Source: Elainella saxicola E1
Lineage (GTDB): Bacteria; Cyanobacteriota; Cyanobacteriia; Elainellales; Elainellaceae
NCBI GenBank assembly: GCA_002796835.1
Contig: LUGL01000050.1
Location: 6,826-45,944, forward strand
DNA: 39,119 bases
Reading direction: 5' to 3'
Part shown: in pieces, positions 1-39,119 of the stretch
How the letters are laid out: each line of letters starts with the position of its first letter
Position numbering within the stretch: position 1 is the first letter of the stretch
The notes under the pieces: model-generated
Databases searched by the model: none
Seen by the model: the letters and a program-made list of their open reading frames with translations, nothing else
What the model was told of the DNA's origin: nothing
Position numbers and translations under genes: made by a program

Positions 1-1523
1 AAATTGTTGCGAAACCGCTCGATTTCTCGGTTCGAGAGTAAACGGCGATCGTAGAAGTTTTGCTTGATCGCTTCCACTTGCGCAAAATGATTGAGTAACG
101 GCTGAATCACCGCATTGGCCACCTGAATCGTCAGGTTTTCCAGCAATAGCTCAACCCGTGCAAGCGATTCTGGATTGCCCACCGCATAGGGCACACTGTC
201 TACCGCAATCGGACTTTGAAACAAAAAATGGCCCAGTAGCTCTGTGACTCCTGGAATTTGATCCAAGATGGCGGCCTGGACGATCGGTGCATCCCGCACT
301 AGCGTATCCACGACCTCGACTTCTCTGCCGTTGAAGGGGATGGTGTAATATCTGCCAAAATAGTCCAGCACAACCGCCTGCCACAAATCCAGCAGCAGAC
401 TCGATCGTTTAGGCGGCAACTGCTCGGCTTCTACCTGGGAATAGCGCAACTCGCTCAGCAATTCTTCCAGCTTGCGCAACACCAGATAAAACAGCTCTCG
501 TTTCTGGTCTTCCCGTAAGATATCGATCTCCAAGGCGACTTCAGTCTGGTTGGTGAGATTCGCCTGCACCCTGAGCAATACAGCATCAAAGGCAACGGCC
601 TGAATACTTTGAATATCCACCACGGTTTCAGTTGGCACAATTGCAGTCGGCTGTCCCGATCGATCGGCAAGGGATCGATCGGCAAGGGATGATGCAGTAG
701 AAGGAATCGCTGCTGGAGGCAAGGTGGCTGGAGGTCTGGATGCACTGGGCGATCTGGGTCGAGTCCCCTGAGGTGGCAGATCTTCCAGGCTGGGCGTTGC
801 CAACAATTGGCTCACCAACCAGCGGGCTGCTCGTAACTCTCGCTGCCGACCCGCGATCACGGCCCGATCGAGTAACGACAAATCCAGATTTTGCAGTTCT
901 GCCGAGACTTCTTGCAAGGCTGCTTCAATTTGAGCCAAACCCGATCGGCGGAGCTTGCGTCGAAAAATGACTAACGGTGCAGAAATAGAGGGTGCGATCG
1001 CAGCATTCGGGCCAGTTTGCCTGTTTTCATTGCCAAGAACCTGCTGGATAGGTTGTCCCCTGGCAACACGCCGCATGGCCTGCACTAATTCGAGCGGTTC
1101 TGCCTGTTTCGCACAAATTCCATTCGCGCCTGCCTGTTCAATAGCGGCCAGGACGATCGGTTCCAGGGCAGTGCTGAGACAGAGCAATGGTAACTGCGGA
1201 TATTGGGCTTTCAGCATGCTAACCAAATTCAAGCCCTGGATTTGCTCCGGATTCGATCGGCCCACCCCAATATCGAGCACTACCAAATTGACAGAGGGCA
1301 CCGGATCAGGCAGATCGGGCAGAATGGGACGAGCAAACTGATGATTCAAAATTTGCAGCGCAGCTTCGCCATCTTCGGCCTCCGCAACCAGGCTTAAATC
1401 TGGATACTGATTCAGCCAAAGCCGCATTCCTAAGCGAAACACTGGATCCTCATCGACCAAAAGCAAGCGCAAAAATGAGTCAGCAGGCGGTTGAGAAACA
1501 CTCATGGAGCGATCGAAAGACAT
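1..1523 (-). CDS. DUF3685 response regulator, 3' end cut by window edge
   Basis: The frame is open for 507 codons from ATG 1523 to the left window edge, so the C-terminus is missing. The first ~150 residues are a CheY-like receiver: an acidic cluster V-D24-E25-D26, a probable phospho-acceptor D84 in VVLDIGVG, T118 in LSTALE and K139 in CAKQ. After a proline/serine-rich linker comes a long region that I recognise as DUF3685, a cyanobacterial and plastid-lineage family of unknown function. No DNA-binding output domain is visible, so the output is probably protein-protein or membrane associated (inference). An in-frame ATG at 1505 is an alternative start. The gene lies 66 bp downstream of the 770-aa repeat-protein gene on the same strand and may be cotranscribed with it. 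The receiver call is firm; the DUF3685 call is from memory of the family. Confidence 0.75.
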   Translation of the reverse strand, partial: MSFDRSMSVSQPPADSFLRLLLVDEDPVFRLGMRLWLNQYPDLSLVAEAEDGEAALQILNHQFARPILPDLPDPVPSVNLVVLDIGVGRSNPEQIQGLNLVSMLKAQYPQLPLLCLSTALEPIVLAAIEQAGANGICAKQAEPLELVQAMRRVARGQPIQQVLGNENRQTGPNAAIAPSISAPLVIFRRKLRRSGLAQIEAALQEVSAELQNLDLSLLDRAVIAGRQRELRAARWLVSQLLATPSLEDLPPQGTRPRSPSASRPPATLPPAAIPSTASSLADRSLADRSGQPTAIVPTETVVDIQSIQAVAFDAVLLRVQANLTNQTEVALEIDILREDQKRELFYLVLRKLEELLSELRYSQVEAEQLPPKRSSLLLDLWQAVVLDYFGRYYTIPFNGREVEVVDTLVRDAPIVQAAILDQIPGVTELLGHFLFQSPIAVDSVPYAVGNPESLARVELLLENLTIQVANAVIQPLLNHFAQVEAIKQNFYDRRLLSNREIERFRNN

Positions 1524-1589
1524 GAGACCAGAATAGAACAACCCTCTGACTCACCATACTACTTTGAACGCCTGAAAATCTCTGCGGCA

Positions 1590-3902
1590 CTAAGGACTGG
1601 GGGGCAATGGATCAACGGGCGCAGGGGGAACGGGATCAGTCGGTAGGGCAGGCTCAACATTAGAGGAGGACGAGGCGGGTTCAGGGTCAGGCGCGGCACT
1701 GGGATCTGGCTCGATCGAAGGTTGCGGATAGGGGTCATAGGTTGCGCGGGGCGGCACAAGCTGTAAATCCGGCATGCGAGGACTGGGCGAGCCATTCGGT
1801 TCTGGATTCGTCGAGGATGTGGGGCTGGGGAAAGTGGCAGCGCCATTGGTCACAGATGGAGAAGATAAAGCAGGGGGTTCCGTCGAGAAGCTATCCCGTG
1901 ACCAGTTATCGGGAGAAGTCGGGTTGTCCCAATAGGAGTCAGGCGTTTCTTCCGGTTCTGGCGCAGGTGGATTAAGCTGATCTTCCCAACGATTAATGGC
2001 TGTTTGGGCTTCATCATGCAGTGCGCGACCTGCCCCAATTTGAGTCGCCACTCGAATCGCTTCCGACAGGTTGCCCCCATCTGCGAGTGAATTAGCCCGA
2101 TCGAGCAGGGGCTGATCTTGCGCAATCTGGGCTGCCTCAATCTGCTGCGCCCGCCATTCTGAAATCGCCGATTGGGCTTCTCGATAGAGCGATCGTCCCG
2201 ATTGAATCGTGCTGGCGACATCTATCGCATCCATCAACTTTCCTTGATGCGCAAGCGACCAGGCTTGATCGAGTTTAGGCTGATCCTCGATCGTTTGAAT
2301 CTGCGCACGCCATCCCGCAATCAGAGTTTGAGCCTGACCTCTCAGCGCCCGACCCAGATCGATTTGGCTGGCTTGGGCAATCGCAGATTTGAGCGACTCG
2401 ATCGAGCCACCTTTCGCCAACTGCATCGCTCGATTGATCACTGGCTGATCTTCAAGACGCTCGGTTTCGCGGGACCAGTAGGCAATTAAGGTTTGGGCCT
2501 GGAGGCGACGAGGTCGTTTGACATCGATCTGTTTTGCTTGGCCGATCGCCAATTCCAGACCCGTCCGTTGCCCCAAGTCAGCCATCGTGCTGGCATACTT
2601 TATCTGAATTAAGTCCGCGAGTTCTGCTTCCCAATTTCGCTGGAGCGACTGGGCCTGACCATAGAAGGGACTGCTTGACTTGATCTGCTTCACGGCAGCG
2701 ATCGCTTCGGTCAAGTTGACAATTTCACCCACCGAGGGCACCCACTGTTCAGCTAAAGCAGGCTGCGCCAACTGATAGGCATGGCTGAAGTGATAGAGAT
2801 CTGCAATTTCCGGCGTGTTTTTGATGTTGGAGGGCAGTTGCAGAGTGATCAGCGCGCCTAAGCGATCGCCCTTTTGCCATTGCTGCGATCCAGCCAGGAC
2901 TAATTTTTGGCTCCAGGTCTTAATATTGGTCTTAGCTGATTCTGCCGCGTAGGTTTTCTCAGGCACCTGCTGAGCCGCCGCGATCGCACTACCGAGCTGC
3001 TTGAGATTCCCTCCAGACGCCATTTTTTGCGCCTGACCTAGGGTTTGCCAGGACTGCTTTTCAACCCCCATTTGCTGGGCGAGCCGATCGGCTCCTTTTT
3101 CTAAATTCCAGTAGTCGCGCTCAAATTCTGCAAGCTGCACAATCTGCTGCGAAACCGTCGTCCAATTTCGCTGTTTTAAAGCCGTCTGAGCGGTTGCATA
3201 AATGTCAGAAGCTTGTTTGGAGTATTTGCGCCATCGTTTAATCGCTTTCTGAGCATCTTCATAGACAGGCGTTGAACTGGGAATATGGCTAATTGCCGAT
3301 TCTGCCCCCTTGAGATCGCCTTGTTCAACTTTACGAATGGCGATCGTAAAAATTTGATCAGACCATTCTCCAATTAATCGCTGCGCTTCACGCTGTAAAG
3401 GATGATCGGGTTGCCATTGCTTCAGTTGCTCAACACCAGCCACGAGTTTAGGCAGCTCACCCGACTGGGCCGCTTCTTGGGCACAATACAGCTTTTCCAT
3501 ATCCAGGGACAGCCGTGACGCATTGCGGCAATCGACTTGAGGCGGCAGAGATACCAGCCAGATCAGCGCTGCTGCCCCCATTCCGCCTAATACGCCAAGA
3601 GCCGACAGCCAAACCAGAGACCAACGCCAGGGTTTGCTCATCTCAGGCAATTTAGGTAGGCGGGGCATCTGGGGCGATCGGCCTGGGGAAGGTGGTGGGG
3701 AAGTGCGATCGGTAGGCGAAGCACTCGACGATTCGCTGATTCCTTCAATCCGCATCTCGGTGGCAGCATTCGCCGGAGATCGGCTCTCATGCGGCACATT
3801 GGGGTGGGCTGCTAAGGGCTGACGCAGCGGAAAGCGAGCCACAATCCAGTCTCGAAACTGTAAATTTTTGCCAAAACGGCGTATTAAAGAAGATTTCACC
3901 AT
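1590..3902 (-). CDS. Membrane-anchored helical-repeat protein (tandem paralogue A)
   Basis: A 770-aa protein. Residues 1-90 are a polar, proline-rich, presumably cytosolic tail, followed by one membrane segment at about 94-118. Directly after the membrane are two cysteines, C125 and C140, in a DC...LYCAQEAA context. The rest is a chain of degenerate helical-hairpin units of about 50-55 residues; the last several share EDQPxLDRAxxLA, then a GRxLxxEAQxAIxxW segment. The final ~130 residues are proline/serine-rich low complexity. One membrane segment plus TPR-like helices suggests a scaffold with a large extracytoplasmic domain (inference; topology not tested). It is a close structural paralogue of the gene at 4713-6944, sharing the membrane segment, the cysteine pair and the repeat phasing. 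I do not recognise a named family. Start ATG at 3902, with no strong Shine-Dalgarno. Confidence 0.85.
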   Translation of the reverse strand: MVKSSLIRRFGKNLQFRDWIVARFPLRQPLAAHPNVPHESRSPANAATEMRIEGISESSSASPTDRTSPPPSPGRSPQMPRLPKLPEMSKPWRWSLVWLSALGVLGGMGAAALIWLVSLPPQVDCRNASRLSLDMEKLYCAQEAAQSGELPKLVAGVEQLKQWQPDHPLQREAQRLIGEWSDQIFTIAIRKVEQGDLKGAESAISHIPSSTPVYEDAQKAIKRWRKYSKQASDIYATAQTALKQRNWTTVSQQIVQLAEFERDYWNLEKGADRLAQQMGVEKQSWQTLGQAQKMASGGNLKQLGSAIAAAQQVPEKTYAAESAKTNIKTWSQKLVLAGSQQWQKGDRLGALITLQLPSNIKNTPEIADLYHFSHAYQLAQPALAEQWVPSVGEIVNLTEAIAAVKQIKSSSPFYGQAQSLQRNWEAELADLIQIKYASTMADLGQRTGLELAIGQAKQIDVKRPRRLQAQTLIAYWSRETERLEDQPVINRAMQLAKGGSIESLKSAIAQASQIDLGRALRGQAQTLIAGWRAQIQTIEDQPKLDQAWSLAHQGKLMDAIDVASTIQSGRSLYREAQSAISEWRAQQIEAAQIAQDQPLLDRANSLADGGNLSEAIRVATQIGAGRALHDEAQTAINRWEDQLNPPAPEPEETPDSYWDNPTSPDNWSRDSFSTEPPALSSPSVTNGAATFPSPTSSTNPEPNGSPSPRMPDLQLVPPRATYDPYPQPSIEPDPSAAPDPEPASSSSNVEPALPTDPVPPAPVDPLPPSP

Positions 3903-4712
3903 GACACCATTTGTCTACACACCACACCAGACCAAATTTCAAACAAGCCTAATTAAACAACTGACATCACCTCTAATGATCTTGGGATGTGCCAGGTTTT
4001 GTCTCATTTGCGAATCGACCAAACTCCCCAATTCAGCTTTAAACTTCGCGGTTTCATTCACCGCCTTGCAACTAACCCTTAAACCTTAAATTTTATTAAA
4101 AAAGCCACTCAGAGAACCTCAAGCCCAGACCAGACAATTAACTCGCCACTTTACCAAAGTCTGAAAATGACCAGCACCTAAAAAAGGTAGATTTTACTTG
4201 CCATTTTACCCATAAGGATTTCAGCTCCCAGTCGGACAAGTCACAATTTATCAAACCTAATCGAACCTATCTGTTGAACAGGAGCAGCGTCAGCACTGAT
4301 TCAATCTCCTGAAAAAACAATCTTCACTGCCAGGGAAACAAGGAAGAGCGGCCTGATTCAGAACCAAATATTGTAGAAGTGAAGTAGTAGTTTAAATAGC
4401 AGCAAAACAGCGGAATTTCAATCAGGTGCATTCAGTTGCTCAATCAACATAGATTGTGTCCAAATTCTCTCTCGACAATTTACAGCGGTTTAAAGGCTAC
4501 TCATTATCTCCTCCTTTTTATCACTCATTCCAGCCAAGCCTGAAGCTCAGAAACCAAACCGGGTCGAACACCGAGCGTTACACCCTTAGTTGACTTCACC
4601 TCGCCAGGATTGTAAAAAAGCAAACTGGTAGCAATTCGGCTTTGTCAACAATGAATCCCACAGGTCCATATTGATTTCTTTTAACTATTTTTTAAGATTT
4701 CTCCGATCGTCC
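3903..4712. other. Long intergenic region between the tandem paralogues
   Basis: These 810 bp are AT-richer than the flanks and contain no convincing coding frame; the short plus-strand frame at 3868-4089 overlaps the 5' end of the minus-strand gene and has no recognisable protein. I see no tRNA, no CRISPR-like array and no clear terminator. The region must hold the promoter of the 770-aa gene and the 3' end of the 743-aa transcript. Its length argues against simple read-through between the paralogues. Confidence 0.6.
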
Positions 4713-6944
4713 TCATTGCTGTTCCGCCGTTGCAGCTGAAGGTTCACTGCCAAAATCACCATTTGCATCTCCAGGAGCAGTAGACATGCCCGCCTCGGCT
4801 GACGCATCTGGCGTTGAGTTATCAGTCCCTGCGGAATTGATTGCCGCCGGGTCACTGGTGGGATCGATCGGCAAATCACCCGCAGCAGGCTCCATCGAAC
4901 CATGTGCTGAATCCTCGGTCTTCAGTGCGCCATCTCGCTCTCGCAGCCAATCGCCGATCGCAGCTTGAGCTTCTAGATAGAGGGGACGTCCCGGCGTAAT
5001 TTGAGCCGCCGCCGCAATGGCATCGGTCAGTTGGCTTTGACTGGCGTAATTGCGAGCTCGAGTTAGTACTGCCTCATCTTCAGCCAGCAAGGCAGCCCGC
5101 ATTTTTTCTTTCCACCCTTCGATGGCAGCCTGGGCTTGAGCATATAAACTGCGATCGGGATGGATTTCAGAAGCTGCTGCAATAGCCTCCTCCAGCTTGT
5201 TGGCTTTAGCCAGCTTTTGGGCTCGATCGAGCATTGGCTGATCTTCAATTTTTTCAATTTGATTTTGCCAAACCGTCACTTGAGCCTGAACTTGAGTCCA
5301 TAAACTGCGCTGGGAGGGAATCACCTGCGCTTGGGCGATCGCTAACTGCAAGTCTTCGATCGTTTGGGAGGCCGCAAACTGCTGCGCTCGCTGTAAAAAG
5401 GGCAAATCTTCCAGTTGTTGAATCCGGCCTTGCCATTCCTGAATTAGACTTTGGGCCTGAGGATAGCGCTGCCGATCGGATGAGATGTGCTGGGCCTCAG
5501 CGATTGCATATTCCAGCGTTGGCTTTTGCCCCAGCTCGGCCATCCAATTGGCAAATTGCAGCTGTTGCAAATCCTGGAGCTGGGCCTGCCAATTTTGCAG
5601 TTTGGCTTGAGCTTCTGAATAAACCGGGCTGTTGGGCTGAATTTGCTTGGCAGCCGTGGTGGCTTCGAGCAGCGCCCAAACTTGTTTACCAGACAACTTC
5701 GCCTCAATCAAACTGTCTTCCACCAGCTTTTGAGCATGACTAAATTTCACCAGATCCTTGGCGTCGGCTGGCAGATCGGTCGTGATCGGAATTTGTTGCG
5801 ACAGTTCTTGCGCCATTGCAGGATTCCCCTCCCGCCAATATTGCAACGCGGTTTGAGCCAGAAACTGACTCCATTCTGTTGAAAGCTGCTGAGCTTGAGC
5901 CCAGGCTTCGGTGTTGGGGGCAACGGTTTGCAGTAGCTCGATCGCCTCCCCGAGCTGCTCAGGCGTGAGTTTTTTCGCTAATTTTTTCGCCTGCTTCAAA
6001 GCTTCCTGAGATTCCTTTTGCACCAAAATCTGGCTAGAGAGCAGATCCGCCTGCTGCAGCCGCCAATAGTCATGGTCAACATAGCCCAGCTCTGTGACAT
6101 AGCCAAAGGCAGAACTCCAGTCTTGTTGCTTAATCGCCTCCATCGCCTTGGCATAGAGGGTTTCTCCTTTTTGCCATTCCGCTTCCCAGGCCGCCAGGGT
6201 TTCCTGAGCTTCCGGATAGACCGAGCTATTGCTAGGAATCTGGTTGAGCGCGTCGAGCGCCCCCTTGAAGTCATTTTGATTCATCCGATCATGGGCGATC
6301 AGCATCACCAATTTTGACCATTTCGTCAGCGACGCCTGGGCATCTCGATAGAGGGGATGGCTGGGGGACCAGTTTTTGACCAAATTAAGTCCTGCTTGCA
6401 AGTCTTCAAGTTTGCCCGATCGCGCGGCTTCCTGAGCACAATAGAGCCGATGGGCATCTGGAGAAAGCGGCGTTGTCGCAGTGCAATCCGGTAAGGGTGG
6501 TAATCCTGCCAACCAAAAATAGGCCGAAATGCCAATACCACCAAACAGGCCAAGTGCTGCTAAACAAATGACGGCCCAGCGTCCAGATTTAGAGCGCGGC
6601 AGCGTCACTTTGGGTAGCGTCGGCTTAACGACCCAATTGGGTAGCACTAGGGATTCAGCAAAAGCCAATAAATCCTCGTCCTTTGCAGCATCTTCATCGA
6701 GTGGTGTGGGAGCGATCGCAGCAGGATCTTCAGGCAGTGCCTGCAAATCATCAACAGCAGCTGCATCCTCAGAGCTGGTTGAACTCAGGTTAGGAGAAGG
6801 TTGAGTCGGCTGCTCCTGAGGGATAGATCGGGGCTGAGCAGACAATTTAGCCCGGTTTTCTTGACCAACGCTGCGTCGATGGGAAAAAGGGCGATCGCCA
6901 GGAGTGCCGAATACACTAGATTGGTTTGCTTGTCCTCTGACCAT
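4713..6944 (-). CDS. Membrane-anchored helical-repeat protein (tandem paralogue B)
   Basis: A 743-aa protein with the same plan as the gene at 1590-3902. It has a ~120-residue polar acidic N-terminal tail, one membrane segment at about 122-147, then a cysteine pair C154 and C169 in DC...LYCAQEAARSG. Long arrays of ~50-residue helical hairpins follow, with recurring EDQPMLDRAQKLA, xxSLYxQAQAAIxxW and GRPLYLEAQAAIGDW segments. The C-terminus is an Ala/Ser/Asp/Glu-rich low-complexity tail, acidic where paralogue A is proline-rich. The membrane and cysteine region and the hairpin order are conserved between the two; the tails are not. This suggests a duplicated scaffold core with different terminal partners (inference). 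Start ATG at 6944. The function is unknown to me. Confidence 0.85.
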   Translation of the reverse strand: MVRGQANQSSVFGTPGDRPFSHRRSVGQENRAKLSAQPRSIPQEQPTQPSPNLSSTSSEDAAAVDDLQALPEDPAAIAPTPLDEDAAKDEDLLAFAESLVLPNWVVKPTLPKVTLPRSKSGRWAVICLAALGLFGGIGISAYFWLAGLPPLPDCTATTPLSPDAHRLYCAQEAARSGKLEDLQAGLNLVKNWSPSHPLYRDAQASLTKWSKLVMLIAHDRMNQNDFKGALDALNQIPSNSSVYPEAQETLAAWEAEWQKGETLYAKAMEAIKQQDWSSAFGYVTELGYVDHDYWRLQQADLLSSQILVQKESQEALKQAKKLAKKLTPEQLGEAIELLQTVAPNTEAWAQAQQLSTEWSQFLAQTALQYWREGNPAMAQELSQQIPITTDLPADAKDLVKFSHAQKLVEDSLIEAKLSGKQVWALLEATTAAKQIQPNSPVYSEAQAKLQNWQAQLQDLQQLQFANWMAELGQKPTLEYAIAEAQHISSDRQRYPQAQSLIQEWQGRIQQLEDLPFLQRAQQFAASQTIEDLQLAIAQAQVIPSQRSLWTQVQAQVTVWQNQIEKIEDQPMLDRAQKLAKANKLEEAIAAASEIHPDRSLYAQAQAAIEGWKEKMRAALLAEDEAVLTRARNYASQSQLTDAIAAAAQITPGRPLYLEAQAAIGDWLRERDGALKTEDSAHGSMEPAAGDLPIDPTSDPAAINSAGTDNSTPDASAEAGMSTAPGDANGDFGSEPSAATAEQQ

Positions 6945-7266
6945 AGACTCCGATTGCTTCTACACATGTTCAGGGCAATGACTCCCTGAGGCTCTGGATA
7001 GTCAAGCTTACTCGCAAATCTAAAATCTGCATCAGGAATTTCTGGAAAGACCAACGCCTGAAACCGAGAACAAACGGGGATCGCTCAACCGTTGCATCTT
7101 TTGGGATTTTGGCTTCAGTTTTTGCAGGGGAACCAGGTATCGATCACATATTTATATATAGGAAGAAAAATATGGCGATAAAAATGCAGGCAGATCATGA
7201 CAATCCACCTGCAATCCAACCATGACCAACTTGAAAAAACGATCGCGCCTTGGAACTGGTCGATTC
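6945..7266. other. Intergenic region between fur-family gene and paralogue B
   Basis: These 322 bp hold an AT-rich stretch near 7145-7175 (TTTATATATAGG and neighbours), the best place for a promoter of the downstream minus-strand repeat-protein gene. The 89-aa minus-strand frame at 6785-7054 runs into the repeat-protein gene in a different frame and has no recognisable product. No RNA gene is seen. Confidence 0.5.
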
Positions 7267-7719
7267 CTAAAGCGAGGCGGCTTCTGAAGAGCGATAGCCG
7301 TAAAAGTTAATCGAATAGCTAGTAATTTTTACACCCGTCTGTTGTTCAATCTGCTGCAACAAGTCAGGGGGTAGTTCCACATGTACATCCATGATTTGAT
7401 TGGTGTCCACGCAGTTCACATGGCTATGGGGATCGCTGATGTTGCCATAGAGCCGCCCATCTGCCCGTTCAACACATTCGATCACACCTTGAGCAGAGAG
7501 CGCTTCCAGGTTCTGATAAACAGAGGTATGTCCAATCTCCTTGCCTTGCTGATTGAGGCGATCGTAGATTTCTCGCGCAGAAAGATGTTCTTTTTCTTGC
7601 CAGAGTAATTCAAGAATAAACCGACGCTGCTTACTCAACCGCATGCCCAACGTTTGACAATGTTCCAGGGCGTCTTCGAGCGATCGAATTGGTTTTCTTC
7701 TAGCAGCTTCTGTATGCAT
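7267..7719 (-). CDS. furC: Fur-family metal/peroxide-responsive repressor (FurC/PerR-like)
   Basis: With ATG 7719 the protein is 150 aa; a GAGGA sits 8 nt upstream. A GTG at 7749 would add ten residues. The N-terminal half is a Fur winged helix with recognition segment HTSVYQNLEAL (64-74). The dimerisation half contains DPHSHVNC (97-103), giving candidate metal ligands H98 and H100. Only three cysteines exist (C21, C82, C103) and there is no CxxC pair, so the usual structural zinc site of FurA and Zur proteins is absent. The sequence matches my memory of cyanobacterial FurC, the PerR-type repressor of Anabaena. I am sure of Fur family and moderately sure of the FurC class. It is the first gene on this strand; no operator could be assigned with confidence. 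Confidence 0.85.
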   Translation of the reverse strand: MHTEAARRKPIRSLEDALEHCQTLGMRLSKQRRFILELLWQEKEHLSAREIYDRLNQQGKEIGHTSVYQNLEALSAQGVIECVERADGRLYGNISDPHSHVNCVDTNQIMDVHVELPPDLLQQIEQQTGVKITSYSINFYGYRSSEAASL

Positions 7720-8635
7720 TGCTGCCGTCCTCGTTTCGAGTGGGGTCACAGTTTTTACCTATTTCCTAGTTTAATCACGAAATTTCATCATGTGTTGCGG
7801 ATTACAGCTTTCGAACCTAATTTTGTCCAGCAGTTCCTCATCTCATTAGGGCGACAGGTCTAAACCTCAATGGGTCTGAACTCAAACTTGAGGTTGAAGA
7901 CAAAGGGGTGAAGACAATTAGCTTCGATTAGCTTCTAAAGCAAACTCACTACAACTTTAACTTAGATATTTTTCAGATGTCTATTAGTGGAGACGGCATT
8001 TCAGACCAGGATTTCTGCAAAGTTTACTATTTTTGACAAAATTCTAATCGCTCCCCTAGAACCACCCCCAGAATCGATCGGAATCCGAGCCCGGAGAGCC
8101 TGACAAACTGCGATCGCCCAGCCGTTTCCAGACCCATCACCGCCTCTTTTCGCGCCGTCACACGACAAGGGACAGCGTTCGTCAACCCTGAACGTATGCG
8201 ACTGCAACAGCCGTGAGTCCTTGGTTTTTCAGCGATCGTCAAGCCAGACAAACTGTCTATATCATCAGCCTGGAATTCCAGCATTTCTAGGATTAGACCT
8301 GTCCTGACCAGGATAGACAGCTTTGATCTTATTTGTCTTTTGTTCTGGTTTATTAAAAATAAAAACATAAAATTTGATTTGAGATTAAATTTCTGATTTA
8401 GAGATTCTCTGATCGTTCAGATTTAGTTTTTGAATCTTCTGAAGGATTAGAAGCCAGTTTTCGAGGCTTTTCATTTTTTGCAGCCCTTCCCAGACCGCCA
8501 AAATTTGTCAATAATGCTTTCAGTTACCAAGCGAGGCTTGAGGTTAAGGCTAAGGGTCGTCCAGGTTTGGTGCGACCCCTTTCGATACATTCCAGTTGCG
8601 AAAGGCATTTAAGACGAAGTCATAGGAGATGTCAC
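7720..8635. other. Divergent intergenic region between furC-like gene and chlL
   Basis: This ~0.9 kb region separates two divergently transcribed genes and should hold both promoters and a long chlL leader. A very AT-rich block lies at about 8340-8400. The minus-strand frames at 8001-8207 and 8027-8368 overlap each other in different frames, are Arg/Gly-rich and resemble nothing known, so I do not call them genes. No RNA gene or operator is clear. Confidence 0.5.
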
Positions 8636-9499
8636 GTGAAACTAGCGGTTTATGGCAAGGGCGGAATTGGTAAATCAACCACGAGCTGCAATATCTCAGT
8701 GGCGCTGGCTCGTCGAGGCAAAAAGGTCCTGCAAATTGGTTGCGATCCAAAGCACGACAGCACCTTTACCCTCACCGGATTTCTGATTCCGACGATTATC
8801 GACACTCTTCAGGAAAAGAACTATCACTATGAAGATGTCTGGCCCGAAGATGTGATCTACAAGGGCTATGGCGGTGTGGACTGTGTTGAAGCTGGTGGTC
8901 CGCCTGCAGGGGCGGGTTGCGGTGGCTATGTCGTAGGTGAAACTGTCAAGTTATTGAAAGAACTCAACGCCTTTGATGAGTACGATGTGATTCTGTTCGA
9001 TGTGTTAGGAGACGTGGTTTGCGGCGGATTTGCAGCACCACTCAACTATGCTGACTATTGCATGATCGTCACCGACAACGGCTTCGATGCCCTATTTGCG
9101 GCCAACCGGATCGCCGCTTCAGTGCGCGAAAAGTCTAGAACCCATCCGCTGCGGCTGGCTGGACTGATCGGCAACCGCACCTCCAAGCGCGATCTGATCG
9201 ACAAATATGTCGAATCCGTGCCGATGCCCGTGCTGGAAATTTTGCCGCTCATTGAAGATATTCGTGTCTCGCGGGTGAAGGGCAAAACGCTGTTTGAAAT
9301 GGCCGAAAAAGATCCCTCGCTCAATTACGTTTGCGACTATTACCTCAACATCGCCGATCAAATCTTGTCGCGTCCGGAAGGCGTAGTGCCAACTGATGCA
9401 CCCGATCGCGAATTGTTCAGCCTGTTGTCCGACTTTTACCTGAATCCCACTCAACCTCAGCCCACCGCTGAAGCAGAACTGGATTTGATGATGGTCTAG
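8636..9499 (+). CDS. chlL: Light-independent protochlorophyllide reductase, iron protein ChlL
   Basis: ChlL is the NifH-like ATPase that passes electrons to the ChlN-ChlB catalytic component, reducing protochlorophyllide to chlorophyllide without light. With the start I choose the protein is 287 aa. It has a P-loop GKGGIGKST (7-15) and the two cysteines that hold the inter-subunit 4Fe-4S cluster, C95 (GAGCGGY) and C129 (DVVCGGF). The ending ELDLMMV is typical of cyanobacterial ChlL. The start is GTG 8636: an AGGAG lies 7 nt upstream, and homologues begin at this KLAVYGKGG position; the frame is open 23 codons further upstream but unconserved. chlN follows after the DUF5331 gene; chlB is not in the window. 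Transcription probably starts in the long AT-rich leader. Confidence 0.98.
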
Positions 9500-9540
9500 T
9501 TGGGCGATCGAGGGTCGGCAGGATTGGATAAAGTTTTGAA

Positions 9541-9640
9541 TGTTGAATTTTGAGTGTTGAATTTTGAATAGTGGGTCCAGTTCAGGCTCTAATTCAAAAC
9601 TGAGAACTTACTCAAGACCTCAAAACTAAGAACTCAAAAC
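9541..9640. repeat. A/T-rich direct and inverted short repeats between chlL and DUF5331 gene
   Basis: TGTTGAATTTTGA occurs twice with a 14-bp period (9541-9553, 9555-9567). It is followed by several CAAAACT/CTCAAAACT units (about 9595-9640) that are partly complementary to the first block, so the transcript could fold into a long imperfect hairpin. Such AAAACTCAAAACT runs are common in cyanobacterial intergenic DNA. It lies inside the presumed chlL-chlN transcript. Confidence 0.65.
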
Positions 9641-9665
9641 TCCAATTTTCCCACCCATCTAGGTT

Positions 9666-10130
9666 ATGAACATTGAACATCTCCGCAGAGCATTGAAGTC
9701 TGAATGGCTGGATTACTACCGCAAAAACCGCCATTGGATCGTCCGATTAGGAGTTTGGGTGAACTGTCAGGACCAGCGGCGACCTTCTGCCAGCTTCATT
9801 CTCGGTGCTCTGTCTACGCTCGAACCTCAACTGCTGCAATTGCTGCCGCTCGTGGTGGATCTGAACAGCAATCCCGATCGCATCATCATGGTGCTAGGAC
9901 TGAACTTCAACCCTGAAGATGAGCTAAAGGCTCTTGACGAAGAGGTGGCAGCCGCCCAAATCCATGCAGAAAAAGTGAAGCTGTTGCCAAGCAGTGCAGC
10001 TAATCCTTTTGGAGTCGATCAGCTGAATGGCCGCGTGCCGCTCGATACTGCTGAATTAAGTGCCCATGAATTGCCCGATCGCGAAATTGCCAATCGCCGC
10101 CGCGATCGCAACCGTCGAAAAACTCGCTAA
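9666..10130 (+). CDS. DUF5331 protein of the chlL-chlN cluster
   Basis: A 154-aa soluble protein. The first ~100 residues are a compact conserved domain ([16 protein letters not shown] at the N-terminus, then a Trp-rich segment WIVRLGVWV, then helices). The last ~40 residues are charged and end in an Arg-rich tail ([12 protein letters not shown]). I recognise it as DUF5331, a cyanobacterial family that commonly sits between chlL and chlN. Its biochemical role is unknown; the location suggests a part in assembling or regulating dark-operative protochlorophyllide reductase (inference). It starts 166 bp after chlL and ends 115 bp before chlN on the same strand. ATG 9666 is the first Met; the Shine-Dalgarno is weak. 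Confidence 0.8.
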
Positions 10131-10227
10131 ATCTGGGCGAAGCATTTGGATCGAGATTTTTATCGATGTTTCGGGCTTATCTGCCAAATGCTTGGCCCCT
10201 ACTCAAACCGATTGCATCCTGAACTGA

Positions 10228-11652
<1,425 letters not shown>

Positions 11653-11696
11653 TATTCGCGATCGCATTCACAAGATCGATCGATTGGTTTGTAACG

Positions 11697-11731
11697 AGGG
11701 TGAGTCAGTTTCTGGCCCACCCTAATTTTTT
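11697..11731 (+). terminator. Rho-independent terminator after chlN
   Basis: A 6-bp stem AGGGTG (11697-11702) and CACCCT (11718-11723) encloses a 15-nt loop and is followed by AA and six T residues (11726-11731). It lies 45 bp past the chlN stop on the same strand. Confidence 0.7.
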
Positions 11732-11883
11732 GTGTTGCTGAAGAATGTTACCGCCAGTCCTCCTACTTGTTGCTCATAGGCATCCACAATCTTCTAACGC
11801 AGGTGTACAGAGTAAGCTTTCATCTAGCAATCATCCATGGTAGAATTTATTATTATCCACTGTATTCTATTGAGCCGAAAACC

Positions 11884-11922
11884 GCTATAATCGCTTGTAG
11901 CTCGCTATAATCCTTGCAGCTC
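11884..11922 (-). repeat. Tandem duplication covering a stop codon
   Basis: Two near-identical adjacent units, GCTATAATCGCTTGTAGCTC (11884-11903) and GCTATAATCCTTGCAGCTC (11904-11922), differ by one indel and one substitution. The second unit contains the last codons and the TAG of the minus-strand PRC-barrel gene; the first is a copy just beyond it. It looks like a slippage duplication of the gene's 3' end. Confidence 0.7.
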
Positions 11923-12231
11923 GGCGATCGTACAGGTGAGGCGAGGATGCTCTGGATCCGATAAATCCAGTTTGTGCCAGGGTACACAATGGCCATGATG
12001 CAGTTTGCGTGCTCCCAGCAGTTGCAGTAATGCAGTTCCTATATTCCAGGCCGATAATCGCTCGACGATTGCTGCAAATCCCACCAGATATTCGACAATC
12101 ACCCATTCTCCTGCTTGCTCCTCAGCCCGTACTTCTTCGATCCGACCTAGGCGATCGCCTCTGGAATCAGTCACCAGTTTGCCCAGCAGCAGTTCTAAAT
12201 GGAGTTCGCGTGACATTTCGTGATCTAACAT
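11905..12231 (-). CDS. PRC-barrel domain protein (second of pair)
   Basis: A 108-aa small protein with a PRC-barrel-like pattern: an N-terminal LLLGKLVTDSRGDRLGRIEEV strand pair, then the hydrophobic strands WVIVEYLVGF. The C-terminal VPWHKLDLSD motif is the 'PW..+' element of this fold. PRC barrels often bind partners or act as regulatory modules. Its start shares one base with the stop of the upstream PRC gene (TAATG), implying translational coupling. An internal Met at codon 6 is an alternative start. It is the last gene of the operon with the Nramp-like transporter, so a role in sensing or regulating that transporter is likely (inference). Its 3' end carries a tandem duplication. Confidence 0.75.
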   Translation of the reverse strand: MLDHEMSRELHLELLLGKLVTDSRGDRLGRIEEVRAEEQAGEWVIVEYLVGFAAIVERLSAWNIGTALLQLLGARKLHHGHCVPWHKLDLSDPEHPRLTCTIAELQGL

Positions 12232-12590
12232 TACTGACCTCCTGGAATGCGCTTAATCAAATGTTCCCGCAGCCAAATTTCATAGGCCAATGCAGAAGTC
12301 TGTTCCGCTTCAATATCGACCTCAACATCAATTCCAACATTACGCACTTTCTCCCAAGGAATCCTCAAGGATTTCGTTTGTTTCGCGCCCCAGCAACTCG
12401 CCAGATTGGCCACCCAGTCATGTAAGCGAGGATGAAGCCGCCGTGCTAGTGTCGTTGCCCCCGTTTCCAGATAGGTCAGTCGAGGAGGCCGATCGTCCCG
12501 TAGTTTCACCACAATGCCATCAACCTTTCCCATCTTGCGCTGATTGCGATCAACAATTTGGTTATCTAAAACATCTCGAATCAGATCCAT
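12231..12590 (-). CDS. PRC-barrel domain protein (first of pair)
   Basis: A 119-aa protein. The N-terminal part has the PRC-barrel pattern: VLDNQIVDRNQRKMGKVDGI, then the strands PRLTYLETGATTLARRL. A second basic/hydrophobic half carries SLRIPWEKVRNVGIDVEVD, which resembles the PW motif of its neighbour. The C-terminus is helical and charged. It starts 18 bp after the Nramp-like gene and overlaps the next PRC gene by one base, so four genes are packed on one strand. The pair of small PRC barrels next to a metal-transporter homologue suggests a cytosolic regulator or tether for the transporter (inference, not shown by sequence). Confidence 0.8.
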   Translation of the reverse strand: MDLIRDVLDNQIVDRNQRKMGKVDGIVVKLRDDRPPRLTYLETGATTLARRLHPRLHDWVANLASCWGAKQTKSLRIPWEKVRNVGIDVEVDIEAEQTSALAYEIWLREHLIKRIPGGQ

Positions 12591-12608
12591 ACCTCATTCT
12601 CCAATGGC

Positions 12609-13823
12609 CTAACCGCCAATGATTTCCAGGGGAATTGCGACAATCGCCAGAATAAAAGCAAGGGCGATCGTAAAAATCACGACGCCGTTGCTGATCCAAC
12701 CGTTATGATGTTGCCCGACATATTCCGGGTCATTCATTAGAACGAGAAAGGGAATAATTGTAATCGGCAAAATTACAGCGGTCAGCGCCATGGAAAATAG
12801 CGTCAATTGCAGCGGATCGGTACCAATCACCATCAGCAGAGCTGCTAGAAAGACAAACACGGTGTACACTGAGCTGAATCGAGCAGCCTGTTTCGGATGT
12901 AAATTTTCACCCCAATTCCAGCCAAAAGCTTGAGCTGTAACGTAGGCCGTGTCTAGATTCACCTCTAAGGCAGCCCCAAAACAGGCAATTCCCAACGAAG
13001 CTGCAAATAGAATAAATCCCCAGTAGCCAAAAGTTTGCGTCAGCATCAGAGCAGCCTGTTCGTAGCTATCGACTTGAATCCCCTGGGGATGCAGAACTTG
13101 TGCCGCGACAATCAAAACTCCCAGTGATACAATGCTGCCGAAACCCATGCCTAACCCGGCAACGGCACGATTCACGCCCAAATCACTCTCATCCCATTCA
13201 TCTTCAACTGCCCCTGAAGAGTAGAAGTAAAACAGGTATGGACTGATCAAAGCACCCAAAATGCTGACTGCAATAAACAAATAATGAGCCGTATCTTGAT
13301 GCGGCACCGTTGGCAGCAATCCTTTTGCTAGAGCAGGCAGAGCGGGACGTAATTCGAACGTGGCGACCACAAAGCCTAATGTCACCAGTCCCAACAGGGA
13401 AATGCCATTTTCGATCAGGCCAAAGGTGCCTTTCCAGAGCAATAACCAGATCGCAAAGGCAACGGGCAAAGCCCACCATTGGAAATGAACGCCTGTGACT
13501 AATTGTAGGGCAATACAAACGCCACCAATTTCTGCACCCAGCACCAAAAAATCAACGATCACTTCCGCGATCAACGGCAGAATATAGAAATTAAACCCAA
13601 ACCGTTCCCGAATTGCATCGGCTAAGGTATGTTTACTGACGGCAGCCAGACGACCCGACATTTCAACCAGAAAGACAACGCAAACAGTACCCAGCACGAT
13701 CGCCCAAATTAACTGAAAACCAAAGTTCGATCCAGCTTCGGCTGCTGTTGCGATCGCCCCCACATCCAGAAAACCACCAATGCTAGTAATGATGCCCAGA
13801 GCAATTTCAAACAGTTTGCTCAT
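12609..13823 (-). CDS. Atypical Nramp-family (NRAMP/COG1914-like) metal transporter
   Basis: A 404-aa integral membrane protein with about 11 hydrophobic segments and the Nramp/LeuT-type layout. Canonical Nramps carry DPGN in TM1 and MPHN (or similar) in TM6 as metal-site motifs. Here TM1 reads DVGA (D20-A23) and TM6 reads ISPYLF (from I193), so the metal-coordinating Asp remains but the Asn, Met and His are absent. Substrate is therefore unlikely to be simply Mn2+/Fe2+; another divalent ion or a non-metal solute is possible (inference). The start ATG 13823 overlaps the stop of the upstream lipoprotein gene (ATGA), and two PRC-barrel genes follow 18 bp later. Family assignment is good; substrate is unknown. 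Confidence 0.85.
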   Translation of the reverse strand: MSKLFEIALGIITSIGGFLDVGAIATAAEAGSNFGFQLIWAIVLGTVCVVFLVEMSGRLAAVSKHTLADAIRERFGFNFYILPLIAEVIVDFLVLGAEIGGVCIALQLVTGVHFQWWALPVAFAIWLLLWKGTFGLIENGISLLGLVTLGFVVATFELRPALPALAKGLLPTVPHQDTAHYLFIAVSILGALISPYLFYFYSSGAVEDEWDESDLGVNRAVAGLGMGFGSIVSLGVLIVAAQVLHPQGIQVDSYEQAALMLTQTFGYWGFILFAASLGIACFGAALEVNLDTAYVTAQAFGWNWGENLHPKQAARFSSVYTVFVFLAALLMVIGTDPLQLTLFSMALTAVILPITIIPFLVLMNDPEYVGQHHNGWISNGVVIFTIALAFILAIVAIPLEIIGG

Positions 13824-14200
13824 CGTTGCACTCCTCGATTTTTGGCGAGGGACTCAAGCTGATGCTGTTCGTTGGAAAGTTTTTCGAGAGAAGATGCGAT
13901 CGTGTTTCGACGGTGCTGTTGAACGTCAGCGATCATCTGCCGTAATGTTTGCTGTAATTGTTCTGATAACGGCGAGGGAATGACTTTCGATCGATTTTGC
14001 TGAACAATTTTCTGCTGACTTTTGATCAGCGTTTGTTCCGTGTAAGCATCTGGCAATTTACCCTGTTGCCATGCTTCTCCCGTCATTCGAGCTGTAGCGA
14101 TCCAAGACTGAGTTGTTGTAATGGCATCGCCCTGCTTGTCCTGAGGGGATTGGCTACAGGCGACCAGCATAAGCAGTGTCGCAAAGAAGAGAGTTTTCAT
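13820..14200 (-). CDS. Small predicted lipoprotein, first gene of the Nramp-like operon
   Basis: From ATG 14200 the protein is 126 aa with a classic lipoprotein signal: MKT, a hydrophobic run, and LVAC with lipobox cysteine C15. The mature part is helical, Gln/Lys-rich and has no family I recognise. The frame is open 47 codons further upstream, but that extension is basic and lacks signal character, so 14200 is preferred. The TGA overlaps the ATG of the Nramp-like gene by 4 bp, which implies cotranslation. It may be a periplasmic accessory to the transporter (inference). Confidence 0.75.
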   Translation of the reverse strand: MKTLFFATLLMLVACSQSPQDKQGDAITTTQSWIATARMTGEAWQQGKLPDAYTEQTLIKSQQKIVQQNRSKVIPSPLSEQLQQTLRQMIADVQQHRRNTIASSLEKLSNEQHQLESLAKNRGVQR

Positions 14201-14410
14201 AACGGCGATCGAGTTCCTCGCCCAACGGTCTGTTTTTGATTGTCTGCCTCTCGTAAAGTTTAGAAAACTGCCTCTAGAGAGAAATTTTCTACTGTGGTTG
14301 GTCATCCTGAGATAGACACGCTCCTGGCAGCTATTCTGCATCCAGAAGCAGAAGCTTTATGTTTATTAACTGCCAGTCAATCTCTATGCATCATAAAATA
14401 CCTAATAAAA

Positions 14411-14424
14411 GTCAGTATACTGAC
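14411..14424. promoter_or_regulatory. Perfect 14-bp palindrome upstream of the RTX gene
   Basis: GTCAGTATACTGAC is fully self-complementary and unrelated to HIP1. It lies 28 bp before ATG 14452, in the divergent region between the lipoprotein operon and the RTX gene, a position typical of an operator. The cognate regulator is unknown. Confidence 0.5.
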
Positions 14425-14451
14425 AACTCACCTCATATTTTCCTGTTGACT

Positions 14452-16191
14452 ATGGCAATCATTAATGGCAACGAGTTGGACAATTGGCTAGACGGTGCCG
14501 CAGATGCAGATACGATTAATGGATTTGGTGGAAACGATCGCCTGCGAGGAGGTGCTGGAAATGACGTTTTAGACGGAGGCGGTGGGAACGATCGCCTATA
14601 CGGAGGATATGGAGATGACACCCTGATTGGTGGATCTGGCACCGATCGCCTCTACCCAGGAGTCGGCAACTGTAATGCTGATGGTGGAGAGGGGAACGAC
14701 CTGGTTTTCTTTTCTGAAAGTGAATCTGGCAGTAAGACATTTAATGGAGGAGCGGGAATCGATCGACTCTTGCTTTATTTTTCTACCAGCAATAGTCTAA
14801 CGTTGACCGTCATAGGAAACAGCTTGGTTATTCCAGATGCTTTAAGTGCATCTAATTTCGAAAACTTCGAAATTCACGCAGGAAACGGCAATTATGTCTT
14901 CACTACAGGTAATGGGAATGATGCAATTTACGATGGCATCGGTGATGACATATTGAACGGTTCTGGCGGCAACGATTACTTGTCAGTTAGTGAAGGCAAT
15001 GATGCAGCTAATGGAGGAGCAGGAAACGATACGATTGCTTTCTCCGGCCTCTCGGGCAGCAAAATCTTAGATGGAGGTTTAGGAGTTGATCTGCTGAATC
15101 TAGATTTGCGATTTCGAGATGGAAATGATTTGAATCTAACTGCAAATGGCGGTGACTTTGTGCTTGCAGGTATTCTCACTGCCACGAACTTTGAGCGTCT
15201 TGCTTTTCGTAACGGCAACGGCAACGATTCGATTGCGGGTGGAGAGGGAGATGATGTGATTGATGGCGGAGAAGGGAATGATGCCATCAATGGCAATGGG
15301 GGGAACGACCTGCTTGATGGCGGCAATGGCAATGATGTCTTGAATGGTGGTAGTGGTAACGATCACCTAGAAGTTAGTGATTTAGGCACAGATATTGCAA
15401 TTGGTGGAGAGGGAAATGATACTGTTAATATCTTTTATTCAGATGCGCAGCTAAAAACAGTGGATGGCGGTGCAGGAGTGGATACGCTCAGTATTGATCT
15501 GGTGATCTTCGTTGGAGGATTTAACATCAATGTTGTAAATGGCGGCTTTACAATTCCAGACTTTCTCAATGCCTCCAACTTCGAGAACTTTGATATTACG
15601 GCTGGAGGTGGCAATAATGTCATCACAACGGGAAATGGTCAGGACACAATCACAACCTTTGGGGGGCACGATCGCATTTCTAGTCAAGGAGGAAATGACT
15701 TCATCAATACTGATTATGGTAATGACACCGTGAATGGCGGCAGCGGCAACGATCAGATTTATGCAGGGGAGGGAAACGACAGCTTAACTGGCGGTAGCGG
15801 CAATGATGTTCTAGGAGGTTATATCGGCAGCGATCGCTTCTTCTATACGGGCACAAAGGCTTATCAAGTCTCAACATTTGGTCAGGATACAATCAAAGAC
15901 TTCAGTCGCAACGATGAGCTTGGCCGCAGCGATAAATTAGTGTTGAGCCGAGCTGTATTCACAAGCTTAACCAGTCCGATCGGCACAGGATTAGCCAGTA
16001 GCGATTTTGCAGTAGTCAGTGATGATGCCGCCGCCAGCAGTAGCAACGCATTTATTGTGTACAACAGTGGTAATGGCAATTTGTTCTACAACCAGAATGG
16101 CAATGCCGCAGGCTTGGGAACAGGTAGTGCATTTGCGGTGTTGACAACAAAACCCGCCTTGACCGCAACCGACTTTGTGATTGTGGCCTAG
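14452..16191 (+). CDS. RTX calcium-binding protein with three beta-roll modules
   Basis: From ATG 14452 the protein is 579 aa; the frame is open to an ATG at 14359, but the added 31 residues are not RTX-like and the palindrome at 14411 suggests noncoding DNA. Many GGxGxDxLxG nonapeptides (for example GGAGNDVLDGGGGNDRL) predict Ca2+-binding parallel beta rolls. Three longer modules recur, each beginning KxxxGGxGxDxL, then an xASNFExF element, then a GNGND block, near residues 96, 204 and 335. The C-terminal ~120 residues lack nonapeptides and resemble the C-terminal region of type I secreted RTX proteins. No Sec signal is seen, so type I export is likely (inference). No enzymatic domain and no transporter genes are next to it; a surface or adhesive role is possible. 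Confidence 0.9.
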   Translation: MAIINGNELDNWLDGAADADTINGFGGNDRLRGGAGNDVLDGGGGNDRLYGGYGDDTLIGGSGTDRLYPGVGNCNADGGEGNDLVFFSESESGSKTFNGGAGIDRLLLYFSTSNSLTLTVIGNSLVIPDALSASNFENFEIHAGNGNYVFTTGNGNDAIYDGIGDDILNGSGGNDYLSVSEGNDAANGGAGNDTIAFSGLSGSKILDGGLGVDLLNLDLRFRDGNDLNLTANGGDFVLAGILTATNFERLAFRNGNGNDSIAGGEGDDVIDGGEGNDAINGNGGNDLLDGGNGNDVLNGGSGNDHLEVSDLGTDIAIGGEGNDTVNIFYSDAQLKTVDGGAGVDTLSIDLVIFVGGFNINVVNGGFTIPDFLNASNFENFDITAGGGNNVITTGNGQDTITTFGGHDRISSQGGNDFINTDYGNDTVNGGSGNDQIYAGEGNDSLTGGSGNDVLGGYIGSDRFFYTGTKAYQVSTFGQDTIKDFSRNDELGRSDKLVLSRAVFTSLTSPIGTGLASSDFAVVSDDAAASSSNAFIVYNSGNGNLFYNQNGNAAGLGTGSAFAVLTTKPALTATDFVIVA

Positions 16192-16294
16192 CAATGGCCT
16201 AAGGGGTAAAGGTTCAGTTAAAGTAAAGGGTGGTCTGATGATCTCTTGATTGAGTCCATGCCTTTCAGTCTTTATCCTGCCCTTAGTATTTGCA

Positions 16295-16894
16295 ATGACT
16301 GCGACCTCTCTACCCACGATCAAATTTCTGCAGCAGCCCACTTCAATGGATTGGGTTGAGCAGGCGATCGCCAATCTAGACACCATCTTGCTGGACCATT
16401 CCCACTGTGAGCGTAAAGCAGCTGGCGTGGCCCTGAATCTAATGTTTCGCTATCCTTCCAGCAGCAAATTAGTCCGCTCGCTGACGGCCATTGCCCAGGA
16501 AGAGCTGGAACATTTTGAGCTGGTGAATCAGTGGCTCGATCGACGTGGCATTGCCTTGGCTCCTCTCTCTGCCCCACCTTACGCCGCTGGATTAAAAGCC
16601 CAAATTCGACCGCAAGAACCCGATCGGATGTTGGATTCTTTGCTAATTTCTGGTTTGATTGAAGCCCGCAGCCATGAGCGCTTAGGATTATTGGGAACTC
16701 ACTGCCCAGAACCCGAATTAGCCAAATTTTACCGCAGTTTAATGGCCTCCGAAGCCCGTCACTATGGCATCTACTGGACCCTGGCCACCACCTATTTCGA
16801 TCGCGAAATTGTCAATGCTCGATTAGACGCACTGGCTCAAACCGAAAGCGAACTGTTGGCCACCCTGCATCCCGAACCCCGCATTCATAGCTAA
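16295..16894 (+). CDS. miaE: tRNA-(ms2io6A37) hydroxylase MiaE
   Basis: A 199-aa diiron monooxygenase of the ferritin-like fold that hydroxylates the isopentenyl side chain of the modified adenosine at tRNA position 37. Candidate iron ligands sit in the expected order: E39 (HCERKAA), E70 and H73 (EELEHFE), E123 (IEARSHER), and E153 and H156 (SEARHYG). I start it at ATG 16295 because MiaE homologues begin with this TIKFLQQP region; 15 hydrophobic codons upstream of it look unrelated. The GNAT gene follows 22 bp later on the same strand and may be cotranscribed. Confidence 0.93.
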   Translation: MTATSLPTIKFLQQPTSMDWVEQAIANLDTILLDHSHCERKAAGVALNLMFRYPSSSKLVRSLTAIAQEELEHFELVNQWLDRRGIALAPLSAPPYAAGLKAQIRPQEPDRMLDSLLISGLIEARSHERLGLLGTHCPEPELAKFYRSLMASEARHYGIYWTLATTYFDREIVNARLDALAQTESELLATLHPEPRIHS

Positions 16895-16916
16895 TTACCC
16901 CTGCTCCCCATCTCCC

Positions 16917-17417
16917 ATGCACTCCTACTACAAACACTTCCTGATCCGCGACTGGCAGCCTGACGATCGTCCCATTGCTGCCAATCTGATTGCCCAAGTC
17001 CTGGCTGAATATGGTTTGGTTTCCTGTGGTCTTGCCGATCAGCCTGGTGGCGCCGACTGGGATGTGCTGCATGTGGAAGAGGCCTATTGGCAAACAGGTG
17101 GTGAATTTTGGGTGGTGGAATTACAGCATCAAATTGTGGGAACAGCTGGATACTATCCGATCGATCGGGGGGAAAATGCCGTCGAAATCCGCAAGATGTA
17201 TCTGCTGCCAGAAGTACGCAGACAGGGATTAGGCCGCTATTTGCTGCAAGCGCTAGAGCAGGCCATCATCGCTAAAGGCTTTGATCAAATTTGGATTGAA
17301 ACCGCAACCGTGCTGAAAGAAGCAGTCCAGCTCTACGAACACAATGGATATCAGCCGAGTACAGGAGTAGAAACAGCAAGGTGCGATCGCGTATATGTCA
17401 AAATGCTTAGAGAATAA
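16917..17417 (+). CDS. GNAT-family N-acetyltransferase
   Basis: A 166-aa protein with a complete GNAT fold. Strand beta4 is VEIRKMYLLPEVRRQGLGRYLL: the RRQGLG turn is the acetyl-CoA pyrophosphate loop (R/Q-x-x-G-x-G/A), about residues 97-106. The C-terminal segment has a LYEHNGYQP strand typical of the family. The substrate cannot be told from sequence. It lies just after miaE and converges with the Uup gene; a hairpin lies between them. Confidence 0.92.
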   Translation: MHSYYKHFLIRDWQPDDRPIAANLIAQVLAEYGLVSCGLADQPGGADWDVLHVEEAYWQTGGEFWVVELQHQIVGTAGYYPIDRGENAVEIRKMYLLPEVRRQGLGRYLLQALEQAIIAKGFDQIWIETATVLKEAVQLYEHNGYQPSTGVETARCDRVYVKMLRE

Positions 17418-17456
17418 GCAACTGAGAAAGCAACTCTCTTGAATATCAATCAGAGT

Positions 17457-17473
17457 GCGAGCGTCTCGCTCGC
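17457..17473. terminator. Hairpin between converging GNAT and Uup genes
   Basis: A perfect 7-bp GC stem, GCGAGCG-TCT-CGCTCGC, sits in the 76-bp gap, nested inside an 8-bp inverted repeat TTGAATAT (17439-17446)/ATATTCAA (17490-17497). There is no strong T-run, but the position and symmetry suggest a bidirectional terminator. The GCGAGCG-type palindrome may also be a dispersed cyanobacterial repeat. Confidence 0.55.
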
Positions 17474-17493
17474 GAACTTAAATCATTTAATAT

Positions 17494-19431
17494 TCAAACA
17501 TTCAGTTCTTCCAATTCCAACCACCGTTCCGTTGAAGATTCAATCGTCCGTTGTAATTCAGCTAATCGTTCGGTTAACTTCTGCATTTCTGTAAAGTCAG
17601 CAGGCGGATTGCTATAAAGCATTTTCTCTAATTCTTCTTTTTCCGTTTCCCATTCTGGAATTTGTGTTTCGAGCTGTTCTAGCTCCCGTTTTTCTTTGTA
17701 AGAAAGTTTGCGGAGCTTGCCAGCTTCTGGGGGTTTAGGCTGGGACTTCTCAGCTTTTGGTTCGGCTTTGGCTGGCGCATTCCCTGACTTTTTGCCATTG
17801 GAGCTTTCATCTGCACTATCCAGTTCAGCCTGTTTATAGTCCAGGTACACCGAATAGTTGCCGGGATACTGTTTGATGCTGCCATTTGGTTCGATCGCAA
17901 AAATTGTATCCACGGTTCGATCGAGAAAATAGCGATCGTGCGACACTACAATCACACAGCCGTTAAAGTCTTCCAGATATTCTTCCAGAACCGCCAGCGT
18001 TTGCACATCCAAATCGTTGGTTGGTTCGTCCAGAATCAGTACATTGGGTGCACTCATCAGGACGCGCAGCAAGAATAACCGGCGGCGTTCACCCCCTGAT
18101 AATTTGTGCAGAGGCGCATATTGCTGATTCGGCGGAAACAGAAAGCGCTCCAGCATTTGCGATGCCGTAATCACTGACCCATCCGCCGTTTTGACCAGCT
18201 CTGCCACTTCTTTAAGATATTCAATCACCCGCTGATTCGGATTCATCAGCAGATCTTCAGAATGCTGATCGAAATAGCCAATGTGGATCGTACTGCCAAT
18301 TTCTACCGTACCGGCATCTGGCGTTACTTTGCCAGTGATAATGTTCATCAACGTTGATTTGCCCGCACCATTGCCACCAATAATTCCAATCCGATCCTCT
18401 GGATTAAATTCGTAGGTGAAGTTTTGGAAGAGTAACCGATCGCCAAAGGACTTGCTGACCCCATCCAACTCGATCACTTTTTTGCCAATGCGTCGTCCTG
18501 CTGTCGTAATTTCAACCTTGCCCTGCACCTGCTTAAATTCTTTCGCCTGCATGTCATGAATTCGATCGATGCGGGCTTTCTGTTTGGTGCTGCGGGCTTT
18601 AGGACCCCGTTTCAACCATTCCAATTCTCGCCGCAACACCCCCCGATGTTTCCGCTGCGAACTAACTTCAGCCTCTTCTGCCAGCGCTTTCTTTTCTAGA
18701 TAGTAGGAATAGTTGCCGTCATAGGTGTAGAGGTCGCCGCGATCGAGTTCTAGAATCCGATTGGTGACGCGATCGAGAAAATAGCGATCGTGCGTGATCA
18801 GCAATAATGCGCCGCGATAGCGATTCAGATAGCTCTGCAACCATTCCACCGACAGGGCATCCAGATGGTTCGTCGGCTCATCCATCAGCAGCACATCCGG
18901 TTCAGATAGTAGGGCAGTCGCCAAAGCAATCCGTTTGCGATAGCCACCTGACAAATCGCCTACTCTGGCACCAAAATCTTCAATGCCTAATTTAGACAAC
19001 ACAATCTTGGCCTGCGTTTCCAGTTCCCAGGCTCCGGTGGCATCCATCTGGTGGGTAATGCTGGAAAGTTTAGACATCAGCTGATCGTGATTTGCTGCCC
19101 CATGCGCGAGCTGATCGGTGATTTCTTCATACTGCCGCACCAGGGCCATATGCTCCCCGCTATCGGCAAATACCTGCTCCAAAACGGTTCGATTTTCATC
19201 GACTTCGGGTTGCTGCGGCAAATAGACAATTCGCACGCCTGAGTTGACCAAGCGCTCGCCACTATCGATCGGCTCCAGTCCAGCAATCATTTTCAGCAAC
19301 GTGGACTTCCCGGAGCCATTGATGCCAATTAGCCCCACTTTATCCGTCGGACCCAGGCTGAAGCTGGCCTCTTTGAGGATTTCCTTGATGCCAAAATCCT
19401 TTTTAACGGACTGGAGTGTGAAGATGCTCAT
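17494..19431 (-). CDS. uup: ABC-F ATPase, Uup/EttA-like ribosome-associated protein
   Basis: A 645-aa duplicated ATPase without membrane segments. The first half has Walker A GINGSGKS (36-43), signature LSGGYRKR and Walker B VLLMDEPTNHLD. The second has GGNGAGKS, LSGGERRR and VLILDEPTNDLD. A linker between them contains RGPKARSTKQKARI, as in the ABC-F interdomain region. After a charged Lys/Pro/Ala-rich spacer, the last ~80 residues form a coiled coil ending in LEELNV, which is the Uup-type C-terminal domain. ABC-F proteins act on the ribosome; Uup is linked to translation and transposon-excision phenotypes. ATG 19431 is the first Met. The subfamily rests on the C-terminal coiled coil. Confidence 0.92.
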   Translation of the reverse strand: MSIFTLQSVKKDFGIKEILKEASFSLGPTDKVGLIGINGSGKSTLLKMIAGLEPIDSGERLVNSGVRIVYLPQQPEVDENRTVLEQVFADSGEHMALVRQYEEITDQLAHGAANHDQLMSKLSSITHQMDATGAWELETQAKIVLSKLGIEDFGARVGDLSGGYRKRIALATALLSEPDVLLMDEPTNHLDALSVEWLQSYLNRYRGALLLITHDRYFLDRVTNRILELDRGDLYTYDGNYSYYLEKKALAEEAEVSSQRKHRGVLRRELEWLKRGPKARSTKQKARIDRIHDMQAKEFKQVQGKVEITTAGRRIGKKVIELDGVSKSFGDRLLFQNFTYEFNPEDRIGIIGGNGAGKSTLMNIITGKVTPDAGTVEIGSTIHIGYFDQHSEDLLMNPNQRVIEYLKEVAELVKTADGSVITASQMLERFLFPPNQQYAPLHKLSGGERRRLFLLRVLMSAPNVLILDEPTNDLDVQTLAVLEEYLEDFNGCVIVVSHDRYFLDRTVDTIFAIEPNGSIKQYPGNYSVYLDYKQAELDSADESSNGKKSGNAPAKAEPKAEKSQPKPPEAGKLRKLSYKEKRELEQLETQIPEWETEKEELEKMLYSNPPADFTEMQKLTERLAELQRTIESSTERWLELEELNV

Positions 19432-19641
19432 CGATCGATCTATTTCTATCCACCATCAGCACCTTAACATTTCGCAGGAGGCTTGTGGGACAGCATCGAA
19501 ATGCAGACCGGGTGAAGCCCGCGATCGCCTTTCTCTCATAAGCTGGCTTAAATGGCATTAGCTGCATATCTTCTGCCAAGAGCGCTGTTATCCAAACAGT
19601 AGTTTTCATCAACGATTGCAGGTAAAGCAAGGAGGAAAATC

Positions 19642-20406
19642 GTGGGTTTGGAGGACGTATGGCGACAAAAAAGCGATCGGCAGCTTGAAATCGCAGCGAG
19701 AGAGCTATCTCATTACACCAAAGCAGCCCAACAAGTGATACAGGCCGAACTACAACGACGTAATATTCCTGAATCATCCGTTGGGACAAGCACAAGGGCA
19801 TTGCATCCAAGTCCTGAGCATGTCAGAAAAGTGAAATTGGCTGAAGCAGCGCTAGACCAGAGAATTGCGGCTTCTTCTCCAGAAACGGCTAAGACAAATT
19901 TCATTACCCAGGGCATCGCCCTCCTGATTATCCTCGTGCCGCTAGTTGCAGTAGCTTATGTGATTTGGCTGTTCCAGATCCCCTTTTATTTCGTCCTTTT
20001 GGTCCTGCTATTTGCAATTTTGCCGGGACTCTGTAAATGTTATGGCATCATTGTCGGTGGCTTTACAGCGCTTTCTGGAATTAAGCTGGCATTTGCTTGG
20101 CAATACTTTGCGGTTCAGCCAGTTCTACCATTCCTGATTTTTAATGCACAGCTCAGCTATTTTTGCCTGGGGTGGGGCTTATTAGTGGCCAGTCGCCAAA
20201 CTCGCTCCACATTCGGTCTTTTATTGGGGGCGATCAACTTATTCGGAGGTGTGTTTGGATTATTTCAGTTCAAATCGAGTACACACATAGTTGCACCTGG
20301 TTTTTTGGGATCTTTGATCTCAGGGCTTTTAACCATCGGACTTGGCTGTTCTACCATCGCCACAATTCTAAACTCTTGGTCACCCTCGAAAACTGCTCAA
20401 GACTAG
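19642..20406 (+). CDS. Membrane protein with an N-terminal helical domain, unknown function
   Basis: A 254-aa protein starting at GTG 19642, supported by AAGGAGGA at 19629-19636. Residues 1-45 (VWRQKSDRQLEIAARELSHY and following) resemble the small helical domain 'eLLeaA...LeeYtpeAreaI..EL.rRgl' seen at the N-terminus of many bacterial membrane proteins. Four or more membrane segments follow from about residue 92 to the C-terminus. I cannot assign a function. Its TAG and the stop codon of the minus-strand 65-aa gene share the bases CTAG (20403-20406), so the two genes converge with overlapping stop codons. Confidence 0.75.
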   Translation: MGLEDVWRQKSDRQLEIAARELSHYTKAAQQVIQAELQRRNIPESSVGTSTRALHPSPEHVRKVKLAEAALDQRIAASSPETAKTNFITQGIALLIILVPLVAVAYVIWLFQIPFYFVLLVLLFAILPGLCKCYGIIVGGFTALSGIKLAFAWQYFAVQPVLPFLIFNAQLSYFCLGWGLLVASRQTRSTFGLLLGAINLFGGVFGLFQFKSSTHIVAPGFLGSLISGLLTIGLGCSTIATILNSWSPSKTAQD

Positions 20407-20600
20407 TCAGAAGGCTTCACGAGTTTCACTTCCACGGGTTCAAAGACGATCGTAAATTTGCTGGACGGCTGGAGTTGTTGCAGCACTCGCACATAATCCT
20501 CGGCATTGCTGCGTTTACGAAAGCGCTCCATCAGCAATCTTTGGCAATTGGGCAGCAAACGATAGACCACCCAAGGCGAGAGTTGGTCAGAGTAAGGCAT
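20403..20600 (-). CDS. 65-aa conserved small protein next to XRE regulator
   Basis: From ATG 20600 the protein reads MPYSDQLSPWVVYRLLP at its start. It has a basic middle (RLLMERFRKRSNAEDYVRVL) and a C-terminal strand FTIVFEP. I recall similar short proteins in cyanobacteria (xxLSPWxxxRLLPxxQRxxVxRFRxRxDAExHL), but no function. A frame extension to GTG 20660 adds 20 Trp/Cys-rich residues that look noncoding. It is transcribed divergently from the XRE gene, with two matching operators between them, so it is probably co-controlled (inference). Confidence 0.7.
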   Translation of the reverse strand: MPYSDQLSPWVVYRLLPNCQRLLMERFRKRSNAEDYVRVLQQLQPSSKFTIVFEPVEVKLVKPSD

Positions 20601-20675
20601 AATTTTGTGTGTCCAATGACAACAACCTTCACGCCAGGGCATCCAGAGCATCCGACTCACTATCCTTGGCTGTGA

Positions 20676-20692
20676 CTAGACATATTGTCTAG
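20676..20692. promoter_or_regulatory. Operator 1: CTAGACA-TAT-TGTCTAG inverted repeat
   Basis: A perfect 7-bp inverted repeat with a 3-bp spacer lies between the divergent 65-aa gene and the XRE gene. The 3' arm continues into a second palindrome TGTCTAGACA (20686-20695). The same architecture recurs at 20719-20733, which makes chance unlikely. Confidence 0.75.
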
Positions 20693-20718
20693 ACAAGGAA
20701 GGGTTTTGTCAAGCAGTC

Positions 20719-20733
20719 TAGACACTTTGTCTA
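20719..20733. promoter_or_regulatory. Operator 2: TAGACA-CTT-TGTCTA inverted repeat
   Basis: The same TAGACA-N3-TGTCTA core as operator 1, with a centre about 42 bp away (close to four helical turns). It ends 7 bp before the XRE start codon, so bound protein would block transcription or initiation of the XRE gene. Confidence 0.75.
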
Positions 20734-20740
20734 TTCATGA

Positions 20741-21001
20741 ATGGCTAAACAGAGAAAAGAGCGAGAAGAGGTTGGGGTGGCTCCCTTAAAGCAATTGAGG
20801 GATGAATTCGGTATGTCTCAAGAGGAGTTTGCGCGACAGATTGGCACTTCTGCCAGAACAGTGAGCCGTTGGGAAGCGGGGGATAATGTGCCCACCTTTA
20901 CGATCGCCCAAATGAAAGCGATCGATCGATTGATGCGATCGAAGGGTAAAACGTTGGAGGACTTACCGGACCAGTTCAGCGCAGTTGCAACGCAGCAGTA
21001 A
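20741..21001 (+). CDS. XRE-family helix-turn-helix regulator, probably autoregulated
   Basis: An 86-aa single-domain DNA-binding protein. The helix-turn-helix is FGMSQEEFARQIGTSARTVSRWEAG (about residues 23-47), with the XRE hallmark SxRTVSRWExG. The C-terminal helices (FTIAQMKAIDRLMR) complete the domain; no sensor or effector domain is present. Two TAGACA-N3-TGTCTA operators lie directly upstream, implying autorepression and control of the divergent 65-aa gene. ATG 20741 lacks a clear Shine-Dalgarno, so the leader may be very short. A single-domain XRE paired with a small divergent protein resembles a toxin-antitoxin or stress-response pair, but the 65-aa protein matches no toxin family that I know. 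Confidence 0.9.
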   Translation: MAKQRKEREEVGVAPLKQLRDEFGMSQEEFARQIGTSARTVSRWEAGDNVPTFTIAQMKAIDRLMRSKGKTLEDLPDQFSAVATQQ

Positions 21002-21429
21002 GGCTAGAGATAACATTGACTATGATGAGCATGTCTTCTGTTCTACAGTGATATGGCTATTGCAGGTGTTGAGTTTCGATCCTATCTGGAGGCAATTTGT
21101 GGTGATCGATCGTTTCACGATATTCCTTGCCCCTGCACTGCTCGATAGCCTAAAGCATCAATCCGCACTCAGCCCCATCCAAGACGCTACTGCTATGGCA
21201 AGACTTCGTTTGCAAAGCCTGTAGGCAACACAAACCTTTTAAACAATAAAACGATCGTACAGCAGAAGAGGTTGGAGAGACAGAATAAAGATAAGGCAAA
21301 GGCAAAGGAGGATAGGAAGCATGGGCATTAATACATGGAGGAAGCTTGTATACATCGAACTGGTCTGACACCTATAGTCAGTGTCCGATAAGTCCCTTTT
21401 ATTAAATCAAGTTTGATCGATTACAGGTT
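21002..21429. other. Intergenic region without a recognised gene
   Basis: The frames at 20985-21224 (+) and 21150-21371 (-) overlap one another and show no family resemblance. A purine-rich run (AAGGCAAAGGCAAAGGAGGA, near 21290-21315) and a small inverted repeat GACAC/GTGTC (21367-21385) are visible. The latter could be the edge of a decayed insertion sequence, but nothing else supports that. Confidence 0.45.
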
Positions 21430-22263
21430 TCACTGGGTAGGTGTGTTACCAGCAGAAGCACCCACTGTTTGGGCAGAATCCTGATTAGGATTATGGTTCC
21501 ATTCAACAATATAGCTTGCTAAACCTAGACTTTTTTCCTTAATGAGAACTACATAGCCAAGCGAATTGCTTTGCCTAACTTCATAGAGATCACCACCGCC
21601 ATAAGTGCCTATCTGGGTAAAGCTTGCGCCTACATATAGCTGTGGCAGGATTTCCTCGCGTACTTGGTCAATGCCCTTGTTCTCTAATCGGGTCATATTA
21701 GTAATGCCGTCAATTGGAACCGGGTCAGTCAAATTTGCGTCAGCCTGCTGCAGGCTAATTGCTGTAAAAAAGGCACTTGGTTCGGGGAAAAAGCTGTAAA
21801 ACTGAGCGGCTGAAGCTTGTCCAATACCTGAAATAGTACTGCTCTGAAGCTGTCCTTGAGTCAATAGGGGTGAAGGCGATTCAGAGGCGGAGGCTGCGGG
21901 GGCTAACGTCGCGATCGGTGTAGGTGTTGCAATGGGCGTGGGGGTGACAACAGGCGTAGGTGTCGCGACCGCAGCAGGAGACGGTAAAGGTACACGAACC
22001 GGATTTAGAATGGGAGAACGGCGAGGTAAGACAGCTTTAACCACTGGCTTTGGTGCAGGTCTAGGGGTTGGTCGGACAGCTTGAGCAGGTTGAGTCTTCA
22101 CTTTTAGAGAGCTAATGCTGGATAGCTTAACTTCCTCTTCTGGCGGTTTTTGTTCAGGAGTGGATTCCGTTTTTGAAGGCAATGGCAACAGCAGCAGCAG
22201 CGCATGCAGCGCAAGAGATAATATCACCATGGGATGATATAGATATTTTAATAGAGAATTCAT
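21430..22263 (-). CDS. TonB-like envelope protein with proline-rich linker
   Basis: A 277-aa protein. It has one N-terminal membrane segment (PMVILSLALHALLLLLPLP, about 11-29) and then a Pro/Thr/Ala-rich periplasmic linker (about 60-130) with runs such as TPTPVVTPTPIATPTP. The C-terminal ~130 residues form a compact domain with no recognised motif. This is the TonB plan (anchor, extended linker, C-terminal domain), but the C-terminus lacks a clear TonB signature. ExbB/ExbD and receptor genes are absent nearby. It lies 295 bp downstream of pstS on the same strand, separated by two hairpin-forming segments. The function is unknown. Confidence 0.65.
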   Translation of the reverse strand: MNSLLKYLYHPMVILSLALHALLLLLPLPSKTESTPEQKPPEEEVKLSSISSLKVKTQPAQAVRPTPRPAPKPVVKAVLPRRSPILNPVRVPLPSPAAVATPTPVVTPTPIATPTPIATLAPAASASESPSPLLTQGQLQSSTISGIGQASAAQFYSFFPEPSAFFTAISLQQADANLTDPVPIDGITNMTRLENKGIDQVREEILPQLYVGASFTQIGTYGGGDLYEVRQSNSLGYVVLIKEKSLGLASYIVEWNHNPNQDSAQTVGASAGNTPTQ

Positions 22264-22357
22264 GTTAATAGACTGGTGGAATCATGAGAATAGCTCAACA
22301 ACTTGTAAGTAGGTGGTTTAGATAAAGCGTAGATAGAAGGTTTGGAGCTACACCCTC

Positions 22358-22390
22358 AAGCAGGGGATTCCCCGTTCCCCTCCCTTGCTT
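22358..22390. terminator. GC-rich hairpin downstream of pstS
   Basis: AAGCAGGGGA (22358-22367) can pair with TTCCCC and TTGCTT (22375-22390) across a bulged, C-rich segment, giving an imperfect stem. It lies between the pstS and TonB-like genes. It may end pstS transcription; no clean T-run follows on the minus strand. Confidence 0.35.
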
Positions 22391-22442
22391 TCATATCCTG
22401 CGTTTAGTTATGCCTAACTACTTGCCCAGTAGAACAAGCAGC

Positions 22443-22466
22443 AGGGGCGAACCAGGATTCACCCCT
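22443..22466. repeat. AGGGGCGAA/TTCACCCCT inverted repeat (dispersed cyanobacterial type)
   Basis: Arms AGGGGCGAA (22443-22451) and TTCACCCCT (22458-22466) pair across a 6-nt loop with one G-U pair. It closely resembles the GTAGGGGCGAA...TTCGCCCCTAC element scattered in many cyanobacterial genomes (recalled from memory). It lies between pstS and the TonB-like gene. Confidence 0.6.
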
Positions 22467-22558
22467 ACTGATAGAGCCATTTCGATGGGTTAATTTCTGC
22501 CCTGGTTAATCAAGCGTTCTGGTATCTACGTCCTTTTACCCTCAGAAGTAATCGAGGT

Positions 22559-23500
22559 TTAGCGTCTTTGGAAGGTTGTTCGTACAACTTCGTAATCTGT
22601 AGCAGGCAAAGGTACATAGCCAACTTCACTGACAAGATCAGGATTATTCAGGTAGAACTCGACAAATCTGGCAACTTCTGGGCGCTGAGCTGATTTCTTG
22701 CTGACGTAAATGAACAAGGGACGGGAGAGTGGGTAGGTGTGATTTTCTACGTCTTCCCGATTTGGCGCTACAGCACCATTGCCACTATCAAGAGGAACTG
22801 CCTTCAAGCGTTGCTGGTTAGCAGCATAATATGCATAGCCAAAATAACCGAGTGCATTGGGATCACGAGATATGCCCTGCACTAAAACGTTGTCATCTTC
22901 GCTAGCGGTGTAGTCAGAACGACTAGCTTTGGATTTGCCAACCACCTTCTCGGTGAAATAATCAAATGTGCCTGAATCCGTACCCGGACCAAACAGCTTC
23001 AGTGGAGCATCCGGGAAACCCGAACGAACCTGATTCCAGTTTGTGATCTTACCTTGAGCTTCGGGTTCCCACATTTTCTTGAGCTCAGCCAATGTCAGAT
23101 TGTTTGTCCAAGTATTACGAGGATTCACTACAACCGTTAGGGCATCAATCCCAATTTTCAGCTCAACGTAATCAATCCCAGCAGCTTTGCACTTGTCTGC
23201 TTCTTCAGGTTTGATTGGGCGTGAAGCATCTGAGATGTCAATTTCACCATTACAGAACTTCTCGAACCCACCGCCTGTTCCAGAGACACCAACCGTGACC
23301 TTGATGTCACGATTCTCGGCTTGAAATTCTTCTGCAACTGCCTCTGTAATTGGGAATACAGTGCTAGAACCATCAATCTTAATAACGCTAGCTCCCTGAG
23401 AGAAAACAGCAGGGGCAGAAATAAGGGTTGTAGCAAAGGCTCCAATTATCCCTAGCAGAATAAACCGCATGATTTTACTTCTTGCTCCCTTCACCACCAT
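22559..23500 (-). CDS. pstS: Phosphate ABC transporter substrate-binding protein PstS
   Basis: A 313-aa periplasmic phosphate-binding protein. An N-terminal signal peptide (MRFILLGIIGAFATTLISAPAVFS within residues 11-34) precedes a mature region beginning IKIDGSSTVFPI. The phosphate-loop motifs GSSTV and VSGTGGGFEKFCNGEIDISDASRPI are present, as is GPGTDSGTFDYF in the second lobe, matching the PstS/SphX group. ATG 23500 has AGGAG 8 nt upstream; Met 11 is an alternative. It is transcribed away from pstCAB across a 369-bp intergenic region, an arrangement less common than the usual pstSCAB operon. It delivers phosphate to PstC/PstA. Confidence 0.95.
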   Translation of the reverse strand: MVVKGARSKIMRFILLGIIGAFATTLISAPAVFSQGASVIKIDGSSTVFPITEAVAEEFQAENRDIKVTVGVSGTGGGFEKFCNGEIDISDASRPIKPEEADKCKAAGIDYVELKIGIDALTVVVNPRNTWTNNLTLAELKKMWEPEAQGKITNWNQVRSGFPDAPLKLFGPGTDSGTFDYFTEKVVGKSKASRSDYTASEDDNVLVQGISRDPNALGYFGYAYYAANQQRLKAVPLDSGNGAVAPNREDVENHTYPLSRPLFIYVSKKSAQRPEVARFVEFYLNNPDLVSEVGYVPLPATDYEVVRTTFQRR

Positions 23501-23869
23501 AGATCACGCTCCTAGTAACAGTTAAGTTCTTCTTCTCTAAGGGGAGATTTTACAGGGGATACGCATTTGAGTATAAAGTGCTAGGTGGTGAGTGCTGAGA
23601 CAGCAACAGCCACTCTGCACTGAGTACTCAGTACTGTTGACCAGAAACCTGTTAACTATCCACCATACCCCTTAGTACTATTAGCAAGATAGTAGATAAG
23701 GATTAAGAACTGATGATACAAAGGATGATAATCAGTTTAAACAAGGGTTATGGTCCGGTTAATTCCATAGCTCTTGCAGTTTTCGGTTACTATAAATACT
23801 TTTTAACAATTTTAATATCAATCAGTTCCAACAAGACGTATACTGATCTGAAAGTTTTCAACTTTTTAG
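23501..23869. other. Divergent pstS-pstC promoter region
   Basis: This region must hold the promoters of both pst transcription units. It contains a TGAGTACTCA palindrome (near 23619-23628) and AT-rich stretches near 23780-23870. I looked for the tandem 8-bp PHO-box repeats (CTTAACCT type, 11-bp period) known from cyanobacterial pst genes and did not find a convincing set. The 60-aa plus-strand frame at 23713-23895 overlaps the pstC start and is not a gene. Confidence 0.5.
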
Positions 23870-24811
23870 ATGAGCGAGAATTTATCAATGTCTAAGGTTG
23901 GACATTCTGAACGATGGAAACCGAAGCGTTCATTAAGTAGATGGTCTGAGCGTGCTATAAAATTCATATTTGGAGCATTCGCGCTGATTTCAATTGCAAC
24001 CACGCTGGGTATCATCCTTTCCCTCGTTTTTGAAACGATTGAGTTTTTCCAGGAAGTTCCAATTGGACGCTTCTTGACAGATACAGAATGGACTCCCTTA
24101 TTTGCCAACCCTAAATATGGAATCTTCGTTTTAATTAGCGCTACCTTTCTTACTTCTGTGATTGCATTACTTGTTGCTATTCCTGTGGGATTGATGACAG
24201 CAATTTATTTAAGTGAGCATGCTTCTCAACAAACGCGTCGTTACTTGAAACCCGCACTAGAAGTTTTGGCAGGCGTTCCGACCGTTGTCTATGGTTATTT
24301 CGCTTTATTGTTTGTTACACCCATTCTTCAAATTGTGATTCCAGGGTTAGAAGTCTTTAATGCTTTAAGCGCGGGACTGATCATGGGCATTGCCATTCTG
24401 CCAACCGTTGCTTCGCTGAGCGAAGATGCCATCTATGCTGTTCCTCAAAGTCTGCGGCAAGGAGCTTATGCACTAGGAGCAACGAAGCAAGAAACGATAC
24501 AAAACGTTGTCCTGCCAGCCGCATTATCAGGGATTGTGGCTTCAGTTATTCTGGCTATTGCTAGGGCAGTAGGTGAAACCATGATTGTCACGATCGCCGC
24601 TGGACAGAACCCTCGCTTGACACTTGACCCCCGGTTATCGGTACAGACAATGACTGCATTTATTGTGCAGGTTAGCCTCGGAGATGCTCCGACAGCTTCA
24701 TTAGAATACAAAACTATCTTTGCAGTCGGAATGACGCTCTTTCTCATAACCCTCATACTGAATATGGTTAGTTTCTGGTTTGTGAATCGGTTTCGGGAGA
24801 AGTACGATTAA
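23870..24811 (+). CDS. pstC: Phosphate ABC transporter permease PstC
   Basis: A 313-aa permease with six membrane segments and a long cytoplasmic N-terminus. The EAA loop reads AYALGATKQETIQNVVLPAA (about residues 202-221), and LAGVPTVVYGYFALLFVTPI is typical of PstC. It forms the channel with PstA and couples to PstB. Its stop overlaps the pstA ATG by one base (TAATG). The start is uncertain: ATG 23870 or ATG 23888. It is divergent from pstS. This is a full-length, standard member. Confidence 0.95.
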   Translation: MSENLSMSKVGHSERWKPKRSLSRWSERAIKFIFGAFALISIATTLGIILSLVFETIEFFQEVPIGRFLTDTEWTPLFANPKYGIFVLISATFLTSVIALLVAIPVGLMTAIYLSEHASQQTRRYLKPALEVLAGVPTVVYGYFALLFVTPILQIVIPGLEVFNALSAGLIMGIAILPTVASLSEDAIYAVPQSLRQGAYALGATKQETIQNVVLPAALSGIVASVILAIARAVGETMIVTIAAGQNPRLTLDPRLSVQTMTAFIVQVSLGDAPTASLEYKTIFAVGMTLFLITLILNMVSFWFVNRFREKYD

Positions 24812-25740
24812 TGACTCCGCTCAATTTAAAGCCGGATGAACAGGTGGATTCTTATTTTGATTCGAATCTAGCAAAGCGATATTGGTTCGATCGAGTTTTT
24901 GTAAGTACTGCGTTTATCTGTACTCTAGTAGGTTTAGTCATTCTGGCACTATTGCTTTTTGATGTTTGCAAAGATGGGCTACCACGTCTCAGTATTGACT
25001 TTCTGACCCATTATCCATCTCGACGAGCTGGCCAGGCGGGGATTCTTTCTCCGCTTGTTGGCACAATTTGGTTGCTAGTCATTACTGCGCTCGTTGCTAT
25101 TCCAATTGGTGTTGGAGCAGGCATCTTTCTCGAAGAGTTTGCTGCAAGTTCTCTACTGGCAAAAGTGATTGAGGTGAATATTGGTAACCTAGCTGCGGTG
25201 CCTTCAATTATCTACGGTTTACTGGCTCTACATGTCTTTGTGCGGCTGATGAATCCGATTACAGGTGGACGTAGCGTTTTATCAGGTGGATTAACGCTGG
25301 CACTTTTGGTTTTGCCGATTATTATCGTGGCAACCCGCGAAGCGTTACGAGCTGTCCCTGAAGGCATTCGTCAAGCGGGTTATGCTATTGGCACAACTCG
25401 TTGGCAAGTGGTTCGTGATCAGGTATTGCCAATTGCCTTTCCTGGCATTCTCACGGGAACTATTTTAGCATTATCAAGAGCTATTGGTGAAACTGCTCCT
25501 CTGATTACCATTGGTGCGTTGACGTTCATTGCGTTTCTGCCACCCCTGGTTCCCTTAACGGAAGGATTGCGTTCACCCTTTACAGCTCTGCCGATTCAAA
25601 TCTATAACTGGGTGTCTCGTCCCCAAGAAGCCTTCCAAATTGCAGCAGCAGCAGGAATTATTGTACTGATGGCGGTGCTGATCACGATGAATGCAACAGC
25701 AGTCTATTTGCGGAATTGGTTGCAGCGAACCAGAAATTAG
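24811..25740 (+). CDS. pstA: Phosphate ABC transporter permease PstA
   Basis: A 309-aa permease with six membrane segments. [21 protein letters not shown] and the EAA-loop segment [21 protein letters not shown] are characteristic of PstA, as is [14 protein letters not shown] further on. It starts by overlapping the pstC stop (TAATG), so the two are translationally coupled, and pstB begins 23 bp after its stop. Channel partner of PstC. Confidence 0.95.
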
Positions 25741-25763
25741 TTGAACTTACAAGGAATATCACG

Positions 25764-26552
25764 ATGCAGATTGATGCTGTGATTGATGAAGAGACTGTCC
25801 TTCAAGTTGAAAATGTCTCAGTCTACTATGGTGCTTTCCCGGCACTCCGAGGCGTTTATCTAGAGATTCCCAAAAATAAAATTACAGCGCTCATTGGTCC
25901 GTCGGGCTGTGGTAAAAGCACATTGCTGCGGTGTCTCAATCGATTAAATGATTTTATTCTAGGGGCACGAGTCGAAGGTAGAGTTCGTTTTGGCGGCATG
26001 AATTTGTACGACAAATCAGTTGATCCTGTTGAGGTACGACGGCGGATTGGAATGGTGTTTCAAGTGCCAAATCCGTTTCCTAAATCTATCTACGAAAACA
26101 TCGCTTATGGAGCACGAATTAATGGCTACCAAGGGAATGTGGATGAGTTGGTCGAAATAGCGCTGAAGGATGCTGCTCTGTGGGATGAAGTCAAAGACAA
26201 GCTCAAAAACAGTGGTTTATCTCTCTCTGGTGGACAACAGCAGCGGCTTTGTATTGCGCGGGCACTAGCAATTGAACCCGAAGTCCTCTTGATGGATGAG
26301 CCCTGTTCTGCCCTTGACCCGATTTCAACTGGGCGCATCGAAGAACTAATGCATGAATTGAAGCAAAAATACACCATCGTTATTGTTACGCATAACATAC
26401 AACAGGCGGCTCGTATTTCCAGCTACACTGCTTTCTTCAGCACTGATGAGAGTCGCACTGGTCAGATGGTTGAATTTGGTCCTACAACTCGGATTTTTGG
26501 TCAAGCGAACGATCCACGCACCCGCGACTATGTGGAAGGGCGTTTTGGTTGA
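25764..26552 (+). CDS. pstB: Phosphate ABC transporter ATPase PstB
   Basis: From ATG 25764 the protein is 262 aa, a cytoplasmic ATPase. It has Walker A GPSGCGKS, signature [16 protein letters not shown] and Walker [16 protein letters not shown], plus the PstB-typical [20 protein letters not shown] context and an EGR-FG C-terminus. An AAGGA lies 8 nt before ATG 25764, while the 16 codons upstream of it overlap the pstA end; hence this start. It completes pstCAB; no phoU gene follows. Confidence 0.96.
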
Positions 26553-26560
26553 GCAACCAA
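26545..26560 (+). terminator. Hairpin over the pstB stop codon
   Basis: TTGGTT-GAGC-AACCAA is a perfect 6-bp stem with a 4-nt loop covering the TGA of pstB. It lacks a T-run, so it is at most a weak terminator or a 3'-end stabiliser. Confidence 0.4.
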
Positions 26561-26659
26561 TGCTTTAGTTACTCATTCTGGTTTGAGTGGAACTGCGAAG
26601 CAATAAGCCGATCGTCAAGCTGATTCAAGAGAGATTGCGGCTAGTCTGCCCCAAGCTAA

Positions 26660-26770
26660 ACGAGGAGCAAGCTGATCACTCGATATCAAGATGTTCCTAT
26701 GCCGTTAGCAGATGCCTGTTTAGTAAGGATGACCGAGCTATATCCTGGCAGTACTCTTTCATGTAAATGA
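26660..26770 (+). pseudogene. Relic of a PIN-domain (VapC-like) gene, C-terminal fragment
   Basis: In one frame the DNA reads LITRYQDVPMPLADACLVRM then TELYPGSTL and a stop. This matches the conserved region around the third acidic residue of a common cyanobacterial PIN-domain toxin family (RYQxVPMSLADACLVRMxEL, recalled from memory). The upstream part, including the first catalytic Asp, is absent, and the fragment stops before the final TLDSDF-type motif. A stop also lies just upstream in this frame (26657-26659). It is a remnant, not a gene. Confidence 0.65.
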
Positions 26771-26822
26771 GTCACAACATGAAGGAGTTGTATAATCACT
26801 CGATCGGACCAATAATCATCAG

Positions 26823-26915
26823 CTACTTGGCGATCGCCTGAAACCCTACGACATCCAAAATTGCGATCGTGAAGCGAACCAAGCGATCGACATGACCAAT
26901 ATTTGTCTGCATCAT
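26823..26915 (-). pseudogene. Truncated DUF2892-like gene start
   Basis: From ATG 26915 the frame reads MMQTNIGHVDRLVRFTIAIL and ten more residues, then TAG. The N-terminus matches the NxGxxDRxxRxxxG pattern of DUF2892 membrane proteins (about 65-70 aa), and an AAGGAG lies 5 nt before the ATG. After the first predicted hydrophobic segment the similarity ends. So the ribosome site and start survive but the rest has been replaced. The family call is by pattern from memory. Confidence 0.4.
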
Positions 26916-27116
26916 TCTGGCTCCTTATCCAAGCCCTTCATTACTGCTCATCGTAGATCAGGGATTCCAGAATTATCTGTGACAAAAGTTCCAGAGCATT
27001 CCAGAAAGATGCCACATAAAATTGAGCCAGCAGCTTCAGGTTATCCCAAAACTACTAGCTCAACTGAGAACATCATAGAGAGTGCTCGCCAACTAAGTTC
27101 AGATAAGTTTATTGAC

Positions 27117-27344
27117 TTAGTAGGATACTAAATGGAGAATGTCTCGGAGAACACTGAAACCAGCCAGATCCCAAAGCAAATAGGCAAGGAATCCAATCAT
27201 TGCGAGACGACCATTCCACAGCTCAGCTTGAGGATTCCAGCCAAACAGAAAAGCATTCCGATCGGCTCCATTATATTCGCGTGCCACAGGAGGCAAGTCA
27301 GTTGCGGGACGAGTTTCGGGAGGGCGGGTTGGAGTAGGATTCAT
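27117..27344 (-). CDS. High-light-inducible protein (HLIP/Scp, CAB-like)
   Basis: A 75-aa protein. After a proline/threonine-rich N-terminus, one membrane helix carries the chlorophyll-binding motif ExxNxRxAM: E41, N44, R46 in AELWNGRLAMIGF. The lead-in NAFLFGWNPQ is typical of cyanobacterial HLIPs. HLIPs dimerise and bind chlorophyll and carotenoid to protect newly made chlorophyll proteins and dissipate excess light energy. It is a single-gene unit here. Full length for the family. It was not possible to assign a specific hli letter. Confidence 0.95.
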   Translation of the reverse strand: MNPTPTRPPETRPATDLPPVAREYNGADRNAFLFGWNPQAELWNGRLAMIGFLAYLLWDLAGFSVLRDILHLVSY

Positions 27345-27571
27345 AACTTCATATTCCTTAATGAGTGACTTGCCCCCATTCTAGTCATCTGAGCATTGGC
27401 ACTTAGTCTATCCAATGGTCTATATTCAACCCGTGCTTACAGAGGAGTTGCTGTAATCTTCGATCGTGTTCTCAGAAATGAATCCAAAAGTTTCCAAAAT
27501 CTGCTTCTAGTGCTGGCAATCGTCCATGACGTTAGCGTCACAATCACCATACTGTTTTTTCGACTAATCCT

Positions 27572-28900
27572 TTAGCGATCCTCCAAGCGCCGTTGCCATT
27601 CAGCATCAATCTTGTCTGTTCGTCGGAGTTCTTGTTCCGTCAGATCTTCTTCCGTGGTGTAAGCTAAATCATCTTCTCGCACGATCGTTTCTGCTGCAAA
27701 TTGACGGGCAAAATTGAGTTTTGGCTGGATCGTCTCGCTTGCTTCATTTAAAGTCATTGCCCGCATCTGACGCTGGTCGTTGCGAGCTTCTACTTTCCGG
27801 TTGCGTCCCTGCACCCAAAAATAGCGAATCAGCGGAATACCGAGAAACCCGGTGCCATAGCCCAGCAGCAACCAATAGATTGCCGCCACAAACTCAACCA
27901 AACCACCCAGTTCGCGAGCGATCGACCCATCTCCCAGCAGATTTCCTAGCACCAATGCCCCAATCAGGTTAATTGCCCCCAGACCGATCGCCAACATAAT
28001 TTGGCCAGAGCCCGCAGCACTAAATCGCCAGGGTCGCTCTTTTAAGTAAGCAGAAACAGGTTGGGGGTTCGTTTGCCGTGCTGTCACTTGCAGTTCGGGA
28101 AAATAGTAAACTAGCTGACCTTCCGGGCTCACCTCTGGGCGACCGTTAAAGCGGCTCAGCACCGGCAGCATGTAATCCTCATATTCTTGCTGCGAGGGTC
28201 GGCCTAACTCATCGAGGTAAGGCGCAATTTGTTCTGCCACGATCGCCCCGCCCTGATTACGGATGACGGTACCGATCGTCTGCCAACGGCGTTCCTCTAA
28301 GTCTGCATTCGGATTACCATCGCCAAACAGGAAGGAAAAGATAGCCTCCAGGAAATTCATTTCGGCGGGTTCGGACGATCGGCCTTTGCGACGGTTGGAA
28401 TTAGGCTGGTTATAGCGATAATTTTGCCGGCTGTAATAGTCCGGCATAAAGAGAATCCACCAATCGCCACCACCCCAACTACCGCTGCCAAAATTGCCGC
28501 CCCAATCGCCGCCACTGTTATTGTCATCCCGACTGTTCAGGGCGATCAGGATAATCACAATGGCGATGCCGATCAGCGCAATAGAAGCAATTAAATAGAT
28601 CCCAAAGGAAATTCGAATCAGATAGAAAATGAAATTCCAGATCTTGCTGAAAGCTTCCTGCCAACGGAGCCGCCAATATTTGCTGCGAAGGATGTCACGA
28701 AAATTGCGGGGAAATAGGTAGGCAATCTCACCCGATTCGGCGACCTGGAGGTGACCACCCGCTTCTGAAGCAAGCGCCAGTAAATCGCGTTCGGCAATTT
28801 GGATATCGAGACCTGCCTGGGCTGCCACATCGCCGATCGTGACTCGATAATCCAGCTTTTCAACGGCCCGCATCACGGCGGGATTTGCCACTGTACTCAT
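27572..28900 (-). CDS. Membrane protein with two winged-helix-like modules, cyanobacterial
   Basis: A 442-aa protein with a repeated soluble module. Module 1 (about 15-70) reads RVTIGDVAAQAGLDIQIAER and ends GEIAYLFPRNF. Module 2 (about 206-272) contains GAIVAEQIAPYLDEL and ends GQLVYYFPELQ. Both end in G-x-[IL]-x-Y-x-FP and look like small winged-helix domains. Membrane segments lie at about 88-120 and in the C-terminal third (about 300-322 and 335-358), and a Gly/Asp/Trp-rich loop (about 129-147) separates the first segment from module 2. An AAGGA lies 9 nt upstream of ATG 28900. It is conserved-looking, but I do not know its function. Confidence 0.8.
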   Translation of the reverse strand: MSTVANPAVMRAVEKLDYRVTIGDVAAQAGLDIQIAERDLLALASEAGGHLQVAESGEIAYLFPRNFRDILRSKYWRLRWQEAFSKIWNFIFYLIRISFGIYLIASIALIGIAIVIILIALNSRDDNNSGGDWGGNFGSGSWGGGDWWILFMPDYYSRQNYRYNQPNSNRRKGRSSEPAEMNFLEAIFSFLFGDGNPNADLEERRWQTIGTVIRNQGGAIVAEQIAPYLDELGRPSQQEYEDYMLPVLSRFNGRPEVSPEGQLVYYFPELQVTARQTNPQPVSAYLKERPWRFSAAGSGQIMLAIGLGAINLIGALVLGNLLGDGSIARELGGLVEFVAAIYWLLLGYGTGFLGIPLIRYFWVQGRNRKVEARNDQRQMRAMTLNEASETIQPKLNFARQFAAETIVREDDLAYTTEEDLTEQELRRTDKIDAEWQRRLEDR

Positions 28901-29356
28901 TGCTGAGAATCCTTGGAAGTCTTAATCTACCTCCAGTATAGGATTCTGATTTTTGGAACGTCTGTTGAAAGAAGGAGGAAGAAGAGAAGTTAGGACTCTA
29001 TGGGTAAAACCCTGACCTCCCTTCACCTCACGTAATGCACCCTGAACGGTTGCGAGACATCGCTTGCAGCCTTTAAGCTGAGCATCCGCTTCCGTGTTCT
29101 CACAGAGATTAGTATCCCGGCTTTTATGGAGAAGGCGAGTGACGGGTCAAACAGCGATCCTGTGACAATTGATCAGCCAATGCGTGATCGGCGAGCCTAT
29201 GAAGAACTGATGAACATCCTGATTTTGAGTGATAGCCATCACAGCTCCGTTGAATCACAGAGGGCCATTGCGTTACAGCGTTGGAGCATGGTTGCTCAGG
29301 CATCCAGTCAGTCATCCAGCCCGATAAACCGACAGCAATTTCACCATTTGCGATCC
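28901..29356. other. Intergenic region between two minus-strand genes
   Basis: These 456 bp hold the promoter of the 442-aa gene: a TATACT sits about 40 bp upstream of the start. Otherwise they show nothing that I recognise. The 213-aa plus-strand frame at 29126-29767 runs mainly antisense to the L,D-transpeptidase and is not supported as a gene. The 116-aa minus frame at 29124-29474 is a Cys/Trp-rich shadow. Confidence 0.5.
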
Positions 29357-29863
29357 CTAGAAATGCACAACAACCGGAGTACCGATCGAGGCCCAATCGA
29401 ACAGCCATTCCGCATGATCGACGGCCACATTGACGCAACCATGGCTGACGGGCGTGCCAAATCGGTGATGCCAATAGGCTCCATGAATTGCGTAGCCCCC
29501 GGAGTAGTACATAGTGAAGGGCACATCGGGTACATCGTAGTCAGCGCCTCGCATGCGGGCCGTGCGGTATTTCGATTGAATGGCAAAGGAGCCGGTCAGG
29601 GTAGGATGCTCATCGGTTCCGGTGGAGACAACCACCGCATAGACAGGCACATTGCCTTCCCAGGCGATCAGGCGTTGGGTGGAAATATTGACCTCAATCC
29701 AGCGATCGGCAGATTGTCTGAGGTAGGCCATCTTTTGTGTTGTGACATCACTGGCAAGGCTGGGTAGCGGTTTCTGGATGAGTCCGGTGCTCCAAACAGT
29801 TAGGGCCAATCCAGTCGCAATGCCAATTTGAGTCAAGTGCCAGAAATTCCGATCGCTGCTCAT
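29357..29863 (-). CDS. L,D-transpeptidase (YkuD family)
   Basis: A 168-aa secreted peptidoglycan enzyme. An N-terminal hydrophobic segment (about 12-28) is a signal or anchor, followed by a YkuD domain from about residue 55. The catalytic motif HGAYW...SHGCVN is intact: H127, H141 and the nucleophile C143. Such enzymes make 3-3 crosslinks or attach molecules to peptidoglycan. It is short, with no LysM or other wall-binding domain. ATG 29863 is the first Met. It is a single-gene unit facing away from the aminotransferase. Confidence 0.93.
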
Positions 29864-30144
29864 TGCGGTTCTCCTTAATCCCGGTCAGGGAGTGCTTAAA
29901 ATAATTTTGCTAGATAAAAATAGTTTCTGCACCCGTGGCCTGCTCTATCTCGCTGAATTGCGTCGATTTAGCGGATATAGAAATAACTTCAGCAGTGCTC
30001 AGCCATTTTCCGCATTGAGATCCGCATTAAGATGAAAAGAAGTTGGGCTGGGCGAGTTTGGGCGATCGTTTCTGAAGAGATATTTTGCCGCAGCCCTATT
30101 TGCCGGAGCCTTTATTCAAAGCCTTTATATAGTTAGGAAGGGCT

Positions 30145-31341
30145 ATGCCTCAGTTTGAATCGTCGCGCATGCAGGTTGTTCAGTCGCCGATTATTCCGAT
30201 CGTTGCTGACCTAATTCGGCAAAATCCCGGCACGATTTCGTTAGGACAGGGAGTTGTTTCCTATGGTCCGCCGCCCGAGGCGATCGAACAAATCAGCCGC
30301 TTCCTGGCGAATCCCAACTACCATAAATATCAGGCGATCGAAGGCATTCCAGAGCTGTTGCAGGCGATCGAAATCAAACTCAAAACGGAAAATGGCATCG
30401 CGATCAATGCCGATCGGCAAGTGATTGTGACTGCTGGCAGCAATATGGGATTTATCAATGCCGTGATGGCGATCGCCGATCCGGGAGATGAGATCATCCT
30501 GCAAGTTCCCTATTATTTCAATCATGAAATGGCGATTCAGATGGCTAACTGTGTGCCGGTCTTTGTTGCCACCGACGATCAATATCAGTTGCAAATCGAC
30601 GCCATTCAAGCTGCCATTACTGCTAAAACCAGGGCGATCGTCACTGTTTCACCCAATAATCCCAGCGGCGCAGTTTACCCAGAAGCAGATTTGCGGCAGG
30701 TCAATCAACTCTGTCGGCAGCATGGCCTCTATCACATCCATGATGCGGCCTATGAGTATTTCACCTATGGGGATGGCGATCATCTATCTGCTCTTGCAAC
30801 CGGTCAGCCCCACTTTTCGCCCGGATCGATCGATCACAGTGATGCCTATACGATTTGTCTGTTTTCCCTATCGAAAGCCTATGGATTTGCCAGTTGGCGG
30901 ATCGGCTATATGGTCCTGCCGACTCATTTAGTGCCTGCTGTCCGCAAAATTCAAGACACGATCTTAATTTGTGCGCCGGTGATTTCCCAATATGCTGCCG
31001 TAGGGGCCTTGCAGGCTGGGATTGACTATTGCCACAGCCATTTGGTCTCGATCGCTCAGGTTCGGCAAAGTTGTTTGGAACAGTTGGCCACGATTCAAGA
31101 GATTTGTACCGTTCCGCTCGCACTAGGAGCCTTCTATTTTCTGTTAAAGGTACATACCGCTTTAGATTCTATGCAACTCACTGAGAAGTTAATTCGAGAC
31201 TATCAGGTTGCCGTGATTCCCGGTATGGCCTTTGGCATGGAGGGCTGCTATCTGCGGGTAGGCTATGGCGCACTCCAACCAGAGACAGTGCAGCAAGGTA
31301 TGGGACGATTAGTGAAAGGATTGCGATCGATCGTGGGGTAA
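30145..31341 (+). CDS. PLP-dependent class I/II aminotransferase
   Basis: A 398-aa fold-type I aminotransferase. Key residues are in place: N171/N172 in SPNNPSG, D200 and Y203 in HDAAYEYF, the PLP-binding lysine K244 in FSLSKAYGF, R252 just after it, and the C-terminal YLRVGYG arginine that binds the carboxylate. It resembles aspartate/tyrosine or KAT-type enzymes, but the substrate cannot be told from sequence. An AGGAAGG lies 6-7 nt before ATG 30145. It is a single-gene unit, with a Uma2 pseudogene converging on it. Confidence 0.95.
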   Translation: MPQFESSRMQVVQSPIIPIVADLIRQNPGTISLGQGVVSYGPPPEAIEQISRFLANPNYHKYQAIEGIPELLQAIEIKLKTENGIAINADRQVIVTAGSNMGFINAVMAIADPGDEIILQVPYYFNHEMAIQMANCVPVFVATDDQYQLQIDAIQAAITAKTRAIVTVSPNNPSGAVYPEADLRQVNQLCRQHGLYHIHDAAYEYFTYGDGDHLSALATGQPHFSPGSIDHSDAYTICLFSLSKAYGFASWRIGYMVLPTHLVPAVRKIQDTILICAPVISQYAAVGALQAGIDYCHSHLVSIAQVRQSCLEQLATIQEICTVPLALGAFYFLLKVHTALDSMQLTEKLIRDYQVAVIPGMAFGMEGCYLRVGYGALQPETVQQGMGRLVKGLRSIVG

Positions 31342-31351
31342 AGGCTGTATA

Positions 31352-31674
31352 CTAACCGACTTGAGTTAAGCGCTGAATAAATTGCTGATGCCCCTCAGAC
31401 TGGAGACCTTGTTGCAAAACGGCCAAGACTTGTTGCATTTCTCCGCTCAGCAATGCGGTTGTTGCTAACCACAAACCAGGACAAACTTTGCTGCGAACAA
31501 TCTCTTGCTCATCGGCTTCTAGAGGCAGATAGTCATCCTGACTCAAAGTTCAGCTTTCTTCAAGTGGGGCATCGCGTTATACCGACGCTCAAATTCATGA
31601 CGAGTTAGACGATCGCCACTTTCCAAAGGCGGGATTGGCACTACAGTTTGCTGCTGAGGAAGGCTATCAACCAT
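31352..31674 (-). pseudogene. Uma2-family (DUF820) gene with internal deletion
   Basis: From ATG 31674 the frame reads [20 protein letters not shown] and continues to [18 protein letters not shown], then TGA at 31543-31545; this is a normal Uma2 N-terminus. One frame over, SQDDYLPLEADEQEIVRSKV and PGLWLATTALLSGEMQQVL match the Uma2 C-terminus and end at 31352. The ~130 residues between, which hold the PD-(D/E)XK-like catalytic core, are missing, and the join is out of frame. A 64-aa ORF beginning at TTG 31546 is the C-terminal remnant, not a separate gene. The match is from memory of the family, which is greatly expanded in cyanobacteria. Confidence 0.8.
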
Positions 31675-31929
31675 TGGGAGTACAAGCGATGAGTGATAAG
31701 TCGATCGTACAGATTATGGTCGATGCCAGCAGATAGTACAGGCCCACGAGCAACAGGAAGTGTCGGAGATCAGCAATACAAGGAAGAGCTGGCAAAGAGA
31801 AATCATCCGGTTGATTTCATTGTACTCATGCGTTAGTTCCATCTTCAAAGCACCTAAACTGCTCATTCAAAGCCCTTTGAACAATTTAGGGAGAGGCGGA
31901 GCTGGTGAAATGCAAAAAAATTTTACGGA

Positions 31930-31941
31930 TGTACTAGTACA
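31930..31941. promoter_or_regulatory. Perfect 12-bp palindrome TGTACTAGTACA
   Basis: A perfect inverted repeat 36 bp before the LexA-like box. Its two GTAC cores are 2 bp apart rather than 4, so it does not fit the LexA consensus; it could be a second regulator site or a degenerate relative. Confidence 0.45.
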
Positions 31942-31976
31942 TTAGAACTATGTGTGCTAGGATTTAGGACAAGTTC

Positions 31977-31990
31977 AGTACAGATGTACT
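31977..31990. promoter_or_regulatory. LexA-box-like site AGTACAGATGTACT
   Basis: The 14 bp fit the Anabaena LexA consensus RGTACNNNDGTWCB at every position (consensus quoted from memory). It lies about 140 bp upstream of the first gene of the five-gene envelope operon, beside a CTATATATT that could serve as a -10 element. The first ten bases recur at 32058-32067. This suggests SOS-type repression. Confidence 0.55.
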
Positions 31991-32130
31991 ATATATTGAG
32001 TTTAGCACCTGCTCCCTCTTCAAAACCGCCTTCTGGGGATGTGTGATCTCCTGAGCATAGTACAGATGGAAGCAGCCCCTGAACTGACGTATTCGCACTT
32101 TTTTCCGTTGTCCGTCACTTCTACACAGGC

Positions 32131-33339
32131 ATGGCTATGAGACAGTCCCAAACCGAAATCAAAGCAATCGAGGCTGAGCTGCGATCGATCCGTGCAGATA
32201 AAAAAACATCCGGTCGATCGGTAACCTTGCTCGAACCCAATCGGCCTATTGAGTATGATCAACCCATTTCTCCTACGATTACTCGTCCGGCGGCCAATCC
32301 TCCAGTTGGCAAAGTTCAATCCCCTGTTAAACCATCATCTAAAACTCGATCGATAGAATGTTTTCCACTGCCGAAAAATAACGCCAGGGTGAACGTTGAG
32401 GAGACAGAACTCGCAGCCATAGTAGACCAGTTGCGGCAACAGACTCGCCCCTCTACGCCAGCGAATCCCTATCAAACTCCAGTGGTGACTGCATCCGATC
32501 GAGCCGTTGTTCGACAAATCTTAGAAGAAAAAGCCAGACAAATTAACTCGCTGTCTCATCAGCAAGAAGCCATCATTCGGGAGTTAATGCTGCTCTCCGA
32601 TCGATTTGAACAGGAACTACAGTTAGCGGATACAGATATTGATCAAGAATTTGAGCCGATTTGTGAATATGTCAGTGCAGAAGTTCCCTATGTGGATCAG
32701 GAACGAGATGGGACACTTTTGCTGACGACTCGATCGATCGATTGGCCAGAAACCGATTGGCCGGAAACCGGTTGGCCGGAAACCAATTGGTCAGAAACGG
32801 GTCGGCCAGAAACGGGTCAGCCAGCAGGACAGAACCGATCCTACACAGTGCGCCGCAAGCCCCGTCGATCGCTGTTGGTTTCTCTCACATCGCAAGTTTG
32901 GCGACTCACTTGGCAGCTAACCTGGCGACTCACAACTGGGACGATTGGGTTACTGGGCGTAATGGGATCGATCGTGACTGCTCCCATTCGTTGGCTACTC
33001 CTGAAAGAGCCCGCACTGAAAGAATCTGCTCCGCAAGAAACCGCTGTTCCGCCCCGTCGCAAAACCTATCGCGGTTCAGGGCGGCGGGCTGTTGCCACCG
33101 AAGCTCCCTTTAGCCTTAAATCAGCGCTAGTGCTTGTGATCGGCTCTGCCGCCTTACGGATTTTTCTAGATTGGGTCGTGGTCACCTATCCCATGCTGTG
33201 GATTCCCAGCGTGCTGGTGATGCTTGCCCCCGCATTGTTTGCCGTGTATCGCTCTACGGTCACTCCCCATGTGGGGTTTGCCTGGGGTTATCGTTTGTTC
33301 GCCATCATGATCGGTCTATTACTCGGAGGAAGACTATGA
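32131..33339 (+). CDS. Membrane protein with coiled coil and WPET repeats, first gene of envelope operon
   Basis: A 402-aa protein. Residues 1-110 are polar and disordered-looking. About 128-177 is a predicted coiled coil (RQILEEKARQINSLSHQQEA and onward). A five-residue repeat (D/G/N)WPET runs from about 204. A basic amphipathic stretch and a hydrophobic segment lie at about 245-290, and two or three membrane segments fill the last ~70 residues. I do not recognise a family. Its TGA overlaps the ATG of the next gene by 4 bp. The architecture (long cytosolic part, C-terminal anchor) suggests a scaffold (inference). ATG 32137 is an alternative start. Confidence 0.75.
   Translation: MAMRQSQTEIKAIEAELRSIRADKKTSGRSVTLLEPNRPIEYDQPISPTITRPAANPPVGKVQSPVKPSSKTRSIECFPLPKNNARVNVEETELAAIVDQLRQQTRPSTPANPYQTPVVTASDRAVVRQILEEKARQINSLSHQQEAIIRELMLLSDRFEQELQLADTDIDQEFEPICEYVSAEVPYVDQERDGTLLLTTRSIDWPETDWPETGWPETNWSETGRPETGQPAGQNRSYTVRRKPRRSLLVSLTSQVWRLTWQLTWRLTTGTIGLLGVMGSIVTAPIRWLLLKEPALKESAPQETAVPPRRKTYRGSGRRAVATEAPFSLKSALVLVIGSAALRIFLDWVVVTYPMLWIPSVLVMLAPALFAVYRSTVTPHVGFAWGYRLFAIMIGLLLGGRL
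32740..32823 (+). repeat. 15-bp coding tandem repeat ((D/G/N)WPET)
   Basis: Five full and one partial 15-bp units, the first being GATTGGCCAGAAACC, encode DWPET, DWPET, GWPET, NWSET, GRPET and GQP. It lies within the 402-aa membrane protein gene, between the coiled coil and the C-terminal membrane part. Units diverge mainly at first positions. Confidence 0.85.
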
Positions 33340-33473
33340 GCCCCCTATTACTTGGTGCCGCTTGGATTTTATTTGTGCTTTCCTGTTTCGCATCGATGGC
33401 TGCTGATGTCAAAGCCAAACCCCCTGTAAAGTCCATCAAGAAAGTTGGAGGACATGATGAAGAAACGATCTGA
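33336..33473 (+). CDS. 45-aa small membrane peptide of the envelope operon
   Basis: A 45-aa peptide: one hydrophobic helix (LLLGAAWILFVLSCFAS) and a basic/polar C-terminus. It begins inside the stop of the 402-aa gene (ATGA), with GGAGGA at 33325-33330, and overlaps the start of the next gene. The strong Shine-Dalgarno and the double overlap support translation. The function is unknown; a single-pass accessory subunit is plausible. Confidence 0.7.
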   Translation: MSPLLLGAAWILFVLSCFASMAADVKAKPPVKSIKKVGGHDEETI

Positions 33474-33855
33474 TCCCCATCCTCAAATCGGAATGCGGTT
33501 GTGTCTCTTGGGCGGAGCGCTCGCAGTCATCGCAGGACTCACCATGGATATGCGCAAAGTAATTTCAATGGAGCAAACTCGTCGGCCCGAAAATTGCGTT
33601 GGCCAGGTGAATGAAACGGCAACCATTTCACGCGATCAGCTTGCCACTTTCCTCACCGTTTCGGAACGCGGCTCTAAGGCAACCGTGCAGGATATTCTGC
33701 AAATGCCTTACTGCGAGTTATCGGGGCTGGAAGTGCGGGCCGGAGTGCCTGCCGAGCGATCGGTTTACCGGCTGGCCTTTGATCCTCAAACCTGGCTAGT
33801 GGTGCTCTATGAAGGCGACGAGTATGCTGGCTATCAATTTCGCGTCTCCCGCTGA
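33457..33855 (+). CDS. BamE-like small protein of the envelope operon
   Basis: With ATG 33457 the protein is 132 aa. GGAGGA lies at 33447-33452. ATG 33454 or TTG 33445 would add one or four codons. The N-terminus has a hydrophobic segment (LCLLGGALAVIAGLTM). The rest (SKATVQDILQMPYCELSG, then SVYRLAFDPQTWLVVLYEGDEYAGYQF) resembles the BamE/SmpA-OmlA fold, with a 'YRL...LVVLYEGD' strand pair. The resemblance is weak and by pattern only. It overlaps the 45-aa gene by 17 bp. Two cysteines (NCVG, PYCEL) could form a disulfide. Confidence 0.65.
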   Translation: MKKRSDPHPQIGMRLCLLGGALAVIAGLTMDMRKVISMEQTRRPENCVGQVNETATISRDQLATFLTVSERGSKATVQDILQMPYCELSGLEVRAGVPAERSVYRLAFDPQTWLVVLYEGDEYAGYQFRVSR

Positions 33856-33947
33856 CCCTTCTCTCGCTAACCCTCAGTGATCCCCATCTGTTCGATCCAA
33901 TGCTATATATGGGGGGTTATCCCTGCTAATGAGGAACGGACAAAGCG

Positions 33948-34427
33948 ATGGGGCGCTGGGATTGGGGCAAACGCGGAATTGCAGTTGCGATCGTACAGAT
34001 TGCCACTGTAGGTTGTTCGGCAATGCCGCCTATTTTCCCGCAGTCTGCTTCTGAGCCAGTGCGAACCATTCAAATTCAGCAATCCTGGCAGCTCAAGCCC
34101 GGTGATACGATTGGAGACTATCGAATTGCCGCCGGGTTAGGAGATATTTCGATCGAACTTAAAGGAGGTAAGGTTTATGCTCCTTTTGAAGGTCGAGTTC
34201 AACCTAATATTCCCGATTGTGTCATCTTTTCCAGTCCAGAAGTTCCGGCTTATCTCTTCCGGATGTGTGGCCTCAACCAGCCCCGCTTGGGTGCAGTCAA
34301 ACAAGGAGATGCGATCGGTTCAGGGGATTATCTCCACTTCGCCACGTTAAGAAAATTACCCGAAGGGACCTGGACGATTGTAGAACCTTCTCGCTCAATC
34401 TTAGAACGCTTACTTACCCCGTCATGA
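33948..34427 (+). CDS. M23-like lipoprotein without the catalytic histidines
   Basis: A 159-aa protein. The N-terminus has a basic region, a hydrophobic stretch and a lipobox-like IATVGC-S, so it is probably lipidated. Residues about 76-84 (VYAPFEGRV) and 119-132 (GDAIGSGDYLHFATL) match the two outer beta segments of M23/LytM peptidases. The middle HxxxD motif is missing and the terminal HLH is YLH (128-130), so the zinc site is not intact. Noncatalytic LytM-like proteins often activate amidases or bind peptidoglycan (inference). A GAGGAA lies 11 nt before ATG 33948. The stop overlaps the next ATG (ATGA). Confidence 0.65.
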   Translation: MGRWDWGKRGIAVAIVQIATVGCSAMPPIFPQSASEPVRTIQIQQSWQLKPGDTIGDYRIAAGLGDISIELKGGKVYAPFEGRVQPNIPDCVIFSSPEVPAYLFRMCGLNQPRLGAVKQGDAIGSGDYLHFATLRKLPEGTWTIVEPSRSILERLLTPS

Positions 34428-35731
34428 ACAAAGCACTTATCTGCCTTACTGGGTTGGCCACCGTTTTGTTGAGCCAGCCAGCCCTGGCTGTGAATCCCAA
34501 TTGGCAGGGGACGATGTCTAAATCAGCCTCCGGATATCAAACAGGTTATGAGTCTAGATACAACCTAGACTACCAAGAAAACACACTTCGCTCAACGCCA
34601 ATTGGAACACCAAAACCCTTTTCCCAACCGTCAACGGCTTCATCTCCCGGTCTTTTGCCGCCCCCTGCTGTGGAGCCACCCCTGGGTGTAACCGATCGTG
34701 CCGCCAATCCAGAGGATCGTTCTCAAGATAACCGTGCTGTGCTACCCCCACCCCCAGCCTTAGCCGAAAGTTCTGAGATCCCATCAGTCACACCATCAAC
34801 CTCGTCCTCACCTGGCATGATGCCATCAGGAGAGTCTGCTGATGCGAATCTGCCTAGCCTTCAGTTGGCACAGCCGATTCCGAGCGACATTGGTGTGGAG
34901 TTTGATCTATCCAATTCGGCTAAACCACTCCCTCCAGCAATACAGCAGCCACCCACTCCGTTACAGAGCAATTTGCCAGAAGGTGATTTACCAAAAAGTG
35001 ATCTGCCAAACAAGACGATCGCCCCTGCTCCGGCTCAACCCGATGCCGCAACTGCCCAGTCTCGCAAGCCAGAATTCACCCTGACTGATTTATTTAACGG
35101 CAACTCTGACTCGATCGTTGCTGTGATTGTCGGCAATGCAGAAGGGACTCGTCGTCCGGATGGAGGACCGAATCAAGCGTTTTATGGCCACAAAGATCCC
35201 GGTAATGGCGTATGGAACTTGGGCACATTTTCCTATCAGCATGGAGCCAATTCCCCTGAAGAAGCGGATGCCAAGCAATTGAATCGGTTGAAGCATCAAG
35301 CCCAGATCATGCAGCAAAAAGCTGCTGAGAAAGGCTTGCGGCTGACGTTAGAAGAAACATTGAATGGCATTGACCTGGCGAATCAGGCTCCTCAAGCGGT
35401 GATTGATGCAGAGGGATATATTGAGTGGCTGGCGCAAGCGCATGCTATGGGCAAGCAAGATGCAGATGCGATTTTATGGGCCAGAGTACAGTCTTTTATC
35501 GATCCCCAAACCCAACAGTGGAACGCACCAGGTCTGGGTAATACGCCCGATCGCATCAGTCAGGATCAGCAGCGTCGCATGGAGGCGATCGCCAACGCTA
35601 TCAATACGCAGAAGTATGAGATCTCTCCAGATGCTCGCTTACGTCCTCAGCCGATGGGCTTCCGCATGCCTGGATTTTTAGGAATGGTGCGTCAGTTGAC
35701 CCAGAAGACGGCTGATTTGCTGGGATTATGA
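34424..35731 (+). CDS. Secreted lysozyme-like protein, last gene of the envelope operon
   Basis: From ATG 34424 the protein is 435 aa; this start overlaps the previous stop and begins a clean signal peptide, MNKALICLTG...QPALA, cleaved after about 22. A long Pro/Ser-rich linker (to about 225) joins a C-terminal globular domain. That domain contains GNAEGTRRPDGGP (E240 is a candidate catalytic acid) and YGHKDPGN (from Y254), a plan similar to muramidases in which E-G-T and Y-G-x-x-D line the active site. Enzyme activity is inferred, not shown. It ends a compact five-gene plus-strand operon. Together with the M23-like lipoprotein it points to a peptidoglycan-remodelling machine. Confidence 0.7.
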   Translation: MNKALICLTGLATVLLSQPALAVNPNWQGTMSKSASGYQTGYESRYNLDYQENTLRSTPIGTPKPFSQPSTASSPGLLPPPAVEPPLGVTDRAANPEDRSQDNRAVLPPPPALAESSEIPSVTPSTSSSPGMMPSGESADANLPSLQLAQPIPSDIGVEFDLSNSAKPLPPAIQQPPTPLQSNLPEGDLPKSDLPNKTIAPAPAQPDAATAQSRKPEFTLTDLFNGNSDSIVAVIVGNAEGTRRPDGGPNQAFYGHKDPGNGVWNLGTFSYQHGANSPEEADAKQLNRLKHQAQIMQQKAAEKGLRLTLEETLNGIDLANQAPQAVIDAEGYIEWLAQAHAMGKQDADAILWARVQSFIDPQTQQWNAPGLGNTPDRISQDQQRRMEAIANAINTQKYEISPDARLRPQPMGFRMPGFLGMVRQLTQKTADLLGL

Positions 35732-35765
35732 GGGGTGAATAGGTAGTGCTGGCCGAACAAACCGG

Positions 35766-36404
35766 TTAGCTACCGGGCCGGTTACGCAATTCGGCTGGCA
35801 TATAGGAACGATCGCCCAATATTTGCAGCATGGGACCATGGACATCAAACTGAACCACACTCACGGAAGCAGCTAGCATATCAATTCGATCGCGATAACG
35901 CCCCAAATCAATGCCCAAGAGGCTGCATAGAAGGACCCGAATCGTGGCTTTGTGTGAAACGACGAGCACATTGCCGTCTAGATATTTCTGCTCAATTTCT
36001 GCAATCACTAATGCGGCCCGACTCGCAAGTTGTACTGCTGTTTCACCTTCAGTCGGAGGATTCCAGGCTGGTTCGGTAAGCCAGCGCACATAATCTGAAG
36101 CATAGTGGTCCATGACATACTGGTTGGTTTGCCCTTCCCAGCGACCATATTGAATTTCCTTCAAGCCGTCCCGCAGCTGCATTTCCATGCCGATCGCATC
36201 ACAGAGCGGTTTTGCTGTGGCGATCGTGCGACGCATCGGACTGCAGTAGATCGCAGCCCAAGGGATCTGTTGATAGGCGGCACCAAAGGCACGTGCCATT
36301 TCATGACCTTCAGGTGTTAGATCGGGGTCGAGAATGCCACAATAGCCACCTGTTTGGCTAAAGGTTGTTTCTCCGTGACGGATGAAGTAGATTTTGAGGC
36401 TCAT
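35766..36404 (-). CDS. Histidine phosphatase family protein (phosphoglycerate mutase-like)
   Basis: A 212-aa protein of the branch-1 histidine phosphatase superfamily. The phosphohistidine motif is RHGET (R9, H10, E12). The second conserved His is H151 in VVSHKAT, R59 lies in SPMRRT, and E83 in LKEIQYGRWEG is the usual proton-donor Glu. Substrate may be a phosphosugar, alpha-ribazole phosphate or another phosphoester; it cannot be told here. It converges with the lysozyme-like gene 34 bp away. Confidence 0.92.
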   Translation of the reverse strand: MSLKIYFIRHGETTFSQTGGYCGILDPDLTPEGHEMARAFGAAYQQIPWAAIYCSPMRRTIATAKPLCDAIGMEMQLRDGLKEIQYGRWEGQTNQYVMDHYASDYVRWLTEPAWNPPTEGETAVQLASRAALVIAEIEQKYLDGNVLVVSHKATIRVLLCSLLGIDLGRYRDRIDMLAASVSVVQFDVHGPMLQILGDRSYMPAELRNRPGS

Positions 36405-36498
36405 GAATTAGGTGGAACTCAGTTTTTGCTGTTTGGTGTAAGTCAAACCAGTGTAAATCAGACCCATGTAAATCAAAAAACTCCCAAGATACATCTCT

Positions 36499-36963
36499 TC
36501 AATTTTTATCCACAACCATTTGGGCCATTTCTCTACATTTCGCTTCAGCGGCAGCATAGGCTTGCTGATATTCTTTGCCACCCAGCATCACGTCTCCGTA
36601 ATATTCATAGGGAGTCGAGCCATAAATCGGCAATGGATCATCCTCAGGATAGTCTTCTTTCGATTCTTCGATCACAGCTTTCAACTGCTTTACGCTTAAC
36701 CGCTGGGCAGCAAAGTAGAACAGATCCTCCGCCTTTTTCTTCAAATGAGGCAGATTGGGATCGACAATGCGATCGCCTACTTCCAGCCAGCCATGCTCAA
36801 CGAGTCGATAAGGCTTGTTTGCATAGACCAAAAAACCCTGGACATAAGTGGCTCCCTGCAAGGCCAGCGCTGCTCGATAGGCATTGTCAAAAGGCTTGCG
36901 GGCTTTGCTTTTGATCTGTTCTGCCACTTGTCGAGATTGAGCTTCATCGAGAGATAGGTTCAT
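36499..36963 (-). CDS. Conserved-looking soluble protein, unknown function
   Basis: A 154-aa protein from ATG 36963. The frame runs upstream to GTG 37050, but those 29 residues look noncoding, and a TATAAT five bases before ATG 36963 would place transcription start at or near this codon (possible leaderless mRNA). The N-terminal half is helical and basic; the middle contains ATYVQGFLVYANKPYRLVEHGW and GDRIVDPNLPHL; the C-terminus is Tyr/Glu-rich. I recognise no domain. The 'Y..G......EHGW...G..IVDP' pattern suggests a small catalytic or ligand-binding fold (weak inference). Confidence 0.6.
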   Translation of the reverse strand: MNLSLDEAQSRQVAEQIKSKARKPFDNAYRAALALQGATYVQGFLVYANKPYRLVEHGWLEVGDRIVDPNLPHLKKKAEDLFYFAAQRLSVKQLKAVIEESKEDYPEDDPLPIYGSTPYEYYGDVMLGGKEYQQAYAAAEAKCREMAQMVVDKN

Positions 36964-37190
36964 CAGATTATAATACTTCGGCTTACAAGACTTCGGTTTA
37001 GCGTGTTCTGTAACAAGGCTATCTGGAATACCCTGTTGGGCATGCCACACTGATCCTAACGCCTTGCGGGGTCTTCAGGCTAACCCAAACTTTGAAAACC
37101 CGCGACTGAACCAAACAAGTTCAATATTGAGACAGAGGAGAATTTGTTAATCAGCCCTTAGGATGAGAGTAGGACAATGGGGGAGACGTT

Positions 37191-37982
37191 ATGCAATCAA
37201 CGAGTCGATCGGGCCATACAATTTTTCTATCATGGCTGACATTAGCGGCCATTCTGGGAACGTTTGTTGTCAACGTCTGGTCGAATTTTGCTCCCCTCTA
37301 TGGTCAGACGATCGGTGATATTTCCAATACCCTCTTTGCGAACGTCCTGATTATTCCAGCAAACTATGCCTTCGCCATTTGGGGATTGATTTATCTGGGA
37401 CTCTTAGGATTTGGGATTTATCAGTTACTACCAGAGCAAAGACAGAATCCACGCTTGCGATCGGTCCGTCCGCTGCTGATTTTAGCCTGCATCGCTCAAG
37501 CTATCTGGGTATTTAGCTTTTTATCCCAACAGTTCTGGCTTTCAGTCGTGTTTATGCTGCTGATTTTGGTGCCGTTGATTGGTTGCTATCTCAGACTAGA
37601 AGTGGGCAAACAGCCCGTCGGAAGAGCAGAGAAGTGGTTGGCTCAGGTACCATTCGGGATTTATTTGGGTTGGATTAGCGTCGCAACAATCGTCAATGTG
37701 GCGATCGCACTCTACAGTCAGAACTGGCACGGCGACGGCTCTGCGGTTTTCTGGACCGTTTTGATGATGGTGATTGCTGGGGTTCTCGGTGGCCTGTTGG
37801 CTGTGCAACGACGAGAGATAGCCTATCCCCTCGTAATTGTCTGGGCACTGATTGCGATCGCCACCCGACAGTCAGCGATTCCGCCCATTTTAATTACGGC
37901 AACTATCCTGGCTATCGGACTCATGGTTCTGGTTTTGATGAAGCTGGTGGGTCAGTTAAAGCACCGTCGATCGCAGTCATAG
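37191..37982 (+). CDS. TspO/MBR-like tryptophan-rich membrane protein
   Basis: A 263-aa protein with about seven hydrophobic segments. FAIWGLIYLGLLGF and the WxxxxW-type spacing within the first membrane segments resemble TspO/MBR-related tryptophan-rich sensory proteins, which bind tetrapyrroles or related ligands. The protein is longer than classical five-helix TspO (about 160 aa), so it belongs to the extended group with uncertain ligand. ATG 37191 follows a GGGGGAGAC-type purine run. Confidence 0.65.
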   Translation: MQSTSRSGHTIFLSWLTLAAILGTFVVNVWSNFAPLYGQTIGDISNTLFANVLIIPANYAFAIWGLIYLGLLGFGIYQLLPEQRQNPRLRSVRPLLILACIAQAIWVFSFLSQQFWLSVVFMLLILVPLIGCYLRLEVGKQPVGRAEKWLAQVPFGIYLGWISVATIVNVAIALYSQNWHGDGSAVFWTVLMMVIAGVLGGLLAVQRREIAYPLVIVWALIAIATRQSAIPPILITATILAIGLMVLVLMKLVGQLKHRRSQS

Positions 37983-38065
37983 CGGAATTCTGAAGATTTG
38001 CGGTCCGCCTCTTCCTTCAGCCAGATAATTTTGGTAGAGTCAGCAGGAGGGGTTGTAGATCAATC

Positions 38066-39119
38066 ATGAATATTCTTCACGGCACCTGGATCCCAGCAGC
38101 AGTAGACTTTGTGCAGAAGGGATTTTTTTGTTTATGGGTGGAAACAACCGAGGCCAAGCGTCGTCGAAATCCTAGCAACATCCATCCGCGTCACTTACTG
38201 AAGGCAGATTTGTTGGCGTTTCTTAACAAAGAACTCGGCCTCAAAGCTCCTGACGGTAGATATGTTCAGGTTTCGGCTCCCTGCTATTTTTTGCTGCCCA
38301 CCCATCAAGGCAAGCCCCTACCCTCGCTAGAACTATCTCGCTACTTGGAAGAAGAGCTGCCCGAAGAATTTGAGTGGGACTATTGGCAGATTGACTGCTA
38401 CCAGATTCCAACCAAAGGAAATCACTTCACGAACGATCGCAATATCGTCCGTCTCTTAAACGATCTGCATTTTATTGCCATCAACAACCTCTCCGAAATT
38501 CAGTTTGGTGCAGATTTATTGTTCTGGTATCACTATACTCAGAGCTTTAAACCAGTGCTTTTGCGCGATCACTATATTCCCGCCTTAAAGTATCGCTCGC
38601 TTGCGCCAGCCAAAGCAGAAGCGACCCGCAAAGGCCGCTCAAGCAAAGACACTACTCAAACCGCAGCGAAAACCACGACGAAAACTGCAGCAAAACGATC
38701 GGCTAAAGCAGCTCAAGCGATTGAAACAGTGGAAGCAACTGAAAAAACAGCAGCTCGATCGGCAAAACCTGAGGCATTTGAGATCTATCCCGGCTGGGAA
38801 ATTCTTTCCAACTATTATGAACAGGAAATTGAGCGGCATTTAGAGTATATGCCGTTAGCCTGCGTCAGCGGCTTTTCTGAGTTGCCAGCCACACCCCAGT
38901 TTTATGACAGAGAACGGCTGCTGCGGCATTTTTCAGAATGTTTGCTGGACAGTCTAGTGGTCGGATTATCGAGCAGCGCCACTTTTACCAAAAAAATTGC
39001 CGATACACTGATTTATAGCTGCCTTTATCCCGGCAAACCCTGGACTGGTGAAACTGGCTTGAAGGTTTATCAACAGTGGCAGACCTGGCGCGATCGAATT
39101 GCCCGCAGTCAAACCGATT
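38066..39119 (+). CDS. SNF2-family helicase, N-terminal part (cut by window edge)
   Basis: 351 codons from ATG 38066 to the right edge, still open. The start MNILHGTWIPAAVDFVQKGF, then CLWVET, is the opening of the large cyanobacterial SNF2/HepA-type DEAD-box helicases, whose N-terminal region precedes the two RecA-like helicase domains. The ATPase motifs lie beyond the window, so the call rests on the N-terminal pattern from memory. Residues about 195-235 form a Lys/Ala/Thr-rich linker (KAEATRKGRSSKDTTQTAA and onward). GGAGGGG lies 14-20 nt upstream. These enzymes are large (often >1000 aa). Confidence 0.7.
   Translation, partial: MNILHGTWIPAAVDFVQKGFFCLWVETTEAKRRRNPSNIHPRHLLKADLLAFLNKELGLKAPDGRYVQVSAPCYFLLPTHQGKPLPSLELSRYLEEELPEEFEWDYWQIDCYQIPTKGNHFTNDRNIVRLLNDLHFIAINNLSEIQFGADLLFWYHYTQSFKPVLLRDHYIPALKYRSLAPAKAEATRKGRSSKDTTQTAAKTTTKTAAKRSAKAAQAIETVEATEKTAARSAKPEAFEIYPGWEILSNYYEQEIERHLEYMPLACVSGFSELPATPQFYDRERLLRHFSECLLDSLVVGLSSSATFTKKIADTLIYSCLYPGKPWTGETGLKVYQQWQTWRDRIARSQTD

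Follow-up and report, generated by a model that had tools for sequence, protein, structure and literature searches.

What does a compact group of five genes contribute to the cell envelope of the cyanobacterium Elainella saxicola E1? The genes, here designated A to E, lie within a window of 39,119 nucleotides, the whole stretch of DNA that was analysed, which is part of contig C188 in an 8.7-Mb genome. Pfam and NCBIfam scans found no family for any of the five proteins. The original prediction envisaged an envelope machine for peptidoglycan remodelling or secretion, with DNA transfer and lysis among its suggested roles.

Organisation and conservation of the cassette

As read directly from the sequence, all five genes are on the + strand. 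Gene A (32131-33339, +; 402 aa) encodes a protein with a predicted coiled coil in its N-terminal region and C-terminal hydrophobic segments, and its stop codon is overlapped, in an ATGA junction, by the start of gene B (33336-33473, +), which specifies a 45 aa peptide with a single transmembrane-like segment, as judged by hydropathy. Gene C (33454-33855, +; approximately 132 aa) begins at an ATG at 33454 or 33457, behind a GGAGG sequence, the corresponding overlap with gene B being 20 bp or 17 bp; its product is predicted to consist of an N-terminal membrane anchor followed by an extracytoplasmic domain. A 92 bp gap (33856-33947, +) separates this gene from gene D (33948-34427, +; 159 aa), the stop codon of which is likewise overlapped in an ATGA by the start of gene E (34424-35731, +; 435 aa). 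A longer, TTG-initiated open reading frame (ORF) from 34217 was considered as gene E and rejected as spurious. The dense packing on one strand that had been claimed for these genes, with two ATGA overlaps, a 17 bp overlap and a 92 bp gap, was confirmed from the sequence, with the B/C overlap given as 17-20 bp. A consensus scan identified no promoter-like or terminator-like site on the + strand of the gap between C and D, and the scan gave nothing above shuffled sequences.

On its downstream side the cassette is convergent with a phosphatase gene (35766-36404, -), and on its upstream side it adjoins a gene for a PRK05957-type aminotransferase (30145-31341, +), relatives of which are found near the cassette in loci L032, L042, L046 and L051. 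The sharing of this neighbour with several other genera fits a long chromosomal residence of the cassette. At 31352-31674 (-), a pair of short ORFs of 64 and 43 aa, each in a different frame, resembles by eye a broken Uma2-type gene, and a gene for a YkuD L,D-transpeptidase, another wall enzyme, is located approximately 2 kb upstream of the cassette (29357-29863, -). A role in anti-phage defence was considered and rejected, there being no PADLOC match for A, C, D or E.

Iterated profile searches over fetched loci recovered the order A-(B)-C-D-E on one strand across the taxonomic order of the host, and the same gene order and shared strand were evident in most of approximately 45 loci from many genera; most of the incomplete loci were truncated, either at a contig end or at the limit of the short segment retrieved. 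The arrangement is far beyond chance and does not represent an accidental grouping of genes. E has a match in 34 of 36 genomes of the host's order, often in at least two copies, and in 22 of 386 genomes taken from the phylum; C and D were each found in ten of the 386, these being the identical ten genomes and all falling within the 22 that have E. As related genomes are not independent, the very small chance values for this coupling are not to be taken at face value, but the coupling of the cassette genes is clear despite the kinship among the genomes. Elainella sp. Prado103, Pegethrix bostrychoides and one Leptolyngbyaceae MAG are among the named carriers. Synteny, the check proposed with the original prediction, is conserved on cyanobacterial chromosomes, with a looser form, in which E is paired with an M23 gene, present on plasmids. 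Literature searches of open-licence papers found no description of an A-E cassette.

The composition of the cassette varies between loci. Outside the host's order, A-C-D-E cassettes are found in families f14 and f23, and two loci of family f4 (L103 and L104) have a single fused C-D ORF adjoining E. Within the order, many loci have a recognisable B between A and C, whereas the searches did not reveal it in several distant cassettes. D is missing from some second copies (L021, L043 and L045), which retain C and E, and in one genome (G061) the C/D pair is remote from the single E identified there, such that D adjoining E is not indispensable. One copy in genome G025 (L042, 8326-10617) is rearranged, fragments of C and E occurring on both strands.

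Predicted products of the cassette

Gene D had been described as encoding a degenerate M23-like lipoprotein, a description that holds up as regards both the fold and the lost active site. An AlphaFold model built from seven sequences is confident over residues ~50-159; its best Foldseek matches are nearly all LytM/M23 domains, with that of PrgK first, and VIA-align gives Z scores of 9.8 to LytU, 9.2 to DipM and 9.1 to EnvC, the top 35 chains being at Z ≥ 8 with LytM/M23 proteins leading. On this model, D has the β fold of LytM/M23 domains. In addition, hhalign relates D (E = 9.7e-18) to an intact M23 protein encoded on a Leptolyngbya boryana plasmid; this M23 protein passes the Pfam M23 family, stands shortly before an E homologue and has two cysteines in common with D. 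The signature of an active M23 peptidase, comprising the HxxxD and HxH zinc ligands and the catalytic histidine, was not found in D and is lost in nearly all copies: D is without the loop carrying HxGxD, the histidine of the MCH motif is replaced by glycine in 38 of 41 distinct D ORFs, the first histidine of HLHF has become tyrosine or phenylalanine (Y/FLxF) in 28 of the 41, and the second is kept in only 20. Judged from its sequence, D is a pseudo-peptidase from which both the metal-binding loop and the catalytic histidine have gone. A cysteine behind the hydrophobic N-terminus is nearly invariant among the relatives of D; because a strict lipobox pattern is present in only 18 of the 41 ORFs, and the version in the window copy (ATVGC) is weak, D is graded a probable lipoprotein. 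With a LytM domain lacking an active site in a predicted exported protein, D has the sequence and structural features of a degenerate LytM regulator of the EnvC/DipM type.

The earlier description of E as a secreted lysozyme-like protein was similarly borne out, the protein having a signal peptide, a Pro/Ser-rich linker and a C-terminal lysozyme-like domain with a conserved putative active site. This domain (35075-35629, +) carries the motifs AEGTR, GHxDPGN, NxGxFSYQ and DQxRR, and among 93 non-redundant relatives the Glu of AEG, the Asp of HxDP, the Asn and Gly of NxG, one Arg and the DQ pair are invariant or nearly so, as is the His of the HxDP motif. The Glu is found in all 92 relatives with a residue at this position, and helix 14-23 of the AlphaFold model ends at it. 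The model, based on six sequences, is weaker than that of D (mean pLDDT 74). Its best PDB matches are mostly members of the lysozyme superfamily, a GH24 muramidase being first with a VIA Z score of 7.7, although as this value is within the chance range for helical models the fold alone is only suggestive; Foldseek returned no match under an E value of 0.001, those obtained being above 0.1, and the Pfam phage lysozyme (GH24) profile gave no match to E at E values up to 1. Conservation and context support E as a wall enzyme more strongly than does the fold match. The domain represents a predicted lysozyme-like family to which nothing in Pfam, NCBIfam or PHROGs corresponds. The favoured assignment for E is a probable muramidase belonging to a new sequence family, and we infer that it is catalytically active.

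The C-terminus of A contains three or four transmembrane-like stretches by hydropathy, and the protein is likely to be a membrane anchor. Orthologues of A are found upstream of C, D and E in many loci, the C-terminal part being the best conserved, and PDB sequence searches with A1, A2 and A3 gave nothing meaningful. A short in-frame repeat in gene A (32740-32830; WPETDWPETGWPETNWSETGRPETG) is not conserved in relatives. The extracytoplasmic domain of C has two conserved cysteines. The label 'BamE-like' previously attached to this protein received no support from sequence profiles: assignment to BamE (SmpA/OmlA) was rejected, as neither C nor any of nine relatives had a Pfam match and no PDB sequence match was found.

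A putative wall-opening unit and its alternatives

The favoured reading, which we consider reasonably probable, is that the five genes form a chromosomal, membrane-tethered unit for opening peptidoglycan, in which a lipoprotein with a dead LytM domain controls a muramidase. E would be exported and would cut glycan strands through a lysozyme-like domain borne on a long flexible linker. D, an envelope lipoprotein and former M23 partner without its metal site, would no longer cut, and may instead bind E, or the wall, and gate or position E. C, an anchored extracytoplasmic protein, would work with D, as the C-D fusions suggest, and A and B would fix the unit to the inner membrane as its anchor. 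Control of E by D is proposed from guilt by association, through the company that D keeps with E and C. That a dead LytM domain should control a glycan-cutting enzyme is plausible given that DipM stimulates the transglycosylase SdpA (PMC10336132), and that in PrgK a dead LytM domain lowers muramidase activity (PMC11323569).

The alternative that survives best, itself unlikely, is that E is a general or septal wall enzyme, involved in growth, septal openings or filament breakage, and that D mainly activates amidases in the manner of EnvC and NlpD, rather than acting on E. Dead LytM proteins such as EnvC are established activators of amidases in E. coli, and the fold of D is close to those of EnvC and DipM; a septal or filament role would also suit the presence of Leptolyngbya-like cyanobacteria among the named carriers. 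The cassette, however, contains no amidase gene, and the invariable presence of E in the ten genomes with C and D argues against an amidase as the principal partner.

It is quite unlikely that the cassette is instead the wall-opening part of a channel for DNA transfer or protein secretion, as PrgK is for pCF10. The position of the PrgK LytM domain as the first Foldseek match of D favours such a role, as do the modules of M23 and E on plasmids, three out of four of which are downstream of a gene encoding a protein with both a membrane segment and a P-loop-like motif. Such a gene precedes the plasmid modules L053 and L054 and the Calothrix module L056, the motif being judged by eye and no Pfam family exceeding the cut-off. 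A TrwB-like protein is also encoded by three of the four M23+E plasmids, but tens of kb from E, and MOB-suite classifies these plasmids as non-mobilizable. Furthermore, the Calothrix P-loop protein has no match in the host genome, where TrwB-like matches are confined to contig C241 rather than the cassette contig. The cassette in the window is chromosomal, beside a gene common to several genera, and no coupling protein or channel ATPase was found next to it, the annotated neighbours being non-secretion genes. As hhalign did not tie the distant C-like and A-like proteins of plasmids to C or A, the only components that the plasmid modules are taken to have in common with the cassette are E and a partner that is M23 or another wall enzyme. 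In Nostocales-type modules (L056, 12593-13453; L100, 7223-8086), the gene two before E encodes a protein of 286-287 aa; in L056 the matches of this protein are to phrog_3000 and an endolysin PHROG rather than to M23. Of the envelope machine originally envisaged, peptidoglycan remodelling is well supported for D and E by their predicted folds, active-site conservation and the phage and plasmid contexts, whereas secretion or DNA transfer is not supported, given the stable chromosomal setting, the annotated neighbouring genes and the location of the TrwB-like matches.

The E domain is also found in 32 viral contigs. In Microcoleus phage My-WqHQDG it is encoded between amidase and M23 genes, and a further E-like domain is fused to M23; fusions of E and M23 are likewise present in L107, L108, L129 and L134, and on a Leptolyngbya plasmid (L054). 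The domain is at the end of a large protein in a marine podophage, and in many viral contigs (L139, 2200-5172; L111-L137) it occupies the C-terminal end of a protein of ~900-1,000 aa. The large protein of L139, encoded two genes after terminase, has no Pfam or PHROG match and is probably a virion protein. Chromosomal relatives join the E domain to SLH domains. In a maximum-likelihood tree, all cassette-type domains cluster in a single supported group that excludes the phage and plasmid forms and almost every other chromosomal form, the deeper joins being unsure because of long branches. It is highly improbable that the five genes are a domesticated or cryptic phage lysis cassette, with B as holin and E as endolysin: the domain does occur beside lysis enzymes in phages, and B is a 45 aa peptide with one transmembrane-like segment, but the cassette-type E is a chromosomal group distinct from the phage forms and carries a signal peptide of its own, PHROG searches with A, C, D and E yielded nothing better than 0.01, and the cassette is near-universal in the order. 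No indication of a prophage location was found, A, C, D and E matching no phage family, the chromosomal position being conserved and E having its own clade. Lysis, one of the roles first suggested, is unlikely because nearly every genome of the order carries the gene set.

The favoured reading of a membrane-tethered peptidoglycan-opening unit can be extended more tentatively. It is possible, although we would not call it probable, that the cassette constitutes a new trans-envelope unit of one cyanobacterial lineage, in which a dead M23 lipoprotein, together with an anchored partner, gates a chromosomal muramidase of a new lysozyme-like family also present in phages and on plasmids, the wall being opened for a dedicated envelope conduit. 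A lysozyme-like family common to cyanobacteria, their plasmids and their phages is now defined, and the cassette provides a small system, open to genetic tests, in which a pseudo-peptidase has been retained next to the muramidase that it may control, with the parts split into separate genes where PrgK and phi29 gp13 are each one protein. The annotation of many hypothetical proteins would benefit, and attention would be drawn to machinery for wall opening in a cyanobacterial lineage that has been little studied.

Comparison with known systems

The GH24 phage-type muramidases provide the best structural matches of E, and resemble it in the Glu at the end of a helix and in use by phages, but E matches none of the Pfam, NCBIfam or PHROG families in sequence and is distinguished by its own motifs (AEGxR, GHxDPGN, NxGxFSYQ and DQxRR). 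Gp13 of phage phi29 and similar fusions combine a lysozyme-like domain with LytM/M23, as do the phage E-M23 fusions described here, whereas the M23 part of the cassette is a separate and apparently inactive protein. PrgK, of the pCF10 type IV secretion system, likewise pairs a dead LytM domain with a muramidase, which in PrgK is regulated by the LytM domain; it is, however, one protein of a Gram-positive conjugative plasmid, while the cassette consists of separate chromosomal genes, without a CHAP domain or nearby channel genes. EnvC, NlpD and DipM share with D an exported LytM fold without a metal site and, probably, a function as a regulator of wall enzymes, DipM also acting on a glycan-cutting enzyme. 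By comparison with these three proteins, D is short and consists of little more than its LytM domain; it is encoded together with a lysozyme-like enzyme and with C, to which it is fused in two loci.
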